Shown one piece after another: positions 1 through 64,000 of a stretch of DNA of 64,000 nucleotides. Origin of the DNA: Chloroflexaceae bacterium (GTDB lineage: Bacteria > Chloroflexota > Chloroflexia > Chloroflexales > Chloroflexaceae); contig JANQID010000119.1 of assembly GCA_028282325.1 (NCBI GenBank), positions 1 through 64,000 on the forward strand, given 5' to 3'. Position 1 is the first letter of the stretch, and each line of letters starts with the position of its first letter. A program made the position numbers and the translations under genes. The notes under the pieces are model-generated. The model was not told where the DNA came from. It ran no database searches and saw only the letters and a program-made list of their open reading frames with translations.

Positions 1-88
1 AAGCTGCCGCCGCAGGCGGTCCGATTCATCCGCTTGTTATGCGGAGTGCAGCGGAGCAGACAAGCGATGAAGCGTGCTTATCCGCGCA

Positions 89-113
89 TTATGCGGAGCG
101 AAGCTCCGCATAA
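89..113. repeat. Perfect inverted repeat (TTATGCGGAGC stem)
   Basis: An 11-bp perfect inverted repeat (TTATGCGGAGC, loop GAA, GCTCCGCATAA). A partial copy of the same motif (TTATGCGGAGTGCAGCGGAGC) lies upstream at about 37-57. The tandem occurrence of the same GC-rich motif suggests a dispersed palindromic element or a terminator of a gene to the left. There is no T-tract, so a terminator role is uncertain. Confidence 0.5.
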
Positions 114-166
114 CGAATTGTTTGTGCGTCGCATACGGCGCACCTTGATCTGGAGATACATGCGGT

Positions 167-394
167 ATGAATACCCCTTCTCAGCGAAGCCATTCTTTCG
201 GAGTCGGTTTGTTCTTTGGGTTGTTCACAGGCAGTATTGTTGGCTGGCTTCTAGCCCCGCGCAGTGGTTCTGAAACACGTGAGATGCTGCGAGAGCGTGG
301 TCTGAATGTCAAAGACCGCATCGAAGATCTTACATCCCAGTTCCGCGTTGCCGTAAACCAGACGCCTGATCGTGATAACGGGCCCACATCGTAA
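167..394 (+). CDS. YtxH-like small membrane-associated protein
   Basis: A 75-residue protein. Residues about 10-30 form a Gly-rich hydrophobic segment (GVGLFFGLFTGSIVGWLLAP), followed by PRSGSETREMLRERG, the typical 'APxxGxExRxxL' pattern of YtxH/gas-vesicle-like proteins. A charged C-terminal tail follows. The family is small, membrane-anchored and of unknown or stress-related function. ATG at 167 is preceded by TGGAGATACATGCGGT, a weak SD. It is monocistronic or the first gene before the protease at 535. Confidence 0.7.
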   Translation: MNTPSQRSHSFGVGLFFGLFTGSIVGWLLAPRSGSETREMLRERGLNVKDRIEDLTSQFRVAVNQTPDRDNGPTS

Positions 395-534
395 CGCGCA
401 GTTTCAGACATCAGATGCATAGTCGCTATTGCGCCAGTTTTTACCATGTTCTTATGTGCAAGGCGCAAGCCAGATGGTATACTGAATCTGCCCAATGGCG
501 CTGTCACGTAGATTAAGATCCAAGGAGATGTGCA

Positions 535-1248
535 ATGTTTTTTGCATTGAGTCCGATATACTTACTGTTCACAATTCCGGCGCTGCTCTTTGCCGTATGG
601 GCGCAATGGAAAGTGAGGTCGGCGTACAATACATATTCACGGGTTCTCAACGCGCAACGAATGACCGGGCTTGATGTAGCGCGGGTGTTGATGCGTAATG
701 AAGGCTTGGAGCACGTGCGCGTCGAGCATATCGGCGGTGATCTCACCGATCACTATGATCCGCGAGAGAAAGTTATGCGTCTGTCGGATAGCTCGACGCG
801 GACTCCCTCGGTTGCTGCTATGGCGATTGTCGCCCATGAGCTTGGCCATGCGTTGCAGGATCGTCAAGAATACGCCTGGCTGCGGTTGCGATCGGGCATT
901 GTCGGGGCTGCAAATATCGGCTCGCAACTGGGTACGGTGCTGGTATTCATTGGCTTGCTGATGGCAATGCTGTTCCGCGCCGGTTCGCTAGGTATTGGAT
1001 TGGCGTGGGCCGGGGTTGCGCTTTTCAGCGCCGCCGTCGCCTTCACCCTCGTCACATTGCCGGTGGAGTTCAACGCAAGTTCGCGTGCGCGCGAGATGTT
1101 GATGCGCAATGGATTGATGACAACCGAAGAAGCGGTCGGGGTTGGCAAAGTGCTGAATGCCGCCGCGTTGACCTATGTTGCGGCAGCGGCGCAAGCGGTG
1201 TCGCAGTTGCTCTATTTTGTCTTCTTACTTGCTGGACGGAGGGATTGA
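535..1248 (+). CDS. YugP-family zinc metallopeptidase (membrane)
   Basis: 237 residues. An N-terminal membrane segment (about residues 5-25) is followed by a soluble stretch with the zinc-binding HELGH motif (IVAHELGHALQD, around residues 98-109). Two or three further hydrophobic segments (about 118-150, 157-180, 205-230) complete it. This is the layout of the YugP/Zn_peptidase_2 family. SD AAGGAGATGTGCA precedes ATG 535. The physiological substrate is unknown in the family. A 49-residue gene follows 4 bp downstream, probably co-transcribed. Confidence 0.88.
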   Translation: MFFALSPIYLLFTIPALLFAVWAQWKVRSAYNTYSRVLNAQRMTGLDVARVLMRNEGLEHVRVEHIGGDLTDHYDPREKVMRLSDSSTRTPSVAAMAIVAHELGHALQDRQEYAWLRLRSGIVGAANIGSQLGTVLVFIGLLMAMLFRAGSLGIGLAWAGVALFSAAVAFTLVTLPVEFNASSRAREMLMRNGLMTTEEAVGVGKVLNAAALTYVAAAAQAVSQLLYFVFLLAGRRD

Positions 1249-1252
1249 GTTT

Positions 1253-1402
1253 ATGGGTAAGGAAGATACGGACCTGAAGCGCCAATTGGTATACGGAGCG
1301 CTCAGTCTGGCGTTGGGAGCCCTGGCAAGTTGGCTGGCGCGCTATCTTACTAACAAGATCCTGGGTGAACCGGAGCAGGACGACCAAAGCGCAATCGAAT
1401 AA
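1253..1402 (+). CDS. Small hypothetical protein (49 aa)
   Basis: Begins 4 bp after the protease stop, with GGAGGG at suitable spacing, so probably translated from the same mRNA. It has a short charged N-terminus (MGKEDTDLKRQ), one amphipathic/hydrophobic helix (about residues 13-35) and an acidic tail (EPEQDDQSAIE). A strong hairpin lies 12 bp after the stop. No family was recognised; it may be a partner or accessory of the YugP-like protease. Confidence 0.6.
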   Translation: MGKEDTDLKRQLVYGALSLALGALASWLARYLTNKILGEPEQDDQSAIE

Positions 1403-1414
1403 TCGTCGTATGCG

Positions 1415-1444
1415 GAAGCCGTGGAGCAAAAAATCCACGGCTTC
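1415..1444 (+). terminator. Hairpin terminator after the YugP operon
   Basis: Perfect 11-bp stem GAAGCCGTGGA / TCCACGGCTTC with loop GCAAAAAA, just after the 49-aa gene. The 3' side is not a strong T-run (ATCGTATATATT), so termination may be partial. It sits exactly at the left edge of the uridine-kinase remnant. Confidence 0.6.
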
Positions 1445-1450
1445 ATCGTA

Positions 1451-1981
<531 letters not shown>

Positions 1982-1997
1982 GCTCGCCGTGATTGGT

Positions 1998-3176
1998 TTA
2001 TTGTGACAAACCGGGAATCGGCGCTATGGCGATGATCACCAGCAGGAAGTTGTATACGCCGTGAACGATGGCCGCAGTTGTGGTGTTGCTCTGTTTGCGA
2101 ACGATGCCAAGCGCTGTGCCCACCAGGAAAACGACCAGAAGAGCGTCCCAGTTGTACTGAAATGCGTGCAGGCCGGTAAAGAACAGGTTTGAGAGCAAGA
2201 TGCCCAGGCGTGGTTGCAGCACCCCGCGCACAGCCAGTTCTTCGCCAAGACCGGCGGTTACGCCAATCACCGCTGCGCCCAGCGGATGCATCGCGAAAGC
2301 CAGCAACTCGCCGAATGCGGATTCGTCGGTGAGCGGCCATCCCATTAGCCCCCAGAACCAGTTGATGCCCTGACTTAAAATTTGCACAAAAATGACAAGC
2401 GCGACAGCCGCAAGCAATCCTGCGCCGACCTGTCGCCATGTCGGGCGAGCCAATCCCAAACGGGACAGCGCCTCTGTCAGTGTGCGCCGCATTCCATAGC
2501 CAACAGCGACCACAGTGCCAGGAATTGTCCAGAGCAGGCCGTAGATCAGATCGCGGAGCATGCCGGCGTCGCCGCGTCCGCCGGTCGGATCGATTCCGGC
2601 GGCGGCGGTGCTGTCAATCAATCCCAACAGCGGCGGTTCGGTCAGCGCCAGGAGCGGGATAAAGCTTTGCAGGGTCAATGTAACCACCGCGCCGAGCGCC
2701 ACGGCGTGAACGAAGGAGTCGGGATCGATCGGGATGATGCGGCTGAGCCGACGACGTATGGTCGGAACAAACAACGTCGCGCCGAGGGCTGCCGCCAGTA
2801 TGTTGCCGGCGATAAGCGCCGCCAGTCGCCACGCACCGCCGTCTGCCAGCAAAGGCAGCGGGCCGGACGGATCGGCGCTAATCATCAGCGCTGCGCTTAA
2901 TCCCAACCCCAGAACACCGATGCCAACCACCAGAACACCGAGCCAGAGGATTGTGACGATCCTGGCCCAAAAACGCTCGATGCCAAGGTATGCGAGCACT
3001 GCGAGCGCCACAAAGGGCAAGGTTTGCAGCCCGGCGATCATTATCTGGGCGAACTCACCGCCAACCGCTGCGCTGATCGCGTAGGCGATAATCAGCACTG
3101 CGACCGCAAGCGCAATGTGCCATCTTCGAATCTGCGGCTGTGGCGCGTTCTCGCACGTGGATAGGCTGTTGGCCAT
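1998..3176 (-). CDS. CPBP (CAAX/Rce1-type) intramembrane metalloprotease
   Basis: 392 residues, with about nine or ten hydrophobic segments. The C-terminal third carries the family motifs: EELAVRGVLQ (the EExxxR motif, about residues 309-318), FFTGLHAFQYN (FxxxH) and AAIVHGVYNF (HxxxN). These are the putative metal and catalytic residues of CPBP proteases, which process prenylated or other membrane proteins or act in bacteriocin self-protection in other bacteria. An AAAGGAG SD lies upstream of the ATG at 3176. It appears monocistronic. Confidence 0.85.
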   Translation of the reverse strand: MANSLSTCENAPQPQIRRWHIALAVAVLIIAYAISAAVGGEFAQIMIAGLQTLPFVALAVLAYLGIERFWARIVTILWLGVLVVGIGVLGLGLSAALMISADPSGPLPLLADGGAWRLAALIAGNILAAALGATLFVPTIRRRLSRIIPIDPDSFVHAVALGAVVTLTLQSFIPLLALTEPPLLGLIDSTAAAGIDPTGGRGDAGMLRDLIYGLLWTIPGTVVAVGYGMRRTLTEALSRLGLARPTWRQVGAGLLAAVALVIFVQILSQGINWFWGLMGWPLTDESAFGELLAFAMHPLGAAVIGVTAGLGEELAVRGVLQPRLGILLSNLFFTGLHAFQYNWDALLVVFLVGTALGIVRKQSNTTTAAIVHGVYNFLLVIIAIAPIPGLSQ

Positions 3177-3341
3177 TGTTATGTTATTCTCCTTTGAAAC
3201 AGTCGGCGCTAGACGGATATACGACGCGCACGCCTGATGTGACGTTTCCTCTCTTCAGTCTACCTGAATCTGTATGTACATTCCTTGACAAAAATGTGAC
3301 AAAAGCGGTTCACGTATCCCGATTGACGCTGTAAACCAGAA

Positions 3342-3365
3342 CCAGCCGACTCTAGAGTCGGCTGG
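3342..3365. terminator. 24-bp perfect palindrome between divergent/tandem leftward genes
   Basis: CCAGCCGACTCT/AGAGTCGGCTGG is a perfect palindrome lying 30 bp beyond the stop of the MFS gene (leftward). As RNA it forms a strong hairpin, but no T-run follows on the minus strand. A terminator or a processing site is the simplest reading. Confidence 0.5.
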
Positions 3366-3394
3366 CGAAAAAGTATGTCAGAGAAGTATGAAGC

Positions 3395-4747
3395 TTAACG
3401 AGCAACGGCAACTGCGTGATCGGGCAGGATGGTTTCGACATCGCGAATCATACTGAACAGATAGCCGCTCAGTGCGATGATTACGCCGCTCACGCCGCTC
3501 AACACGAACATCAATGCCATCCCGGCGCCCGGTTCAGCGCCGACCAGACCGCCGAAAAGAGTCGCCAACAGGCCCTCGGATTGCATCGCTGGCTCAAACA
3601 CGAAGTCGGCCAGCGGGCCGGCCGCCAACAGTCCAAGCGGGAAGCAAACCTGCGCGATCAGGCGTCGCACTGCAAACACGCGTCCTTGCACATCCGGCGC
3701 GACTTTGGCTTGCCAGATCGCCTGGTTCGAACCGTTCAGGATGGGGATGAAAAATGATGCTAGAAAGGCGCCGATCAACCAGACGGGTAACGATTGGCCG
3801 ATGCCCATCACGGCGATTCCCAACACACTACTCAACGCCATACCCGTCAATACGCCGTGAATGCGCTGTTTAGGCCCGCCCCATGTACTCATTAACAAGC
3901 CTCCGGCCACTCCACCGAGACCTGTGGCGGAGAGAACTATGCCGAGCGCCTGGGCGTCTTCGCCGGTGCGGGCCAGAATCATAGGCGAGAGGAGGCCAAA
4001 CGAGAGTGCGCTGATCAGGTTGACGCCCAAAAAGATGAGTTGCAAGCCAAGCAGGCTAGGCCGTTGCCAGATATAGCTGAAGCCATACAACGATTCTTTC
4101 CAGATCGAGCCGCGACCCATTCGCCCTTCGACCGTCGTTTCCGGTTGGGGCACGGAGATGACCAGCAGAAGTGCAATCGCGAAGATGAACGTGACAATAT
4201 CGATCAGGAGCACGCCGCCAACCCCAATGACGCCGATCAGCCCGCCGGCCAGCAGCGGCGCGGCGATGCCGGAGCCTGACTCGGCAAGCGCCATCATGCC
4301 GTTGGCGCGCGCGTAGTTCGCTTTGGACACCATCATCGTGATCGCGGCGGAGTAGGCTGGCCATTGAAATGCCTGGAATGCGCCCGCGAAGGCGCCGGCG
4401 GCGTAGATGTGCCAGAGTTGCAAGTTCCCGCTTACGAAGAGCAGCGCCAGCACAATAGTTGATAGACCGGCAGCGAAGTCGGTCAACATCATCACAAACT
4501 TGCGGTTCCAGCGATCAACCAGTGCGCCGGCAATCGGGCTGAGAAACACCGTCGGCCCAAACGCAAAAAAGATGATCAGCGCCATTGATGTGGCCGCGCC
4601 GGTTTCTTGCCATGCCCAGAGCGCCAGCGCAAACTGGGTCATCGCCGAACCGATCAGCGAAACAAGTTGTCCAAACCAGACGATGGAAAACGCAACCATT
4701 CCGGTGGGTTTGTTGATCGCACGTAGCATAGTTTTAATCCTGGTCAT
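3395..4747 (-). CDS. MFS transporter (MFS_3 / enterobactin-exporter-like)
   Basis: 450 residues with about 12 hydrophobic segments. The N-terminal half shows FSIVWFGQLVSLIGSAMTQFALALW and, in loop 2-3, GALVDRWNRKFVMMLTD, a match to the MFS signature (GxxxDRxxRkxxm). The type with 'W..G..iS.iGs.mt.fal..w' usually exports drugs or siderophores; the substrate here cannot be read from the sequence. No regulator lies next to it. It is followed leftward by the palindrome at 3342. Confidence 0.85.
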   Translation of the reverse strand: MTRIKTMLRAINKPTGMVAFSIVWFGQLVSLIGSAMTQFALALWAWQETGAATSMALIIFFAFGPTVFLSPIAGALVDRWNRKFVMMLTDFAAGLSTIVLALLFVSGNLQLWHIYAAGAFAGAFQAFQWPAYSAAITMMVSKANYARANGMMALAESGSGIAAPLLAGGLIGVIGVGGVLLIDIVTFIFAIALLLVISVPQPETTVEGRMGRGSIWKESLYGFSYIWQRPSLLGLQLIFLGVNLISALSFGLLSPMILARTGEDAQALGIVLSATGLGGVAGGLLMSTWGGPKQRIHGVLTGMALSSVLGIAVMGIGQSLPVWLIGAFLASFFIPILNGSNQAIWQAKVAPDVQGRVFAVRRLIAQVCFPLGLLAAGPLADFVFEPAMQSEGLLATLFGGLVGAEPGAGMALMFVLSGVSGVIIALSGYLFSMIRDVETILPDHAVAVAR

Positions 4748-4789
4748 TGGGAGCTGTGGGCCTGGTTATTGGACAATCGGATGCCGCGT

Positions 4790-6514
4790 TTAGCTTCCCA
4801 AGGCTTCCAGCAACAGGTCGCCCTCTTCCGGTGAAATCCGACCTTCAGCGATCAGGCGCAAGATGGTTTCGCGTTCTTGCTCGATGTCGGGCGTCGCACG
4901 TGGTTTGGTCGTATCTGTCGGCGCGGCGTCCGCAGCCGTCGGCTGCTCAGCATCCTCGATATTGATACGGATGGTCTGACCAGTCGCCGGCGTGAAGGGT
5001 GCTCCCGGTTGCGCCACTGTCTCGATGTCAGGATCGGACGCCGACGATAACGGATCTGCGGAAGGCATATGCACGCGAATTTTGCCCAGCGCTCGCTCGA
5101 CGGCCTCCAAGGCCCCGGCGACGCCCTCGGCGGCGGCCCGTCGCGCCTGCTCTTTGATTCGCTCCAGCCGCTCCGGATCAAGCCGCCATTCGCGGTCGTT
5201 AAACCGCACGTGCATAAGCGCTGCGCGCTCTTCGTCGTGATAGCGATGCTTGTGAGCGCGGCGGGCCTGGCGTTCTGCCTGACGTTGAGTGCGGCGGGCC
5301 TGACGTTCCGCTTTACGCGTCATATTTTCCGCCCAATCGACCCCTTGCGCGATGCCGGCTTCGTTGAGCGCTGCCATAATCTCGCGGGCGATCTCTCGCC
5401 CCATCCGGCCCAATTCACGGCCCAGGTCGGCCATTTCGCGCCCGAAGTCATCCATCTCGCGCCCAAAGCCGCTCCACGAAGAGCTGGAGCTTGATCGGGG
5501 CGCATCGTCGCCGCGCAACTCCAGATCGCCGCCGACTCGCAGATCGAGCCGGGCCGCGCCGTCGCCGTACACCAGCGTGATCGCACCGCCGCCGTCGCTG
5601 CTGCTGGCTGCGGTGCTGCGCCCGCGAATGTTGCCGCCAACCGCTGCGCGCAGTGTCAGATTAGGGTGTTCGGGCAATATCAGATCCAGATCGCCGCCGA
5701 CGTGCATATGCATGCGGCTGTCGGATGGAAACGCTGTGTTGAGCGTTGCATTGCCGCCGATATGCGCCGATTCGATGTTGCCGCCAATGCCGCGCAGCTC
5801 GGCGTCGCCGCCGACATTGCCCACCTCCAATGCGCCGGTCACGTCACGCACCAGGCAGTCATCGCCGACGCCGCCGATTTTGGCGGTTGCTGCGCCGACT
5901 ACCTTGAGATCGCCGCCAACACTTCCGAGCGCGATCTCTGCCGTTATGCTCTCGCTCACTGTGCAATCGTCTCCAACATGTCCGCAGCGCAGCGATGTGC
6001 TGATTGCTTTCGCGGTCAATTCATCGCCAACCGTGCCAATGATGGCTGTACGAACGTTCTTCAGCGCCAGATCATTCCCCACGGCGTCGATCTCAACCTG
6101 GTTTATGTCGCATATGCCGACATCGCCGCCGATCGTGCCGCGCGCCCGCAGCAGCGGCGTGTTGGTTATGCTCAAGTCAGCTTTCAGATTATACGCCTCG
6201 ACCGCCTCGGCAATTGCGCTAAGCGTGACATCATCGTCAACGTCATGTACTTCGACGCGATGTACGCCCGTGATCTCCACATCGCCGCGCACCTGTCCAA
6301 CGCTGACGGCGCAATCGGCGGGAACACGCAGACTCACATCTCCGGCGCAGCCCGCGATTACGAGCGCGTCGCCTTCCTGATACAACTCCGTCACGGTCTT
6401 TTCGGCGTCAACTTTGGCCTCGCGACCATTGATACTAGAGATATCCAGATCGCCGTCGATTCGCGAAATATGCACTCGCGGCATTGCGCCGACGGTGAAT
6501 GTTTGCGTTGTCAT
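4790..6514 (-). CDS. Beta-solenoid repeat protein with SHOCT-like C-terminus
   Basis: ATG 6514 is preceded by AAGGAGATAGCGATA; 574 residues. Residues about 10-330 are a series of roughly 20-residue repeats with Gly-Gly-Asp corners (VGGDLKVVG, VGDDCLVRD, VGGDAELRG), as in DUF4097-type or polymer beta-solenoids. A Ser-rich link and an Arg/Gln-rich helix (RRTQRQAERQARRAHKHR) follow. The last 30 residues (RETILRLIAEGRISPEEGD) are a SHOCT-like helical hairpin. It is the third gene of the DUF2089 operon. No signal peptide, so probably cytoplasmic or membrane-associated. The function is unknown; related YvlB-type proteins belong to envelope-stress operons. Confidence 0.7.
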   Translation of the reverse strand: MTTQTFTVGAMPRVHISRIDGDLDISSINGREAKVDAEKTVTELYQEGDALVIAGCAGDVSLRVPADCAVSVGQVRGDVEITGVHRVEVHDVDDDVTLSAIAEAVEAYNLKADLSITNTPLLRARGTIGGDVGICDINQVEIDAVGNDLALKNVRTAIIGTVGDELTAKAISTSLRCGHVGDDCTVSESITAEIALGSVGGDLKVVGAATAKIGGVGDDCLVRDVTGALEVGNVGGDAELRGIGGNIESAHIGGNATLNTAFPSDSRMHMHVGGDLDLILPEHPNLTLRAAVGGNIRGRSTAASSSDGGGAITLVYGDGAARLDLRVGGDLELRGDDAPRSSSSSSWSGFGREMDDFGREMADLGRELGRMGREIAREIMAALNEAGIAQGVDWAENMTRKAERQARRTQRQAERQARRAHKHRYHDEERAALMHVRFNDREWRLDPERLERIKEQARRAAAEGVAGALEAVERALGKIRVHMPSADPLSSASDPDIETVAQPGAPFTPATGQTIRINIEDAEQPTAADAAPTDTTKPRATPDIEQERETILRLIAEGRISPEEGDLLLEALGS

Positions 6515-6546
6515 TATCGCTATCTCCTTCTGGATTTTCAACCCGA

Positions 6547-6912
6547 TTATTCCACAAAAATCTCGATGCGTTCGCCTTCTTCGAGATCTTGCCATTCCAA
6601 TAGCCGCCCGCTGGCTCCCCGCTCGATAGCGTGCATGAATTCTTCCAGCGCGCTGCCGCTCAAGGTTGGCGCAAGGCGTGCGCCTAGACGCAACCCGACA
6701 TTGATCAAACTCACCGGAATGGTGACGTTCACTTTCTGGCGATTGGTACGCAGATCGGTCACCTGGACTGATACGAGCCGATTACGGGCACGTCGTTCCG
6801 TCGGGCGCTCCGCGTTCAAGGCGTCAAGCAAGCGTGCGCCTTGTTCCGCCGAGATTTGCCCAGCTTCGATCAGTTGCAAAATGCGATCGCGCTCTTCGTG
6901 TAGCATATTCAC
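6547..6912 (-). CDS. SHOCT-like domain protein
   Basis: 121 residues. Residues 5-30 (HEERDRILQLIEAGQISAEQ) are the same helical-hairpin motif found at the C-termini of its two operon neighbours. The rest is a small alpha/beta segment (RLVSVQVTDL, VNVTIPVSL) with predicted amphipathic helices, as in YvlB-like N-terminal-domain proteins. It lies 13 bp after the DUF2089 gene and 32 bp before the beta-solenoid gene, so co-transcribed. It probably acts with them as a regulatory or adaptor protein; this is inference from context. Confidence 0.7.
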   Translation of the reverse strand: MNMLHEERDRILQLIEAGQISAEQGARLLDALNAERPTERRARNRLVSVQVTDLRTNRQKVNVTIPVSLINVGLRLGARLAPTLSGSALEEFMHAIERGASGRLLEWQDLEEGERIEIFVE

Positions 6913-6925
6913 GGCGTAACCTCTT

Positions 6926-7285
6926 TTAACCGCGCAACAGGCTCATCGCCTCTTCGACGCTGATCTCTTTGGCGGCCAGGCGGTCGAGTACGGCGCGCCG
7001 ATCGACACGATGCTCGTTTTCCGGCGCGCCGCCCAGCACACTGACGATCTCGTCAAGACGGCTGCGCGCAGTGTTGTAGGCGATGTTCAGATCGGCGGCC
7101 AGTTTTTGAATATTGCCGCGATTTTTCACCAACAATTCGACGAAATCAATCTGCTCGCGGGTGAGTCGCCCGATCCAACCCAGGTTGAACCGACCCTCGA
7201 TCTGAATGCCGCTCTCCGGGCACTCCAGCCGGGTAACGATCAACTCGTGGCCGCTGATCGGGTCGCGTGTGATCAACGGGTACAT
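6926..7285 (-). CDS. DUF2089 family protein (putative DNA-binding regulator)
   Basis: 119 residues from ATG 7285 (GTG at 7288 is an alternative; AGGAG lies 7 nt before the ATG). The N-terminus has YPLITRDPISGHELIVTRLECPESG, here with only one Cys where zinc-ribbon members have more. The middle FNLGWIGRLTREQIDFVELLVKNRGNIQKLAADLNIAYNTARSRLDEI is a clear helix-turn-helix typical of DUF2089. The last 25 residues (RRAVLDRLAAKEISVEEAMS) repeat the SHOCT-like motif of the two following genes. As first gene of the operon it probably senses or regulates expression of the set, perhaps through the repeats at 7307-7359. Confidence 0.8.
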   Translation of the reverse strand: MYPLITRDPISGHELIVTRLECPESGIQIEGRFNLGWIGRLTREQIDFVELLVKNRGNIQKLAADLNIAYNTARSRLDEIVSVLGGAPENEHRVDRRAVLDRLAAKEISVEEAMSLLRG

Positions 7286-7306
7286 CACAAAACTCCTCTC
7301 GCTTGG

Positions 7307-7359
7307 TGATAATATGTATTGAGATAATGTTTATTATCAATTACAGAGAAATATTATCA
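7307..7359. promoter_or_regulatory. Operator-like repeat cluster upstream of the DUF2089 operon
   Basis: TGATAATA at 7307-7314 and the inverse TATTATCA at 7332-7339 and 7352-7359. The last two are spaced exactly 20 bp (two helical turns). An extra GATAAT sits at 7323-7328, forming GATAAT-GTTT-ATTATC with the second copy. The cluster lies 22-75 bp upstream of the DUF2089 start, where a promoter is expected, and is much AT-richer than its surroundings. It probably binds the operon's own HTH protein. Confidence 0.6.
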
Positions 7360-7524
7360 TCTCGATGGTGAAATGTCAATACTTCATGGTAATTATTTGC
7401 AATGAAGTGGAAGGAAATAGCAACAACGCAACGTGACGAGAAGAAACGCCGACTGATGGTCGGGTGCAGTGGACTGGCGCGTATGCAAGGACGCGCTCTT
7501 ACAGCGGCGTGTTCTGCGCGTCGC

Positions 7525-8064
7525 TCAGGGCAGAAGCTGCTCGTGGATGACGGTGCGATAGGGGATGAAACCGCGCGCCAGGTAGTTGGCGAGTGCGTAG
7601 GGGCCGTCGAGCGTGCATGTATGCACCCAAACGCGGGTTGCGCCGTCATCGAAGGCGCGCTGAACACCGAGCGAGAGCAGGTGTTTGCCAAACCCGCGAC
7701 CGTGGAACGACGGGAAAATGCCAAAGTAGGCGACTTCAGCCCCCGGCTCATCGGATGCGGCGTTGAGTTCGATATAGCCGACAGGGGAGCTGCGCACATA
7801 GAGGGGCAACAGCGTAACGGCAGGCTGTTCCAGGTAGGCGCTCAACGTCGCATCAGACCAACTCAGCCGATCAAGCCAGTAGTAATCGCGCCCGGCTGTG
7901 CCGTAGAGGAAGCGATAGAAATCGGGCGATGGCTCATGCGCCTCGATTGCCTGAACGTCGGGATTGTGGACAAAGGCAGGGCGAAAATGCGTCGGCGATG
8001 GGATGTGCAAGTAGGTCGTCGTGACCGTGACCGCTTTTGGTTGGCCGGAATATCTATCTCCCAT
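7525..8064 (-). CDS. GNAT family N-acetyltransferase
   Basis: 179 residues from ATG 8064 (GAAGGATGGCAGG precedes it; a longer frame starts at 8109 but would overlap the upstream gene). The C-terminal half has the GNAT core: SSPVGYIELNAASDEPGAEVAYFGIFPSFHGRGFGKHLLSLGVQ, with the acetyl-CoA-binding R/Q-x-x-G-x-G/A loop as HGRGFG, then ALANYLARGF (motif B). The acceptor substrate is unknown. It follows the MA-type peptidase gene by 23 bp, probably one transcript. Confidence 0.82.
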   Translation of the reverse strand: MGDRYSGQPKAVTVTTTYLHIPSPTHFRPAFVHNPDVQAIEAHEPSPDFYRFLYGTAGRDYYWLDRLSWSDATLSAYLEQPAVTLLPLYVRSSPVGYIELNAASDEPGAEVAYFGIFPSFHGRGFGKHLLSLGVQRAFDDGATRVWVHTCTLDGPYALANYLARGFIPYRTVIHEQLLP

Positions 8065-8087
8065 CCTGCCATCCTTCGGTACAACCG

Positions 8088-9035
8088 TTACTTCAACGTC
8101 GCCTGCCACTCATGCGCCAGTTCATCAAACGATTTACCGTAGATGCCCATATAATCGGCGGAACCGGCGGCGCGTCCGCGCCCGCTGACATACAACGCGT
8201 TGAACTTGTCCCAGCCATATGTAACGGCGATATACTCAACGAAGCCGGCCCACATCTCATAGGCGATATTAGTGGGCGCAGTTCTCCCTAGCGCGGCCAG
8301 ATCACCGCGATAACCGGCTTGGTACAACTCACGCGCCCGCACCTGGAAGGATGACGATTCGGACAAGCTGAGCCAATATTCGCCCGAAATCCAGGTTGCC
8401 AGGCCTTCCAGCAACACCAGGTCAGCCCGGCGTTGCGCCTCGTCGCCATAAGCGTCAGCCTGAAGCTGGTGGCCCAGTTCGTGCGCGAGAATGACCAGCG
8501 CACCGTGCAGATCATCGCTGGATCGCGAAAAGATATGAATGATGTTGTCCTGTGAATAAGCGATGCCGCGCGTGTCTCGGGAGGGGGCCATACCTCGACT
8601 ATAGAAGCCAACCGAGACGCGCCGCGTCAATTCCTGGTCGAATCGGCGCTGGAGATAGTTGACAACATACTCGGCTTTGATCGCCAGATTCGCCACTTCC
8701 TCCGCGCTGTAGGTATTGCTACTGACATACACATCAAGCCGTCGCCCTGAATGAACCAGTTCGCCAGCCAGCACAGGAGCATTACCCGACAGAAATGTCG
8801 TCGGCGCGATTTTCTGATGCGATGTGTCGATGAAATCACGCCGCGCCAGTGTTGCAGTAGGGATCAAAGCTTGGGGTGTCGCTTTGGGCAGAGCAATATC
8901 TGGGGCGCGTTCTGCTATTGAAGTTGGCGATCCCGGCAATTGTTCAGCAGGATTATGGATAAGCAAAAAACCGCTGATAGTGAGAATGAGCAGAGTTGCC
9001 ACAACAATGAATACAGTACGATACAGGCGTGGCAC
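8088..9035 (-). CDS. Peptidase MA-like (gluzincin) metallohydrolase, membrane-anchored
   Basis: 315 residues from GTG 9035 behind GGGAGGTGTGATAC. Residues about 7-26 form a signal anchor (VFIVVATLLILTISGFLLI). The catalytic region contains VILAHELGHQLQADAYG (HExxH around residue 185) and, 20 residues later, LLEGLATWISGEY, the downstream Glu of gluzincins. This is the peptidase-MA-like layout common in Chloroflexi. It is probably an extracytoplasmic protease of unknown target. Confidence 0.8.
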   Translation of the reverse strand: MPRLYRTVFIVVATLLILTISGFLLIHNPAEQLPGSPTSIAERAPDIALPKATPQALIPTATLARRDFIDTSHQKIAPTTFLSGNAPVLAGELVHSGRRLDVYVSSNTYSAEEVANLAIKAEYVVNYLQRRFDQELTRRVSVGFYSRGMAPSRDTRGIAYSQDNIIHIFSRSSDDLHGALVILAHELGHQLQADAYGDEAQRRADLVLLEGLATWISGEYWLSLSESSSFQVRARELYQAGYRGDLAALGRTAPTNIAYEMWAGFVEYIAVTYGWDKFNALYVSGRGRAAGSADYMGIYGKSFDELAHEWQATLK

Positions 9036-9188
9036 GTATCACACCTCCCGCGCGCTCAATCGTAGAACATGCCGAATTAAAAAACTATTAAGAATACGCC
9101 TATGATGCGAAGCTTATAGCACGAGTTGCGCAGCGTGTCAAAATTCGGCTATAGCCGGACGATATCGGACAATATTGGAGGCGCCGCA

Positions 9189-9302
9189 TGCGGTCATTCT
9201 GAGCGAAGCGAAGAATCTCAGGCTCCAATAACGCCGAGACCTTGACCCTGAGCGAAGCGAAGGGTCAGGGTGATATGCAGCGTGTGTATCATCATTTGGT
9301 AG
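9189..9302 (+). repeat. Dispersed ~105-bp repeat, copy A
   Basis: Begins GCGGTCATTCTGAGCGAAGC, has the internal CCCTGAGCGAAGCGAAGGGT palindromic part and ends ATCATTTGGTAG. Other copies are at 9389-9496, 32794-32904 (reverse) and three in tandem at 42650-42969. It is a REP/BIME-like non-coding family. Confidence 0.85.
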
Positions 9303-9332
9303 AGGCGCTGCCCAGAATGCGGGCAGCGCCTC
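9302..9332. terminator. Strong hairpin between repeat copies A and B
   Basis: 12-bp perfect stem GAGGCGCTGCCC / GGGCAGCGCCTC with a 7-nt loop. It lies about 170 bp beyond the last leftward gene of the rsgA operon. No T-run follows on the minus strand (CTACCAAATG), so it could be either a terminator or part of the repeat unit. Confidence 0.5.
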
Positions 9333-9388
9333 TATTCATCGCATCATAGCACAGGACATAGCTACCAAACGAATTTGGATCTACCGCA

Positions 9389-9496
9389 AGCGGTCATTCT
9401 GAGCGCAGCGAAGAATCTCAGGTTTCCAATAACGCCGAGACCCTGACCCTGAGCGCAGCGAAGGGTGACATGCGGCTTGTTCATTATCGTTTGGTA
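9389..9496 (+). repeat. Dispersed ~105-bp repeat, copy B
   Basis: GCGGTCATTCTGAGCGCAGC through ATTATCGTTTGGTAG. Same orientation as copy A, with the hairpin 9302-9332 between them. Together these fill the gene-free stretch 9036-9499; nothing else was seen there. Confidence 0.85.
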
Positions 9497-9499
9497 GCT

Positions 9500-9712
9500 T
9501 CAAGGCTTTTTGATCATTCGCTTGAGATGTTTTGCGATGGCTTTGCCTCGACGGCGCTCGATCTGTCGGCGTTCCAACGCTCGCTCTTCGCCGGGTGCGC
9601 GGCGCGGTGCAGATTGGCGGCGGCGGTGACGTGTTGCAGGTTGTTCCTGTTCGTCAAGGGTTTCCAAATCATCGATGTCAACATCTTGTACGGTCATTCG
9701 CAGTCGTGGCAT
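9500..9712 (-). CDS. Small basic hypothetical protein (70 aa)
   Basis: From ATG 9712, preceded by TAGGAG about 10 nt upstream. The N-terminal part is acidic (VQDVDIDDLETLDEQEQ) and the C-terminal part strongly basic (RHRRRQSAPRRAPGEERALERRQIERRRGKAIAKHLKRMIKK). It is last in the rsgA-led leftward cluster. Charge segregation suggests RNA or ribosome binding, but no family was recognised. Confidence 0.5.
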   Translation of the reverse strand: MPRLRMTVQDVDIDDLETLDEQEQPATRHRRRQSAPRRAPGEERALERRQIERRRGKAIAKHLKRMIKKP

Positions 9713-9725
9713 TCGATGTGTGCTC

Positions 9726-10040
9726 CTATATACGCGGCGGATCTTGTTCAAAGACGCGGCGCTCCATTGGGCTTGATGCCGAAATCCGTGGGTCGATAGC
9801 AAACTCCGTCGGGGGTTGGACGTCGATAGCGAGCTCGATAAAACCGTAACGCGCCCGTAAACGCCAACCCCAGGCGATCAACCAGTTGCCGATCTGGGCC
9901 AAAATCCAATACCGGAGAGATTCAGTTCGCGACGGTCGTATACGACTCGCGCGTATGGTGCGGTGGATTGCCGTGTTACGAAGCAGCATCTGGCGTCGTT
10001 CGCGAGCGAGATCAAAATGCAACCGGCAATATCCAGACAT
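9726..10040 (-). CDS. Hypothetical protein (104 aa) with one hydrophobic helix
   Basis: ATG 10040 follows GAAGGAGCATTTCT, a good SD, 36 bp after the rsgA stop. Residues 1-45 are basic (LARERRQMLLRNTAIHRTIR); a Trp-rich hydrophobic segment (YWILAQIGNWLIAWGWRLRA, about 49-68) follows, then a short acidic/Pro tail. It is probably membrane-associated. No function can be assigned. Confidence 0.55.
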   Translation of the reverse strand: MSGYCRLHFDLARERRQMLLRNTAIHRTIRASRIRPSRTESLRYWILAQIGNWLIAWGWRLRARYGFIELAIDVQPPTEFAIDPRISASSPMERRVFEQDPPRI

Positions 10041-10075
10041 AGAAATGCTCCTTCGCAAAAGCGCTTCGCTAGCTA

Positions 10076-10978
10076 TTATGCGTCAGTACGTAAGCGAACA
10101 TAGCTATCGTAACGGGACATCGTAATGTCGCCATCTTCAACTGCTTGACGTATGGCGCAATCGGGTTCGTGCAGATGGGTGCATCCGCTGAAATAGCAGT
10201 CATTGACGAATGGACGAAATTCGCGAAAGTAGATGTCGATTTCGTCGGCTGGAATGTTCCACAAGCCAATTTCGCGAATACCAGGCGTGTCGGCGACATA
10301 CCCGCCGCCGGGAACTTTGAGCGGGATCAACTCGGCGACTGTGGTGATATGCCGACCTTTGTTCAACGCTGCGCTGATCGCGCCCGTCGCCAGATCCAGA
10401 TCAGGCTGCACCGCGTTAAGCAGGCTGCTTTTACCGACGCCCGATCTGCCGGTAACTACGCTGATGCGACCGTGAAGGCGCTCGCATAACGCATCAATGC
10501 CCTGGCGCGATGTGGCGCTTGTATAGAGAACCGGATAGCCGATGGTTTCATAGGTCGCGAAGAGGGTCTGCGCATCGGCTTCTTCAACCAGATCAACCTT
10601 ATTTGCAATGATCAGCGTGTCTAATTCGCTATACTCACAAATCACCAGATAGCGATCGAGCATGCGGCTACTAAACTCCGGGCTGGTGCATGCAAATACC
10701 AGCGCCACCTGATCCACGTTGGCCACCAGCACATCCTCTTTCCAGAGGCCCCGTGATCCGGCCGATCGGCGGGCCAACTTGGTGCGACGCTCGTATACCG
10801 ACTCGATGACCCCCGTTTTGGCGTCAACCTGAGTGACTTCGACTTCGTCGCCGATGACGGCGATGTCCGATGATTGCCGCTCTTTTTTCAGGCGTCCGCG
10901 CAGCTTGCATTCCAACACGCCGCTTTTGGTGTCTACCCAGAAAAAGCCGCTTTGAGCACGGAGTACTAATCCAAGCAT
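10076..10978 (-). CDS. rsgA: Ribosome small-subunit-dependent GTPase A
   Basis: 300 residues. It has an OB-fold N-terminus followed by the circularly permuted GTPase order: G4 NKVDLVE, then G1 TGRSGVGKSSLLN (about residues 173-185), then G3 DTPGIRE. A C-terminal zinc motif NDCYFSGCTHLHEPDC (Cys-Cys-His-Cys) follows. This is the RsgA/YjeQ architecture, a late 30S maturation factor. It overlaps or abuts a 113-residue unknown gene upstream (3-bp gap) and is followed by two small genes, which may be ribosome-related by association. Confidence 0.95.
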   Translation of the reverse strand: MLGLVLRAQSGFFWVDTKSGVLECKLRGRLKKERQSSDIAVIGDEVEVTQVDAKTGVIESVYERRTKLARRSAGSRGLWKEDVLVANVDQVALVFACTSPEFSSRMLDRYLVICEYSELDTLIIANKVDLVEEADAQTLFATYETIGYPVLYTSATSRQGIDALCERLHGRISVVTGRSGVGKSSLLNAVQPDLDLATGAISAALNKGRHITTVAELIPLKVPGGGYVADTPGIREIGLWNIPADEIDIYFREFRPFVNDCYFSGCTHLHEPDCAIRQAVEDGDITMSRYDSYVRLRTDA

Positions 10979-10981
10979 ACG

Positions 10982-11323
10982 TTATTCCTCCGCCTGATTG
11001 GTTGGCTGATCTCTGCCGGTCAAGTCTTCGCGTATGCGTAGATCGAGCGTTTGCAGACCCAGCACATCGAAGGCAAACGCCACAATGCGTTCCACCAGAT
11101 GGCTGGCTTCGCTCCCCAATACCTGGTCGGCCGGCAACTCGATCATACCCTGCGATAGCTCAGCAGGTTCATCAAGCGGGTTGTGACATAACAATGAGCC
11201 GTCATGTTCGAGAATGATCACGGCAGTTCTCCGAAACTCATCCATAATATGATTCGCGTCGATCACTGATGGCGATGGATGTATTGACATCTCGGCGTTA
11301 GCGCCTCTTGCGTGCATTTTCAT
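10982..11323 (-). CDS. Hypothetical acidic protein upstream of rsgA (113 aa)
   Basis: ATG 11323 follows AGGAAAACG. The sequence includes RRTAVIILEHDGSLLCHNPLDEPAELSQGMIELPADQ, LVERIVAFAFDVLG and LDLRIREDL: alternating strands and helices without a recognisable family motif. It ends 3 bp before rsgA and so is translationally coupled to it. Function unknown. Confidence 0.6.
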   Translation of the reverse strand: MKMHARGANAEMSIHPSPSVIDANHIMDEFRRTAVIILEHDGSLLCHNPLDEPAELSQGMIELPADQVLGSEASHLVERIVAFAFDVLGLQTLDLRIREDLTGRDQPTNQAEE

Positions 11324-11386
11324 CGTTTTCCTACATCTGCAATCAATCTTTGCTTCCTCTGCCGAATTGCTGCTCCTGCACGACGC

Positions 11387-11465
11387 AAAAAAGCCGTGGA
11401 GCTTGCGCCGCCACGACCTGGATATAGTAAGGCCGTGGGCGCTTGGTCATCAGTCGCCCACGGCC
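11387..11465 (-). terminator. Double hairpin terminator for the 42-aa peptide gene
   Basis: Reading leftward: an 11-bp perfect stem GGCCGTGGGCG/CGCCCACGGCC at 11431-11465, then a second hairpin CGTGG/CCACG at 11395-11415 followed directly by GC and TTTTTT. The T-run on the minus strand supports rho-independent termination of the gene at 11492-11620. Confidence 0.7.
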
Positions 11466-11491
11466 GTTAGCTCGTTAGATGGAGGAAAACA

Positions 11492-11620
11492 TCACCTTCT
11501 GAGCTTCGGTAGAGTGGGCGCACTGATGGCGCGATCAATCACAACCGCCGGCGCGCCGTAGCGACCGACGAAGCCGCGGACGTTACCGCAAAGCTTCATA
11601 TTGTTGATTGCCATTGCCAT
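11492..11620 (-). CDS. 42-residue peptide gene, probably monocistronic
   Basis: Too short for routine calling, but it has a full gene layout: promoter TTGACA-N18-TATGCT at 11706-11735, AAAGGTGG about 9 nt before ATG 11620, and the double terminator at 11387-11465. The peptide reads MAMAINNMKLCGNVRGFVG and continues RYGAPAVVIDRAISAPTL; it has one Cys and a basic tail. No family was recognised. A regulator, toxin-like peptide or ribosome-associated peptide is possible. Confidence 0.5.
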   Translation of the reverse strand: MAMAINNMKLCGNVRGFVGRYGAPAVVIDRAISAPTLPKLRR

Positions 11621-11705
11621 CTGCGAATCCACCTTTCGTTGATTCGTAAAACTGGGCGTTTCCGTGTGTAAATTCTGTGTGTAGGGAAATCGTATATCCG
11701 GCGAT

Positions 11706-11735
11706 AGCATAGCATAGAAGGCGAATGATTGTCAA
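11706..11735 (-). promoter_or_regulatory. Promoter of the 42-aa peptide gene
   Basis: On the minus strand TTGACA (11730-11735), an 18-bp spacer and TATGCT (11706-11711). A leader of about 80 nt separates the start site from the peptide ATG at 11620. Confidence 0.55.
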
Positions 11736-11784
11736 TCCCCTGGACATACGACTTTAGACCGACCCCTGCTGCCTCTGGCGCTAT

Positions 11785-12627
11785 CTATTCGGTTGTCGCC
11801 GTCGGCACCCAACCGTCCCGTACCACAATTTGCTGCCCTTCCGAGCTGAGCACAAAGTCGACGAACGAGCGGGCAAGCGGGCGACTCAGCGGCCCGATCA
11901 GCAACTGGAGCGGGCGCTTCAGTTGATAGCTATTATCCTGTGCAGTTTCCGGGCTAGGGTTTACATTATTAATCGCGATAACCTGAACCCCGTCGCCAAT
12001 ATTGCCGAAGCCGACATAGCCGATAGCTTCAGGCGTGCTCGCGACGCGCGCTTCGACTTCGCCGGCAGTAACCTGTGTATCGGCATTTGCGACAGGTTCC
12101 TCGTCGTCGAGAACGATCTCGTCGAAGGCGCCGCGCGTTCCGGAGCTAATTTCGCGAATTACCGGCAGGATCGAAAGATCTGGGCCGCCAACTTCCGACC
12201 AGTTGGTGATCTCGCCCCTATAAATGCCGCGGAGTTGTTCTGCCGTGAGATTCTGAACCGGGTTGGTGGGATGCACAATGATAGCGATAACATCGATGGC
12301 AATCTGAAAATTCTCCATTCCCTCGCGCATCTCTTCGGGTCTGAGTTCACGTGAGACCATTCCGATGTCAACTTGTCCATCCTGAATGGCATTGATGCCG
12401 ACAACAGAGCCGCCGGCCGCTATTTCTAACTCTACATTGGGATGGCGATTGCGAAACTCTTCAGCAAGCTGTTCTATCAGCGGTTGAATAGTCGTACTGC
12501 CGGCAAATGCTAAACGACCGCTGAGACCATTTGGGGTTGGGTCAGCGGTCGGCGTTGCAGGTGACGGGCTTGCAGAGCAACCTGCTACCATAACAAGTAC
12601 GAGGATGGCCAAAAAACTGAACCGCAT
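11785..12627 (-). CDS. PstS-like phosphate-binding lipoprotein
   Basis: 280 residues with a lipoprotein signal (MRFSFLAILVLVMVAGCSAS, lipobox VAGC). The mature part has the PstS-type fold signatures: AFAGSTTIQPLIEQLAEEF, AAGGSVVGINAI, DIGMVSRELRPEE, IYRGEITNWSEVGG, REISSGTRGAFDEI. These include the loops that hydrogen-bond phosphate in PBP_like_2 proteins. It starts 33 bp after the sensor kinase gene and probably shares its transcript. No pstCAB genes are present nearby, so it is either an orphan binding protein or a sensory partner of the kinase. Confidence 0.85.
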   Translation of the reverse strand: MRFSFLAILVLVMVAGCSASPSPATPTADPTPNGLSGRLAFAGSTTIQPLIEQLAEEFRNRHPNVELEIAAGGSVVGINAIQDGQVDIGMVSRELRPEEMREGMENFQIAIDVIAIIVHPTNPVQNLTAEQLRGIYRGEITNWSEVGGPDLSILPVIREISSGTRGAFDEIVLDDEEPVANADTQVTAGEVEARVASTPEAIGYVGFGNIGDGVQVIAINNVNPSPETAQDNSYQLKRPLQLLIGPLSRPLARSFVDFVLSSEGQQIVVRDGWVPTATTE

Positions 12628-12660
12628 ACCTTCTCCACTCCTTTTCTTGTGCCTAATCCA

Positions 12661-15006
12661 TCAGCGCCGGTAAGTCTCGATGACATCGCGTATTCCGTTT
12701 ACTTCGTATTGCTCAAGATCAGAGCTTTGGACCGGCTCGGTCGTGTGGGCGTGCAATCGAATCCAGAAGCGACTTCCTTCGCCCTCTACGCTGCGGAAGC
12801 CAATCTGGCCGTTGTGGAGATGCACCAGGGCTTTGGTAATCGCCAACCCCAATCCTGTGCCGCCGACTTCAATACTAAGAGGATTACCGGAACGGAAAAA
12901 GCGGTTGAAAATATGGGGTTGATCAGCTTCTTTGATGCCAACGCCGTTATCTTCGATCTCGATGACGACGGATCGGGAGTCAGTTGCTGACCAGTCTTGA
13001 TCGCCGGCCGGGCTGGGCAGCAACGTAGGATCATTCAATTCATAAGCTCGGATCCAGACGTTCCCGCCGGTGTGAACATACTTCACCGCGTTCGAGATCA
13101 AATTCATCAGCATCCGCCGCAAGTGCATGCTGTCGATCCACAATGGCGGAAGATTTTCGGAGATGTCGGTGTCGATGTGGGCCTGGCGCTGTTCGATCAA
13201 GCTGCGCAAACTTAGCATTGCTTCATCGATAGCGCTGTCAGCATGAACCCAGCGCCGTTCGAGGCTAACTTTGCTCTGCTCAATGCGCGCCATTTCCAGG
13301 AGGTCGTTTACCAGCGTGATCAAATTATTGGTTTGACGTTGGATGACCGAGAGGAACAAGTGTTGTTCTTCGGTGAGGCTGCTTGCGCTTGTCAAGGTAA
13401 ATAAATCGATGTAGCCTTTCAACCCGGACAATGGTGTGCGCAGTTCGTGCGATGCGGTGGCGATAAATTTGCTCTTGGCCCGGTCGGACTCAACAGCGCG
13501 GGTGATGTCCTGTAACACCATAACTGCACCGATGTGAATTCTGCCGCTGCCCAGAATAGGCGCGCTTTGCAATCGCACGATGCGCAATCCAAGGGTGATA
13601 TTCTCCTCAGTTATGGTCGCCTCAGGTGTGTGTAATTCATCGCGGATCTGATCGACAACTTGATGCATGCTCGTTGCCAGCACAGGATCCTCGACCTGAG
13701 CCAGATTACCAAGCGGCTGGCCAATCAACGCTTCCGGCGATTGGGACAACAATGAAGCGGCAGCCGGATTCAGGATGATGATGCGCTCCTCAAGATCAAT
13801 GGCCAGTACGCCGTCGGCAATACTCTGGAGAATAGCGTGTAACTCGCCGGCGACCCGCGCGCGCTGATCGAGCAACTCAGCGATGGTGTCTGTTGCATGG
13901 TCAAACGCGCGTCCCAGTTGCCCAATCTCATCGCGATGGGTAAGATTTGCGCGTCGTGAAAGATCGCCGGCGGCAACAGTCTCGGCGACGCCTACAAACT
14001 TGAGCAATGGGCGGGTAAAGCTTTGCGCCAGCCATGCGCCGGCAAGCACCAGCACCAGAAATGTTGCGATATTGCTGATCAGCATGGCCTGTAAACTGGA
14101 GCCAACAATCGCATTAATTTCATATTCACTGCGTTGTAGGCGCAGCGGTATCGCCTTGCCGCCCAACTCAAGCGTGAACATCTGCACGCGATATCCGTTC
14201 CAAGATACTGGCGACTGAACCGCCTGAACATCGCCGTCACCGTTGACAATCATTACTTCGGTGGCTATGTCAAGCATACGACGGGTGCGCTGGAGCGCCT
14301 CGTTAATGTTTAAAAATGTGTAGGCGGTTCCGAGAAGCGCATCCTCTGCGGAATCGGAATGGCGAGCCAGGATCGGCGCTGCCCCGGCCAGCAGCCAGGT
14401 GTCTTCAAATTTGACGACGACAGCCTGGTCGGTGCTGGACTTGTTCAGCAAATCATTGCGCTCGTTTTCGCTCATCTTGCTCAAATACGATTGCGCCGCG
14501 ATATTCACTCGTGGATGACCGTCGGCATTGAGCACCATCACTTGATCCAGATCGAAGCGATCGTACACGCTCAATGCCCGGCGATCCATATCCGGAACGC
14601 TGTTGCCGCCTGGATGCGCCTGATCTTCCTCAAGCGCCCGAATTAAGTCTGGATCGCGGGCCAATACCTGAGCGCTGGCAATAACTTCCGGCATATCCTG
14701 GATCAACGTGTCCATAATCCGGTGGGCATCCTCTGTAATCTGTTCGTCGAGAATACGATCGCGGGTGCGATCTGTGCTCAACAGAAAGCCTGCGATGCTA
14801 CTTAGTAATGACAGAGTCATGAGGATGATCAGGGGAATGAGAATCTTGGCGCGAATGCCAATCGATTTCCAGTGAGGATACAGGCGCCGCAATTGCTGAG
14901 ATGCCGCAGACGGCGTCGTAGAAAGGTGCTCGGTAAAAGCCACGCTGTCGGCCGTTTCGCTGACGAGTACGACACACCAAAAAATACCAGCAGCGCACAG
15001 GCTCAC
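12661..15006 (-). CDS. Membrane sensor histidine kinase (sensor-HAMP-PAS-HisKA-HATPase)
   Basis: 781 residues from GTG 15006; no good SD is visible, so the true start may be downstream. TM1 lies at about 53-76 and an extracytoplasmic sensor region at about 80-300. TM2 (ISNIATFLVLVLAGAWLAQSF, about 308-328) leads to HAMP, a PAS region (SIADGVLAIDLEERIIILNP) and HisKA FIATASHELRTPLSGLKGYI with the phospho-accepting His. The HATPase boxes NLISNAVKYV, EIEDNGVGI and GGTGLGLAI follow. The overall layout resembles PhoR/ResE. The next gene is a PstS-like protein, so phosphate sensing is a reasonable inference. No response regulator is adjacent. Confidence 0.9.
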   Translation of the reverse strand: MSLCAAGIFWCVVLVSETADSVAFTEHLSTTPSAASQQLRRLYPHWKSIGIRAKILIPLIILMTLSLLSSIAGFLLSTDRTRDRILDEQITEDAHRIMDTLIQDMPEVIASAQVLARDPDLIRALEEDQAHPGGNSVPDMDRRALSVYDRFDLDQVMVLNADGHPRVNIAAQSYLSKMSENERNDLLNKSSTDQAVVVKFEDTWLLAGAAPILARHSDSAEDALLGTAYTFLNINEALQRTRRMLDIATEVMIVNGDGDVQAVQSPVSWNGYRVQMFTLELGGKAIPLRLQRSEYEINAIVGSSLQAMLISNIATFLVLVLAGAWLAQSFTRPLLKFVGVAETVAAGDLSRRANLTHRDEIGQLGRAFDHATDTIAELLDQRARVAGELHAILQSIADGVLAIDLEERIIILNPAAASLLSQSPEALIGQPLGNLAQVEDPVLATSMHQVVDQIRDELHTPEATITEENITLGLRIVRLQSAPILGSGRIHIGAVMVLQDITRAVESDRAKSKFIATASHELRTPLSGLKGYIDLFTLTSASSLTEEQHLFLSVIQRQTNNLITLVNDLLEMARIEQSKVSLERRWVHADSAIDEAMLSLRSLIEQRQAHIDTDISENLPPLWIDSMHLRRMLMNLISNAVKYVHTGGNVWIRAYELNDPTLLPSPAGDQDWSATDSRSVVIEIEDNGVGIKEADQPHIFNRFFRSGNPLSIEVGGTGLGLAITKALVHLHNGQIGFRSVEGEGSRFWIRLHAHTTEPVQSSDLEQYEVNGIRDVIETYRR

Positions 15007-15070
15007 TGATATCCGGGCCTATTGTAGCGGGGTTTTGTTAAGAGCACTTTAACTAAGAATGTTGAAATGG

Positions 15071-15102
15071 TAAAAAAGACCTGCGACACGCGCCGCAGGT
15101 CT
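15071..15102 (-). terminator. Rho-independent terminator of the Yip1-like gene
   Basis: Leftward: stem AGACCTGCG / CGCAGGTCT (9 bp) with an 8-nt loop, followed on the minus strand by TTTTTT (A-run 15072-15077). It lies about 100 bp after the stop of the gene at 15199. Confidence 0.8.
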
Positions 15103-15198
15103 GCTCTGGAGTCTCTTCAGGACTGTATTATTCGTCGTCGTTGCGTATCATCGCATCAATCCCTGGCAATCGCGTACTGGATTGAAGCTAAGGGTTTG

Positions 15199-15744
15199 TT
15201 AACCAAGCAGCATAGCAATAAGCGCCTGCACGATCCAGGTGCCGATGACTGCTGCCGCGAGCGTTATCAGGATCTTGTTGCGATCAACCAAATTCATACT
15301 GGACTGGACGGCCAGGTACGCAAAATAGGCGCTGGCGATCAGTCCTGCCAGAAGCCATACCGGAACCAGGATAATGCCGATGATCGTAATGACCAGGATA
15401 AGCGTGCCAAGGGCGATGATCAGGGACAATGGGCCCCAGAAGAGCGAAAAAGTGTAGGCGACTTCGTCAAATGTGCCCGTGCCGCCCTGTTGTTGTCCAA
15501 CATAATACACAATGCCCGTGAAGATGAAAAAGCCGATCAGGGTGTTGATAATGCCGCCGATAAACCCCGTAATGCCGCTGGACAATCCCAACAGGCCGGT
15601 AATTGCGGCAATAATGCCCACGTAGATCGCCGCCTGTACCATTGTTCCCTTGCGTTCATATCGCTCAAACGTGGCCACGCTGGGGTTGGTGATAACCTGG
15701 ATGCTCTGGTTGATCATTTCGGGAATAGACGATTGTTCTGTCAT
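15199..15744 (-). CDS. Yip1-family multipass membrane protein
   Basis: 181 residues from ATG 15744; GGAAGGAG lies rather far upstream (about 12 nt). A soluble N-terminus (about 1-35, with ITNPSVATFERYERKGT) is followed by five hydrophobic segments. The TFDEVAYTFSLFWGPLSL segment is typical of bacterial Yip1/DUF1282-like proteins. The biochemical role in bacteria is unknown. It is followed by a clear terminator, so monocistronic. Confidence 0.78.
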   Translation of the reverse strand: MTEQSSIPEMINQSIQVITNPSVATFERYERKGTMVQAAIYVGIIAAITGLLGLSSGITGFIGGIINTLIGFFIFTGIVYYVGQQQGGTGTFDEVAYTFSLFWGPLSLIIALGTLILVITIIGIILVPVWLLAGLIASAYFAYLAVQSSMNLVDRNKILITLAAAVIGTWIVQALIAMLLG

Positions 15745-15946
15745 AAGCGGTGTGGTCTCCTTCCTGCTTGAAGCGCAATTAAGATCTGTGTCGCCGTATA
15801 GCCGCCGTGTCGTACGCTCCAAAATTGCCGCTTGCTGTATATGCCGCATCCCTAGTACGTTTGCCTGGCGGCAGGAGTTGCAATACTATTATACCCCTAC
15901 TATGCGGCGTGTTGTATGAACCTGTTTACACTATCTGATCGAAATA

Positions 15947-16000
15947 TATCCCAACTTATCCCACGCTATCCCACACGATACATGCGTGTTGATTGGGATA
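15947..16000. promoter_or_regulatory. Triple TATCCCA direct repeat with an inverted copy
   Basis: TATCCCA at 15947, 15957 and 15967 is spaced exactly 10 bp, one helical turn. An inverted TGGGATA is at 15994-16000. It lies between the divergent Yip1-like and cysteine desulfurase genes. This looks like a cooperative protein-binding site. The rest of the 15745-16244 gap holds only a CACATGTG-type imperfect palindrome near 16003-16030 and a candidate -10 (TATACT) near 16091. Confidence 0.55.
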
Positions 16001-16244
16001 ACACACATGTGCGCAGTGTGCATGTGTTAAGCTTTTTTTGACGGGCGTGCCAAGAGTTTGTGGAACATGTGTTCGTAATTCTGGCTGTGTTATACTACTT
16101 TCCAGAGCATGTTAGTCTGAATCGCACGCAGTTTGCAGGCGCTCAGTAATCAAAGGCGCGATGTTGCAATGCCCTTCCGTGGCATATGCAAAGCCTTCGC
16201 GCCATTTCTTATGCGTGCGGTTGTGCGGATCATATGGAGCGGAT

Positions 16245-17441
16245 ATGAACAAATCGATCATCTATCTTGACCATGCTGCGACCACCGCCCTGGATCCTCA
16301 GGTGTTGGAAGCTATGATGACCTATTTCACCAATAATGCCGGCAACCCTTCCAGTATTCATCAAGCCGGGCGCATAGCTTTGCAGGCGCTTGACGATGCC
16401 CGCGAAACCGTGGCAATGATACTCGGCGCGAATCGTAACGAGATCGTGTTTACGAGCGGCGGCTCGGAAGCTGACAATCTGGCAATTAAGGGCGTAGCCC
16501 TGGCGCAACAGCAGCGTGACAAGGGCAATCATATTATTACCAGCGCCATTGAGCATCACGCGGTTCTGGATGCCGTCCAGTATCTGGAGCAGTTTGGTTT
16601 TGAGGCGACGTTGCTGCCGGTCGATGATCGCGGGCTGGTGAATCCCGATGATTTGCGCGCAGCATTGCGCCCCGATACGGTGCTGGCGTCGGTGATGTAT
16701 GCGAACAACGAGGTCGGGACGATTCAGCCAATCGCTGAGTTAGGCGCAATCTGTCGCGAGTGCGGAGTGCCATTTCACACCGACGCAGTCCAGGCTGCCG
16801 GTTCGTTGCCGCTGGATGTCGACGAGTTGAACGTTGATCTTCTCTCGCTCGCGGCGCATAAATTCTATGGCCCCAAGGGCGCAGGCGCGCTCTATGTCCG
16901 GCGTGGCGTACCATTGCTGCCGCAAATCAACGGTGGTGGCCAGGAGCGGCGCCGCCGGGCGGGTACGGAGAATATTCCCAGCATTGTAGGTCTGGCGCAA
17001 GCGCTCGCGCTAGCTGAGGAGCGCCGACCGGCTTATGTCGAGCATTGTCGTATGTTGCGCGACCGTCTGATCGATGGCGTCCTTGATCGTATTTCCGGCG
17101 CGTGGCTCAATGGCGATCGCATCCAGCGGTTACCAAACAACGCGAACCTGGGCTTCGATTGTGTTGAAGGCGAGAGTGTGTTGCTTCTGCTTGACCAGCG
17201 TGGTGTGTGCGCGAGCAGTGGCAGTGCATGTTCAAGCGGCTCGCTTGAGCCGTCGCCTGTATTACTGGCTATGGGGCAATTGACCGATGATGCGATTGCG
17301 TCGGTGCGCTTTTCGATTGGTAAAGATACTGCGCTTGCCGACATTGATGACGTTCTGGCGATGTTGCCCGACATGATCGGACAGTTGCGAGGAGTAATGC
17401 CTTGCAACCGCGTCCAAAACAGTTCGGTGGCGGTTATGTGA
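16245..17441 (+). CDS. Cysteine desulfurase (NifS/IscS class V aminotransferase)
   Basis: 398 residues from ATG 16245 (GGAG 5 nt upstream; a longer frame from 16161 lacks homology). N-terminal IYLDHAATTALDPQVLEAM, GNPSSIHQAGR, FTSGGSEADNLAIKG, SAIEHHAVLDA, NNEVGTIQPI and TDAVQAAG are followed by the PLP lysine in SLAAHKFYGPKG (about K206). The persulfide Cys sits in SSGSACSSGSLEPS (about C329). It moves sulfur from cysteine to acceptors for Fe-S cluster or tRNA thiolation. No iscU or mnmA gene is adjacent; a TPR protein converges on it. Confidence 0.93.
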   Translation: MNKSIIYLDHAATTALDPQVLEAMMTYFTNNAGNPSSIHQAGRIALQALDDARETVAMILGANRNEIVFTSGGSEADNLAIKGVALAQQQRDKGNHIITSAIEHHAVLDAVQYLEQFGFEATLLPVDDRGLVNPDDLRAALRPDTVLASVMYANNEVGTIQPIAELGAICRECGVPFHTDAVQAAGSLPLDVDELNVDLLSLAAHKFYGPKGAGALYVRRGVPLLPQINGGGQERRRRAGTENIPSIVGLAQALALAEERRPAYVEHCRMLRDRLIDGVLDRISGAWLNGDRIQRLPNNANLGFDCVEGESVLLLLDQRGVCASSGSACSSGSLEPSPVLLAMGQLTDDAIASVRFSIGKDTALADIDDVLAMLPDMIGQLRGVMPCNRVQNSSVAVM

Positions 17442-17468
17442 AGCGTCCGTCCCGACAGGGTATGCGCA

Positions 17469-19496
17469 TCATAGCGTGATCACACCGTAATGCTCGCTCC
17501 AGTCGCTACGTTCAAGTTCGCTGTACGAGCGCGCAATAATAATCACATCCTCGTGATGAACGGTAAGATCCAGACGAGGCGGGCGATGCTTGCGATTGGG
17601 TTCGGGCCAGTATGTGAATACGCGCATATGTACATCTTCGTCGCCCCATCGTTGCTGCGAAGATAGCGATGTTGCTTCCCGCGTTGACCGGTCTCGCGCT
17701 GCAGCTGCTTCTTTGCCTGCCGCTTCCCCTGTAGAGAATGCAGAAAGTTGTTCTTCCACACGCGTCAGCACTGCACGCATCGCATCAATGTTCGTTGCAT
17801 CGGTTAGTCTATTGAAGCCATGTAGAGACAGATGAGCCGGCATCAATTCCAACGCCCGCGCAAGCTGCTGCTGCGCTTGCTCAAGGTTGTTCTGATCGAG
17901 CCAGGCATAGGCCAGACCCAGGGCGAACTGGTATTCGTCCGGCGCAAGCGTTTGTCCGGTCGTATAGATGTCGATAGCCGCCGTGACATTGCCAATGCGA
18001 TAGAGTTGGTTAGCTCGATCTAGGAACTGGGAGGCGATCCAACGACGAATGTTGCCTTGATCTGGGTGCTGCTCAGCGACCGATAGCAAGATAGCGTATG
18101 CCATCGGCCAGTCGTGGCGGGCGTGGTAGATGGCTGCGAGCCGCAGTTGTGCCTCGATATGACGCGGATCAAGCTGTACAATGCGCTGTAGTTCATTGAT
18201 CGCCGCCTGTTCCTGGTCATTTGCTTGAAGCGCATCGGCTAGCTGCAGGCGGGCTTCCAGATCTTTTGGGGCGGTTTTGACGGTCTGGCGAAACAACGTG
18301 ACGGCTTCGTCCGTGGCTCCTGCCTGGGTATAACAGGTTATCACGCGGGTGCGAACCCATTCCCATTGGACTTCGGTCAGATCCTCTATCTCGCTTTTGC
18401 CGCGCTTGCGCGTGCGCAACATCATACGCCACGTTTCAGCCGCTTGCAGCCAGCGATCCTGATGCTCATACGCCAGTGCCAGATTGTGCAACAGAGGTCG
18501 CGGCGACCCAAGACCGGATTGAGCGCTTAGCACGTGGCGCGCAGCTTCCCATAATTGCGCTGCATACTCCCAGTTCCGTTGTTCAATCGCTACGTGGGCG
18601 CAAATATCAAGTACGCGCGCCAACAACCCGCCGATTGCCGCGTTGTTGGTCAACCGTCGGGCGATATAGAGTGCGATCGGCGCAGCCTGATCGTAATCCT
18701 CTGCTTCGAGATAAGCGTTGATGATTTGGTAGGCCGACGCGTTCAGGTTGCCGACTACCCAGGGGGGTGCGGCTTTGTGCTCATACACCTCCTGCCATCT
18801 GGCGAATGCGCTTGCGATGTCTCCGGCCAGAGCTGCGGCGACGCCTTGGTAATAGCGGCGCAGAGTTTCAGCACGAGTTGTGGCGAGCGGGACGGTTGTA
18901 TCAAGCGCGGCGAGGGCGGTCGCTGTACCGTCTTTAATGTGACGCAATCCCTGCCACAGAGCCGCATGCTCGCCTGATGCATATGCTGTCGCCGTATTGC
19001 ACAGGAGATCGCGCACCGGCGCAAGCATTGCCAGGATCTGGGGCGTGCTGCCGGGAAGCTGGGCGATATCAACCTCCGGGTTCCGCTCAAGCTCGGCCAG
19101 CGCCAGCGCCATACCGACTGCCGACCAGTCGGGAGCCTGACGCAAAACGTCGCGGTAGTAACGACTCGCTGCGGCTATGTCGCCGGCCTGGTGCAACGCC
19201 ATACCGAGATGATATTGATAGCGGGGGTCATTTGGTGCAAGCGAGATTGCCTGTTGCAGATCGGCAATGCGATAGTCGTGTTCTTCGGTGCGGATATGCT
19301 CCAGCGAACGGCGGAAGTAGGCTTCGGCAAGCGCTTCGGCGATGCGCGCTTCGTGGCGGAGCATGCCCTGCCACGAAGCGATAGCAGCGCTGAACTGTCC
19401 ATCGTGGAAAGCCTGTCGTCCTTGTTGGATGTGGCGGTCGATCTCAGCAGTCTGACGTGCTGATTGCAGTTCGACCGGTCGTTTCGGTTCAGACAT
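17469..19496 (-). CDS. Large TPR-repeat protein
   Basis: 675 residues from ATG 19496 (a TTG at 19499 would add one residue). Tetratricopeptide-type helix pairs run through most of the chain, e.g. DIAAASRYYRDVLRQAPDW, LEARLQLADALQANDQEQAA, HIEAQLRLAAIYHARHDWPM and EYQFALGLAYAWLDQNNLEQ. There is no signal peptide, so it is a cytoplasmic scaffold. The C-terminus (about 600-675) is a non-TPR segment ending in DVIIIARSYSELERSDWSEHYG. No partner is evident. It lies 25 bp downstream of the pyrophosphatase start region, on the same strand. Confidence 0.8.
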   Translation of the reverse strand: MSEPKRPVELQSARQTAEIDRHIQQGRQAFHDGQFSAAIASWQGMLRHEARIAEALAEAYFRRSLEHIRTEEHDYRIADLQQAISLAPNDPRYQYHLGMALHQAGDIAAASRYYRDVLRQAPDWSAVGMALALAELERNPEVDIAQLPGSTPQILAMLAPVRDLLCNTATAYASGEHAALWQGLRHIKDGTATALAALDTTVPLATTRAETLRRYYQGVAAALAGDIASAFARWQEVYEHKAAPPWVVGNLNASAYQIINAYLEAEDYDQAAPIALYIARRLTNNAAIGGLLARVLDICAHVAIEQRNWEYAAQLWEAARHVLSAQSGLGSPRPLLHNLALAYEHQDRWLQAAETWRMMLRTRKRGKSEIEDLTEVQWEWVRTRVITCYTQAGATDEAVTLFRQTVKTAPKDLEARLQLADALQANDQEQAAINELQRIVQLDPRHIEAQLRLAAIYHARHDWPMAYAILLSVAEQHPDQGNIRRWIASQFLDRANQLYRIGNVTAAIDIYTTGQTLAPDEYQFALGLAYAWLDQNNLEQAQQQLARALELMPAHLSLHGFNRLTDATNIDAMRAVLTRVEEQLSAFSTGEAAGKEAAAARDRSTREATSLSSQQRWGDEDVHMRVFTYWPEPNRKHRPPRLDLTVHHEDVIIIARSYSELERSDWSEHYGVITL

Positions 19497-19521
19497 CAAT
19501 CTCTACAATATGTACATGCTA

Positions 19522-21879
19522 TCAGGCGCGGCTGCTGGAAGCGCCGGCCCGGACCGACTTCTTGCTCAGATCTTCGCCCTCGCGCTTGCTTTGCCAGATC
19601 GCCCAGATCAGCGTAACGCCACAGATGACCATCGCAATGATCACGCCAACGCTGCCCGGTTGAACCGTGACCACAATCGGCGCAATGATCAACGCGATCA
19701 GATTGATAGCCTTGATCATCGGGTTTAACGCCGGCCCGGCGGTGTCCTTCAGCGGATCGCCCACTGTATCGCCGACAACAGCGGCCTTGTGCGGATCGGA
19801 GTGCTTGCCGCCGAAAAATCCGTCTTCGATATGCTTCTTGGCGTTATCCCATGCGCCGCCGGCATTAGCTTGAAATACCGCCATCAACTGTCCGGTGAGG
19901 ATAATGCCGGCCAGAAAGCCGCCGAGGGCTTCGACGCCAAGCAGGAAACCGACCATCACTGGAACGAGGACAGCGATCAACCCCAGGCTGATAAGCTCCT
20001 TCTGCGCTGCTGTAGTTGAGATGCTCACCGCGCGGGCGTAGTCGGGCGTGACCGCTCCCTCCATCAGGCCGGGAATCTGGAATTGGCGCCGGACTTCATG
20101 GACGATTTGGGAAGCCGCGCGCTGAACCGCTCGGATCGTGAGTGACGAGAAGAGGAACGGTACAGAACCGCCGATTAACAGTCCGATAAAGACCGTTGGC
20201 GCCGAAATATCAATTGCTGTAATAGGAGCCTGGCCGATCTGGGCCAACACTTTGTTGACATCCGTAAAATAGGCACCGTAGAGCGCCACTGCGGCAATCA
20301 CCGCCGAACCGATGGCAATGCCTTTGGTTACGGCTTTGGTGGTGTTTCCCACAGCATCGAGGTCATCCATCACATTGCGGGCGTTTTTGTCCAGTCCGGC
20401 CATCTCGCCGATGCCGTTCGCGTTATCGGAGATGGGGCCAAAGCTGCCCATCGAAGTCGTATTGCCGGTGAGTGTCAGCATCCCGATGCCCGTGAGGGAA
20501 ACGCTGTAGAGGATCGACGTGAGCTGGATTATGTCGGCCTGCGCCTGCGGCATGCCCTGGGCTACCAGCGTTACAGCGACTCCGCTGTAGATCAGCGCCG
20601 ATGCCAATAGCGAGAGGGCGATGACCATAATCGACCAGACGCTTGACTCCATCCCCAGCGCCAGGCCGGAAAGAATATTCGTGGCCGATCCGGTCTGCGC
20701 GGCGCGACTGGTCTCTTTCACCGGGCCATAGCGGGTAGAGGTGAAGTATTCGGTGAGCTTATCCAGCGCGATGGCCAGAATAATGCCGACAACTGTCGCC
20801 AGAAAAGGTCGCCAGTCGACTGCGCCTGTGCGCGGATCGAGCATATAAAACCAGGTGAATGCTGCGAAGCCGATCACCGAAACAACAGCGGCGCTGTAAA
20901 ATCCCTGGTTCATAGCTGCCATAGCATTGCGCCGTTTTTCATCGGTGCGCACAAACTGGTTGCCGATGACTGATGCCACCACCCCGATTGCCCGCAGAAC
21001 CAGCGGAAAGATAATGAAACGAAGGTCGTAAGCGCCGTCGCCAAGCGTGCCGGCAACGGCATCGCCCAGCACCAGGCCCAGGATCAGCGCCGAGACGAGC
21101 GTCACCTCGAAGCTCTCGAACACATCGGCGGCCATCCCGGCGCAATCGCCCACATTACCGCCAACCAGGTCGGCGATGACAGCGGCATTGCGCGGATCAT
21201 CTTCTGGGATGTCGGCCTCCACCTTGCCCACCAGGTCGGCTCCCACATCGGCGGCTTTGGTATAAATGCCGCCGCCCACACGCATAAACAGCGCGATCAG
21301 CGAGCCGCCAAAGCCAAACCCAAGCAACGCATCGGGTGCGGCGATGCCAAACACGATGAAAATGAGCGTACTGCCGAGCAACCCCAGCCCAATCGTCAGC
21401 ATTCCGGTGACGGAACCTGACTTGTACGCGATTTGCATCGCCAGGTTATAGCCCTTGCGTGCTGCCGCAGCGACGCGCACATTGCCCTCGACGGCCACAT
21501 TCATCCCAACGAATCCGACCACATACGAGAACAGCGAGCCCATCAGAAAGGCGATTGCCCGGCCAAGCGCTACCCACAAGGTCGCCAACTCCTGGCTGCC
21601 GAAACGCTCCACCGCTTCATTCGTAGGCGGGATGATCCAGACGCTTGCGGCCAGGACAAAGGTCAATACAACGATTAATATGACGATAATGCGAAACTGT
21701 CGGCTCAGGTAGGCGGTTGCGCCATCCTTGATGAAACCCCACACCTCCTGCATCCTGGTCGTGCCTTTATCCTGGGCCAGGATCTGGCTGCGAATCACGA
21801 ATGCGTACCCTATTCCGAGCAGAGCGATAGCAAGCACCGACCAGACCGCATTTGTTTCAAACTGGGTGAGATCCTGCAT
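19522..21879 (-). CDS. hppA: Membrane H+-translocating pyrophosphatase, K+-independent type
   Basis: 785 residues from ATG 21879 (AAGGAG 8 nt upstream). About 16 hydrophobic segments are present. PPi-binding motifs are DVGADLVGKVEADIPEDDPRN (about 211-231) and DNANGIGEMAGL, and the C-terminal GGAWDNAKKHIEDG and HKAAVVGDTVGDPLKDTAGP. The subtype motif reads GNTTKAVTKG (about 509): Lys at this position marks the K+-independent class, where the K+-dependent class has Ala. It couples PPi hydrolysis to H+ export and keeps biosynthetic reactions moving. Appears monocistronic. Confidence 0.95.
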   Translation of the reverse strand: MQDLTQFETNAVWSVLAIALLGIGYAFVIRSQILAQDKGTTRMQEVWGFIKDGATAYLSRQFRIIVILIVVLTFVLAASVWIIPPTNEAVERFGSQELATLWVALGRAIAFLMGSLFSYVVGFVGMNVAVEGNVRVAAAARKGYNLAMQIAYKSGSVTGMLTIGLGLLGSTLIFIVFGIAAPDALLGFGFGGSLIALFMRVGGGIYTKAADVGADLVGKVEADIPEDDPRNAAVIADLVGGNVGDCAGMAADVFESFEVTLVSALILGLVLGDAVAGTLGDGAYDLRFIIFPLVLRAIGVVASVIGNQFVRTDEKRRNAMAAMNQGFYSAAVVSVIGFAAFTWFYMLDPRTGAVDWRPFLATVVGIILAIALDKLTEYFTSTRYGPVKETSRAAQTGSATNILSGLALGMESSVWSIMVIALSLLASALIYSGVAVTLVAQGMPQAQADIIQLTSILYSVSLTGIGMLTLTGNTTSMGSFGPISDNANGIGEMAGLDKNARNVMDDLDAVGNTTKAVTKGIAIGSAVIAAVALYGAYFTDVNKVLAQIGQAPITAIDISAPTVFIGLLIGGSVPFLFSSLTIRAVQRAASQIVHEVRRQFQIPGLMEGAVTPDYARAVSISTTAAQKELISLGLIAVLVPVMVGFLLGVEALGGFLAGIILTGQLMAVFQANAGGAWDNAKKHIEDGFFGGKHSDPHKAAVVGDTVGDPLKDTAGPALNPMIKAINLIALIIAPIVVTVQPGSVGVIIAMVICGVTLIWAIWQSKREGEDLSKKSVRAGASSSRA

Positions 21880-22208
21880 ACAGCCAACTCCTTCGTTGCG
21901 ATTGGCATCGCGGCTATCTTGCGTATCCGCATCAGGGAGCGTGCGGGCCTCTTGTGGCAGTGCGAACAACAGCGACGATATACTGTCGCCTGATCATATT
22001 GCTTATGGAGGTTATGTTAGATCGTAATGAAGGCATAACGGCGACATATTCTAGCACGAGCCAATGGCCATTGCAAAGCATCGATTCGGTATGTAGACAG
22101 GCGATGATCATCCTGATGTTTCGATGATTGGCGACTACTGTAGAGCTAATCTCGCTGCCGCCGTGGCGAGACGCTGCGGCGAGTCTCTGATCGTCAGCAT
22201 ATGATGCA

Positions 22209-22217
22209 TGCTATAAT
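22209..22217 (+). promoter_or_regulatory. Extended -10 promoter for accDA
   Basis: TGCTATAAT, an extended -10, lies 95 bp upstream of accD. No good -35 box is seen 17 bp upstream, as is usual for extended -10 promoters. The gap 21880-22311 holds no other recognisable feature. Confidence 0.55.
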
Positions 22218-22311
22218 GCTCTATTGAAGGTGATAATCTTCCAGCCCCATAGAGCGTTTCGATAGTGAAATAACGGCATATGCCGGGGAATGGAGAATTC
22301 CTGAATCAACT

Positions 22312-23223
22312 ATGAAAGAGTTCTTTCGTCGGAGCAAAAAAAGCTTCTCTGCCGAACAAAGCCAATCACGGGGGACGTCAGTCCCTGATGATATGTGGGT
22401 AAAATGCCCAGCTTGTCGCGAGTTGGTCTATAAGAAAGAACTTCACGATAACCTCAAAGTTTGCCCGAAGTGCGACCATCATATGCGACTGAGCTCGCGC
22501 GAATGGCTAGCGATGTTTGACGCCGGATCGTTCGTGGAATATGACGGCGACCTCTGGCCGATCGATCCGCTGGGCTTTACTTCGCCCGATGGAACCTATG
22601 CTGAGAAGCTGGTGAAGACCCAGGAACGCACCGAAATGCCGGATGCCGTTATCAGTGGAGTGGCGCGCATTGAGGAACGCACGCTGGCTCTGGCGATCTG
22701 TGATTTTAGCTTTATGGGCGCTTCGATGGGAAGCGTGTATGGCGAGAAGATGGTACGCGCCGCCGAACGCGCCGCCGCTATGGGCATTCCGTTGTTGACG
22801 ATCAACAGCAGCGGCGGCGCTCGCCAACAAGAAGGGGTGATCGCCCTGATGCAGATGGCCAAGATTACAATGGCGCTCACCCGTCTGGCTGAAGTCGGCC
22901 AGCCCCATATAGCATTGCTGGTTGATCCATGCTATGGCGGCGTAACTGCCTCTTATCCCTCTGTCGCCGATATTATTATCGCTGAGCCGGGCGCTAATAT
23001 TGGGTTTGCAGGCAAACGGTTGATTGAACAGATTGTGCGCCAGAAGTTGCCCGCTGGATTTCAGACCGCCGAATTTATGCTGGAGCATGGTATGATTGAT
23101 ATGGTGACGCCACGAGGCGATCTTCGCACTGTGCTCAGCCGGGCGCTGCGCCTCTATAAGCATTCATCGTCGGCGTTTCGCGTTCATACCTTCGTCTCCG
23201 ATATATCATCCGGGCGATATTAA
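22312..23223 (+). CDS. accD: Acetyl-CoA carboxylase carboxyltransferase subunit beta
   Basis: 303 residues. The N-terminal zinc ribbon (C32, C35, C51, C54: VKCPACRELV, KVCPKCDHH) is followed by the crotonase-like carboxyltransferase domain with SGVARIEERTLALAICDFSFMGASMGSV, INSSGGARQQEG and AEPGANIGFAGKRLIEQ. It transfers carboxyl from carboxybiotin to acetyl-CoA, with AccA, to make malonyl-CoA. accA follows 8 bp downstream. GGAG lies about 14 nt before the ATG, rather far. Confidence 0.95.
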   Translation: MKEFFRRSKKSFSAEQSQSRGTSVPDDMWVKCPACRELVYKKELHDNLKVCPKCDHHMRLSSREWLAMFDAGSFVEYDGDLWPIDPLGFTSPDGTYAEKLVKTQERTEMPDAVISGVARIEERTLALAICDFSFMGASMGSVYGEKMVRAAERAAAMGIPLLTINSSGGARQQEGVIALMQMAKITMALTRLAEVGQPHIALLVDPCYGGVTASYPSVADIIIAEPGANIGFAGKRLIEQIVRQKLPAGFQTAEFMLEHGMIDMVTPRGDLRTVLSRALRLYKHSSSAFRVHTFVSDISSGRY

Positions 23224-23231
23224 ACAAGCTT

Positions 23232-24095
23232 ATGGATCGAACGCACCAGCCCGATCAACAAAGCCTGACTCCCTGGGATCGCGTGCAACTTGCCCGCCAC
23301 CAGCAACGACCGCATACGCTCGATTATATCCAGGGGTTATGCGAGGATTTCATCGAGTTGCACGGGGATCGGCGCTTTGGCGATGATCCGGCTATGGTGG
23401 GCGGGCTGGCCAGCTTTGATGGTCAGACGGTGGTCGTTGTCGGCCATCAGAAAGGGCGCGATACGCGCGAGAATGTCAAACGCAACTTTGGCATGCCCCA
23501 CCCGGAAGGTTATCGCAAAGCGCTACGGCTTTTTCGCTATGCGGAGAAGTTTGGCTTCCCGGTACTCTCGTTTATCGACACGCCTGCCGCCAATCCTGAC
23601 AAGGAAGCTGAAGAACGAGGGCAATCGAACGCTATCGCCGAGAGCATCTTGACGATGTGCGAGTTGCGTACACCAATCATTGCCAGTGTGATCGGCGAGG
23701 GCGGCAGCGGCGGCGCTCTAGCGATTAGCGTCGCAGACCTGATATTGATGCAAGAAAACGCCGTGTATTCGGTCGCTTCGCCTGAAGCCTGCGCCTCGAT
23801 CCTTTGGCGTGATTCATCGAAAGCGCCAGAAGCGGCGCTCGCGATGCGCATTACCGCAACCGATCTGCTCGATCTCGGCATTGTTGATGAGATTATCCCG
23901 GAGCCTGAAATCGGCGCCCATACCGATAGCGAATCCGCGATAGCGATCCTTGGCGAACGATTGCGCGAATATCTCGCCTATGTGCGAACTTTGAGCATCG
24001 ATGATCTGCTGGAACAGCGTTATATCAAGTATCGCGCGATTGGTCAGTATCAGGAGCGCGCGCAATTGGCCCTCGACGCTGCACTGCATCCATAA
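23232..24095 (+). CDS. accA: Acetyl-CoA carboxylase carboxyltransferase subunit alpha
   Basis: 287 residues. Typical AccA blocks: TPWDRVQLARHQQRPHTLDYI, FIELHGDRRFGDDPAMVGGLA, GMPHPEGYRKALRLFRYAEKF, SVIGEGGSGGALAISVADL and VYSVASPEACASILWRDSSKA. It has no evident SD and starts 8 bp after accD, so it is probably translated by coupling. accB and accC are not in the window. Membrane lipid synthesis role. Confidence 0.95.
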   Translation: MDRTHQPDQQSLTPWDRVQLARHQQRPHTLDYIQGLCEDFIELHGDRRFGDDPAMVGGLASFDGQTVVVVGHQKGRDTRENVKRNFGMPHPEGYRKALRLFRYAEKFGFPVLSFIDTPAANPDKEAEERGQSNAIAESILTMCELRTPIIASVIGEGGSGGALAISVADLILMQENAVYSVASPEACASILWRDSSKAPEAALAMRITATDLLDLGIVDEIIPEPEIGAHTDSESAIAILGERLREYLAYVRTLSIDDLLEQRYIKYRAIGQYQERAQLALDAALHP

Positions 24096-24308
24096 AGAAA
24101 CAGATCTCTAGCATCCGGCAACCACGCTGCTGCGTTGCGCGAAGATCGCGCCCGCCATCAATGATGCTGGATGATGCGCCTGTTCTTGACCGCGAATGGT
24201 ATTCGATCTGGTTGCCGTTTGATCGCCTTGTTCGCTGGTTTCTTCAGCTCAGGCCGATGATCCCAGCCGGGGGCAGTAGGGCGCCGGACTTGATGTTGAC
24301 ATAAATTC

Positions 24309-24337
24309 TTGACGCTCGCTGGAAACGTTGCTATAAT
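24309..24337 (+). promoter_or_regulatory. Near-consensus promoter of the prkA operon, with a long leader
   Basis: TTGACG (24309-24314), a 17-bp spacer and TATAAT (24332-24337). The start site would be near 24344, leaving about 315 nt of untranslated leader before prkA ATG 24661. No known riboswitch or terminator hairpin was recognised in the leader. The rest of the gap 24096-24308 looks empty. Confidence 0.75.
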
Positions 24338-24660
24338 GCTGGTGCCTGTATTACAGGTGTTCCTCTCAATGACTCCCTAAGACCTGAAGTTGTATAGCTG
24401 ATTATCAGAGATGAGCGAACGAACGTATCGCTTATGGAAGTGCATCACATTTGACCCTATACACGCCAGGCTTCGTGGATCACTGTATCAGTAAGCAACT
24501 CAGGCATCCGTACATTAGCATCACCGCCAGAAAGCATTCTATATTACCGTAACAGCCTGCCAATGCAGGCGTATTTGGTAAGACAGTGTTGTTTCTACCG
24601 TTAGTGTTTCGATGCTGTGTCGCAATACTAACGATTGTTTTCTCAGCAGGAGGATTGCAG

Positions 24661-26739
24661 ATGAAAACCTTGAGCGGCGCATCGCTCCTGGACTTCGTCA
24701 GTGAACGCCAGGATCGGACAACATTCCAGAACCTGAATTGGACGGGAATGTTCAAGGACTATCTTGATATCGTCACCGAGGATCCCAAGGTTACGCGCAG
24801 CGCCTTCCGTCGCATCTACGACATGATTATGTCGTATGGCACGGAAGAGTTTATAGATGCGAAGAAACGGCTCATCCGCTATAAATTTTTCTCCGACGAT
24901 TCGTTTGACGGGGATGATGCCATCTTTGGCCTTGAGATACCTTTAATGCGCCTGGTCAATTTCTTCAAAGGCGCAGCTAGGGGCTATGGCACCGAGAAGC
25001 GCGTGTTGTTGTTGCATGGTCCGGTGGGGAGTTCGAAAAGCACTATCGTGCGGCGCTTAAAACGCGGCCTGGAGCATTATAGTCGGACGGACGGCGGTGC
25101 TGCATATACATTCGATTGGTATCCCGGCCATCTAGATGAGGGCGAAGATGCGCTGGCCATTCCAGAGGATAAGTGGGAGCCATGCCCGATGCACGAAGAG
25201 CCGCTGGATCTCGTTCCGCTCGATTTGCGCAGTTCGTTTCTTGAGCAACTCAACGCAGAGCTTCCCGAAGATCAGCATATCAGTATTCAAGGCGATTTGT
25301 GTCCGGTTTGTCGCTTTCACTATCGTGAATTGATGCGGCGCTATGCCGGTGACTGGACCAAGATGGTTCACCATGTGCGCGTCCGTCGCTTACTCTTCTC
25401 GGAACAGGATCGTATCGGCGTCGGCACGTTCCAGCCCAAAGACGAGAAGAATCAGGACAGTACGGAGCTTACGGGTGATATTAACTACCGCAAAATTGCC
25501 ATCTACGGCAGCGACAGCGACCCCCGCGCTTTTAACTTCGATGGCGAGTTTAACATCGCCAACCGTGGCATCATCGAGTTTGTCGAGATGCTCAAGTTGG
25601 ACGTAGCATTCTTGTATGACTTGCTCGGCGCCAGCCAGGAGCATCGTATCAAGTCGAAAAAGTTTGCCCAGACCGACATCGACGAAGTTATCATCGGGCA
25701 TACGAATGAGCCGGAATATCGACGCCTGGAAACAAACGAGTTTATGGAGGCGTTGAAAGACCGCACGGTGCGTATCGATATTCCGTATGTTACACGCCTG
25801 CGCGATGAGTTGAAGATTTATGAGCGCGACTTCAACAAGAAGAAGGTGCGTGTGCATATCGCTCCTCACACGCTGGAAATGGCCGCAATGTGGGCAATTC
25901 TGACGCGCCTGGAGGATCCGAAGAAGCCAAATCTGACCTTGCTCCAGAAGCTCAAGCTCTACAACGGCAAGTCGCTGCCTGGCTTCACCGAGGACAATAT
26001 CAAGGAGCTGCGCAAAGAAGCTCAGCGCGAAGGTATGGATGGCATCAGCCCGCGCTATATCCAGGATAAGATCAGCAACGCCCTGGTGTCGAATCAGGAA
26101 GAAGGATACATCAACCCCTTTATGGTGCTGAATGAACTGGAGGGCGGGCTGAAGAATCACGCGCTGATCAAAAGCGACGAAGATCGCAAGCGCTATCGCG
26201 ATCTGCTGACCATCGTACGCGAGGAGTATACCGAGATCGTGAAGAATGAAGTGCAACGGGCGATTAGCGCCGATGAAGAAGCCATCAAGCGCCTGTGCGG
26301 CAACTACATCGATAACGTCAAAGCCTATACGCAGCGCGAAAAAGTGCGTAACAAATATACCGGCCAGTACGAAGAGCCGGATGAGCGGCTGATGCGCAGC
26401 ATCGAGGAGAAAATCGAAATTCCCGATTCGCGCAAGGACGACTTCCGCCGCGAGATTATGAATTACATCGGCGCGCTCGCCATTGAAGGCAAGACGTTCG
26501 AGTATTGGACCAACGAACGTCTTCACAAAGCGCTTGAGTTGAAGTTGTTCGAAGATCAGAAGGATAGCATCAAGCTGACATCGCTGGTCTCACAAGTGAT
26601 CGACAAAGACACGCAAGAAAAAATCGATGTCGTCAAGGCCCGTCTGGTGCGCGACTTTGGCTACAACGAGCAAAGCGCCACCGATGTGCTCAACTATGTC
26701 GCCAGCATCTTTGCTCGCGGCGACACACGGGCATACTAA
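24661..26739 (+). CDS. prkA: PrkA serine protein kinase / AAA+ protease-like
   Basis: 692 residues from ATG 24661 (AGGAGG 7 nt upstream; the longer frame is unsupported). The N-terminal AAA+ domain has Walker [22 protein letters not shown] (about 115-135), and the family blocks FEVPLMR-like [28 protein letters not shown] and [21 protein letters not shown]. The C-terminal PrkA domain includes [22 protein letters not shown]. PrkA proteins are stress-associated kinases, also reported as AAA+/Lon-like proteases in Bacillus. It forms a stress operon with yeaH and spoVR here, as in many bacteria that do not sporulate. Confidence 0.94.
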
Positions 26740-26869
26740 GTTGTCGATCAGAATGCCATGATGCGGCAGAGGCGCGGTGAGAGGTTTGTACATAGCGTGC
26801 GTCTCTTCTCTCATCGCGCCGTCTATTCCAACCTTCAGGTCAACATGGTTTGAGCGGAGTAAGTTGATT

Positions 26870-27988
26870 ATGGCCCCTATGTCTATCCGCCGCGCCGAAC
26901 GCGATCTCAATCGCTTTCGTCAGATCGTGCGCGGAAAAATTAAAAAAGACTTGCGCAAATATATGTCCCACGGGGAGATGATCGGTCGCCAGGGCAAACG
27001 CTATGTCAGTATTCCTTTGCCCCAGATCGACTTGCCCCAGTTTCGCTATGGCGCCAAAGAGGGCGGCGGTGTTGGCCAGGGCGACGGCGATGTCGGTGAT
27101 CCGATTGCGTCCGGCGATGGCGAACAAGGAATGGGCGAAGCTGGGAGCGAGCCGGGCAGCCACGTGCTGGAAGTGGATATCACCCTGGAAGAATTGGCGC
27201 AGATCCTCGGCGAAGAGTTGCAACTGCCAAACATCGAGCCGAAGGGCAAAAAAAACATCATCAGCCAGAAGGATCGCTATAGCAGTATCCGGCGAACCGG
27301 CCCCGACTCGTTGCGCCACTTCAAGCGCACCTACCGCGAGGCTTTGCGTCGGCAGATCTCGGCGGGCGATTACAATCCCGATGATCCGGTGATCGTTCCC
27401 ATTCATGAAGATATGCGCTATCGATCCTGGAAAGAGACTTTGATGCCGGAGAGTAACGCGGTCATCATCTATATGATGGACGTATCCGGCTCAATGGGTT
27501 CTGAGCAGAAGGAATTAGTGCGCATTACCGCGTTCTGGATCGAAACCTGGCTGCGCTCGCAGTATAAAGAGATCGATATGCGCTACATCGTGCATGACGC
27601 GGCGGCCAAGGAAGTCGATCAGGAGACGTTTTACCATATTCGCGAGGGCGGCGGAACCAAGATATCCTCGGCGTATAAACTGTGCAACCGGCTGATCGAT
27701 GAGCGCTACCCTGCCGCCGAATGGAACATCTACCCGTTTCATTTCAGCGACGGCGACAACTGGGGCGGCGGCGATACGCGTGAATGCATCGATTTGCTGC
27801 GCAAAGAACTCTTGCCGAAAGTGAATCTCTTTTGCTACGGGCAGGTCCGTTCACTCTACGGTTCGGGCCGTTTCGCACATGATCTCGAAGAATATCTGGG
27901 AAACGAAGACGATCTGGTCATCAGCGAAATTGCCGATCGCGATGATATCTACGACTCGATCAAGGATTTCCTGGGCAAGGGGAAGTAG
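26870..27988 (+). CDS. DUF444/YeaH family protein with vWA domain
   Basis: 372 residues from ATG 26870 (GGAG 10 nt upstream; ATG 26879 is possible). The N-terminus has [33 protein letters not shown]. Gly-rich and acidic stretches (about 66-105) lead to a von Willebrand A domain with MIDAS motif [17 protein letters not shown] (about 202-218) and a later THSGGTK-like [13 protein letters not shown] and [13 protein letters not shown]. Metal-ion-dependent adhesion or substrate-recognition platform, presumably regulating PrkA. Starts 130 bp after prkA. Confidence 0.92.
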
Positions 27989-27990
27989 CC

Positions 27991-29487
27991 GTGAAAAATG
28001 CTCAACTCTCGCCAGAACTCCAGGCTGCCCGGGAAGAGATCGAAGCCTATGCCCATGAATACGGTCTGGACTTCTTTCCAATCATTTATGAAGTATTGGA
28101 CTATCGCACGCTGTATGAAACTGCGGCGATGGGCGGTTTCCCTACGCGCTATCCGCACTGGCGTTTCGGGATGGAATACGATCAGTTGATGAAGGGCCAT
28201 ATCTGGCAGGGCAGTACGATCTATGAGATGGTGATCAATACCAACCCATCGTATTCCTATTTGCTAGAGGGCAATGAAACCGTCACCCAGAAAATGGTGA
28301 TGGCGCACGTGACGGCGCACGTGGACTTCTTCAAGAACAATATGTGGTTCGCGCATACCAATCGCAAAATGCTTGATGAAATGGCGAATCATTCTACGCG
28401 CATCCAGCGCCTCATCGATCACTATGGCTATGAAGTCGTCGAGGATTTTATCGACACGTGCCTCTCATTAGAGAATCTGATTGATTACCACGCACCGTAC
28501 ATCAAACGCCCCGATGCCCGCACGCAACGACCGATCGTCGGTGATGACGAGCCGATTGTAGTTGAGGGACTGAAGGTCGAACGCGAATATATGCGCGACT
28601 ACATTAACCCACCGGAGTTTCTGGAAAGACGCCGACAAAAGCTCGAAGAAGAACGTCTGCGCCAGAAACGATTCCCGGAAAACCCGCAACGCGATGTGTT
28701 GTTATTCTTGCTCAACTATGCGCCGCTTGAAAACTGGCAACATACGGTGCTTGAAATCGTCCGCGATGAAGCCTACTATTTCGCGCCGCAGGGTATGACA
28801 AAGATTATGAATGAAGGTTGGGCCAGCTACTGGCACTCCAAGATTATGACCCAAAAAGCGCTTCAGTCTTCAGAGATCGTCAGCTTCGCTGATTTGCATA
28901 GCGGTGTAGTGGCTACCGGCGGCGGGCGGCTCAATCCCTACAAGCTTGGCCTGGAGATGTTTCGCGATATTGAGGAGCGCTGGAACAAAGGCAAGTTTGG
29001 CAAAGAGTACGATGATTGCGAGGATATTGCGGCCAAGCGTAGTTGGGATAAGCAACTTGGCTTTGGTCGGCAAAAAATCTTCGAGGTACGGCGACTCTAT
29101 AACGACGTCACGTTTATTGATGAGTTCCTGACGCCTGAATTTGTGATGGAACAAAAGCTGTTTTCCTTCCGCTACAATAGCGATACCGACCTCTATGAAA
29201 TCGCAAGTCGCCAGTTCAAGGAGGTGAAGGAGAAGCTGCTGTTTCGTCTGACCAACTTTGGCCAGCCATATATCTACGTCGAGGATGGAAATTACGCTAA
29301 TCGTGGCGAGTTGTACCTGCGTCATCGCTACGAAGACGTCGAACTGAAGAATGACTATGCACGCGAAACGATGCGCAATTTACATAAAATCTGGACGCGT
29401 CCGGTTCATCTGGAAACAGTCGTGAGGGACAAGCGAAGTTTGATCACGTTCGACGGGCGCGATTTCAGTGAACGTCGTATCGATTAG
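27991..29487 (+). CDS. SpoVR family protein
   Basis: 498 residues, GTG start 2 bp after the YeaH stop. Conserved family blocks: [93 protein letters not shown] and [18 protein letters not shown]. The His and Glu in AHVTAHVDF and NEGWAS are probable metal ligands. In Bacillus SpoVR affects spore cortex; the family is widespread in non-sporulators within this same operon. The function is not biochemically settled. Confidence 0.93.
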
Positions 29488-29496
29488 GAGGTGGAT

Positions 29497-30039
29497 ATGT
29501 CAACGCTAGGGAAGCAAGTGATGGCCCGGTTGCGTCAATGGGCGCACAACGGAAGCGATGCAGTCATTATCCAGGCAATCGATTCGTATCAATTGCTTAC
29601 TGTACAGAGCGGTCAATCGCGGGCGTGCCTGGATTTCTTCGATATTGATCGCTATAGCGCCACGTTGCGGATACTCAGTGTGTACACGAGTGCTAATGCA
29701 GCAATCGACAACACGATGATGCGATCGGCGCTGAATGCATACGCCGCCGAAATGGCGCGCCAGTTGAGCTATCTCGAAGAACCGCTGCAAACGCTGGAGA
29801 TCGACGCCGATGAGTGTTGGGTGCAACTACGCTCGTCTCCGCCCTATCGTGAGGGGCAAGAACTGTTCTACTGGGAAGTTTTCGTGCGTCTTGATGATCA
29901 GGCTATGGCGACGCTGGCCCGCTATCACTGGGCGCCGGGTATGATCGAGCGAGAACTGGTACCGTATCCGGCAACGTTTGCGTTGCTGGCGCGAATAACC
30001 GACTCGATCCACGCTGCCCTGAGCACGCCGCTCGCATAA
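29497..30039 (+). CDS. Fourth gene of the prkA operon, unknown (180 aa)
   Basis: ATG 29497 follows TAGGAGGTGGAT, an excellent SD, 9 bp after spoVR, so co-transcribed. It is a soluble protein with no signal and no membrane helix. Segments such as SGQSRACLDFFDIDRYSATLRIL, AEMARQLSYLEEPLQTLEID and QELFYWEVFVRLDDQAMATLARYHW suggest an alpha/beta domain of about 150 residues. No family was recognised. Position makes it a candidate accessory factor of PrkA/YeaH/SpoVR. Confidence 0.72.
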   Translation: MSTLGKQVMARLRQWAHNGSDAVIIQAIDSYQLLTVQSGQSRACLDFFDIDRYSATLRILSVYTSANAAIDNTMMRSALNAYAAEMARQLSYLEEPLQTLEIDADECWVQLRSSPPYREGQELFYWEVFVRLDDQAMATLARYHWAPGMIERELVPYPATFALLARITDSIHAALSTPLA

Positions 30040-30116
30040 CATTTTCTGGCGTCGCAGAATCGAATCCTCGCCTTCGGCGTTTATTTGCCGTATGCGGGGA
30101 TTTTCGCTTCCATACT

Positions 30117-30992
30117 ATGAGGAACGTTCCAGTGAGCCGGACAATCCAGGAGGCATTGGCGCAATCTGCAGAACGTCTGCGAGCAGCAAGTTCTACACCA
30201 CGCCTCGATGCGGAAATCCTGCTAGGCTATGTGCTGGGGTGGTCTCGATCACGCCTTCTCGCCGAATTGACGCTCGAACTCGCCCATGCAGATGACGGCG
30301 CATTTCAGGCGCTGGTGGCGCGTCGAATGGAACAGGAGCCAGTCGCTTACATCATCGGACAGCGCGAATTCTATGGTCTGGATTTGCTGGTTGATCCGCG
30401 TGTGCTTATTCCGCGCCCTGAAACCGAATTGCTGATCGACCTGGCGTTGTCGCTCGCCGCCCGGCTTGCTAATCACGCCCGTCCGGTGCGAATTATCGAT
30501 GTAGGAACCGGCAGTGGAGCGATTGCCATCGCTCTGGCGATCCGGTTGCCCGACGCGCGCATCTATGCAACGGACATTTCTCCCGATGCGTTGGATGTTG
30601 CGGCAGTAAACGCAGCTCGGCATCACGTCGATGCGCAAATAACATTGTTGCACGGCGATCTGCTGACTCCGCTGCCGGAACCCGTTGATCTGATCATCAG
30701 CAATCCGCCTTACACCATCCTTGCCGACATCGACGCCGATGTGCGACGCTTTCAACCCCATCTGGCGCTGGATGGCGGACGAAGCGGCTTAAATGCATAT
30801 CAGCGCCTGCTTGCGCAAGCTCCCTCCCGACTGCGAACTGCGGGCGCGGTGTTGCTGGAAATCGGTGCAACCCAGGCCCCATCTGTAACAGCGCTGGCGC
30901 GCGCTGCCTTCCCTTCGGCGCACATTCAGGCGCACAGCGATCTAGCCGGATGGGATCGTGCCATTGCCATAGACACTGGCCTGATTGCATAA
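30117..30992 (+). CDS. prmC: Peptide chain release factor N5-glutamine methyltransferase
   Basis: 291 residues. The N-terminal helical domain (RLDAEILLGYVLGWSRSRLLA, QEPVAYIIGQREFYGLDLLVDPRVLIPRPETE) precedes the SAM-binding Rossmann domain with RIIDVGTGSGAIAIALA (motif I). The catalytic/substrate motif ISNPPYTILAD (NPPY) binds the release-factor Gln. This is the PrmC/HemK layout. It methylates the GGQ glutamine of RF1/RF2. prfA is not adjacent here. Confidence 0.94.
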   Translation: MRNVPVSRTIQEALAQSAERLRAASSTPRLDAEILLGYVLGWSRSRLLAELTLELAHADDGAFQALVARRMEQEPVAYIIGQREFYGLDLLVDPRVLIPRPETELLIDLALSLAARLANHARPVRIIDVGTGSGAIAIALAIRLPDARIYATDISPDALDVAAVNAARHHVDAQITLLHGDLLTPLPEPVDLIISNPPYTILADIDADVRRFQPHLALDGGRSGLNAYQRLLAQAPSRLRTAGAVLLEIGATQAPSVTALARAAFPSAHIQAHSDLAGWDRAIAIDTGLIA

Positions 30993-31099
30993 TGGCGCAG
31001 TGCTTGCTCGATGGTATCATGCGACAGCGTAAAATATAGAGTTGCCGCTGAACAGCATGGGTGCAATACGACCTGTCATCCATATGTCATCCGTAGCCT

Positions 31100-31129
31100 T
31101 TGACTGGCTTTGGTCCTTCTATCTATAAT
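31100..31129 (+). promoter_or_regulatory. Promoter upstream of the coiled-coil membrane protein gene
   Basis: TTGACT (31100-31105), an 18-bp spacer and TATAAT (31124-31129). It lies 23 bp before ATG 31152; the SD AGGAGG sits between. Confidence 0.7.
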
Positions 31130-31151
31130 GCAAACGAGATAGGAGGTACTC

Positions 31152-31805
31152 ATGATTGCGCTGTTCGTTGCACTCGGCATTGCAGTTGTTACATTACTAG
31201 CGTTATTGCTCTGGTTCGTACCACATTTGCTACAACAACAGGCGTTGCGCAGCGCCAACGAATCGGCTCGGCTGCGCGATATGCTATTAGATATGCTCAA
31301 CCAGCAAGAAGCCGTTACGATGCGACAGTCGCAACTCGGCACATCGATAGCGTATTTGCAAGATAAACTTGAGCAGTTGATCGAAGTGGATGCGCGCGGC
31401 GGCGCTGGGCAAATCGTTTTGGACGACGCTACGCTCCAACAGCTTGAAGAACGGATGAGCCTTATCCAGGGGCAGATTCAAGTCTGGATGGAAAACGGCA
31501 ATGGTAATGCTCGCGCACGTACGAAACAGGATAATGAATCGTGGGCATATTTGCTGAGTCTGCTGGCTGCGATCCAAGATCGGGTCGGCGTGCTGTCAGC
31601 TGATAGAACTAATGCAACGATACATGTGCATGCATCGGCGTTGCTTGAAGAGTTGGAACAAGAAATGCAGCACCTGCACAATATTTCCGAGGACATCGCC
31701 AAGCTCCAGTGGCGACTCCGACGTTCGTTGAATGAACGTGAAACGAGCGTGTCATTGCTGCGCACACGCGCCGGCAGCGGAACAAACGAAGCAAGCGCAT
31801 GTTGA
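31152..31805 (+). CDS. Membrane-anchored coiled-coil protein, unknown
   Basis: 217 residues with AGGAGG SD. One N-terminal TM (MIALFVALGIAVVTLLALLLW) is followed by long helices rich in Leu/Gln/Glu heptads: NQQEAVTMRQSQLGTSIAYLQDKLEQ, QQLEERMSLIQGQIQVWM, LLEELEQEMQHLHNISEDIAKLQWRL. It is predicted to be an elongated coiled coil in the cytoplasm or periplasm. Candidate scaffold for envelope or division machinery, but no family was recognised. Confidence 0.65.
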   Translation: MIALFVALGIAVVTLLALLLWFVPHLLQQQALRSANESARLRDMLLDMLNQQEAVTMRQSQLGTSIAYLQDKLEQLIEVDARGGAGQIVLDDATLQQLEERMSLIQGQIQVWMENGNGNARARTKQDNESWAYLLSLLAAIQDRVGVLSADRTNATIHVHASALLEELEQEMQHLHNISEDIAKLQWRLRRSLNERETSVSLLRTRAGSGTNEASAC

Positions 31806-31903
31806 TTTGTGTAAAAAATGATGAACATTTGCGTTGATTTTTATGATTTTAATTTCCCTTTTCGAATTACTAGCTCGCATCGTACTTGCCAGGCGTTATA
31901 GCT

Positions 31904-32731
31904 ATGAGCATCATTGTTATTGATAGTCAGGTTGTTCACTACGAGGTCTTCGGGCGAGGGCGCCCGATTCTGTTTTTGCATGGATGGCTAGGCAGTTGGC
32001 GTTATTGGTATCCAACTATCGAAGCTGTCGCTCAGCATTTTCGCACCTATTCATTCGATTTCTGGGGGTTCGGTGAGTCGCGGCGCAAGAGTACGCAGGA
32101 GAGTATTCAGAACTATTCTGAGCAGGTCGTGCGTTTCCTTGATGCGCTGGGCATCGATCAGGTGCAATTAGTCGGCCATTCAATGGGCGGCATGGTTGCG
32201 CTCAAGACCGCAATCAACCATCCCGAACGCATCACCTGTGTGGCAACTGTAGGCGCTCCGATCAACGGGAAGTCACTATCCTGGTTTTTGAAGCTCAACG
32301 ACCGCCGCTCTTTCGCCAATGTCTTCGCTCGCTTGCCCTGGCTCCGACGATATCTGTTCCGTTTTTTTCTGGGTCAGACCGGTGATATGGCTGTAAGCGA
32401 GATCATCGATGATAGTGTGAAGTCTACCTCGCATACTTTGCAACGCGCGGTCAGTTCGATGTTACGCACCGATCTGACGCCTGAACTCCCCAGCTTACAT
32501 ACTCCTGCGCTCATTGTTCATGGCGGAAGAGATGACATCGTCGCCCCGAGGCAGATTGATCTGTTTGATCATATTCCCTCCGCAGAAGTTGTGTTGATGC
32601 CGAATAGTCGCCACTTTCCTTTCCTCGACGAGGCGGATCTGTTCAACGATGTCTTGCTGCGCTTCCTGCGACAGCCGTCTGCAACGCCTGCTCCCAATCT
32701 GACGGTGCGTGAGCCGACGTTGATCTCTTGA
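31904..32731 (+). CDS. Alpha/beta hydrolase
   Basis: 275 residues from ATG 31904. Alpha/beta-hydrolase landmarks: oxyanion motif FLHGWLGSWRYW, catalytic Ser in QLVGHSMGGMVALKTA, Asp in ALIVHGGRDDIVAP and His in PNSRHFPFLDE. The cap region (about 125-180, with a hydrophobic KLNDRRSFANVFARLPWLRRYLFRFF) may bind a lipid or hydrophobic substrate. Substrate unknown. The downstream 337-bp gap to 33068 contains repeat copy C. Confidence 0.88.
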   Translation: MSIIVIDSQVVHYEVFGRGRPILFLHGWLGSWRYWYPTIEAVAQHFRTYSFDFWGFGESRRKSTQESIQNYSEQVVRFLDALGIDQVQLVGHSMGGMVALKTAINHPERITCVATVGAPINGKSLSWFLKLNDRRSFANVFARLPWLRRYLFRFFLGQTGDMAVSEIIDDSVKSTSHTLQRAVSSMLRTDLTPELPSLHTPALIVHGGRDDIVAPRQIDLFDHIPSAEVVLMPNSRHFPFLDEADLFNDVLLRFLRQPSATPAPNLTVREPTLIS

Positions 32732-32793
32732 TCGTACCCTCGTTTTCTTCAATTGCGCTGCAAGAATGATGTGACGCGGCTCAACCGCAAGCT

Positions 32794-32904
32794 ACCAAAC
32801 GATGATGCGTATGCTGCATGTCACCCTGACCCTGAGCGAAGCGAAGGGGAAGGGTCTCGATGGCCTGGGAATCCGAGATTCTTCGCTGCGCTCAGAATGA
32901 CCGT
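32794..32904 (-). repeat. Dispersed ~105-bp repeat, copy C (inverted)
   Basis: Reverse orientation relative to copies A, B and D: begins CTACCAAACGATGATGCG and ends CGCTGCGCTCAGAATGACC. It is followed by a GGGCGAAAGATGTTTCGCCC hairpin at about 32986-33005 that also occurs (as GGGCGAAACGTTTTTCGCCC) at about 54669-54690. Confidence 0.85.
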
Positions 32905-33068
32905 ATGCAGTGTCTCCAGTATTGTTTGGTATGTGCCAGTCTCGGCCCGCTGCGCTCTCCCCTCGCATACTCCTTTTCAGTAAGGGCGAAAGATGTTTCG
33001 CCCCTACGCTGCACTGCAATGCGGAATGTGCGGCTCGCCACTCACCACTCGTCACTTGCGCCAGACCG

Positions 33069-34298
<1,230 letters not shown>

Positions 34299-34394
34299 TG
34301 GCCAACCTCCTTCTGGGAACTGCGAAACGTGATCTGGTTCGCCTGCACGCGACCGTTCCGGTGAACCGCCGACCATTCAGAATGGTGGTGTTCA

Positions 34395-35543
34395 CTACGG
34401 GGTCGGTTGTGCGACAGGCCGGTTAAGGCTCGATCTCACGGCAGACACCAGGTTGCGATACCCCGAGACGAGCAGGTTGCTCGCCGCATAGGTCGCGACG
34501 AACAGCACGGGATACTTCACCAGCGCCGGCACGTTCAGGTTCAACAGCAGCGTACCGAAGACCCCAATCATGATCACGTGGATAATGTAGACCCCGTACG
34601 AATTGCGGTTCAGCTCGCTCCAGAGCCAGCCGGTTCTATCGACATAGCGCTGGAAGGTGGCGATCATCAGGTACAGCAGACAGAGCAGCGCGAGATCGAA
34701 GCTGAGCCACCAGAACAGCAGGTAGAGCGGTGTCACCACAAAGCCTTGTGGATCGAAAAACGGGATCAGCCGAGCAAAGATGTGTACCGTGATCGGGATC
34801 CAGGCAATTGCGTTGATGACGATGTACCACAACTGGCCCTGCGGCTTCTGCGCAAAAACATTCTGCCGATAGCAGAGCGCCCCGAACAGAAAGGCCAGGA
34901 AGTAGACCAGCAGACGCTCATTCTCGAAATCCAGCACCGGTGTGAGCGTCCAGCTCCGCGCGCCGAATATGATGCCGATACTGATGCTGTAGATCAATCC
35001 GACGATAAAAGCGCCCGCGCCGGCGGCCCGTAATGGGATGACTGGAAGCTTGAACCCGGCCCGCGTGCCAAGCAGGTAGAGCATATTGAACAAGAACAGC
35101 ACCGGCAAGAACCACAACCAGTTCTGGCTATTCGGGTTGGTGATGTGAAAGTAGGTATACCAGGGTTCCTGCGGCAGACCTCGCGAGTATAGGAAGATGA
35201 CCTTATAGAGCGGGATCAGCGTGATCACTGCCAGCGCCCAGGGCAGCAGCAGACGCCGAACCTTCCCGACGAGGAACTCCCAACTGGTCTTGCTCTGGAG
35301 CGAGGCCGGCGCCAGAAAGCCCGAGATCAGGAACAGGGTCGGCATCACGACAATGTCAAAGACAATCCCCACAATCCCGACCCAGGTGATGGTGGCCGGG
35401 TCATCGACGATCCAAAACCAGCCCCACAGACCAGCCGCCTCGTAGACGCCCCCGACGTGGTAGAGCACAACGAGCAGGATGATGATGGTTCGGAGGTTGT
35501 CCATCCAATGAATCCGCTGCGGCAGAACGTTGTTGCTTGCCAT
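34395..35543 (-). CDS. Membrane acyltransferase family 3 (OPG-type) protein
   Basis: 382 residues from ATG 35543 (AGGAG 9 nt upstream). About ten TM segments. The N-terminus has the family-3 signature RIHWMDNLRTIIILLVVLYHVGGVY, with the catalytic-type His in LYHVGG, and FLISGFLAPASL. WFLPVLFLFNMLYLLG and a C-terminal NSYGVYIIHVIMIGVFG (the second family landmark) support it. Acyl transfer to a surface glycan or lipid is likely. It is between a TetR regulator (upstream) and an orphan permease (downstream). Confidence 0.85.
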   Translation of the reverse strand: MASNNVLPQRIHWMDNLRTIIILLVVLYHVGGVYEAAGLWGWFWIVDDPATITWVGIVGIVFDIVVMPTLFLISGFLAPASLQSKTSWEFLVGKVRRLLLPWALAVITLIPLYKVIFLYSRGLPQEPWYTYFHITNPNSQNWLWFLPVLFLFNMLYLLGTRAGFKLPVIPLRAAGAGAFIVGLIYSISIGIIFGARSWTLTPVLDFENERLLVYFLAFLFGALCYRQNVFAQKPQGQLWYIVINAIAWIPITVHIFARLIPFFDPQGFVVTPLYLLFWWLSFDLALLCLLYLMIATFQRYVDRTGWLWSELNRNSYGVYIIHVIMIGVFGTLLLNLNVPALVKYPVLFVATYAASNLLVSGYRNLVSAVRSSLNRPVAQPTP

Positions 35544-35567
35544 TGCGTTGTCTCCTGAGTGTAGCAT

Positions 35568-36260
35568 TCACCGTGTACCGGTGAACCACTCGTGTATCGT
35601 CTCGACATCGATCAATTGCAGGCGACCGGGCTCCGCGCCGAGGACGCGCTCCATTGCGTCGTTGTAAGCCGCGACGACGCGCGCGGCGCGGGGCCAGAGC
35701 GCATCGTTCGGCTCGTCCGACAGCAGCATTTCGACCAGGGCGCTGCTCAGGCCCTGCAACAGCGTGAACGCGATCGCGCCGGCCTGGTCGGGAAATGCCG
35801 TGTTCAGCCTGCCCTCGGCGACGCTGGATTCAATCAGCGCTTCGAGGAACGGGGTCAGGTGCTGGATGGTGCGCGTTTCCATCTTCTGGCGCACAATCGC
35901 GTTGTCGTCGGAATACCAGACCCGCAGCAATCCGAAAAACAGATCCTTCTGGGCCGTCTTCCAGCGCCCGATCGTATCGAAGAAGCTCTGCAACTTCGCG
36001 GTCGCCGAAAGGTCGGGCCGGTCGATGATCTGGTTCAGGATCTGTTCGATCTCCGCGAGCAACTGGTCGAGCAGCCCTTCGAGCAGATCCTGCTTCGATG
36101 AAAAATAGTGATAGAAGGCCCCCTTCGAGATCTGCAATGCGTCGAGGATGTCTTTAATCGACATCTGCTCGTAGCCTTTGCTGTAGACCAGCCGCCGGGC
36201 GGCGGCGATTATCTCGCCGCGCTTCTCGGCGTAGTCTTGCTCGTTGACTGTGCGGGCCAT
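35568..36260 (-). CDS. TetR/AcrR family transcriptional regulator
   Basis: 230 residues. N-terminal HTH: KRGEIIAAARRLVYSKGYEQMSIKDILDALQISKGAFYHYFSSKQDLLEGLL (about 13-64), a textbook TetR DNA-binding domain. A helical ligand domain follows (SATAKLQSFFDTIGRWKTAQK, AIAFTLLQGLSSALVEMLL). Operon head: acyltransferase starts 24 bp after its stop. Its promoter (36303-36331) overlaps the palindrome 36283-36305, so autorepression is very probable. Confidence 0.9.
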   Translation of the reverse strand: MARTVNEQDYAEKRGEIIAAARRLVYSKGYEQMSIKDILDALQISKGAFYHYFSSKQDLLEGLLDQLLAEIEQILNQIIDRPDLSATAKLQSFFDTIGRWKTAQKDLFFGLLRVWYSDDNAIVRQKMETRTIQHLTPFLEALIESSVAEGRLNTAFPDQAGAIAFTLLQGLSSALVEMLLSDEPNDALWPRAARVVAAYNDAMERVLGAEPGRLQLIDVETIHEWFTGTR

Positions 36261-36282
36261 ACGCCACGAACCTGAAGCTATA

Positions 36283-36331
36283 AATAAACCGACTGTAGGT
36301 TTATTATAGATCTGGAGATGGCAGGTGTCAA
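36283..36331 (-). promoter_or_regulatory. TetR operon promoter with overlapping palindromic operator
   Basis: Minus strand TTGACA (36326-36331), a 17-bp spacer and TATAAT (36303-36308), a perfect consensus. The palindrome AATAAACC-GACTGTA-GGTTTATT (36283-36305) overlaps the 3' end of the -10 box and the start site, 23 bp upstream of the TetR start codon. This is the classic layout for repression by the product of the first gene. The gap from 36332 to 36636 shows no gene. Confidence 0.85.
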
Positions 36332-36636
36332 GCGTTGTGGTACGAGTGATGCGTGATGCGTGGCGAGTAGGGTATACGCGGGGAGGTTGAAGCGAGCTGA
36401 GACCTTAAAATACTGTGTCCAGGGTGCATCTGGCGGTAGGCTCTGCTATATTATCAAAGACCTTTGCGCGTGACGTCGTCTGACAGATTGGTTTCGTGGC
36501 ACACGTCGTTCGCGTGTGCCATCAGGTCGGGTAAAATCTGACTGCGGCAGCCGCCAGCAGGCAAGCACAAGGCGGAAAGGCGAAGCCGGCCATTATAATG
36601 GCCATGATGCGGAAGCTTATAGGATTGAGGTGTAGT

Positions 36637-37350
36637 ATGGAAGGAACTCGGAAAATCCTGTTAGTAGATGATGAACAACCTATTATTGAGCAACTGATCC
36701 CGATCCTTGAACGGGCGGGCTTTGATGTAATCTCAGCCCCCAACGGTGAAGAGGCGCTACGCCAGATAGAAATTGCCTCACCTGACCTGATAGTGTTGGA
36801 TGTTATTATGCCCCGGCTGGATGGTCGGGGGGTATTGCGTCGCTTACGTCAAGCGAACAACTGGATCCCCGCCATTCTTCTGACACAGGTAAATGAGAGT
36901 GTAGACCGCATTATGGCTCTCGAGGAAGGGGCAGACGACTACCTCAACAAACCCTATGATCCCCTGGAACTGATCGCGAGGATTCGAGCAGTATTGAGAC
37001 GGATACGCCCCGGACAGCCTCCGCTCACCGCGGTTCAACGCCTGGTAAGCGGGGAACTCAGCCTTGATCGGGTTGCGCGAAAAGCCTTCCTGAACTCCAC
37101 CGAGTTGTCACTTACTCGTCAGGCATTTGCTTTGCTTGAATATCTCATGACCCACTCCCATGAATTACTAAGCCGGGAGAGACTCTTAAATTCAGTCTGG
37201 GTTTGGAATTACGAGACCGGCACCCGTGCGGTTGATGCTCGTATTTGTGAAATACGTCAGGCATTAACAGATGATTCAACCCAACCACGCTATATTGAGA
37301 CTGTCATAGGCGAGGGGTATCGCTTCATATCGGACGTATCTGGAACGTAG
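36637..37350 (+). CDS. OmpR/PhoB-family response regulator
   Basis: 237 residues from ATG 36637 (GAGGTG 6 nt upstream; the longer frame is not supported). Receiver domain: KILLVDDEQPII (acidic pair), LIVLDVIMPRLDG (phospho-acceptor Asp), ILLTQVNE and DDYLNKPYDPLELIARI (Lys). C-terminal winged helix: GELSLDRVARKAFLNSTELSLTRQAFALLEYLMTHSHELLSRERLL and YIETVIGEGYRF. It pairs with the sensor kinase 120 bp downstream. Confidence 0.93.
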   Translation: MEGTRKILLVDDEQPIIEQLIPILERAGFDVISAPNGEEALRQIEIASPDLIVLDVIMPRLDGRGVLRRLRQANNWIPAILLTQVNESVDRIMALEEGADDYLNKPYDPLELIARIRAVLRRIRPGQPPLTAVQRLVSGELSLDRVARKAFLNSTELSLTRQAFALLEYLMTHSHELLSRERLLNSVWVWNYETGTRAVDARICEIRQALTDDSTQPRYIETVIGEGYRFISDVSGT

Positions 37351-37471
37351 GGCAGCAATTGGCGAGTCTGACACCTTACGGCTGAGTAAGGTGAGTTAGG
37401 ATAGCGATGCGCCTCGGCATTGCCATCACCTGTGACCCATAATCAAAGGAGAAAATGAGCAGGAGGACACC

Positions 37472-38413
37472 ATGAAGATGTTACTCCGTCGCCGGTTTGT
37501 CATTATTGTTGTCATCATTATAGTATGCAATATTATATTGGTAGGTTCGCTTTGGCGTGGTATTTTGCCGAATCCCATCTTAATCGTTACGCTAGACTTT
37601 GGTTCAGTATTAGCATTGTTAGCGATCCTGACTTTGGCAGGATGGGGCGGGTTTTCCTGGACACAAAGCCAAAACCAACACCAGATGCGGGACGATTTTG
37701 AGCAGGAGCGGCGCACGTTCGAGGATCAGTTGAAAGCAGATCGGCGACGCTTTCTTCAGCGTCTGAACCACGAGTTTAAAAACCCGCTCACCACAATCCG
37801 CGCCGCCATCACCAATCTTCGTGTGTTATCACATCCCTCCATTTCTCAAAGCACTCTGGATACGATAGAAAACGAAACCGTTCGCCTCAGCGCCTTTGTC
37901 ACCGACTTACGAAAGTTGGCCGATTTAGAGGTTTGTCCTTTAGAAAAAACTAAAATAACTATAGAAGATCTGCTGCAAGAGGTGGTCGAGTCAGCTGGAG
38001 AACAGCCGGAAGCCAGAACGCGCCATCTGACGCTGCATCCTTTCCCTCAGGCGCCTGGCCCACTCCCGCAAATTCTTGGTGACTATGGCCTTCTCTTTTT
38101 GGCAATCTACAATCTGCTGTCAAATGCCCTGAAGTTTACCCAGCCTGGGGACAAGATAGAGGTAAGAGCCTATGATGATGGGGCCAGGATCAGAATAGAG
38201 GTAGCCGATACGGGGATAGGTATCCCCCCAACTGAGATATCCCATGTGTGGGAAGAGCTTTATCGCGGTCAGGAAGCTAGAACAACACCAGGCAGTGGTC
38301 TGGGATTAGCGATGGTCAAAATCATCGTCGAACGCCACGATGGTCACGTTGAATTGCGCAGCCCCATGAGTCAAGGAACAGTTGTCACTATTCTAATACC
38401 GGCTACTACGTAA
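37472..38413 (+). CDS. Sensor histidine kinase (short sensor, two TM)
   Basis: 313 residues with GGAGGACACC SD. Two N-terminal TMs (about 8-27 and 38-60) with a very short loop, so the signal is probably sensed within the membrane. A coiled linker leads to HisKA FLQRLNHEFKNPLTTIRAAI (phospho-His) and HATPase boxes NLLSNALKFT, EVADTGIGI and GSGLGLAMVKIIVE. No extracytoplasmic sensor domain; intramembrane-sensing (BceS/LiaS-like) layout. Cognate regulator is the preceding gene. The next two genes, both extracytoplasmic, are probable targets. Confidence 0.92.
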   Translation: MKMLLRRRFVIIVVIIIVCNIILVGSLWRGILPNPILIVTLDFGSVLALLAILTLAGWGGFSWTQSQNQHQMRDDFEQERRTFEDQLKADRRRFLQRLNHEFKNPLTTIRAAITNLRVLSHPSISQSTLDTIENETVRLSAFVTDLRKLADLEVCPLEKTKITIEDLLQEVVESAGEQPEARTRHLTLHPFPQAPGPLPQILGDYGLLFLAIYNLLSNALKFTQPGDKIEVRAYDDGARIRIEVADTGIGIPPTEISHVWEELYRGQEARTTPGSGLGLAMVKIIVERHDGHVELRSPMSQGTVVTILIPATT

Positions 38414-38533
38414 CAGATTTGTTACACGCTGTTACAACATAAGTTCACTGCTGTCAAACGGATATAACATCTATCTGCGATAATATGCGCAATCCTAAGT
38501 TCGACTTTATACAAGCAAAGTAAGGAGACACTG

Positions 38534-39793
38534 ATGCGATCGCAGAGCTCTCTTACTATCATTGTACTCATTCTGAGCTTCATCCTGAGCGGCTGTACAG
38601 CCCAGGGGGATATTGAGATGGTATTTCCAACATCAGCCCCTGAACAGCTGCCTGATAGATCTGCTGATACACGGGCACTGTGGGTTTGGAACCAGGAAAC
38701 TATCATTGATGAAACCGCCCGCGAAGAACTTTTTGCCTTTGCTCGCTCGAAACAGATTAATACCCTCTTCATTTTTGCATTCTCACTCATCCGTGACAAC
38801 CCCGAAGCATTGCGTCAGTTCATTGACCAGGCTGGCAAGCGGAGGTTTTGGGTAGAATTTGTCGCCGGTGAGCCAGATTGGGCCAGGAAAGTCAATCATT
38901 ATATTCCGCGTTCGTTTGTCCGTGACAGCCTCGATTTCGCAAAGACATTGCCTGAAAACCATCAGTTTACAGGCCTGGTATTCGATATCGAGTTCTACAC
39001 CGAAAACCCGCCTGATACATGGCCAATTCACGAATATGTCGATCTCATTCAAGAACTTGCAGATCGCACTGAAGGCTCTGAATTAACCCTGACTCTCGCC
39101 ACACCTTTCTGGTTTGATATCGCAGATCTGCAACAAACCTATCAAGGAAGAGAGCAGTTTCTGAGCGACCTGCTGATCGATACGGCCGACCGGGTGGTGA
39201 TTATGGACTATCGAGACTTTGCCGCTGGTGGCGATGGGCTCATCATGAATGTCGATCGTGAAATGGCCTACGCCGCCACTATTGGCAAACCGATCATCAT
39301 TGGGGTCGAAACACAATGTAATCTACCCGACCCACCTAAGGTGACCTTCTGTGAAGAAGGTGAGCTTATTCTGGATCGAGAACTGGCGAAAGTAGAAGCC
39401 GCTTATCACGAGCAGCCCAGTTGGGGCGGGATTGCTATTCATTATTATGACAGCTACCGTCAACTTATTCCGTTTGCCTGCCCCGATGATGGCAGCTTTA
39501 CCATCGTCGATCCGCCAGACAACTACCACACGACAGAACGTTTGATCACTGTGCGCGGATGTGGCGGCTGGGAGGATCATCCGGTGCAGATCTATGTCGA
39601 TACGGAAATGCCGTTTCTACAGGATCACAGCCCGATTCCCGGGCCAGATGGCCGCTGGGTGGCTGAAGATATCACTCTGGGAGCCCTCACACTTCCGTAT
39701 ACCCACACGATCTTCGCTGTAACCAACCAGCTCGAACCAGACGGGCGAGCAACCGAGATACGGTCGAACGAGATAGCCGTGATTAAAGAGTAA
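38534..39793 (+). CDS. Lipoprotein with putative glycosidase-like TIM barrel
   Basis: 419 residues. Lipoprotein signal MRSQSSLTIIVLILSFILSGC with lipobox LSGC. Mature part opens with RALWVWNQETIIDETAREELF and continues in a beta/alpha pattern: NTLFIFAFS, RFWVEFVAG, FTGLVFDIEFY (acidic strand end, a possible catalytic or sugar-binding site), LTLTLATPFWFDI, DRVVIMDYRDF and KPIIIGVETQ. This fits a TIM barrel as in uncharacterised glycosidase families. The last about 90 residues (DDGSFTIVDPPD on) look like a beta-sandwich. SD AAGGAG. A terminator follows at 39801. The enzyme activity is inferred. Confidence 0.6.
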   Translation: MRSQSSLTIIVLILSFILSGCTAQGDIEMVFPTSAPEQLPDRSADTRALWVWNQETIIDETAREELFAFARSKQINTLFIFAFSLIRDNPEALRQFIDQAGKRRFWVEFVAGEPDWARKVNHYIPRSFVRDSLDFAKTLPENHQFTGLVFDIEFYTENPPDTWPIHEYVDLIQELADRTEGSELTLTLATPFWFDIADLQQTYQGREQFLSDLLIDTADRVVIMDYRDFAAGGDGLIMNVDREMAYAATIGKPIIIGVETQCNLPDPPKVTFCEEGELILDRELAKVEAAYHEQPSWGGIAIHYYDSYRQLIPFACPDDGSFTIVDPPDNYHTTERLITVRGCGGWEDHPVQIYVDTEMPFLQDHSPIPGPDGRWVAEDITLGALTLPYTHTIFAVTNQLEPDGRATEIRSNEIAVIKE

Positions 39794-39800
39794 ACCTGCG

Positions 39801-39834
39801 AACACCTGGTCGTCAACACGGCCAGGTGTTTTTA
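39801..39834 (+). terminator. Rho-independent terminator after the lipoprotein gene
   Basis: AACACCTGG / CCAGGTGTT stem with a 12-nt loop, followed by TTTTAGG. It ends the two-component/lipoprotein transcription unit. Confidence 0.85.
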
Positions 39835-39902
39835 GGTGTAGCGCTGTTCCAGGTTGCGCGAGACTCAGAGCAAAACCAGAAACAGTATGAAGGAGGATCG
39901 TT

Positions 39903-42620
39903 ATGCGGCGTAGATTTCAGCTAATTGTGCTGGTCGGCTTGATCGCCTGTCTGGTGACCGTCGCTCTCGTGGCAAACCCTGATCATGCAGTAACGGCGGA
40001 TACCATGCTGGATGAACCCTTTGCCATCAGTATTGCGGACAATCATCAGACAATGCCGGCGCTGGCCTACAATGAAACGACGGGAGAATTCCTTGTGGCC
40101 TGGGTTGATGAGCGAAATCCCGACAACCGCATGGATATTTTCGCCCAACGGCTGGCCGGGAACGGCACATTGTTGGGCGGGGAAATCGAGGTCGCCATCG
40201 CACCCAACCACCAGAGCAACCCGGACATCGTCGTCCGGAGCGGCTCGCCGGAATATCTGGTCGTCTGGTCTGATTACAGGAACGTCGACACGAGCAGTCT
40301 GGATATCTGGGGCCAGCCGATCGGCGCCGACGGCGCTGTACTCGGGGATAATACTCGCATCAGCAACCGTCCCGGCCAGCAACGACACCCGGCTGTCGGT
40401 TACTGCGCCTCAAGTGATAGCTACTTCACGGTATGGGAAGAGGATGAGGATGCGGTAGGACCCTGGAAGTTCTTCATCTTTGGCCAGCAAGTATCCGCTG
40501 CCACGCACCAACCGGTTGGAACAACCATCACTGTTACTGCCGACTACGAAGATCGGGCCTTTCAGCAAGTTCGCGCAGACCTGGTGTGTAATCCGGCTCA
40601 GGATGAATGCCTGGCGCTTTTCCGCGATGCTCGCGACGCCAGTCTGGGTTCCGGATCGAACAATGACATCTATGGTCAACGGCTATCCTGTGTCGGTGAG
40701 ACGCTCCTGCGCGACGATATTCCGATCACGGTGCAGTATTCTGAAAAACCGGGAGGAAACAAGCAGAATGCTCCAGTTGGCGCCTATAACGATCGAGCCG
40801 ATCAGTATATGATTGTGTGGCAGGACGAGCGGAACGATGACGACGCCAGTTCAGCAGGCGATCATGGTGACATCTATGGTCAGCTTCTGTCCGGCGTTGG
40901 TCGTCGGCTCAACACGGGCATAAATATCAATATCCCGATTACCACTGCCACCGGGCACCAGGAGCAGCCGGCCATCGCCTACAGTACCCGCGACAACCTC
41001 TATCTTGTGGTCTGGGCCGACTATCGCGGGGCCGATGCCGATATCTATGGACAGGTTCTGTTACCCAGCGGGTTTCCTATCGGCCCGGAAATCGTTATCA
41101 GTGATGCGACAGGCGATCAGGTTGCTCCTGCGGTGGCGTACAACCAGAGTACCGGTCAGTTCCTGATCGTCTGGCAAGACCATCGAATGCTCACAAGCAC
41201 CGGTGCCGATATCTATGGATATCTCCTCAACCCTCAGTCCTGGCTTGGATTGTACCTGCCCATGGCTCTGGCCGACGGGCAGCCGGCCTGGCCCGAGACA
41301 GCGGAGGCAGCGGCGCGGAGCTGGTTGCAGTCGCAAACGAATCGCTACGATCAGCCGGGCGATATACCTGGGTATAATCGTGATGGCTGTGATGATCAAG
41401 TTGTTCGCTATGATAACGCAGACAACAAAACATGCTACCCAGCCATCCCTGGCGATGCCCTTGTGAGTTTTGATTTCTGTGACCCCTTTGGCACAGATGA
41501 TCAGGAACGATACCTTGGCAAGTATGGAAGAGGCTTCACCTATGATCAGGCCGTGGGCGCGATTGCCTGGATGCTGGCGGGAGAAACAGAGCCGGCGAGC
41601 CGGCTCTTAGTGCATGTAGCTAGCTACCAGAATGAGGATGGTAGTTTCGGGTTTAGCTTCAACGGACGAGGACGAGGTTGCAACCAGGAGGACGCCGATA
41701 GTTTTTATGACGCGACCTACATCCGCAGCGGAACGATCAGCTGGATCGCCTACGCCTTCGTGATGTATTACCGGATCACGGGTGAAGATCAGTTCCTGGA
41801 CGCCGCGAAACGAGCAGCCGACTATCTCCTGTCGCAACAGCAGGTGCAAGATGCGGCAGACCCCCGCAGCGGCCTGATACGTGGCGGCTCTGGAACATAC
41901 ACCCGGGTCGACTCAACCTTTAAGCCAGGCCAGATCGAGTGGGTAAGTGTCGAACACAATATCGACGCCTACTTCTTGATGCGTGATCTGGCTGAGGCAA
42001 CTGGAAACGACGACTATGCCCGGGCAGCTGTGGAGATTCGTCAGGGATTGCTTGAGCAATTGTGGAATGAGGAGAAAGGTCGCTTTGATCGTGGTTTGGG
42101 AGCAGATGGACAGCGTGACACCGCTAATACCCTGGATGCCGCTTCCTGGGGAGCGATCTTTTTAACCGCCATCGGCGAAACCGAAAAGGCCCAACGCTCG
42201 CTTGACTTTGCCCATGCAACCTATGGCGAATGGACTGATCGGCTGTGGGACTATCAATCAGATCCCGGATGGGCTGATCGGCTGTGGGGCTACAAGCCAG
42301 ATGCCGGGAACGTAGAAGCGATCAATTGGGACTATAGGTACATGGTCTGGAGCGAAGGCTCGCTTGGAATGGCGATTGCCTATATGAAGCTTGACGGTAC
42401 GGCCAATCGGGATCGCGCCCGCGCAATTATCGCTGAGATGGCCAAATTGCAGGAGATACCCGACGCCAATGGCGGCTTGCTGTATGCGGTCTATGCCGGG
42501 TATGAAGTAGATGACTTTGCCCGCGCTCCTTCGGTTGCTGGCACCGGCTGGTTCGTGATGGCACTGCAATCCTGGTCTGATCCCGTGGCGAGAGATCTGT
42601 TCTGGGGAGTAACCCCCTGA
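39903..42620 (+). CDS. Secreted seven-blade propeller plus alpha-toroid protein
   Basis: 905 residues. N-terminal signal peptide (about 1-30, LIVLVGLIACLVTVALVA). Residues about 47-443 contain seven copies of a 40-55 residue motif of the type 'PAIAYS...LYLVVWADYRG..DIYGQVL'; seven copies suggest a seven-bladed beta-propeller. Residues about 465-900 form helical hairpins (YDQAVGAIAWMLAGE, SFYDATYIRSGTISWIAYAFVMYYRITGEDQFLDAAKRAADYLL, AQRSLDFAHATYGEW) as in (alpha/alpha)6 glycan-processing enzymes. SD AAGGAG. Probably a surface glycan binding/processing protein. Substrate unknown. Confidence 0.65.
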   Translation: MRRRFQLIVLVGLIACLVTVALVANPDHAVTADTMLDEPFAISIADNHQTMPALAYNETTGEFLVAWVDERNPDNRMDIFAQRLAGNGTLLGGEIEVAIAPNHQSNPDIVVRSGSPEYLVVWSDYRNVDTSSLDIWGQPIGADGAVLGDNTRISNRPGQQRHPAVGYCASSDSYFTVWEEDEDAVGPWKFFIFGQQVSAATHQPVGTTITVTADYEDRAFQQVRADLVCNPAQDECLALFRDARDASLGSGSNNDIYGQRLSCVGETLLRDDIPITVQYSEKPGGNKQNAPVGAYNDRADQYMIVWQDERNDDDASSAGDHGDIYGQLLSGVGRRLNTGININIPITTATGHQEQPAIAYSTRDNLYLVVWADYRGADADIYGQVLLPSGFPIGPEIVISDATGDQVAPAVAYNQSTGQFLIVWQDHRMLTSTGADIYGYLLNPQSWLGLYLPMALADGQPAWPETAEAAARSWLQSQTNRYDQPGDIPGYNRDGCDDQVVRYDNADNKTCYPAIPGDALVSFDFCDPFGTDDQERYLGKYGRGFTYDQAVGAIAWMLAGETEPASRLLVHVASYQNEDGSFGFSFNGRGRGCNQEDADSFYDATYIRSGTISWIAYAFVMYYRITGEDQFLDAAKRAADYLLSQQQVQDAADPRSGLIRGGSGTYTRVDSTFKPGQIEWVSVEHNIDAYFLMRDLAEATGNDDYARAAVEIRQGLLEQLWNEEKGRFDRGLGADGQRDTANTLDAASWGAIFLTAIGETEKAQRSLDFAHATYGEWTDRLWDYQSDPGWADRLWGYKPDAGNVEAINWDYRYMVWSEGSLGMAIAYMKLDGTANRDRARAIIAEMAKLQEIPDANGGLLYAVYAGYEVDDFARAPSVAGTGWFVMALQSWSDPVARDLFWGVTP

Positions 42621-42649
42621 GTATTCTGTTCGAATTTGGATCTACCGCC

Positions 42650-42969
42650 AGCGGTCATTCTGAGCGCAGCGACGAATCCCGGCTGTTGGGGACGCTGAGA
42701 CCCTTCCCCTTCGCTTCGCTCAGGGTCAGGGTGACAGGCGGCCTGTGCATTCAGCGGTCATTCTGAGCGCAGCGAAGAATCCCGGCTGTCAGAGACGCCG
42801 AGACCCTTCCCCTTCCCCTTCGCTGCGCTCAGGGTCAGGGTGGCATGCGGCCTGTTCATTCAGCGGTCATTCTGAGCGCAGCGACGAATCCCGGCTGTCG
42901 GGGACGCCGAGACCCTTCCCCTTCGCTGCGCTCAGGGTGACAGGCGGCCTGTTCATTATCGTTTGGTAG
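42650..42969 (+). repeat. Three tandem copies of the ~105-bp dispersed repeat (copies D1-D3)
   Basis: Starts at about 42650, 42752 and 42862, each with GCGGTCATTCTGAGCGCAGC, GAATCCCGGCTGT, GACCCTTCCCCTTCGC and GGCCTGTTCATT. Only the last carries the full ATTATCGTTTGGTAG end. The internal parts CCTTCCCCTTCG...CGCTCAGGGT are partly palindromic. The stretch 42621-43133 contains only this array and the MITE-like element. Confidence 0.85.
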
Positions 42970-42996
42970 AACCACGACGAGCCGCCACGGCCCATC

Positions 42997-43109
42997 TATA
43001 GCAACCCTACTCAGGTTGTGAAGTCACTGTAGTGCCGTCTTCAGGCGGTTCCCTTCGCCGCCTGAAGACGGCACTACGCAATCTTTACGACTGCGGTAGG
43101 ATTGCTATA
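42997..43109. mobile_element. 113-bp MITE-like element, copy 1
   Basis: Terminal inverted repeats TATAGCAACCCTAC / GTAGGATTGCTATA flank an internal palindrome TAGTGCCGTCTTCAGGCGG / CCGCCTGAAGACGGCACTA with loop TTCCCTTCG. Copy 2, of identical length, is at 51868-51980. The TA at each end is compatible with a Tc1/IS630-type target duplication. No coding capacity. Confidence 0.75.
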
Positions 43110-43133
43110 TGTCGACCGGTCGCAGCAAAAAGA

Positions 43134-44381
43134 TCAAGGCCGGTAGATTCGGGTCTCCGGCTTGAACGCGGCCCACGAGAACCAGAAATGGTTGATCGCA
43201 ACCACCGGCTCCAGTTGCGCGCCTGCCAGTGGCCCGTCGGTCGCCTCCCCCAGGTGATTCCACACGCTCCCGGTTTCGTCGTCCACGATCTGCGCGCCGT
43301 CGAACGCAAAGGTCAGCGCCTGACCGCCAACCTGGCGCGTGTAGGCGTTGGCCGAGCCGACATCGCGCCCCTCGGCGATCGCGGCAGCGTCGAGGGCGGA
43401 GGCGACGCCGGGCGCCCACAAAACGACCAGGTCAACACCGCCGACGCTGTCGTTGATCACGCGCATCTCCTCAAGCAGGGCGTAGGGGTAGGCGACCGCC
43501 GTCGCGCCCCGATCCACCGTCAACACGCGCGCCGTGGCCGGCAGGGCGTCGGGCGTGGTCGGGCCGCGATAGAGGAACGGCGACGAGTTCGCGTCATCGT
43601 AGCCGACATAGGGATTTTGCCCGTAGTTGCGCTGGAAGCCGGTTTCACGCGAAAGCGCCTGGCCATCCGGGTGCGCGGCCTTGAAGTCGCTCCAGGCGAT
43701 CAGCGCCGCCGGGTAGAAGGTCAGTTGCACGCCCGTGAGTTCGCCGGCGATCGCTTCGCCGGTCCCCTGTTGCCACCAGGTCTCGGTCTGGCGGTCGTAC
43801 ATAATCAAATTGCTGAAGCGCAAGCGCCCCGTTGTACCAAAGTCAAGCGTTATGCCATCGACGGTGCGCTCGAAGGCGATCGCCGTATTGCAGAGCGGGC
43901 AGAACGTAATGGTCAACGGCAGGCCGCCGACCGTGTCATTCACGATTTCGTGCCAGGTAAGAATCTGCAACGGGTAGGCGCGGACGTCAGCGCCGACTTG
44001 CACCAGCGCCACCGGTTCGCGCGGATCCAGCCACGCATCCGCTTCAGCGATGGAAACGAACTGCGGATCGTCGATGGGCGGAATGCCGTCTTTCGGCGGA
44101 CCGCCGCTGAGAATCTCGCTGTATGGAACGCTGTGCTTGCTAAAGTCGGTGCTGAACTGCGCCTCGGCGCCGGAAGGCGGCGGCTCTTCCGGCAGCAGCG
44201 TCACTTCGTCGCTCGGAGCGTTCGCACGGGCGGCGGGCGGGGAAGCCGTCATCTCTGGTGGCGGATCGACGAGCGTTTCGGCGGCAGAAGGGTCGGAGGA
44301 AGAAGAGGTGCCGCCGCACGCGGCGAGCAGAAGACTAAATACGAATATGCCAAACAACGGCGCTTTTGGTAATGGATGCAT
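43134..44381 (-). CDS. DUF3179 domain lipoprotein
   Basis: 415 residues. Lipoprotein signal PLFGIFVFSLLLAACGG (lipobox LAAC), AGGA SD. A Ser/Ala/Pro-rich linker, then the DUF3179 domain: IDDPQFVSIAEADAWLDPREPVALVQVG, LTWHEIVNDTVGGLPLTITFCPLCNTAIAFER, FGTTGRLRFSNLIMYDRQTETWWQQGTGEAI and SRETGFQRNYGQNPYVGYDD. CPLCN and the His in TWHEIVN are the conserved features of this family. The family function is unknown. It is followed leftward by the 113-bp element; it lies downstream of the transporter genes but with a 236-bp gap (44382-44617, empty). Confidence 0.88.
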   Translation of the reverse strand: MHPLPKAPLFGIFVFSLLLAACGGTSSSSDPSAAETLVDPPPEMTASPPAARANAPSDEVTLLPEEPPPSGAEAQFSTDFSKHSVPYSEILSGGPPKDGIPPIDDPQFVSIAEADAWLDPREPVALVQVGADVRAYPLQILTWHEIVNDTVGGLPLTITFCPLCNTAIAFERTVDGITLDFGTTGRLRFSNLIMYDRQTETWWQQGTGEAIAGELTGVQLTFYPAALIAWSDFKAAHPDGQALSRETGFQRNYGQNPYVGYDDANSSPFLYRGPTTPDALPATARVLTVDRGATAVAYPYALLEEMRVINDSVGGVDLVVLWAPGVASALDAAAIAEGRDVGSANAYTRQVGGQALTFAFDGAQIVDDETGSVWNHLGEATDGPLAGAQLEPVVAINHFWFSWAAFKPETRIYRP

Positions 44382-44617
44382 AGGGATCTATCCTGAGCGA
44401 TGTATGAAAGTCTGGTAGTCGCGGAAATGCAGGCGACGCACTCCCGCGCATGTTGACGACGACACGTTCTGAGTTCATCTTGATACGGGACGGATAAGAA
44501 AACCAGATCGAATCGATCTTAATTCTGCGCTGAAAAGCCGATGGAAGGTACATGACCAGTTGGTAAGGGGAAAGATGTTTCGCGCCGTCGCATTATGAAA
44601 GCCACGTGCTGTTCGCC

Positions 44618-46285
44618 TTACGACATCCCCAGCATCCAGGCCCCGGCCCAACCGGCGAGCATCAAGAAGCCGAACTGCATATGCAACTGCGTGGTCTGCC
44701 GCAGCACCGGGTGCAATGCCTGCGGCTCGTAATCGCGGGCGACGCGGCGCATCAAACCCAGCGCCGTGGGCAACGTGATCGCGGCGATCAGCGTCGGCCA
44801 GGGAGCGACGCCGATCAGCGCCAGCAGCAGCAGCGAGAGGTACGCGCCGCCGACCAGCGCGTAGTATTCGATGTTTGCGCCGGCCCGACCGAGTAGCGTC
44901 GCCAGGGTGCGTTTGCCCTTCGCACGGTCGCTTTCCAGGTCGCGCAGGTTGTTCGCGTGTAAAGACGCCGCGATCAAGAAGCCGACTGGCAGCGAGGCGA
45001 AGATCACCGGCGCGGTTATGCTCTGCGTTTGCAGATAGTAGGAGCCGATCACCGTCAGCGGCCCCATAAAGAGGAAGACCGCTGTCTCGCCCAGGCCCGT
45101 GTAGGCGAGCGCGAACGGCCCGGCGGTGTAGAAGAAACCAACCAGCACGCCGATCACGCCCAGCCAGAGGATGAACGCGCCGCCGACGCTGACCAGGTAG
45201 AGGCCGATGATCGCGCCGACGGCGAATGCGACCAGACCGGCGATGAGCACCTGGCGCGGTTGCAGTTCGCCGCGCAGCAGCACGTTGCGCCCGATGAACG
45301 ACTGCGGCGTATCGATGCCGCGGGTGTAATCGAAGTAGTCGTTGGTCAGGTTGGCGCCGGCCTGGATCGCGATCGCACCGAGCAGCGCGAGCGTCAGCAG
45401 CAAGGGGTGGAAGTGGCCTTCGGCGCCGGCGATGATCGCGCCCAACGCAACCGGGATGATCGCCGCCGTGTAGCTGTGCGGTCGCAGCGCCCCCCACCAG
45501 GTCTGGATAAACTGGCGCGCGTCGTCGTTGGCGGCGCGGACGAATTGCCAGGGCACCAGCAGCCGCTCGATCTCATCGAGCAACACGGTGATCGCCCAGC
45601 CGACCAGCGCCACGGCCACCAGTCCGGCGATCATGCTGTCAATCGCATACAGCTCGTAGGCGCGCCAGATCAGGTGGCCGACGCCGTCGTTCGAGCCGAC
45701 AAACTCGACGCCGACGATCAGCGTCAGCGCGAAGCCCATGCCTAGCTTGACGCTGGTGATAATGCCCGGCATGCTCGCCGGCAGCGCCACCGTGCGAAAC
45801 AGATCGATGCGCCGGGCGCCGAAACTCTGGGCCACCTCGAAGTAGCGGGCGTCTACCTGCAACACGCTCGCGGCGACATTCAGGACAATCATAAAAAACA
45901 CGCTCAGGGCGATGGTCGCGATCTTGCTCGCCTCGCCCAGCCCCAGCACAACGATAACAAGCGGCAGCAACGCGATCTTGGGGATCGGATAGATCGCCGC
46001 GGCCAGCGGTTGGACGAGCGCGCGCACCACCGGGCTGATGCCCATCAGCAGGCCGATGACAATCGCCGGAACGCCGCCGATCACCATGCCGACGAAGACG
46101 CGCATCACGCTGAGTCCGACATCGCGCGGCAGTTGGCCGTCGGCGATCATCGCGCCGAAGGTAATGAACACCTCCGAGGGCGGCGGGTAGAAGATCCGGT
46201 TGAGCCAGCCGACCTGCACCGCCAGTTCCCAGAGCGTCAGCAGCAGAAACGGCGAGAGAAATGAAAGCCAGCGGTTGCGGATCAT
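44618..46285 (-). CDS. Fusion: ABC importer permease + MenA/UbiA-type prenyltransferase
   Basis: 555 residues in one open frame. Residues 1-~245 are an SsuC/TauC-type permease: PPPSEVFITFG, PIPKIALLPLVIVVLGLGEASKI and the EAA-loop VAQSFGARRIDLFRTVALPASMPGI. After a ~20-residue linker (PWQFVRAANDDARQFIQ), residues ~265-555 match MenA: WWGALRPHSYTAAIIPVALG, GANLTNDYFDYTRGID (first Asp-rich motif) and NNLRDLESDRAKGKRTLATLLG (second). The ATG overlaps the upstream ATPase stop (ATGA). A run of six C at 45491-45496 lies by the junction, so a sequencing frameshift joining two genes cannot be excluded. Confidence 0.85.
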   Translation of the reverse strand: MIRNRWLSFLSPFLLLTLWELAVQVGWLNRIFYPPPSEVFITFGAMIADGQLPRDVGLSVMRVFVGMVIGGVPAIVIGLLMGISPVVRALVQPLAAAIYPIPKIALLPLVIVVLGLGEASKIATIALSVFFMIVLNVAASVLQVDARYFEVAQSFGARRIDLFRTVALPASMPGIITSVKLGMGFALTLIVGVEFVGSNDGVGHLIWRAYELYAIDSMIAGLVAVALVGWAITVLLDEIERLLVPWQFVRAANDDARQFIQTWWGALRPHSYTAAIIPVALGAIIAGAEGHFHPLLLTLALLGAIAIQAGANLTNDYFDYTRGIDTPQSFIGRNVLLRGELQPRQVLIAGLVAFAVGAIIGLYLVSVGGAFILWLGVIGVLVGFFYTAGPFALAYTGLGETAVFLFMGPLTVIGSYYLQTQSITAPVIFASLPVGFLIAASLHANNLRDLESDRAKGKRTLATLLGRAGANIEYYALVGGAYLSLLLLALIGVAPWPTLIAAITLPTALGLMRRVARDYEPQALHPVLRQTTQLHMQFGFLMLAGWAGAWMLGMS

Positions 46286-47088
46286 GCCGTCGCTCCCAGT
46301 TCAGCAGCGCGGGCGCGCTCGACTTCGTCGCGCAACACCGACCAGATTTCGGCGAACATCGCACTGAAGCGCGGATCGCTGCGCAGGGCAATGGCGTCGC
46401 GCGGACGCGCGAAGGGTGCGCGGAATTCGTGGATCAGACGCCCCGGTCGCGCCGACATCACCAGCACGCGGTCGCCGAGCGTCAACGCCTCTTCGATGCT
46501 GTGGGTGACAAACACCACTGTTTTCGCCTCGCGATCCCACTGGCGCAGCAGCGTCTGCTGGAGGATCAGGCGCGTCTGCGCATCGAGCGCGCCGAAGGGT
46601 TCGTCCATCAGCAGTACCTGCGGATTGTAGGCGAAGGCGCGGGCGAGACCGACGCGTTGCTGCATGCCGCCGGAGAGTTGAGCTGGGTAGGCGTTGGCGA
46701 AGCGATCAAGCCCCATCTCGCCGATCCAGCGACGCGCGATCTCTATGCGCTCGGCCGGCGGCATCCCGCGCAGACGCAGGCCATAGGCGACATTCTGCTC
46801 GACCGTCATCCAGGGAAAGATGCCGGCGCCCTGGAAAACCATCGCTTTTACCGGGCGCGCCGGGTCGCTGTCGGTGATAACGACCCGTCCGTCGGTAAGC
46901 TGTTCGAGGTCGGCGAGCACGCGCAACAGCGTGGTTTTGCCACAGCCGCTCGGCCCGACAATGCAGACCAATTCGCCGTCGGCGACGTTGCACGACACGC
47001 CGCCGAGCGCCTCGACCGGGCCGGCGCCGCGAGCGCCGGGGTAGACGACGCGGGCGTGATCAATCGTTATCTTGGGAAGCCTGGACAT
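46282..47088 (-). CDS. SsuB/TauB-type ABC transporter ATPase
   Basis: 268 residues. Walker A GPSGCGKTTLLRVLA, Q-loop VFQGAGIFPW, signature LSGGMQQRVGLARAFA, Walker B VLLMDEPFGALDAQTR, His-switch VTHSIEEAL. It belongs to the nitrate/sulfonate/taurine/pyrimidine-precursor subfamily. Overlaps the permease-prenyltransferase start by 4 bp, so translationally coupled. The binding-protein gene lies 173 bp upstream. The solute is unknown. Confidence 0.93.
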   Translation of the reverse strand: MSRLPKITIDHARVVYPGARGAGPVEALGGVSCNVADGELVCIVGPSGCGKTTLLRVLADLEQLTDGRVVITDSDPARPVKAMVFQGAGIFPWMTVEQNVAYGLRLRGMPPAERIEIARRWIGEMGLDRFANAYPAQLSGGMQQRVGLARAFAYNPQVLLMDEPFGALDAQTRLILQQTLLRQWDREAKTVVFVTHSIEEALTLGDRVLVMSARPGRLIHEFRAPFARPRDAIALRSDPRFSAMFAEIWSVLRDEVERARAAELGATA

Positions 47089-47261
47089 AGAGAGAGCAAA
47101 CTAAGGTATAGATAATCGAGGACTGCCAGTCCTACAGCCACATTGTACGACCTCGAACTGTTTCATAGATTTGCCGCGATGCAATACCAAGGCGCGGAGA
47201 CGATCATCGGCGATGATCGTCTCCGCAATTGAGCCGGAACACGACACTTTGCGCTGCTACA

Positions 47262-48335
47262 CTATTCCGCGTCCAGCTCGGCGGCAACCTCCTCCGCCAG
47301 ACTGGTATCAACGAACGTGGTGATGTCGAGCAGTTCGTCATACTCAAGAAAGCCACGGCGCTGGAAAAACGCCTGCAACGTCTCCAGATCCTGCACCGGC
47401 ACGATGCCATCGGCGCTGAACTGCGAGACCGTGCTGCGTTCGACCATTGCGGCGGGGACGTTGGTATACTTCTCCACCATCGCGGCGATCTCCGGCGTCA
47501 TATAGTCGCCCTGCAAGTCACGACTGGCGCGCAGGTAGGCGCGCATAAATTTGCGGGCCAACTCGGGGTTCTGGTCGAGCCAGTCCTGATTCATCACGAT
47601 GAAGGTCGCCGTGAAGCCGTTGATGAAATCATCGGCGAGAATGCTGATCAGCTCCTGATTCCGGTTAATCGTCACCAGCGGCTCGGTGATCAACGCCGCA
47701 TCGATCGATCCGCTCTCCAGTGCGGCGGCCATATCGGGGAAGGGCAAAGCCACAACCTCAACTTCCTCGATGCTCACGCCGCCCTGGGCCAGCGCCTGGT
47801 CGAGCCAATACTCGATGGCGGCGCCGTTGCCGTTGACGGCGATGCGCTTGCCGCGCAGATCGGCGATGCTCGTCAGCTCGTCGGCGCGTCCGGCGCTGAT
47901 CACCAGCGGCGTGGCCAGCGGCGGCTTCTCGCTGTGCATCGGGGCGACAATCTTGAATTGCAGGCCGCGTTCAATGCCGTTGAACAGCCCGGCATTGCCG
48001 CCGGCCCCGGCCACGTCGAAGTTTCCGGCGGCGAGTTGCACGACAGCGTCGTTGGTGCTCTGCACCGTGTTCATCTCCAGCTCCAGACCCTCTTCGGCGA
48101 AATAGCCGCTTTCGATACCGACATAAATCGGCGCGAAGATGATCACCGGCACGTATCCCATACGAATGGTTGTGAGTTCAGCCGCTTCGGTCGTCGGCGT
48201 CGAAGCCTCGGTTGCGGACGCGGCGGATTCGTCCGTCGGCGCGGCGGGCGTTTGCGGCTGCAGGCCGCCGCACGCTGCCAGCGCGACCAGCGCCCATACC
48301 AGAGCGATGATTCCAGCGAGTTTGTGTCGTGACAT
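47262..48335 (-). CDS. SsuA/THI5-type substrate-binding lipoprotein
   Basis: 357 residues from ATG 48335 (AGGAG about 12 nt upstream). Lipoprotein signal GIIALVWALVALAACGG. Mature part: RMGYVPVIIFAPIYVGIESGYFAEEGLELEMN and NDAVVQLAAGNFDVAGAGGN, LRGKRIAVNGNGAAIEYWLDQAL and GSIDAALITEPL are the NMT1/SsuA-like signatures. This fold binds sulfonates, nitrate, thiamine precursors and, in related MqnA/MqnD enzymes, menaquinone-pathway intermediates. It is the first gene of the transporter set. The MITE-like element at 48369 sits just upstream. Confidence 0.9.
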   Translation of the reverse strand: MSRHKLAGIIALVWALVALAACGGLQPQTPAAPTDESAASATEASTPTTEAAELTTIRMGYVPVIIFAPIYVGIESGYFAEEGLELEMNTVQSTNDAVVQLAAGNFDVAGAGGNAGLFNGIERGLQFKIVAPMHSEKPPLATPLVISAGRADELTSIADLRGKRIAVNGNGAAIEYWLDQALAQGGVSIEEVEVVALPFPDMAAALESGSIDAALITEPLVTINRNQELISILADDFINGFTATFIVMNQDWLDQNPELARKFMRAYLRASRDLQGDYMTPEIAAMVEKYTNVPAAMVERSTVSQFSADGIVPVQDLETLQAFFQRRGFLEYDELLDITTFVDTSLAEEVAAELDAE

Positions 48336-48368
48336 GGCGACGATTCTTTCTCCTGTGCCAGCGCCTTT

Positions 48369-48458
48369 AGAGCCTGTCTGAAAAGGGTCAGCAAATATAC
48401 TGGCCCAGTCTTCCGTATGCCAATTTTGAGACTGGCCCAGTCTTTTCAGACAGGCTCT
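48369..48458. mobile_element. 90-bp element with 17-bp terminal inverted repeats
   Basis: AGAGCCTGTCTGAAAAG at the left and the exact inverse CTTTTCAGACAGGCTCT at the right; the interior carries two copies of ACTGGCCCAGTCTT (48399-48412 and 48431-48444). It looks like a MITE or the solo ends of a deleted insertion sequence. It lies 34 bp upstream of the transporter operon and may carry or disrupt its promoter. Confidence 0.65.
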
Positions 48459-48664
48459 TAGCTTTTCCAATCGAGAACGCGCAATACGAACATCTTAGTC
48501 GTATGTGCGTTCTATTGCAGTTTGCACCTGTATAGTGTAACAGAATCTGGCATGTGCATAAACAACCGGCCACGCCGAGTTGTCGAATCACTACAATATA
48601 CAAAACAAGCTTTCATGGCGTCAGAAAGACACAAACTTCTTTAGGAACGCCTGATCTGAAACCC

Positions 48665-48693
48665 TTGACGTTCGATCTCGACGCCGTTATAAT
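48665..48693 (+). promoter_or_regulatory. Near-consensus promoter for the leader peptide and SWIM gene
   Basis: TTGACG (48665-48670), a 17-bp spacer and TATAAT (48688-48693). The expected start is near 48700. Downstream are a 19-codon ORF, a hairpin with a U-rich tail, and the SWIM gene. Confidence 0.8.
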
Positions 48694-48737
48694 TTAGTTT
48701 AATTCATATGTCGCAGCGTTCGGTGGAGCATGCCATT

Positions 48738-48797
48738 ATGAAAATAGAAGCTCCAGTTGAATACTCAGCTTTTGCTAAGGGCGGAGTAGGTATGTAA
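48738..48797 (+). CDS. 19-codon leader peptide ORF
   Basis: ATG 48738, with GGAG 9 nt upstream. The peptide is MKIEAPVEYSAFAKGGVGM. Its last codons and stop lie inside the ascending arm of the hairpin at 48777-48817, the arrangement of translation-coupled attenuators. Alternatively it is a stand-alone small-peptide gene with its own terminator. No codon run hints at a specific amino acid. Confidence 0.5.
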   Translation: MKIEAPVEYSAFAKGGVGM

Positions 48798-48824
48798 AAA
48801 AGCCTACTGCCGCCCTTCTTGTTT
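48777..48824 (+). terminator. Terminator/attenuator hairpin before the SWIM gene
   Basis: AAGGGCGGAGTAGG / CCTACTGCCGCCCTT, one mismatch, loop TATGTAAAAAAG, followed by CTTGTTTTTC. It lies between the promoter at 48665 and the SWIM gene at 48885, and no second promoter is visible in the 60 bp after it, so the SWIM gene depends on read-through. Confidence 0.8.
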
Positions 48825-48884
48825 TTCAGTACAGAGCTATCTCTCAACGGTGAAGGCTCTGTCCAGCCTAAAGGAGGTATGACT

Positions 48885-49169
48885 ATGCATTCGGATCTGA
48901 TCGGGAAGATTGAAAAAGCTCGTCGTTATGCCGAAGAACCGGAGCGCATCACGATTAACGAATTCAAAGCGACGTTCAGCGGCGGCAATAGCGAGCACAA
49001 GCTGGTTCTCAAAGATGGCCGATGGTCATGCGACTGCTCGTTCTTCGCTAATTGGGAAACTTGCGCTCATGTGATGGCGATGCAGAAGTTGCTCAACCCG
49101 ATGCTTTCCGAAGAGGCCCGTCATTCCGAATCAACGATCGCTGCTCCTAGCGATTCCGTAGCAGTGTAA
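48885..49169 (+). CDS. Small SWIM zinc-finger protein
   Basis: 94 residues from ATG 48885 (AAAGGAGG 7 nt upstream; ATG 48879 is too close to the SD). It has an N-terminal helix ([20 protein letters not shown]), a strand pair and the SWIM motif CxC-x8-CxH: C49, C51, C60, H62 in [23 protein letters not shown] domains bind DNA or protein partners. It is stand-alone, without a helicase or transposase domain. Terminator at 49192. Confidence 0.85.
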
Positions 49170-49191
49170 TCTCTTTATAGCTTTCGTCGCG

Positions 49192-49233
49192 GCGGAAGGC
49201 AGTGAACCGACGGTTCGGCCTTCCGCTCTTTTA
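49192..49233 (+). terminator. Rho-independent terminator after the SWIM gene
   Basis: GCGGAAGGC / GCCTTCCGC stem (9 bp), loop of 17 nt that itself contains GAACCG/CGGTTC, then TCTTTTATT. Confidence 0.85.
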
Positions 49234-49248
49234 TTGCAGGTCAGTTCT

Positions 49249-49968
49249 ATGACCCTCATCATTGCGCATCGCGGCGCGTCGGCTTATGCGCCCGAAAATA
49301 CCATACCTGCATTTGAGCTTGCCCACAGCCAGGGCGCGGATATGATCGAGCTTGATGTGCAGATCACCGCCGATGGCGTGCTGGTCGTGTTTCACGATGA
49401 CACCACTGAGCGCTGGGGTGGACGACGGCGGCAGGTACAGTCGTGTACGGCGGCGGAACTGCGCGCGCTCGATATTGGCGGCGCGCGCGCGGCGACACTG
49501 GCTGAGGCGTGCGGTTTCGCATGGCGAACGGGCATTGCCCTGAATATTGAGTTGAAACAGACCGGCATCGCTGCTGCGTGCGCGGCAATGGTTCGCGAGT
49601 ATGGCATCGCGGCGCAGACGCTCTTCTCGTCGTTCCACGCAGCCGCGCTCGACGATCTGCGGCGTGTCGCGCCCGATATTCCCCGCGGCTATCTGATGGG
49701 CGTGCGCAGTTTGCGGCCTGATGTGCGCCTGCGCGAAGCGTGGCCGTTTCTGGCGCTCAAACGGGTGCAAGCGATAGCCTGGCACCCGGTGTGGGAAATG
49801 CCGTTGCTCAAATGCCTCATCCCGCTGGTGCGCCGGGCCGGCTATGCGGTGAATGTGTGGACAGTAGACGATCCGGCGATGATGCGCACACTGGCGCAGG
49901 CAGGCGCAACCGGGATCATTACCAACACGCCCGACGTCGCGCGGGCAATCTCCCAGAATAAAGCTTGA
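49249..49968 (+). CDS. Glycerophosphodiester phosphodiesterase
   Basis: 239 residues from ATG 49249; SD is weak. Family blocks: [22 protein letters not shown] (catalytic HRG), [27 protein letters not shown] (metal-binding Glu-Asp and the second His), [17 protein letters not shown] and [28 protein letters not shown]. These give the complete GDPD TIM-barrel. No signal peptide, so the cytoplasmic UgpQ type that recycles glycerol-3-phosphate. Confidence 0.93.
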
Positions 49969-50013
49969 CAAACGCTGGGGTTTTGATCGCCCTAAGAGAA
50001 AAGGTGAACAACG

Positions 50014-50634
50014 ATGATCGGCGAAACAGTTTCCATCATTGCCTCGCCGTCAGCAAGCTTCGAGCAATTGGCGGCGGCGATTCTGTCGCGTGAACACGGC
50101 GAATATACCGAATACGACATTCGCGGCGTCATCGTGCCGACTTATTACTCCCTCTGCACGGAAGTCGGGGTTGATCCGAATATCGCGATTGCGCAAATGA
50201 TCCTGGAAACCGGGAACTTGACCAGTTTCTGGGCCGCCCGTCCTCAGCGCAATCCGGCCGGCATTGGGGTGACCGGTCAGCGACGCCATGTTTCGCCGGC
50301 TAACCCGGCGCGGTGGGCCTACAATACGCAACGCCAGTGCTGGGAGCGCGGCTTGAGTTTCGCCACCTGGCGCGACGATGCGATACCGGCGCATGTGGGG
50401 CGGCTGTTGGCCTATGCGTTGCCGAAAGGCGGCGAGAATGCGGCGCAGCGGAGCTTGATCGAGCGAGCGCTTAGCTATCGTTGGCTGCCCGACCGCATGC
50501 GTGGATCGGCGCCGATCATCAGACTGCTTGGCAAGGTGCATAATCCAACCGGTCAGGGTTGGGCCAGCCCCGGCACGACCTATGGCGCCAAGATCGCCGC
50601 GCGCGCTGAACGAATTGCGCAAATGGATGTGTGA
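50014..50634 (+). CDS. Glucosaminidase-like (lysozyme subfamily) cell-wall hydrolase
   Basis: 206 residues with AAGGTG SD. Central core: GVDPNIAIAQMILETGNLTSFWAARPQRNPAGIG, with the catalytic Glu in LETG, as in glucosaminidase/flagellar FlgJ-like domains; further YALPKGGENAAQRSLI and KVHNPTGQGWASPGTTYGAKI. No signal peptide was found, unusual for a wall enzyme (phage or non-classical export possible). The gene converges with tsaD. Confidence 0.68.
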   Translation: MIGETVSIIASPSASFEQLAAAILSREHGEYTEYDIRGVIVPTYYSLCTEVGVDPNIAIAQMILETGNLTSFWAARPQRNPAGIGVTGQRRHVSPANPARWAYNTQRQCWERGLSFATWRDDAIPAHVGRLLAYALPKGGENAAQRSLIERALSYRWLPDRMRGSAPIIRLLGKVHNPTGQGWASPGTTYGAKIAARAERIAQMDV

Positions 50635-50653
50635 AGAGGCCAGGAAGAAGGCC

Positions 50654-51850
50654 CTACTTCAAGGGCAGATTCGCGATCACGTCGAGATCCCAACCTTGCT
50701 GGACGCCGTCTCCGAAGCGATAGTAGGCTGCGGCGGCGACCATCGCCGCGTTGTCTGTGCAGAGCGCGATCGGCGGGTAGCGCACCGGTATGCTCGCCCG
50801 GCGCGATAGCTCGGCCCGTAGACGGATGTTCGCCGCCACGCCTCCGGCCAGGAGGATTTCGGTCGCGCCGAATTGGCGGGCGGCATCGACGGTTTTCTTC
50901 ACCAACACATCGACAACCGACTCTTGGAATGCATATGCCATCTGGGCGACAAACTGCGCGCCAAGCGGCGTCTCGTCAGCTTTGGGCGAAGGCAGCCCCC
51001 GCTCGGTTTGCGCGTTGCGGGAAACGGCATCTGCGCCACGCGCGCCCTTTGGTTTGCCCTGCGTCACACGCGCCTCGCGTTCGCGATGTTCCTGGACTTT
51101 ATGCAGCACGGCGGTTTTCAGCCCGCTGAACGAGAAATCATAGCTGTCGCGCAGCCAGGCGCGCGGCAACGTCATCGCGCCTTGCACGCCCGCAGCGATC
51201 TGCTGGATCGCCGGGCCGCCCGGATAACCCAGCCCCAGGATGCGCGCCACCTTGTCGAACGCCTCGCCGACCGCGTCGTCGCGGGTCTGCCCCAGCGTTT
51301 CGTAGTCGCCGTGATCGCGTAACAGCACGAGCAGCGTGTGTCCACCGCTGACCACCAGCGCCACGAGGGGAAATTGCGGTTGCGTCGCTGCAACGCTTTC
51401 ATCCACTCGCCCAACCTGTCCGGCGTTGCCCACTGCGGGGGCGTCCACGTCTAGCCAGTTCGCGTAGATATGCGCTTCGAGATGGTTGACGCCGACCAAC
51501 GGCAAGTCGCGCTGCCAGGCAATCGCCTTGGCGGCATTCAGCCCGGTCAACAGCGCGCCGCTCAGACCGGGGCCGTAGGTGGCGGCGACGGCATTCAGGT
51601 CATGCCATCCGCCGGGCAACGCGGCCAACGCCTCCTCCAACACCGGCGTCAGGCTAAGGATATGCTGGCGCGAGGCGACTTCTGGGACGATGCCGCCGTA
51701 CCGTCGATGAGCGTCGAGCTGCGACGCGACGACATTCGACAGCACGACGCGCCCGTCGCGCACAACGGCGGCGGCGGTCTCGTCGCACGAGGTCTCCAGC
51801 GCCAGGATGGTAGAGTTGGGAGGAAGGCCGGCGGCATTATGCTCACTCAT
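50654..51850 (-). CDS. tsaD: tRNA N6-adenosine threonylcarbamoyltransferase, with insertions
   Basis: 398 residues; about 60 more than most family members. N-terminal ILALETSCDETAAAVVRDGR; metal-binding H in RYGGIVPEVASRQHI; VGVNHLEAHIYANW; ALVVSGGHTLLVL; and C-terminal ILLAGGVAANIRLRAEL with the DNA-like AMVAAAAYYRF end. Extra pieces: about 20 residues before FPLVALVVSGGHT and about 40 (EREARVTQGKPKGARGADAV onward) between LKTAVLHKVQE and QFVAQMAYAFQ. It makes the t6A base of tRNA with TsaB/C/E. Core protein with lineage-specific loops. Confidence 0.93.
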   Translation of the reverse strand: MSEHNAAGLPPNSTILALETSCDETAAAVVRDGRVVLSNVVASQLDAHRRYGGIVPEVASRQHILSLTPVLEEALAALPGGWHDLNAVAATYGPGLSGALLTGLNAAKAIAWQRDLPLVGVNHLEAHIYANWLDVDAPAVGNAGQVGRVDESVAATQPQFPLVALVVSGGHTLLVLLRDHGDYETLGQTRDDAVGEAFDKVARILGLGYPGGPAIQQIAAGVQGAMTLPRAWLRDSYDFSFSGLKTAVLHKVQEHREREARVTQGKPKGARGADAVSRNAQTERGLPSPKADETPLGAQFVAQMAYAFQESVVDVLVKKTVDAARQFGATEILLAGGVAANIRLRAELSRRASIPVRYPPIALCTDNAAMVAAAAYYRFGDGVQQGWDLDVIANLPLK

Positions 51851-51867
51851 ACAACATCAACCAGATC

Positions 51868-51980
51868 TATAGCAATCCTACTCAGGTTGTGAAGTCACTG
51901 TAGTGCCGCCTTCAGGCGGCGAAGGGAACCGCCTGAAGGCGGCACTACGCAATCTTTACGACTACGTTAGGATTGCTATA
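51868..51980. mobile_element. 113-bp MITE-like element, copy 2
   Basis: TATAGCAATCCTA ... TAGGATTGCTATA terminal inverted repeats are perfect here; internal palindrome TAGTGCCGCCTTCAGGCGG / CCGCCTGAAGGCGGCACTA with loop CGAAGGGAA. Same length as copy 1 at 42997, with the loop in the opposite orientation. The neighbouring AGGACTGGCAGTCCT (51986-52000) also recurs as AGGACTGCCAGTCCT near 47119-47133. Confidence 0.8.
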
Positions 51981-52069
51981 TTAGGAGGACTGGCAGTCCT
52001 GCAGCTACCGGTGCAGAAAGGATCTTCGCCTAGACTGCATTCCATTCTAGCACACGCCATCGTCACGGG

Positions 52070-53569
52070 TTACATCTCTTCGGCGATGTCAAGCGCTTTG
52101 AGCAACGCAGCGGCTTTGTTGCGGCTCTCCTGATATTCGGCGTCGGGTATGCTGTCGGCGACCACGCCGCCGCCGGCTTGCACATAGGCCACGCCGTCTT
52201 TGACGACCATCGTGCGCAGGCTGATGCATGTATCCAGGTCGCCGTTAAAGCCGACATGACCCACACAACCGGCGTAAATGCCCCGCTTGCTTGCTTCAAG
52301 CTCGGCGATAATCTCCATCGCGCGAATCTTCGGCGCGCCGCTGACCGTGCCGGCGGGAAAGCAGGCGCGCAGAGCGTCGAGCGCGCTCATATCGGCGCGC
52401 AATTTGCCGGTGACATGCGAGACCAGGTGCATCACGTGGCTATACTTCTCGATGATCATAAACTGCGGAACATTGACCGTGCCGGGAATGCTAACCCGCC
52501 CGATGTCATTGCGCCCCAGATCGACCAGCATCAGGTGCTCGGCGCGCTCCTTCTCGTCGTGCAAAAGCTCGTCGGCCAACGCGGCGTCCTCGGCGGTATT
52601 CAGCCCGCGGCGACGGGTGCCGGCAATCGGGTGGGTGGTGATGTCGCCTTCTTGCACACGCACCAGCAGTTCCGGCGATGCGCCGACAAGATCGCCCTCG
52701 CCGGTGCGCAGGTAGAACATATAGGGCGAGGGGTTGATTGTACGCAGCGCCCGATAGATGTCAAACGACGCGGCGCTCGTCGGACGACAAAAACGCTGCG
52801 ACGGCACGACCTGAAAGATGTCGCCCGCGGCGATGTATTCCTGCGCGCGGAGCACGTTGGTCGCGTATCGCTCGCGGGTGATGTTCGACGTCGCCTCCGG
52901 GTGCGGCGCTGACGCCGCCGACTCGTCGCCGCGCACCTCGCGATAGCTCGCCGCGCCGTTCGTCGGCGTCGGTTGGCGCAACCGCTCGATCGACTCCTCG
53001 ATGCGTGAGGTCGCATGCCGATACTCCGCCTCCAGGTCATCGGCGTCGAGATGTACATGCGAGAGCACCTTGATCTTGTGGCGCAAGTGATCGAAGATCA
53101 GCAGGGTGTCCACAAACATCCACAGACCTTCGGGCATCGCATAATCGGCGTGCGCGGGCACGGGCAACCGCTCGAAATAGCTGACGGTCTCGTAGCTGAG
53201 ATAGCCGACCGCGCCGCCGACAAAGAGCGGCAGATCGGGCAAACGCACCGGTCGATACGCATTGACATAGCTGCCCAGCACCACCAGCGGGTCGGTGTAA
53301 GGCAACGTCTGCTTATAGCCGCGTTGGGTCGCCTGGGCTACGCCGCCGTCCATACGCAAGACCATGTAGGGATCGCTGCCGAGAAACGAATAGCGCGCGA
53401 TGTGCTTGCCGCCCTCAACGCTCTCCAGCAGGAAGCTATATTGACCGCGCGCAATCTTCAGAAACGCCGAGACCGGCGTCTCCAGGTCGGCCATAATCTC
53501 GCGATAGATCGGGCAAATATTGCCCTGCGCACGCATATCCTTCATCTCGGCAAGAGACGGAAAATACAT
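52070..53569 (-). CDS. trpE: Anthranilate synthase component I
   Basis: 499 residues (ATG 53569; GAGGAG SD). N-terminal Trp-binding region with YSFLLESVEGGKHIARYSFLGSDP and C-terminal chorismate-binding domain with YVAAGDIFQVVPSQRF-like EYIAAGDIFQVVPSQRFCRP, PIAGTRRRGLNTAEDAALADELLHDEKERAEHLMLVDLGRNDIGRV, FPAGTVSGAPKIRAMEII and AGGGVVADSIPDAEYQES. It makes anthranilate with TrpG, which is not here. The trpS gene lies 20 bp upstream on the same strand, so co-transcribed. Confidence 0.95.
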   Translation of the reverse strand: MYFPSLAEMKDMRAQGNICPIYREIMADLETPVSAFLKIARGQYSFLLESVEGGKHIARYSFLGSDPYMVLRMDGGVAQATQRGYKQTLPYTDPLVVLGSYVNAYRPVRLPDLPLFVGGAVGYLSYETVSYFERLPVPAHADYAMPEGLWMFVDTLLIFDHLRHKIKVLSHVHLDADDLEAEYRHATSRIEESIERLRQPTPTNGAASYREVRGDESAASAPHPEATSNITRERYATNVLRAQEYIAAGDIFQVVPSQRFCRPTSAASFDIYRALRTINPSPYMFYLRTGEGDLVGASPELLVRVQEGDITTHPIAGTRRRGLNTAEDAALADELLHDEKERAEHLMLVDLGRNDIGRVSIPGTVNVPQFMIIEKYSHVMHLVSHVTGKLRADMSALDALRACFPAGTVSGAPKIRAMEIIAELEASKRGIYAGCVGHVGFNGDLDTCISLRTMVVKDGVAYVQAGGGVVADSIPDAEYQESRNKAAALLKALDIAEEM

Positions 53570-53588
53570 AGAAACTCCTCATCGTGCG

Positions 53589-54602
53589 TCACCGAAAATA
53601 GGTCAACCCCATCGCTTCTTCCATCATCTGCACAGTTTCGTGGGCGATAGCGCGGGCGCGGGCGTTGCCATCGGCGATGATCTGATCGACAACGTCGGGA
53701 TTGGCTTCATAATGCGCGCGGCGCTCGCGGAGCGGGTCAAGGAAGTCGTTCAACGCGGCGGCCAATTTTTTCTTCACCTCCACGTCGCCGACCCGGCCCT
53801 GGCGATAGCGTTCTTTCAGATCGTTGACCTCGTCGATGTTCGGGTTGAAGGCGTCGTGATAGGCGAACACCGGGTTGCCCTCGACGCGGCCCGGAATATC
53901 GGCGCGAACACGGTTCGGGTCGGTGTACATTCCGCGCACTTTTTGCTCAACCGTTTTTGTGTCATCAGAAAGCATGATTGCGTTGCCGGCGCTCTTGCTC
54001 ATCTTGCTCTGGCCATCGGTGCCGGGCAACGTGCCGATGTTGGGCACCAACGCGTCGGGTTCGGGAAAGACCTCGCCGTACAGGTTATTGAAACGCCGGG
54101 CGATCTCGCGAGTGATCTCGACGTGAGCCTCGTTATCTTTGCCCACCGGCACCAGATGTGCGCGCGGCAACAAGATGTCGGCGGCCTGGAGCACCGGATA
54201 GCCGAGCAACCCGAAGGGCAGTTGCTCTTCATCGATGCTGGCGTTGCGTGCCATATCTTTGATGCTAGGCAGACGCGCCAAGCGCGGCACCGTCACCAGC
54301 ATCTCAAAGATGAGATTGATCTGGTAGACCTCCTTGACCGCCGACTGAACGTAGAACGTGACTTTGTTCGGGTCGATGCCGACGGCAAGGTGATCGAGGA
54401 TCAGATCGCGGATGTTTTGCTCGATCTGGGCGATCTCATCTTTCGACGGCTTGGTGGTCAGAACGTGCAAATCGGCGATAATGAAAATGCATTCGTATTC
54501 GTCCTGCAGGCGCAGCCGGTTTTCCAGCGAGCCGACATAGTGACCTAGATGCAGCTTGCCGGTTGGCCGGTCGCCGGTCAGGATTCGTTTCTTGGTTGTC
54601 AT
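53589..54602 (-). CDS. trpS: Tryptophanyl-tRNA synthetase
   Basis: 337 residues. Class I signature: [21 protein letters not shown] (HLGH as HIGH), [41 protein letters not shown] and [10 protein letters not shown] (KMSKS, around residue 202). All TrpRS landmarks are present. Grouped with trpE leftward, so both genes of Trp use and synthesis share a transcript. No T-box was seen upstream of this gene, in contrast to trpB2. Confidence 0.95.
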
Positions 54603-54731
54603 CGATAAAACTCTTTTCTGTGTCTCAACGTGAACGGCGCAGAGTTGAAATGTCAGTCGCCTTACGGCAAAGGGCGAAACGTTTTTCGCCCCTACATAAA
54701 TTATGGCAAAGCACCTTTCGCCCCTGCACGA

Positions 54732-55499
54732 TTATTCCGTCGCCCACCATTCGCGCACTTTCTGCGCGCTCAACAACAGATAGTCGCGGTCAGAGCTGAA
54801 GACCTCCAGCGTGATTGTATCGTCATAGTCGAGCTGCTTGATCAAGCGAACGGCGCGCGGCCAATTCACGGCGCCTGCGCCGAGCGGCATATGGTCGTCG
54901 TTGCGGCCCCAGTTATCGCTCAAGTGAACATGCACCAGCCGTGAACCGAAGTGGTTGAGCAAACCTTCGAGCTTGTCGTCGCCGACATTCGCGTGTCCCA
55001 CATCCAGGTGGAAGCCGAGTCGCTCGTCGGCGGCAAGCACGGTGGCGATGTCTTCGATGCTCACCGACGGGATGGGCGGGTGTTCGACCATCACGCCCAG
55101 GCCATAAGGAACCGCCAGTTCGGCCAGCGCGGCGAAGCTCTCGCCATTCCAACGCAGCGCGTCGGCGTGGCTGAAGAGACCGCCGCTGAAAGTCATATGC
55201 ACGTTGACCCAGCGCGCGCCGAGTTCCGCAAAAAGATCGAACGTTTCGGCGACACACTCGACGGCAGCCTGACGCACGCGCGCAAACGGCGATGCAAACG
55301 GCAAATACCAAGCCGTGTGACCGATAATGCTCATCCCGGCATCGACAAGTATCGTGCGCAGCGTTGATGCGTCGATTTGATCCAACGCCGCGCCGGGGCC
55401 CTCAATCGTCAAATCCAGCAAATCCAGGCCGTTGGCGGCAGCCCAACGAGCTTCTTCGCAGGCATCACGACGGGGATCATTCATCATGCCAAGGCGCAT
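54732..55499 (-). CDS. Sugar phosphate isomerase/epimerase (xylose-isomerase-like TIM barrel)
   Basis: 255 residues; GGAGGTTGT SD. RLGMMNDPRRDACEEARWAAANGLDLLDLTIEGP, WVNVHMTFSGGLFSH, EHPPIPSVSIEDI, LGFHLDVGHANVGDDKLEGLLNHFGSRLVHVHLSDNWGRNDDHMPLGAGAVNW and ITLEVFSSDRDYLL: the metal-binding Glu, His and Asp residues of the AP-endonuclease/xylose-isomerase-like superfamily are visible. Substrate unknown. Confidence 0.87.
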   Translation of the reverse strand: MRLGMMNDPRRDACEEARWAAANGLDLLDLTIEGPGAALDQIDASTLRTILVDAGMSIIGHTAWYLPFASPFARVRQAAVECVAETFDLFAELGARWVNVHMTFSGGLFSHADALRWNGESFAALAELAVPYGLGVMVEHPPIPSVSIEDIATVLAADERLGFHLDVGHANVGDDKLEGLLNHFGSRLVHVHLSDNWGRNDDHMPLGAGAVNWPRAVRLIKQLDYDDTITLEVFSSDRDYLLLSAQKVREWWATE

Positions 55500-55582
55500 A
55501 CAACCTCCAGTTCGATTTGATTATGCTATACTGTTCGCCGCTTGATGGTGTCAGTGAATGCTGTAAATCTAGAGATGTGCTT

Positions 55583-57541
55583 ATGCGTCGCATACACAGG
55601 TTTGTGTTCGTGCTGTTCATTCTGGTATCGCTCGGTTCGCTCAGTCCTTCGTTCATTGTCCGCGCCGAGTCGCCGAGTTCGTTCGCCAGCGTGCAGCCGG
55701 TAGTCGCACCACTGCAACCGACCACCGTTCATGTGAACATTCCCGACTACGACGGCCCGGCGACGCTGTTGGCATTCGACAGCGCCGGTCGTTCGGCCGG
55801 AACGTTTCCTCTGACCATATACGGCGGCTTCGGCAGCGTTCAGGTCACGCCGCGCGGCGCGCTGGGCGATCACTGGGCGGCGCTGTTTGCCAACGGACGA
55901 CAGGTGGCCAATGGAGCGCTCTATCGCCTTGACGCCGCAACCACCGTCCAGACCGGCATCGCCGCGTTCGATCAACTTTATGGCCGCGTGCATGATTTTA
56001 TGCTGCAAGACAAACTCGGCTATTGGCTTGATGACGCCTATGTCCAGGGGTATCGCTCGCCCGACAGCCCATTGCTCTGGCTGCGCGATCATCACTATCA
56101 GAGCCGGGGCTTTCGCTATTTCGAAAGCGATCTGACCAGCCTGCCGGATGCATTTCGCCGCGCGCAGCAACCCGACGGCAGCCTGCCCGACTTCCTGGCT
56201 CGCCCGGAGTCGAACATTGCCGCCTATCGCACGCCAGTCGAAGCCGATGTTGAATATCTGTTTGTCCAGGCGGTGTACGAAACCTGGCAAATCACCGGTG
56301 ACGATGAATGGCTGCGCGCCAATCTTCCGGCGATGCAACGCGCGATCGACTACACCCTTACCAGCCCGCTGCGCTGGGAACCGACGCTCGGCTTGGTCAA
56401 ACGCCCATTCACCATCGACACCTGGGACTTCGAGTATGGCCCTTCTACGATTGATCCGCACAGCGGCCAGTTGGCGCCGCGTCACGGGATCGATGACCAG
56501 ACCAAATGGGGCATTTTTCACGGTGACAACACTGGCCTGGCGCAGGCGCTGCGCTCGTTGGCGACGGTCGAAGAACACTTCGGCTTGTGGGAATCGTCCT
56601 GGTATCGCCGCGATCTGGCCAATCAAATTATGCAACGGCTCAACGCACTGAGCTGGAACGGCGACTTCTATACCCATCACGTCAAGCTTGTTCCCTTCGA
56701 CGTACCCGGCGTGGACGAGGCGGCGCAACTGAGCCTGTCGAATGCCCTGGCCCTCAATCGCGACGTTCTGACGGTTGAACAGGGGCGGGCTATCCTCGCC
56801 GAATATTTGCGCCGCCGGATGCACCCCAACAACATTGCATTCGTCGAATGGTGGAGCATCGATCCGCCGTTCCCCTTTGGCAGTTTTGGTCTGGCCGGTC
56901 GTTTGGGCGAAGGGCCGGGCGAGTATGTCAACGGCGGTGTGATGCCGCTGGTTGGCGGCGAGTTGTCGCGCGGCGCGTTCCGTTACGGCTACGAAGGCTA
57001 CGGGTTCGACATCTTGCGCCGCTATTACGAGCTGATCAAGCGCACAAACACGACCTATCTCTGGTACCATCCCACCGGCGGGCATAGCCTCAGCCCTGAC
57101 ACATTGCCGACCGACGGTTGGGGCGCCAGCGCCATGTTGGCGGCGCTGATCGAAGGCGCTGCGGGCATCGAAGATACAGGCGGGCGCTATCGCAGCGTGA
57201 CGATCAGCCCGCGCTGGCCGGCCGCCGTCGAAGACGACATCACCGACGTGTACGCTGCAGCGCGGTATGCGGCCAACGACAGCTATGCAGCCTATCGCTG
57301 GACCTACGAGAAACGCTTTGTCTACAGTGATCAGTCGCGCCTGCTCTTCGAGGCGACCGGCAGCGGCGAACGGATGCAGTTGCGTTTGCTGCTGCCCGGC
57401 GTGCTGCGCGAAGTCCGGCAGGTTGAACTCAACGGCCAACCGGTCGCTCCCGTCATTGAAACGGTCGGTGAAAGCCGCTATCTCATCGTTCAGGCCAGCG
57501 GCCCAATTGTTCAGGTACAGATCGTTTTCTCACATCGATAG
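55583..57541 (+). CDS. Secreted six-hairpin glycosidase-like protein
   Basis: 652 residues from ATG 55583; upstream in-frame sequence is not supported. Signal peptide FVFVLFILVSLGSLSPSFIVRAES. A beta-sandwich about 40-125 (ATLLAFDSAGRSAGTFPLTI), then an (alpha/alpha)6 part: DSPLLWLRDHHYQSRGFRYF, YRTPVEADVEYLFVQAVYETWQITGDDEWLRANLPAMQRAIDY, DTWDFEYGPSTID, SWNGDFYTHHVK and YGYEGYGFDILRRYYE; a C-terminal beta domain (about 590-652). GH15/GH63/GH78-like fold; the activity cannot be told. It converges with trpB2. Confidence 0.75.
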   Translation: MRRIHRFVFVLFILVSLGSLSPSFIVRAESPSSFASVQPVVAPLQPTTVHVNIPDYDGPATLLAFDSAGRSAGTFPLTIYGGFGSVQVTPRGALGDHWAALFANGRQVANGALYRLDAATTVQTGIAAFDQLYGRVHDFMLQDKLGYWLDDAYVQGYRSPDSPLLWLRDHHYQSRGFRYFESDLTSLPDAFRRAQQPDGSLPDFLARPESNIAAYRTPVEADVEYLFVQAVYETWQITGDDEWLRANLPAMQRAIDYTLTSPLRWEPTLGLVKRPFTIDTWDFEYGPSTIDPHSGQLAPRHGIDDQTKWGIFHGDNTGLAQALRSLATVEEHFGLWESSWYRRDLANQIMQRLNALSWNGDFYTHHVKLVPFDVPGVDEAAQLSLSNALALNRDVLTVEQGRAILAEYLRRRMHPNNIAFVEWWSIDPPFPFGSFGLAGRLGEGPGEYVNGGVMPLVGGELSRGAFRYGYEGYGFDILRRYYELIKRTNTTYLWYHPTGGHSLSPDTLPTDGWGASAMLAALIEGAAGIEDTGGRYRSVTISPRWPAAVEDDITDVYAAARYAANDSYAAYRWTYEKRFVYSDQSRLLFEATGSGERMQLRLLLPGVLREVRQVELNGQPVAPVIETVGESRYLIVQASGPIVQVQIVFSHR

Positions 57542-57559
57542 CGTCGATCAGGTGAAGAG

Positions 57560-57604
57560 CCGCGAGCCGAGAACACGGAAAGGCGTCTCGGTTCGCGGTT
57601 TCTT
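57560..57604. terminator. Bidirectional terminator between the glycosidase-like gene and trpB2
   Basis: CCGCGAGCCGAG / CTCGGTTCGCGG, one G-U type mismatch, with TTTCTTG on the plus side. It sits between convergent genes. Confidence 0.65.
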
Positions 57605-57613
57605 GTGCGTTGA

Positions 57614-58972
57614 TCAGCCAACCTGAGGCAGGCTGGACAGCGCCGCTTCGACTTCCGCGCGGCTGTACTCGTGGTCTTCAAGCTTGCCAGCCAGGTAGTC
57701 CGTGTAGGCCTGCATATCAAAGTGGCCGTGGCCGCTCAGGTTGAACAGGATCGCGCGACTCACGCCCTCCTCCTTGCAGCGCAATGCCTCGTCGATCGTC
57801 GCCTTCACGGCGTGCGAAGTTTCCGGCGCAACAATGATGCCCTCGGCCCGCGCAAAGGTGACGGCTGCGGCGAAGCATCCAAGCTGCGTCTCTGCGCACG
57901 GCTCGATGTGGCCCAGTTCCATCACATGGCTCACCAGCGGCGACATACCGTGATAGCGCAGGCCGCCGGCGTGAATGCCTTCGGGAACGAAGGTATTGCC
58001 GAGCGTATGCATCTTCACCAGCGGCGTCAGGTGGGTAGTGTCGCCGAAGTCATAGGTATAGACGCCTTTGGTGAGCGTCGGGCACGAAGCCGGTTCGACC
58101 GCAACAACGCGAATGTTGCGCCCGCCGCGCAGCTTCGCGCCGATGAAGGGAAAGACAAGCCCCGCGAAGTTGCTGCCGCCGCCGGTGCAGCCGATCACCA
58201 CATCAGGATAATCGTCGGCCAGCGTCATTTGCTCGATTGCCTCCTGGCCGATCACGGTCTGGTGCAGCATCACGTGATTGAGCACGCTGCCCAACGAATA
58301 CTTTGTATCGTCGGACATCGCGGCGGCTTCGACCGCCTCGCTGATCGCGATGCCGAGACTGCCAGTGCTATCGGGGTGCTCGGCCAGAATCTGGCGTCCG
58401 GCGTTGGTTTCAGTGCTGGGGCTGGCCACGACGCGTGCGCCATAGGTCTCCATCAACGCTCGGCGATAGGGTTTCTGGTTGTAGCTCACCTTCACCATAT
58501 ACACCACGACATCCAGGTCAAACATCGCGCCTGCCATCGCCAGCGACGAGCCCCACTGGCCCGCGCCGGTCTCAGTGGTCAGCCGCTTCACGCCTTCTTG
58601 CTTGTTGTAATAAGCCTGCGCGACAGCGGTGTTCGGCTTGTGGCTGCCGCCCGGGCTGATACCCTCGTACTTGTAGTAGATCCGCGCCGGCGTGTCGAGC
58701 GCCTTCTCCAGCCGCCGCGCACGGAACAGCGGCGACGGTCGCCACTGGCGATAGATCGCCTGCACTTCTTCGGGAATGTCGATCGTCGGTTCCTGGCTGA
58801 CCTCCTGGGCGATCAACGCCATAGGAAAGAGCGGGGCCAGATCAGCCGGGCCAATCGGCTGGCCGGTGCCTGGATGCAGCACGGGCGGCACCGGAACGGG
58901 TAAGTCGGCTTGAATGTTGTACCACGACGTGGGCATACGGTCTTCGGTCAACACATACTTCACGGTGTCCAT
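57614..58972 (-). CDS. trpB2: Tryptophan synthase beta-like (TrpB2) enzyme
   Basis: 452 residues from ATG 58972 (GAGGAGG about 12 nt upstream; a long in-frame extension belongs to the T-box). It matches the long TrpB2 type: [47 protein letters not shown] (PLP Lys in SHKPN), [30 protein letters not shown] (phosphate loop) and [18 protein letters not shown]. It condenses indole with serine, usually without TrpA. It is under T-box control, so Trp supply is its likely role. Confidence 0.93.
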
Positions 58973-59070
58973 ACGGTAGCTGCGCCTCCTCGTTGCAGAA
59001 TTCCTGCGTACTGATTCAGACCTGTTTCGGCCTCGCAATCCGTGGTACGCGTCACGTCCGCGCGGCCAAC

Positions 59071-59398
59071 AAAAAACTCTCGATCCAACATTGGATCGAG
59101 AGACGAAAACAATTCGCGGTGCCACTCTCGTTCGTCGGCGCTTACATCCGACGCACTCTGCGAGCGCCGTTACTTCTGGCAAGCGATAACACAAACCAGG
59201 AGCATTCGAAGCTCAGCGCCCTGATAACGGCGGCGTTCCCGGCGACTACTACACGATTTTACATATTGGCTGCCCGACAGCCATCTCAAATCGTTTCGCT
59301 CCGCAACTCCCAGGCCCATTCCGCACCTGTGCTTGCATCGGTCTCACACCTTCCGCCGACTCTCTGAGCAGCACCGCTGGCGCGTACTTTTCCTGTTC
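59071..59398 (-). ncRNA. T-box riboswitch (tryptophan type) upstream of trpB2
   Basis: On the minus strand, in order: AGAGAG (59360-59365) of stem I, a Gly-rich stem with TGG candidates for the specifier near 59310-59318, the T-box core GAGTGGCACCGCGAATTG (core plus-strand 59115-59125), and a terminator CTCTCGATCCAA/TTGGATCGAGAG (59077-59102) followed by TTTTTT. The antiterminator bulge TGGC pairs with a GCCA end, matching the G73 discriminator of bacterial tRNA-Trp. Uncharged tRNA-Trp is expected to turn on trpB2. Confidence 0.9.
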
Positions 59399-59427
59399 AT
59401 TGTTGTTGAGATTATGAAATTAGCGAG

Positions 59428-59457
59428 AGTATAGCATGTGACTCTCAAACATGTCAA
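59428..59457 (-). promoter_or_regulatory. Promoter of the T-box/trpB2 unit
   Basis: Minus strand TTGACA (59452-59457), an 18-bp spacer and TATACT (59428-59433). It starts directly at the stop codon of the upstream ABC permease gene (59458), so trpB2 has its own promoter. Confidence 0.8.
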
Positions 59458-60225
59458 TCACTGCGCGCTAAAGATAAGATCGCGACGCGAAAATGCATAG
59501 ATCGCCAACCCCAGCAACGAGATGAGCAGCATCAGTTGGGCGAGCAGATTCACCGGCGCAGCTATGGTGCTATAATCACGCGTCATCGAGAGCTGGAAGC
59601 CATAGAATGCTGGCACAAGCGGCGCGCCCAGAACAGCCTGCACCGCACGCAACACATCGATAACCGTCACCGGCAATGAATCGAGAAATGGCCCGCTGAT
59701 AAAGCTGCCCGAAAAAGCCAGAGCAATGAGCCCCAACACAAACAGTCGCCATCCAGGTGAAAAGACCAGCGGCGAGAGCATCAGCAACAGAGCCGATAGC
59801 AGAGCGGCATTCAGGAGCAGGGGCAACGTCCCCAATCCCCATCCGGCCAGCGTCAAATTCGTCGGCGGGTTGAGGAAGGCTGATGTCAGGCAGACCAGAC
59901 CGTAAACGCCGCTCACAATAGCCAATGCGCTGGCGAAAAGGCCAATCAAGTACTGGGCGCGATTCAGCTTGCGCACCAGCAGAACATATCCCTGGGGGCG
60001 GTCGCCGAGACCGATAACGGCTGACATCGTGTAAAGCGTCAATGCCGGGGCAAACACGCCGGTCACGGTGAAGAAGTACTCGGCGTCGATGCTCTGGCCT
60101 GAACGGCGCAGGAAAATGTACCAGAATGTAGCCGCCGCAATCAGTTCAAGCAAAATACGCGCCGAGCGCAGATATTCAAGCAACGTAAAACCGGTAAAAC
60201 GTAGTGTACGCAGAATAGCTTGCAT
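59458..60225 (-). CDS. ABC-2 type transporter membrane subunit
   Basis: 255 residues, AGGAG 10 nt before ATG 60225. Six hydrophobic segments, e.g. ARILLELIAAATFWYIFL, FFTVTGVFAPALTLYTMSAV, LNAALLSALLLMLSPLVF, LFVLGLIALAFSGSFISG. It follows the ATPase gene (32-bp gap), so is its partner. Substrate unknown; probable export or a lipid/antibiotic-related role. Confidence 0.72.
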   Translation of the reverse strand: MQAILRTLRFTGFTLLEYLRSARILLELIAAATFWYIFLRRSGQSIDAEYFFTVTGVFAPALTLYTMSAVIGLGDRPQGYVLLVRKLNRAQYLIGLFASALAIVSGVYGLVCLTSAFLNPPTNLTLAGWGLGTLPLLLNAALLSALLLMLSPLVFSPGWRLFVLGLIALAFSGSFISGPFLDSLPVTVIDVLRAVQAVLGAPLVPAFYGFQLSMTRDYSTIAAPVNLLAQLMLLISLLGLAIYAFSRRDLIFSAQ

Positions 60226-60257
60226 ACTACGGCGTCTCCTGCGACGTCGGCTCGCGG

Positions 60258-61337
60258 CTAACGCTTCTCATCTGAGCCATCGGTTTGATCAGCGCCTTTC
60301 GCCTCATCGTTGCCGTTTGGCCGCGCGTTAAGGTATCGGTTGAGCAGATCCTTCAGCAACGGGTCTCTAACATCGAAGCCGGGCGACAGTAATGATTCAG
60401 ACGTCTCATCGACTGGCGGCGAGGGGAAAAACGCCGGCGCTTCATCCTGAACAGCTTGAAGATAGAGCCGTTCGAGCGGCCGCTCCAGCGGATTCAACGA
60501 CAAGATCGTGACATGCGCATCGGTCAATGCGCGCAACACCTCATGTTGTAGGCTCTGGTTATTGGGATGCAACAAAATGGTGTGATCGCCATACTTGATG
60601 TTTGGCGAAATACGGGCCAGGCGGATGCGCGTTTCAGGGGACAGGCGATCGACCTGAATGCTGACGCTGACGTCGCTGCTGCGCAATTGATGCACGTTGG
60701 CTTCGGCGATTAGTCGACCGTTGGCGAGGACGCCGACATCATCGCATAATTCTTCGATTTCACCGAGTTGATGGCTGCAAAGAAAAATCGTATGTCCGCT
60801 GGATCGCAGCTCGGCCAGCAGATCCAGCACATCACGCTGGCCGGACGGATCGAGGCCGCTGGTCGGCTCATCGATCACCAGCAACTCCGGATCGGCGAGC
60901 AACGCCTGCGCGATTCCCAGGCGTTGCAGCATACCCTTCGAATACTTCTCCAGCATGCGGTTGGCTACATTAACTAGTCCAGCGCGCTCAAGCTCTTCTT
61001 CGACGCGTTGGCGGAGCAGGGCGGCATCCATATCGCTAAACTGGCCCAGGAAACGCAGGTACTCGCGTGCGCTATAACGCATATGGTAGCGAAGTCGCTC
61101 AGGTACGTAGCCAATCCGACCGCGAACGCGCTCAAGATTGCGCGTACCAAGAACGTTGATCGTTCCGCGGTTCGCTTTCAAGAAGCCCAGCATCAGGTGA
61201 ATCAAAGTGGTTTTGCCGGCGCCATTCGGACCCAAAAGACCGTACACCCGCCCCTGCATCACGCGGAGGTTCAGATCCTCCAGAACTGGAAAATCGCCGT
61301 AGGATTTATATACCTGCTCAATTTCAATAGCATACAT
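60258..61337 (-). CDS. ABC transporter ATP-binding protein (ABC-2 exporter type)
   Basis: 359 residues. Walker A GLLGPNGAGKTTLIHLMLG, signature KYSKGMLQRLGIAQALLADP, Walker B LLVIDEPTSGLDPSG, His-switch CSHQLGEIEELCDDV. The C-terminal extension (about 215-359) includes VHQLRSSDVSVSIQVD and an acidic/charged tail (NDEAKGADQTDGSDEK). The domain after the ATPase is as in NatA/CcmA-like drug exporters. It partners the membrane subunit at 59458. Confidence 0.9.
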   Translation of the reverse strand: MYAIEIEQVYKSYGDFPVLEDLNLRVMQGRVYGLLGPNGAGKTTLIHLMLGFLKANRGTINVLGTRNLERVRGRIGYVPERLRYHMRYSAREYLRFLGQFSDMDAALLRQRVEEELERAGLVNVANRMLEKYSKGMLQRLGIAQALLADPELLVIDEPTSGLDPSGQRDVLDLLAELRSSGHTIFLCSHQLGEIEELCDDVGVLANGRLIAEANVHQLRSSDVSVSIQVDRLSPETRIRLARISPNIKYGDHTILLHPNNQSLQHEVLRALTDAHVTILSLNPLERPLERLYLQAVQDEAPAFFPSPPVDETSESLLSPGFDVRDPLLKDLLNRYLNARPNGNDEAKGADQTDGSDEKR

Positions 61338-61373
61338 GGCGTCGGGCGCTTACTCGAACATCTGAGGCATATG

Positions 61374-62213
61374 CTACAGGTTCTGTATGATGGCCAAATA
61401 AAGCACCGCTGCCGTACTGAGCGGCAGTACGCGAAATAGGCATATGTGCAAAATCTCCGGTAACGGCAGCCGCGGCCATATGCCATCCAGGCGGCGAAAA
61501 ATCACACTAATTGCAAGCCAACCGCCGGCCAGTTCAACCATCGCCAGTGCATTCGGCGCAACCGACAGCGGCAACAATGCAACCAGACTTGTCGCTAGCA
61601 GGGCGGCTGAACCAACATGGCGAGCGATGGCGTTGACGGCTTTGACCGCATCGGGCAATCCTTGATCGGAGCCTTCCGGCGTCACGCTGACTTCGGCAGT
61701 ATATGGCCCCCAACTCATCGCTGCGGGCAATGCGAAGCCGGCCGCCAGAACGGTGAGGAGATGAGCGGGTAGCGTAAGCCAGCGCCAATCGGCGTACAAG
61801 ATCAGCCCGACCGCCAATCCCATCCAGAGCCAGGATCGGCTGGCTACGCCGATCTGCGCTCGGCGTATCGCAGCACGTACGATAAGCGGATCGCCAGCCG
61901 TCAACGCAGGCAAAATAGGCGCAAGGAAAGCCAGTTCCAACGCCATCCAGGCCCAGATCCAGGCGAGCATCGACGGCTCCGCGGGATTGTATGGCCATGG
62001 CAGAAGCGCCATGCCAATGCCCGCTAAAGCGATGCTGACTATGGCCAGCGCGCCCTCACGGTATTGAAGAGCGCTTCGAAGGTTCGACCAGCGATACGGG
62101 TTTCCCGACGCGCTGTCAACAACACGCCAATAAAGCCATCCCAGTCCGAAGGTCACGAGCAGACCGGGATAGACAAGCACACTGATCGCAATGTTGATCA
62201 GGCTAAATTCCAT
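61374..62213 (-). CDS. Multipass membrane protein, possibly NuoH/HyfC-like
   Basis: 279 residues, seven or eight hydrophobic segments: INIAISVLVYPGLLVTFGLGWLYWR, GALAIVSIALAGIGMALLPWPYNP, WIWAWMALELAFLAPILP, SWLWMGLAVGLILYADW, LTLPAHLLTVLAAGFALP, HVGSAALLATSLVALLPL and LFRVLPLSTAAVLYLAII. The position beside a NuoN-like subunit suggests a membrane subunit of a complex-I-like or Mrp-like assembly, but the NuoH signature is not visible. Uncertain. Confidence 0.5.
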   Translation of the reverse strand: MEFSLINIAISVLVYPGLLVTFGLGWLYWRVVDSASGNPYRWSNLRSALQYREGALAIVSIALAGIGMALLPWPYNPAEPSMLAWIWAWMALELAFLAPILPALTAGDPLIVRAAIRRAQIGVASRSWLWMGLAVGLILYADWRWLTLPAHLLTVLAAGFALPAAMSWGPYTAEVSVTPEGSDQGLPDAVKAVNAIARHVGSAALLATSLVALLPLSVAPNALAMVELAGGWLAISVIFRRLDGIWPRLPLPEILHICLFRVLPLSTAAVLYLAIIQNL

Positions 62214-62305
62214 ATATTCGACACGTAGCGAATGCGACTAACCCACGCTACCACAACAAACGCTTTTATCCAGACGACCGGGCGTTGGCATATTCGGCGC
62301 TGCGT

Positions 62306-63757
62306 CTACAATGCGCGCACAAACGCCAGACTCCGAATCACATCGTCAATAGTCGCCAATACAGGCTCCGGATAGACGCCAATACCGAGACATATCATGA
62401 GCAGTAGCATCGCCAGGATAGCAGGTCCGCGCGGCTCCGGATCCAGACGCCGTTCAGGAGGGCGATCAATCTCGATTTCGCCGAGCAACGCCGGTTCAGA
62501 GACCGGAGCTTCGTCACCCTGTCCGAGCAGCCATTCATGAGCGAGCTTCATCAACGCTAGCCCGCCCAATACAGTGGCGACAACCAGTGCGACAAGATCG
62601 ATCCAACCTTGTTGAGCGGCAGCCTGATAAATCAACAGCTTGCTCGCAAAACCATTGAACGGCGGCAAGCCGAGCAAAGCCAATCCGCCGCTGATCAAAC
62701 CTGCGCCAGCGACTGGCCAGCGCCACAGCAAGTCACGACGCACCACATTCGCCGGGCGACCATCGGGCTGTTCGAGCAATCCCAGGCTAATAAACAGCAA
62801 CGTCACCGACAGCGTCTGATTCAACGCCTCGAACATAGCGCCGGCCAGACCGACTGTTGATACCGAAACAAGCCCGTAGAAAATCATCCCGGCATTGTAG
62901 ACCAGCAGATAAGCCAGGGATCGTCGCATTGATGTTTGAGCGAATGCCAGCAGCCCCCCGGCGATACTGGTGACAATACCACCAATTCGCAACACTCCCA
63001 ACCCGAAAGCGTTTTCCGTTAACAACGCCGGGAAACTCTGGAACGTGAGCACCAGCACCAACAGACCGATCACATTAAAGACGGCTATAACCAATGCCGA
63101 AACAAGGGGAGCAGCATCTTCAACCACATCTACGAGCCAGGCGTGAAACGGCGCCAGAGCCAGGCGCAAAGCAAAACCGGCGGACAGCAGCCCCAGAATA
63201 AAACGCGCCAACGGAATGCGGCCAGAAACTTCGCCCGGGCGGTAGATGTCGGTCAGCACAAAACTGAGATACATCAGCACACCAGCCAGAACCATTAACA
63301 CCAGATATTTTAGCGCGCTGGCGATCGTCCGCGTTGCAAGCAGCGCGCTTGTCCCGGTCGGCATATCAACAATAGCAAGCACGATCACCAGACTGGCTCC
63401 GATAAGCAATAGTGAGACAATAAAGAGATCTTGCAACAACAGCGTCGTGCTTGCCAGTGACAGCACCAGAAGCATCACCGGCACAAAATTCTCACCATGC
63501 GGCAGATGCAATGATGCAATAAACGCAGTGATGCCAATGCCCAAGAAAATGAGCATAAACAGACGGTTCAACGCATTCAACGTAAGCGTCGTACCTAGAA
63601 GGCGCGCCGGAGCGTCGAGTGGTATTTGTGCCGCCAGCGCGATCTGAATCAACATCGTCGCTACTGCCGCCGTGATGACCAGGACAGTGCGCTGACGCAG
63701 AACAAAACACGTTGCCGCCATCGAAATTGGAAAGAAAATGAGCAGCAGATAGAGCAT
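62306..63757 (-). CDS. Complex I/Mrp antiporter-like proton-translocating subunit (NuoN/MnhD type)
   Basis: 483 residues, about 13 or 14 TM segments. Proton_antipo_M features: LVLSLASTTLLLQDLFIVSLLL, ALKYLVLMVLAGVLMYLSF, APFHAWLVDVVEDAAPLVSALVIAVFNVIGLL, RIGGIVTSIAGGLLAFAQTSMRRSLAYLLVYNAGMIFYGLVS and GLPPFNGFASKLLIYQAA. The Lys/His positions in LAPFHAWLVDVVEDAAP (usually a Lys-rich ...LPDVYEGAP) and GFASK match the family. Preceded by a small subunit-like gene. Part of a proton-pumping or antiport complex; which one cannot be decided. Confidence 0.85.
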   Translation of the reverse strand: MLYLLLIFFPISMAATCFVLRQRTVLVITAAVATMLIQIALAAQIPLDAPARLLGTTLTLNALNRLFMLIFLGIGITAFIASLHLPHGENFVPVMLLVLSLASTTLLLQDLFIVSLLLIGASLVIVLAIVDMPTGTSALLATRTIASALKYLVLMVLAGVLMYLSFVLTDIYRPGEVSGRIPLARFILGLLSAGFALRLALAPFHAWLVDVVEDAAPLVSALVIAVFNVIGLLVLVLTFQSFPALLTENAFGLGVLRIGGIVTSIAGGLLAFAQTSMRRSLAYLLVYNAGMIFYGLVSVSTVGLAGAMFEALNQTLSVTLLFISLGLLEQPDGRPANVVRRDLLWRWPVAGAGLISGGLALLGLPPFNGFASKLLIYQAAAQQGWIDLVALVVATVLGGLALMKLAHEWLLGQGDEAPVSEPALLGEIEIDRPPERRLDPEPRGPAILAMLLLMICLGIGVYPEPVLATIDDVIRSLAFVRAL

Positions 63758-63774
63758 AGGATACAGCGCTTATT

Positions 63775-64000
63775 TCAGCGCTTATATAATTCGTCCAATT
63801 CAAGCGTCTTGAGTCGTCCGTACAGCAAACCGCTCAGATATGCAATTGTCAACGCCAGCAAGATCGTGACCAGACTGAGAAGCGTGAGGGGTATAACCCC
63901 TACGCCGCTGGCTTGCGGGCTGCTCACTACGGAAGTGTACAACAAATCGATGCTGCTGGTGCAGAGCAGCAATCCAAGACCGATTTTGAGCAAATCCCCG
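63775..64000 (-). CDS. Partial small membrane subunit (NuoK/MnhC-like), 5' end outside the window
   Basis: The frame is open to the right edge; at least 72 residues are visible. GLGLLLCTSSIDLLYTSVV and VIPLTLLSLVTILLALTIAYLSGLLYGRLKTLELDELYKR give two TM helices and a charged C-terminus, as in NuoK/MnhC/HyfE small subunits. It ends 17 bp before the NuoN-like gene, matching the small-then-large subunit order of Mrp and complex I-type operons. The beginning, and so the start codon, is not seen. Confidence 0.5.
   Translation of the reverse strand, partial: GDLLKIGLGLLLCTSSIDLLYTSVVSSPQASGVGVIPLTLLSLVTILLALTIAYLSGLLYGRLKTLELDELYKR

Follow-up and report, generated by a model that had tools for sequence, protein, structure and literature searches.

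The locus analyzed here lies in a 64,000-nucleotide stretch (hereafter, the window) of contig JANQID010000119.1 from a Chloroflexaceae bacterium (GCA_028282325.1), and consists of three genes on the minus strand. The first of them (47262..48335) encodes a 357-aa lipoprotein substrate-binding protein of the NMT1/THI5-SsuA type (PF09084, 100 bits) with the lipobox LAAC. It is followed by the gene for a 268-aa ABC ATPase (46282..47088; PF00005, 102 bits), containing the Walker A motif GPSGCGKTT, the signature LSGGMQQR, and the Walker B motif LLMDEP. The ATPase gene overlaps by 4 bp, as given in the initial annotation, the start of a single open frame of 555 codons that runs from the ATG at 46285 to the stop at 44618. 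The product of this frame joins an ABC importer permease of the SsuC/NrtB/CmpB type to a MenA-type prenyltransferase, MenA being the enzyme that attaches the lipid tail in the synthesis of menaquinone (vitamin K2).

The permease half occupies residues 1-248 (45542..46285), with Pfam BPD_transp_1 (PF00528) covering residues 74-246 (85 bits, cut-off 26). It includes an EAA-type loop at residues 150-169 (45779..45838, EVAQSFGARRIDLFRTVALP), in which G156, A157, T165-A167, and P169 are invariant in an alignment of 28 fusions; its coupling role is inferred from the family. A short linker, variable in length among relatives, spans residues 249-262 (45500..45541). The prenyltransferase half comprises residues 263-555 (44621..45499), with Pfam UbiA covering residues 276-523 (134 bits, cut-off 34). 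Both Asp-rich motifs are present, NDYFDYTRGID at residues 315-325 (45311..45343; N315, Y317, D319, G323, and D325 invariant in the 28 fusions) and NNLRDLESD at residues 445-453 (44927..44953; N445, N446, R448, D449, and D453 invariant). In an AlphaFold2 model of the protein (pLDDT 84.3) both halves matched solved folds.

The observation made in the initial annotation, that the permease and the prenyltransferase form one protein, is confirmed. It had been noted there that an indel in a run of six C residues near the junction could have joined two separate genes; this run lies at 45490..45495, rather than at 45491-45496 as originally given. The same junction is read through in one uninterrupted frame in 34 other genomes, with W263, R268, and S271 beside it invariant, and dN/dS is 0.02-0.16 in both halves, indicating purifying selection on both domains. 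Thus a sequencing or annotation artefact is excluded by comparison, although a homopolymer does lie close to the junction. In total, we found 35 fused genomes, with 38-70% identity to the window protein, in two classes of Chloroflexota, and 9 genomes in which the two genes are adjacent. The fusion probably arose more than once, and linkage arose in several arrangements, including a binding protein gene next to the prenyltransferase. A pattern scan of contigs had retrieved only two stand-alone MenA relatives, and the counts given here come from whole-genome searches. Literature searches for this fusion or for an importer of 1,4-dihydroxy-2-naphthoate (DHNA) gave nothing.

The binding protein, the permease with its EAA loop, and the ATPase, encoded in one operon, place the system in the SsuABC/NrtABC superfamily of type I ABC importers. 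The closest solved permease is NrtB/CmpB (Z 24-25) and the closest solved binding protein is CmpA/NrtA (Z 30-31). The initial annotation also remarked that the binding-protein fold is used by MqnA/MqnD in quinone biosynthesis, which is right but unspecific, since CmpA/NrtA, SsuA, TauA, THI5, and PqqT all match better. PqqT, the binding protein for pyrroloquinoline quinone, belongs to the same superfamily and has a polycyclic quinone ligand (Z 23), but it is only about 17% identical, binds a finished cofactor, and is not known to have a linked prenyltransferase. The best named permease and ATPase models are those of sulfonate and taurine importers, the fold is shared with thiamine binders as well, and RibXY-type flavin importers occur in Chloroflexi. 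It is therefore conceivable that this is a vitamin or sulfonate importer (of the taurine, aliphatic sulfonate, thiamine pyrimidine, or riboflavin type), with the fusion reflecting only co-location or co-regulation. However, all named permease models score far below their cut-offs (SaoP 129 of 295, SsuC 121 of 347, TauC 117 of 342, and ntrB 76 of 209 bits), and the linkage arose in several arrangements and tracks the absence of menaquinone routes described below; we consider this possibility unlikely. A search against Rfam found no vitamin riboswitch near the operon and only a T-box at 59096-59409 in the window, although the absence of an FMN or TPP riboswitch does not exclude such a substrate. 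None of the SsuABC, TauABC, NrtABCD, and CmpABCD systems is known to us to have a permease carrying a prenyltransferase.

The prenyltransferase half passes the curated cut-off for MenA (TIGR00751; 160 bits against 102.15) and has the fold of human UBIAD1 (8djk, Z 27.3 over residues 256-555). In many carriers it is the only MenA-grade protein. Further, an unfused orthologue of the domain (187 bits) is the only MenA-grade enzyme found in genome G037, which has MenD and MenB. On the other hand, the linked prenyltransferases form a branch apart from the MenA encoded beside menB or menG in the same phylum; in a quick tree the 36 canonical sequences form a separate clade with an SH-aLRT support of 100. 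Several carriers from families f11 and f14 also have a separate menA beside menG, and one MenG homologue in genus g21 matches the model of the methyl-plastoquinone methyltransferase MpqE, though below its cut-off. Plasmid relatives of the transporter often sit among aromatic-acid catabolic genes, which points to aromatic carboxylates in general. Hence a different aromatic acid, for example a substituted hydroxybenzoate or a homogentisate-like compound, could be imported and prenylated to make another quinone or lipid. We regard this alternative as less likely, given the MenA-grade score, the orthologue in G037, and the absence of DHNA synthesis in carriers, which is the pattern that a DHNA supply would predict.

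Of the 158 genomes of the class, 36 of the 41 with linked genes lack MenB/MenD and MqnA/D, compared to 35 of the 117 others, whereas 82 of these 117 have such a marker (Fisher p = 7e-11). On a NuoH tree of 40 hand-picked genomes, 8 independent pairs were available, of which on average 5.8 agree with the association and none oppose it (p about 0.03). At the same time, complex I, as judged by NuoH, is present in 36 of the 41 linked genomes, and MenG exceeds its cut-off in 28 of the 40 tested. Three fused genomes of another class, 95-99% complete, also lack MenB. Below-cut-off MqnC hits in genomes G046, G098, and G096 and in genus g57 look like CofG/CofH (FbiC-like) paralogs. The absence rests on profile searches of mostly draft genomes that did not extend to MenF, MenC, MenE, and MenI across genomes, and thus carriers could in principle make menaquinone by a divergent or unknown route, with the transporter having a minor role. 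This seems improbable, as the MenB search passed its cut-off in exactly the control genomes expected to have the gene, with a clean score gap, genomes of 95-99% completeness lack both routes, and the absence repeats in several families. The genus-level figures behind the latter observation count as linked genome G134, whose locus contains an out-of-frame ORF cluster but no prenyltransferase beside the permease; it was not counted as linked in the genome-level test.

The genome of the window itself has a menF-D-H-B-E cluster on contig C16 and a second, canonical MenA on contig C73, so that salvage is not obligatory there. Genome G065 has the transporter together with a Men route and no fused enzyme, and some clade members (G134, G152, and G154-G156) have the transporter without a linked prenyltransferase. 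Permeases 38-43% identical to that of the window in genomes of family f13 with complete Men routes looked like counter-examples, but they fall in a separate clade (support 99), and their binding proteins score only about 80-110 bits to ours.

Taken together, these observations suggest that the system is a type I ABC importer for a menaquinone precursor, most likely DHNA or a close hydroxynaphthoate, whose membrane subunit carries its own MenA-type prenyltransferase; we give this reading a probability of about 0.66. In this view, the lipoprotein would capture the aromatic acid outside the cell, and two permease domains and two ATPases would move it across the membrane at the cost of ATP, as inferred from the family. 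The prenyltransferase domain, whose Asp motifs face the cytoplasm in the UbiA family, would then condense it with a polyprenyl diphosphate and so trap it in the membrane, and MenG would methylate the product to menaquinone. In the genome of the window, the system would supplement synthesis. The fusion, its recurrence and constraint, the MenA-grade score of the domain with its intact motif residues, the presence of menG, and the co-occurrence with the absence of the known menaquinone routes in genomes with complex I are established by computation, whereas the substrate, its binding and uptake, the prenyltransferase activity, and any physical coupling of the two steps are inferred. The interpretation offered in the initial annotation, salvage of a quinone precursor, perhaps a naphthoate, that is prenylated as it enters, is thus partly supported: the fusion recurs, it co-occurs with the absence of both known routes while complex I and MenG remain, and the domain passes the MenA cut-off.

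A more tentative possibility, less likely than not, is that ATP-driven uptake of the head group is directly coupled to its prenylation on the inner face of the membrane. The complex would then be an import-and-anchoring machine and the first identified importer for DHNA-type precursors, by means of which whole lineages, some with chlorophyll-synthase genes, live on borrowed menaquinone head groups. An importer subunit fused to the enzyme that uses the cargo would also be an unusual form of transport-coupled biosynthesis.

Cross-feeding of quinones, including DHNA, is documented in several communities. Papers of 2016 and 2017 state that importers for soluble menaquinone precursors remained to be annotated or had not been described, and none reported since was found in the literature library searched; the operon described here provides a concrete candidate. 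It predicts that many Chloroflexota, including genomes with chlorophyll-synthase genes such as those of genus g21, depend on neighbors for the head group of their respiratory quinone. A similar retention of late steps in the absence of early ones is seen in the quinone auxotrophs that have only menA and menG and use exogenous DHNA, such as Lactobacillus and other gut bacteria, for which DHNA has been proposed as a shared precursor (PMC4746308, PMC5738691). No importer was known there, whereas in the Chloroflexota fusions a predicted importer is physically joined to the prenyltransferase.

On the minus strand, the window encodes a three-gene unit consisting of a binding lipoprotein (47262-48335), an ABC ATPase (46282-47088), and a 555-aa protein (44618-46285) that starts inside the last 4 bp of the ATPase gene. 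In the 555-aa protein, Pfam identifies an importer permease at residues 74-246 and a UbiA prenyltransferase at residues 276-523. The second half scores 160 bits against the TIGR00751 menA model (cut-off 102), whereas no permease model with a named substrate reaches its cut-off. The AF2 model of the protein (mean pLDDT 84.3) matches UBIAD1 over residues 256-555 (Z 27.3, rmsd 3.1, 270 aligned) and CmpB/NrtB over residues 1-248 (Z about 24-25). The fusion gene is followed, after a gap of about 240 bp, by a gene for a DUF3179 protein with a lipoprotein-like start (43134-44381, minus strand), which is not conserved beside the operon in relatives.

The joining of an importer permease to a prenyltransferase, noticed in the initial annotation, is confirmed, and the fusion is not an artefact. 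One uninterrupted frame with both domains was found in 34 other genomes: in families f1, f2, and f4 at 55-70% identity, in f11 at 42-44%, in f14 at 38-39%, in f10 (both domains in one frame), and in f35, a family of another class of the phylum, at 49-51%. In nine f14 genomes, the permease and the prenyltransferase are separate neighboring genes. In the quick trees built for the permease and for the prenyltransferase, the fused state changes at least six times, and the three fused f14 genomes (G132, G143, and G144) are nested among adjacent pairs, so that fusion probably happened more than once or was reversed. Pairwise dN/dS is 0.02-0.16 in each half. Further, in two f39 genomes (G244, locus L172:7388-9386; G216, locus L161:396-2394), a related prenyltransferase of the linked type sits directly beside an orthologue of the binding protein, with no permease between them. 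Repeated linkage in different arrangements argues for shared work on one substrate.

The f14 operon continues into a gene encoding a calcineurin-like phosphoesterase with a Tat-like start and often follows rseP and ispG, the latter from the isoprenoid pathway (loci L096:4921-11024, L098:4161-8675, L099, and L100); some genomes keep the phosphoesterase but not the prenyltransferase. In genome G065 (locus L086:5489-8091), a transporter with a permease 73% and a binding protein 70% identical to those of the window has no prenyltransferase fused or beside it, in a genome with a full Men route and canonical MenA. In the draft genome G043 (locus L042:5185-6353), the binding protein matches in two pieces in different frames, and thus may be frameshifted.

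Across the class, 158 genomes were scored for MenB (TIGR01929), MqnA/D (PF02621 over 150 bits), and the complex I subunit NuoH (PF00146), and 64 of them also for MenD and MqnC. Of 41 genomes with fused or adjacent genes, 36 lack every de novo marker, whereas of 117 others, 35 lack them (Fisher p = 7e-11). At the genus level p = 4e-5 and, stratified by family, chi2 = 8.6, though both of these figures still count as linked one genome, G134, that is not counted so in the genome-level test. On a NuoH tree of 40 hand-picked genomes, eight independent pairs differing in linkage gave on average 5.8 in which the linked side lacks the markers and none the other way (p about 0.03). Complex I is present in all 93 good-quality genomes of the class and in 36 of the 41 linked ones. 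MenG/UbiE is over its cut-off in 28 of 40 linked genomes tested, and the three fused genomes of the other class (95-99% complete) have MenG but no MenB. This is the menA-menG-only pattern for which Ravcheev and Thiele predicted import of 1,4-dihydroxy-2-naphthoate (DHNA), with transport genes that "remain to be annotated" (PMC4746308). Phototrophs, including g21 genomes without any known menaquinone route, seem to be among the carriers, since the window genome has three (bacterio)chlorophyll-synthase-type UbiA genes (loci L004, L005, and L006) and genus g21 has one (L223, genome G039).

Both Asp-rich motifs of the prenyltransferase domain keep invariant residues in 28 fusions. In many carriers, among them nine g21 genomes, G009, G014, G025, G040, and G068, this domain is the only protein close to MenA, although g21 genomes also hold a more distant UbiA paralog below the MenA cut-off. 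Genome G037 has MenD and MenB, no linked permease, and an unfused orthologue of the domain (62% identity, 187 bits against the menA model), while the other MenA-like protein tested there stays below the cut-off. We infer that this lineage of MenA can work on DHNA. Nevertheless, it forms a branch distinct from the men-cluster MenA of the same phylum, and several f11 and f14 genomes have a separate menA next to menG, so a different acceptor is not excluded.

The binding protein (AF2 pLDDT 89.8) has the predicted fold of CmpA/NrtA, SsuA, TauA, THI5, and PqqT, which does not fix the ligand. A clue comes from annotated plasmid relatives of the permease and binding protein. In Aromatoleum aromaticum (permease 45% and binding protein 31% identical), the set is flanked by UbiX and UbiD decarboxylases. 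In Rhodococcus fascians and an Arthrobacter, Rieske dioxygenase genes are found nearby. Two Thermus thermophilus plasmids have catechol 2,3-dioxygenase, and one of them also has a ring-hydroxylating dioxygenase and a 4-hydroxybenzoate hydroxylase. These observations, made without a background control, point to aromatic carboxylates; the relatives in Nitratireductor, Pseudonocardia, and Chlorohelix show nothing of the kind. On the Candidatus Chlorohelix allophototropha plasmid (L283), a related transporter lies beside a radical SAM gene and nitrogenase-like genes (nifH and two component-1 genes).

UbiA-family enzymes have a cytoplasmic N-terminus and cytoplasmic Asp motifs (PMC4106721). Type I permeases end in the cytoplasm, so a short cytoplasmic linker can join the two. 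In the simplest model, the substrate would be captured outside, moved across at the expense of ATP, released on the inner face beside the prenyltransferase, subjected to decarboxylating prenylation, and then methylated by MenG. Our analysis demonstrates only gene content, homology, and constraint, whereas binding, transport, catalysis, and channelling are inferred. The suggestion of the initial annotation that an aromatic quinone precursor is salvaged by prenylation on entry is partly supported, as it made predictions that held, with the caveats described here. We estimate the probability of a DHNA-type salvage importer with prenylation on entry at about 0.66. The arrangement is new, though built of known families, and it makes a standing open question directly testable.

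The genome from which the window derives has a menF-D-H-B-E cluster and a canonical MenA, so there the importer would add to synthesis rather than replace it. A gene for a CRISPR-associated CARF protein (TIGR02710; locus L206:909-2300, contig C16 of the same genome) sits beside this men cluster. The only Rfam hit in the window is a T-box leader at 59096-59409 on the minus strand (96.5 bits, just over its gathering score of 93).
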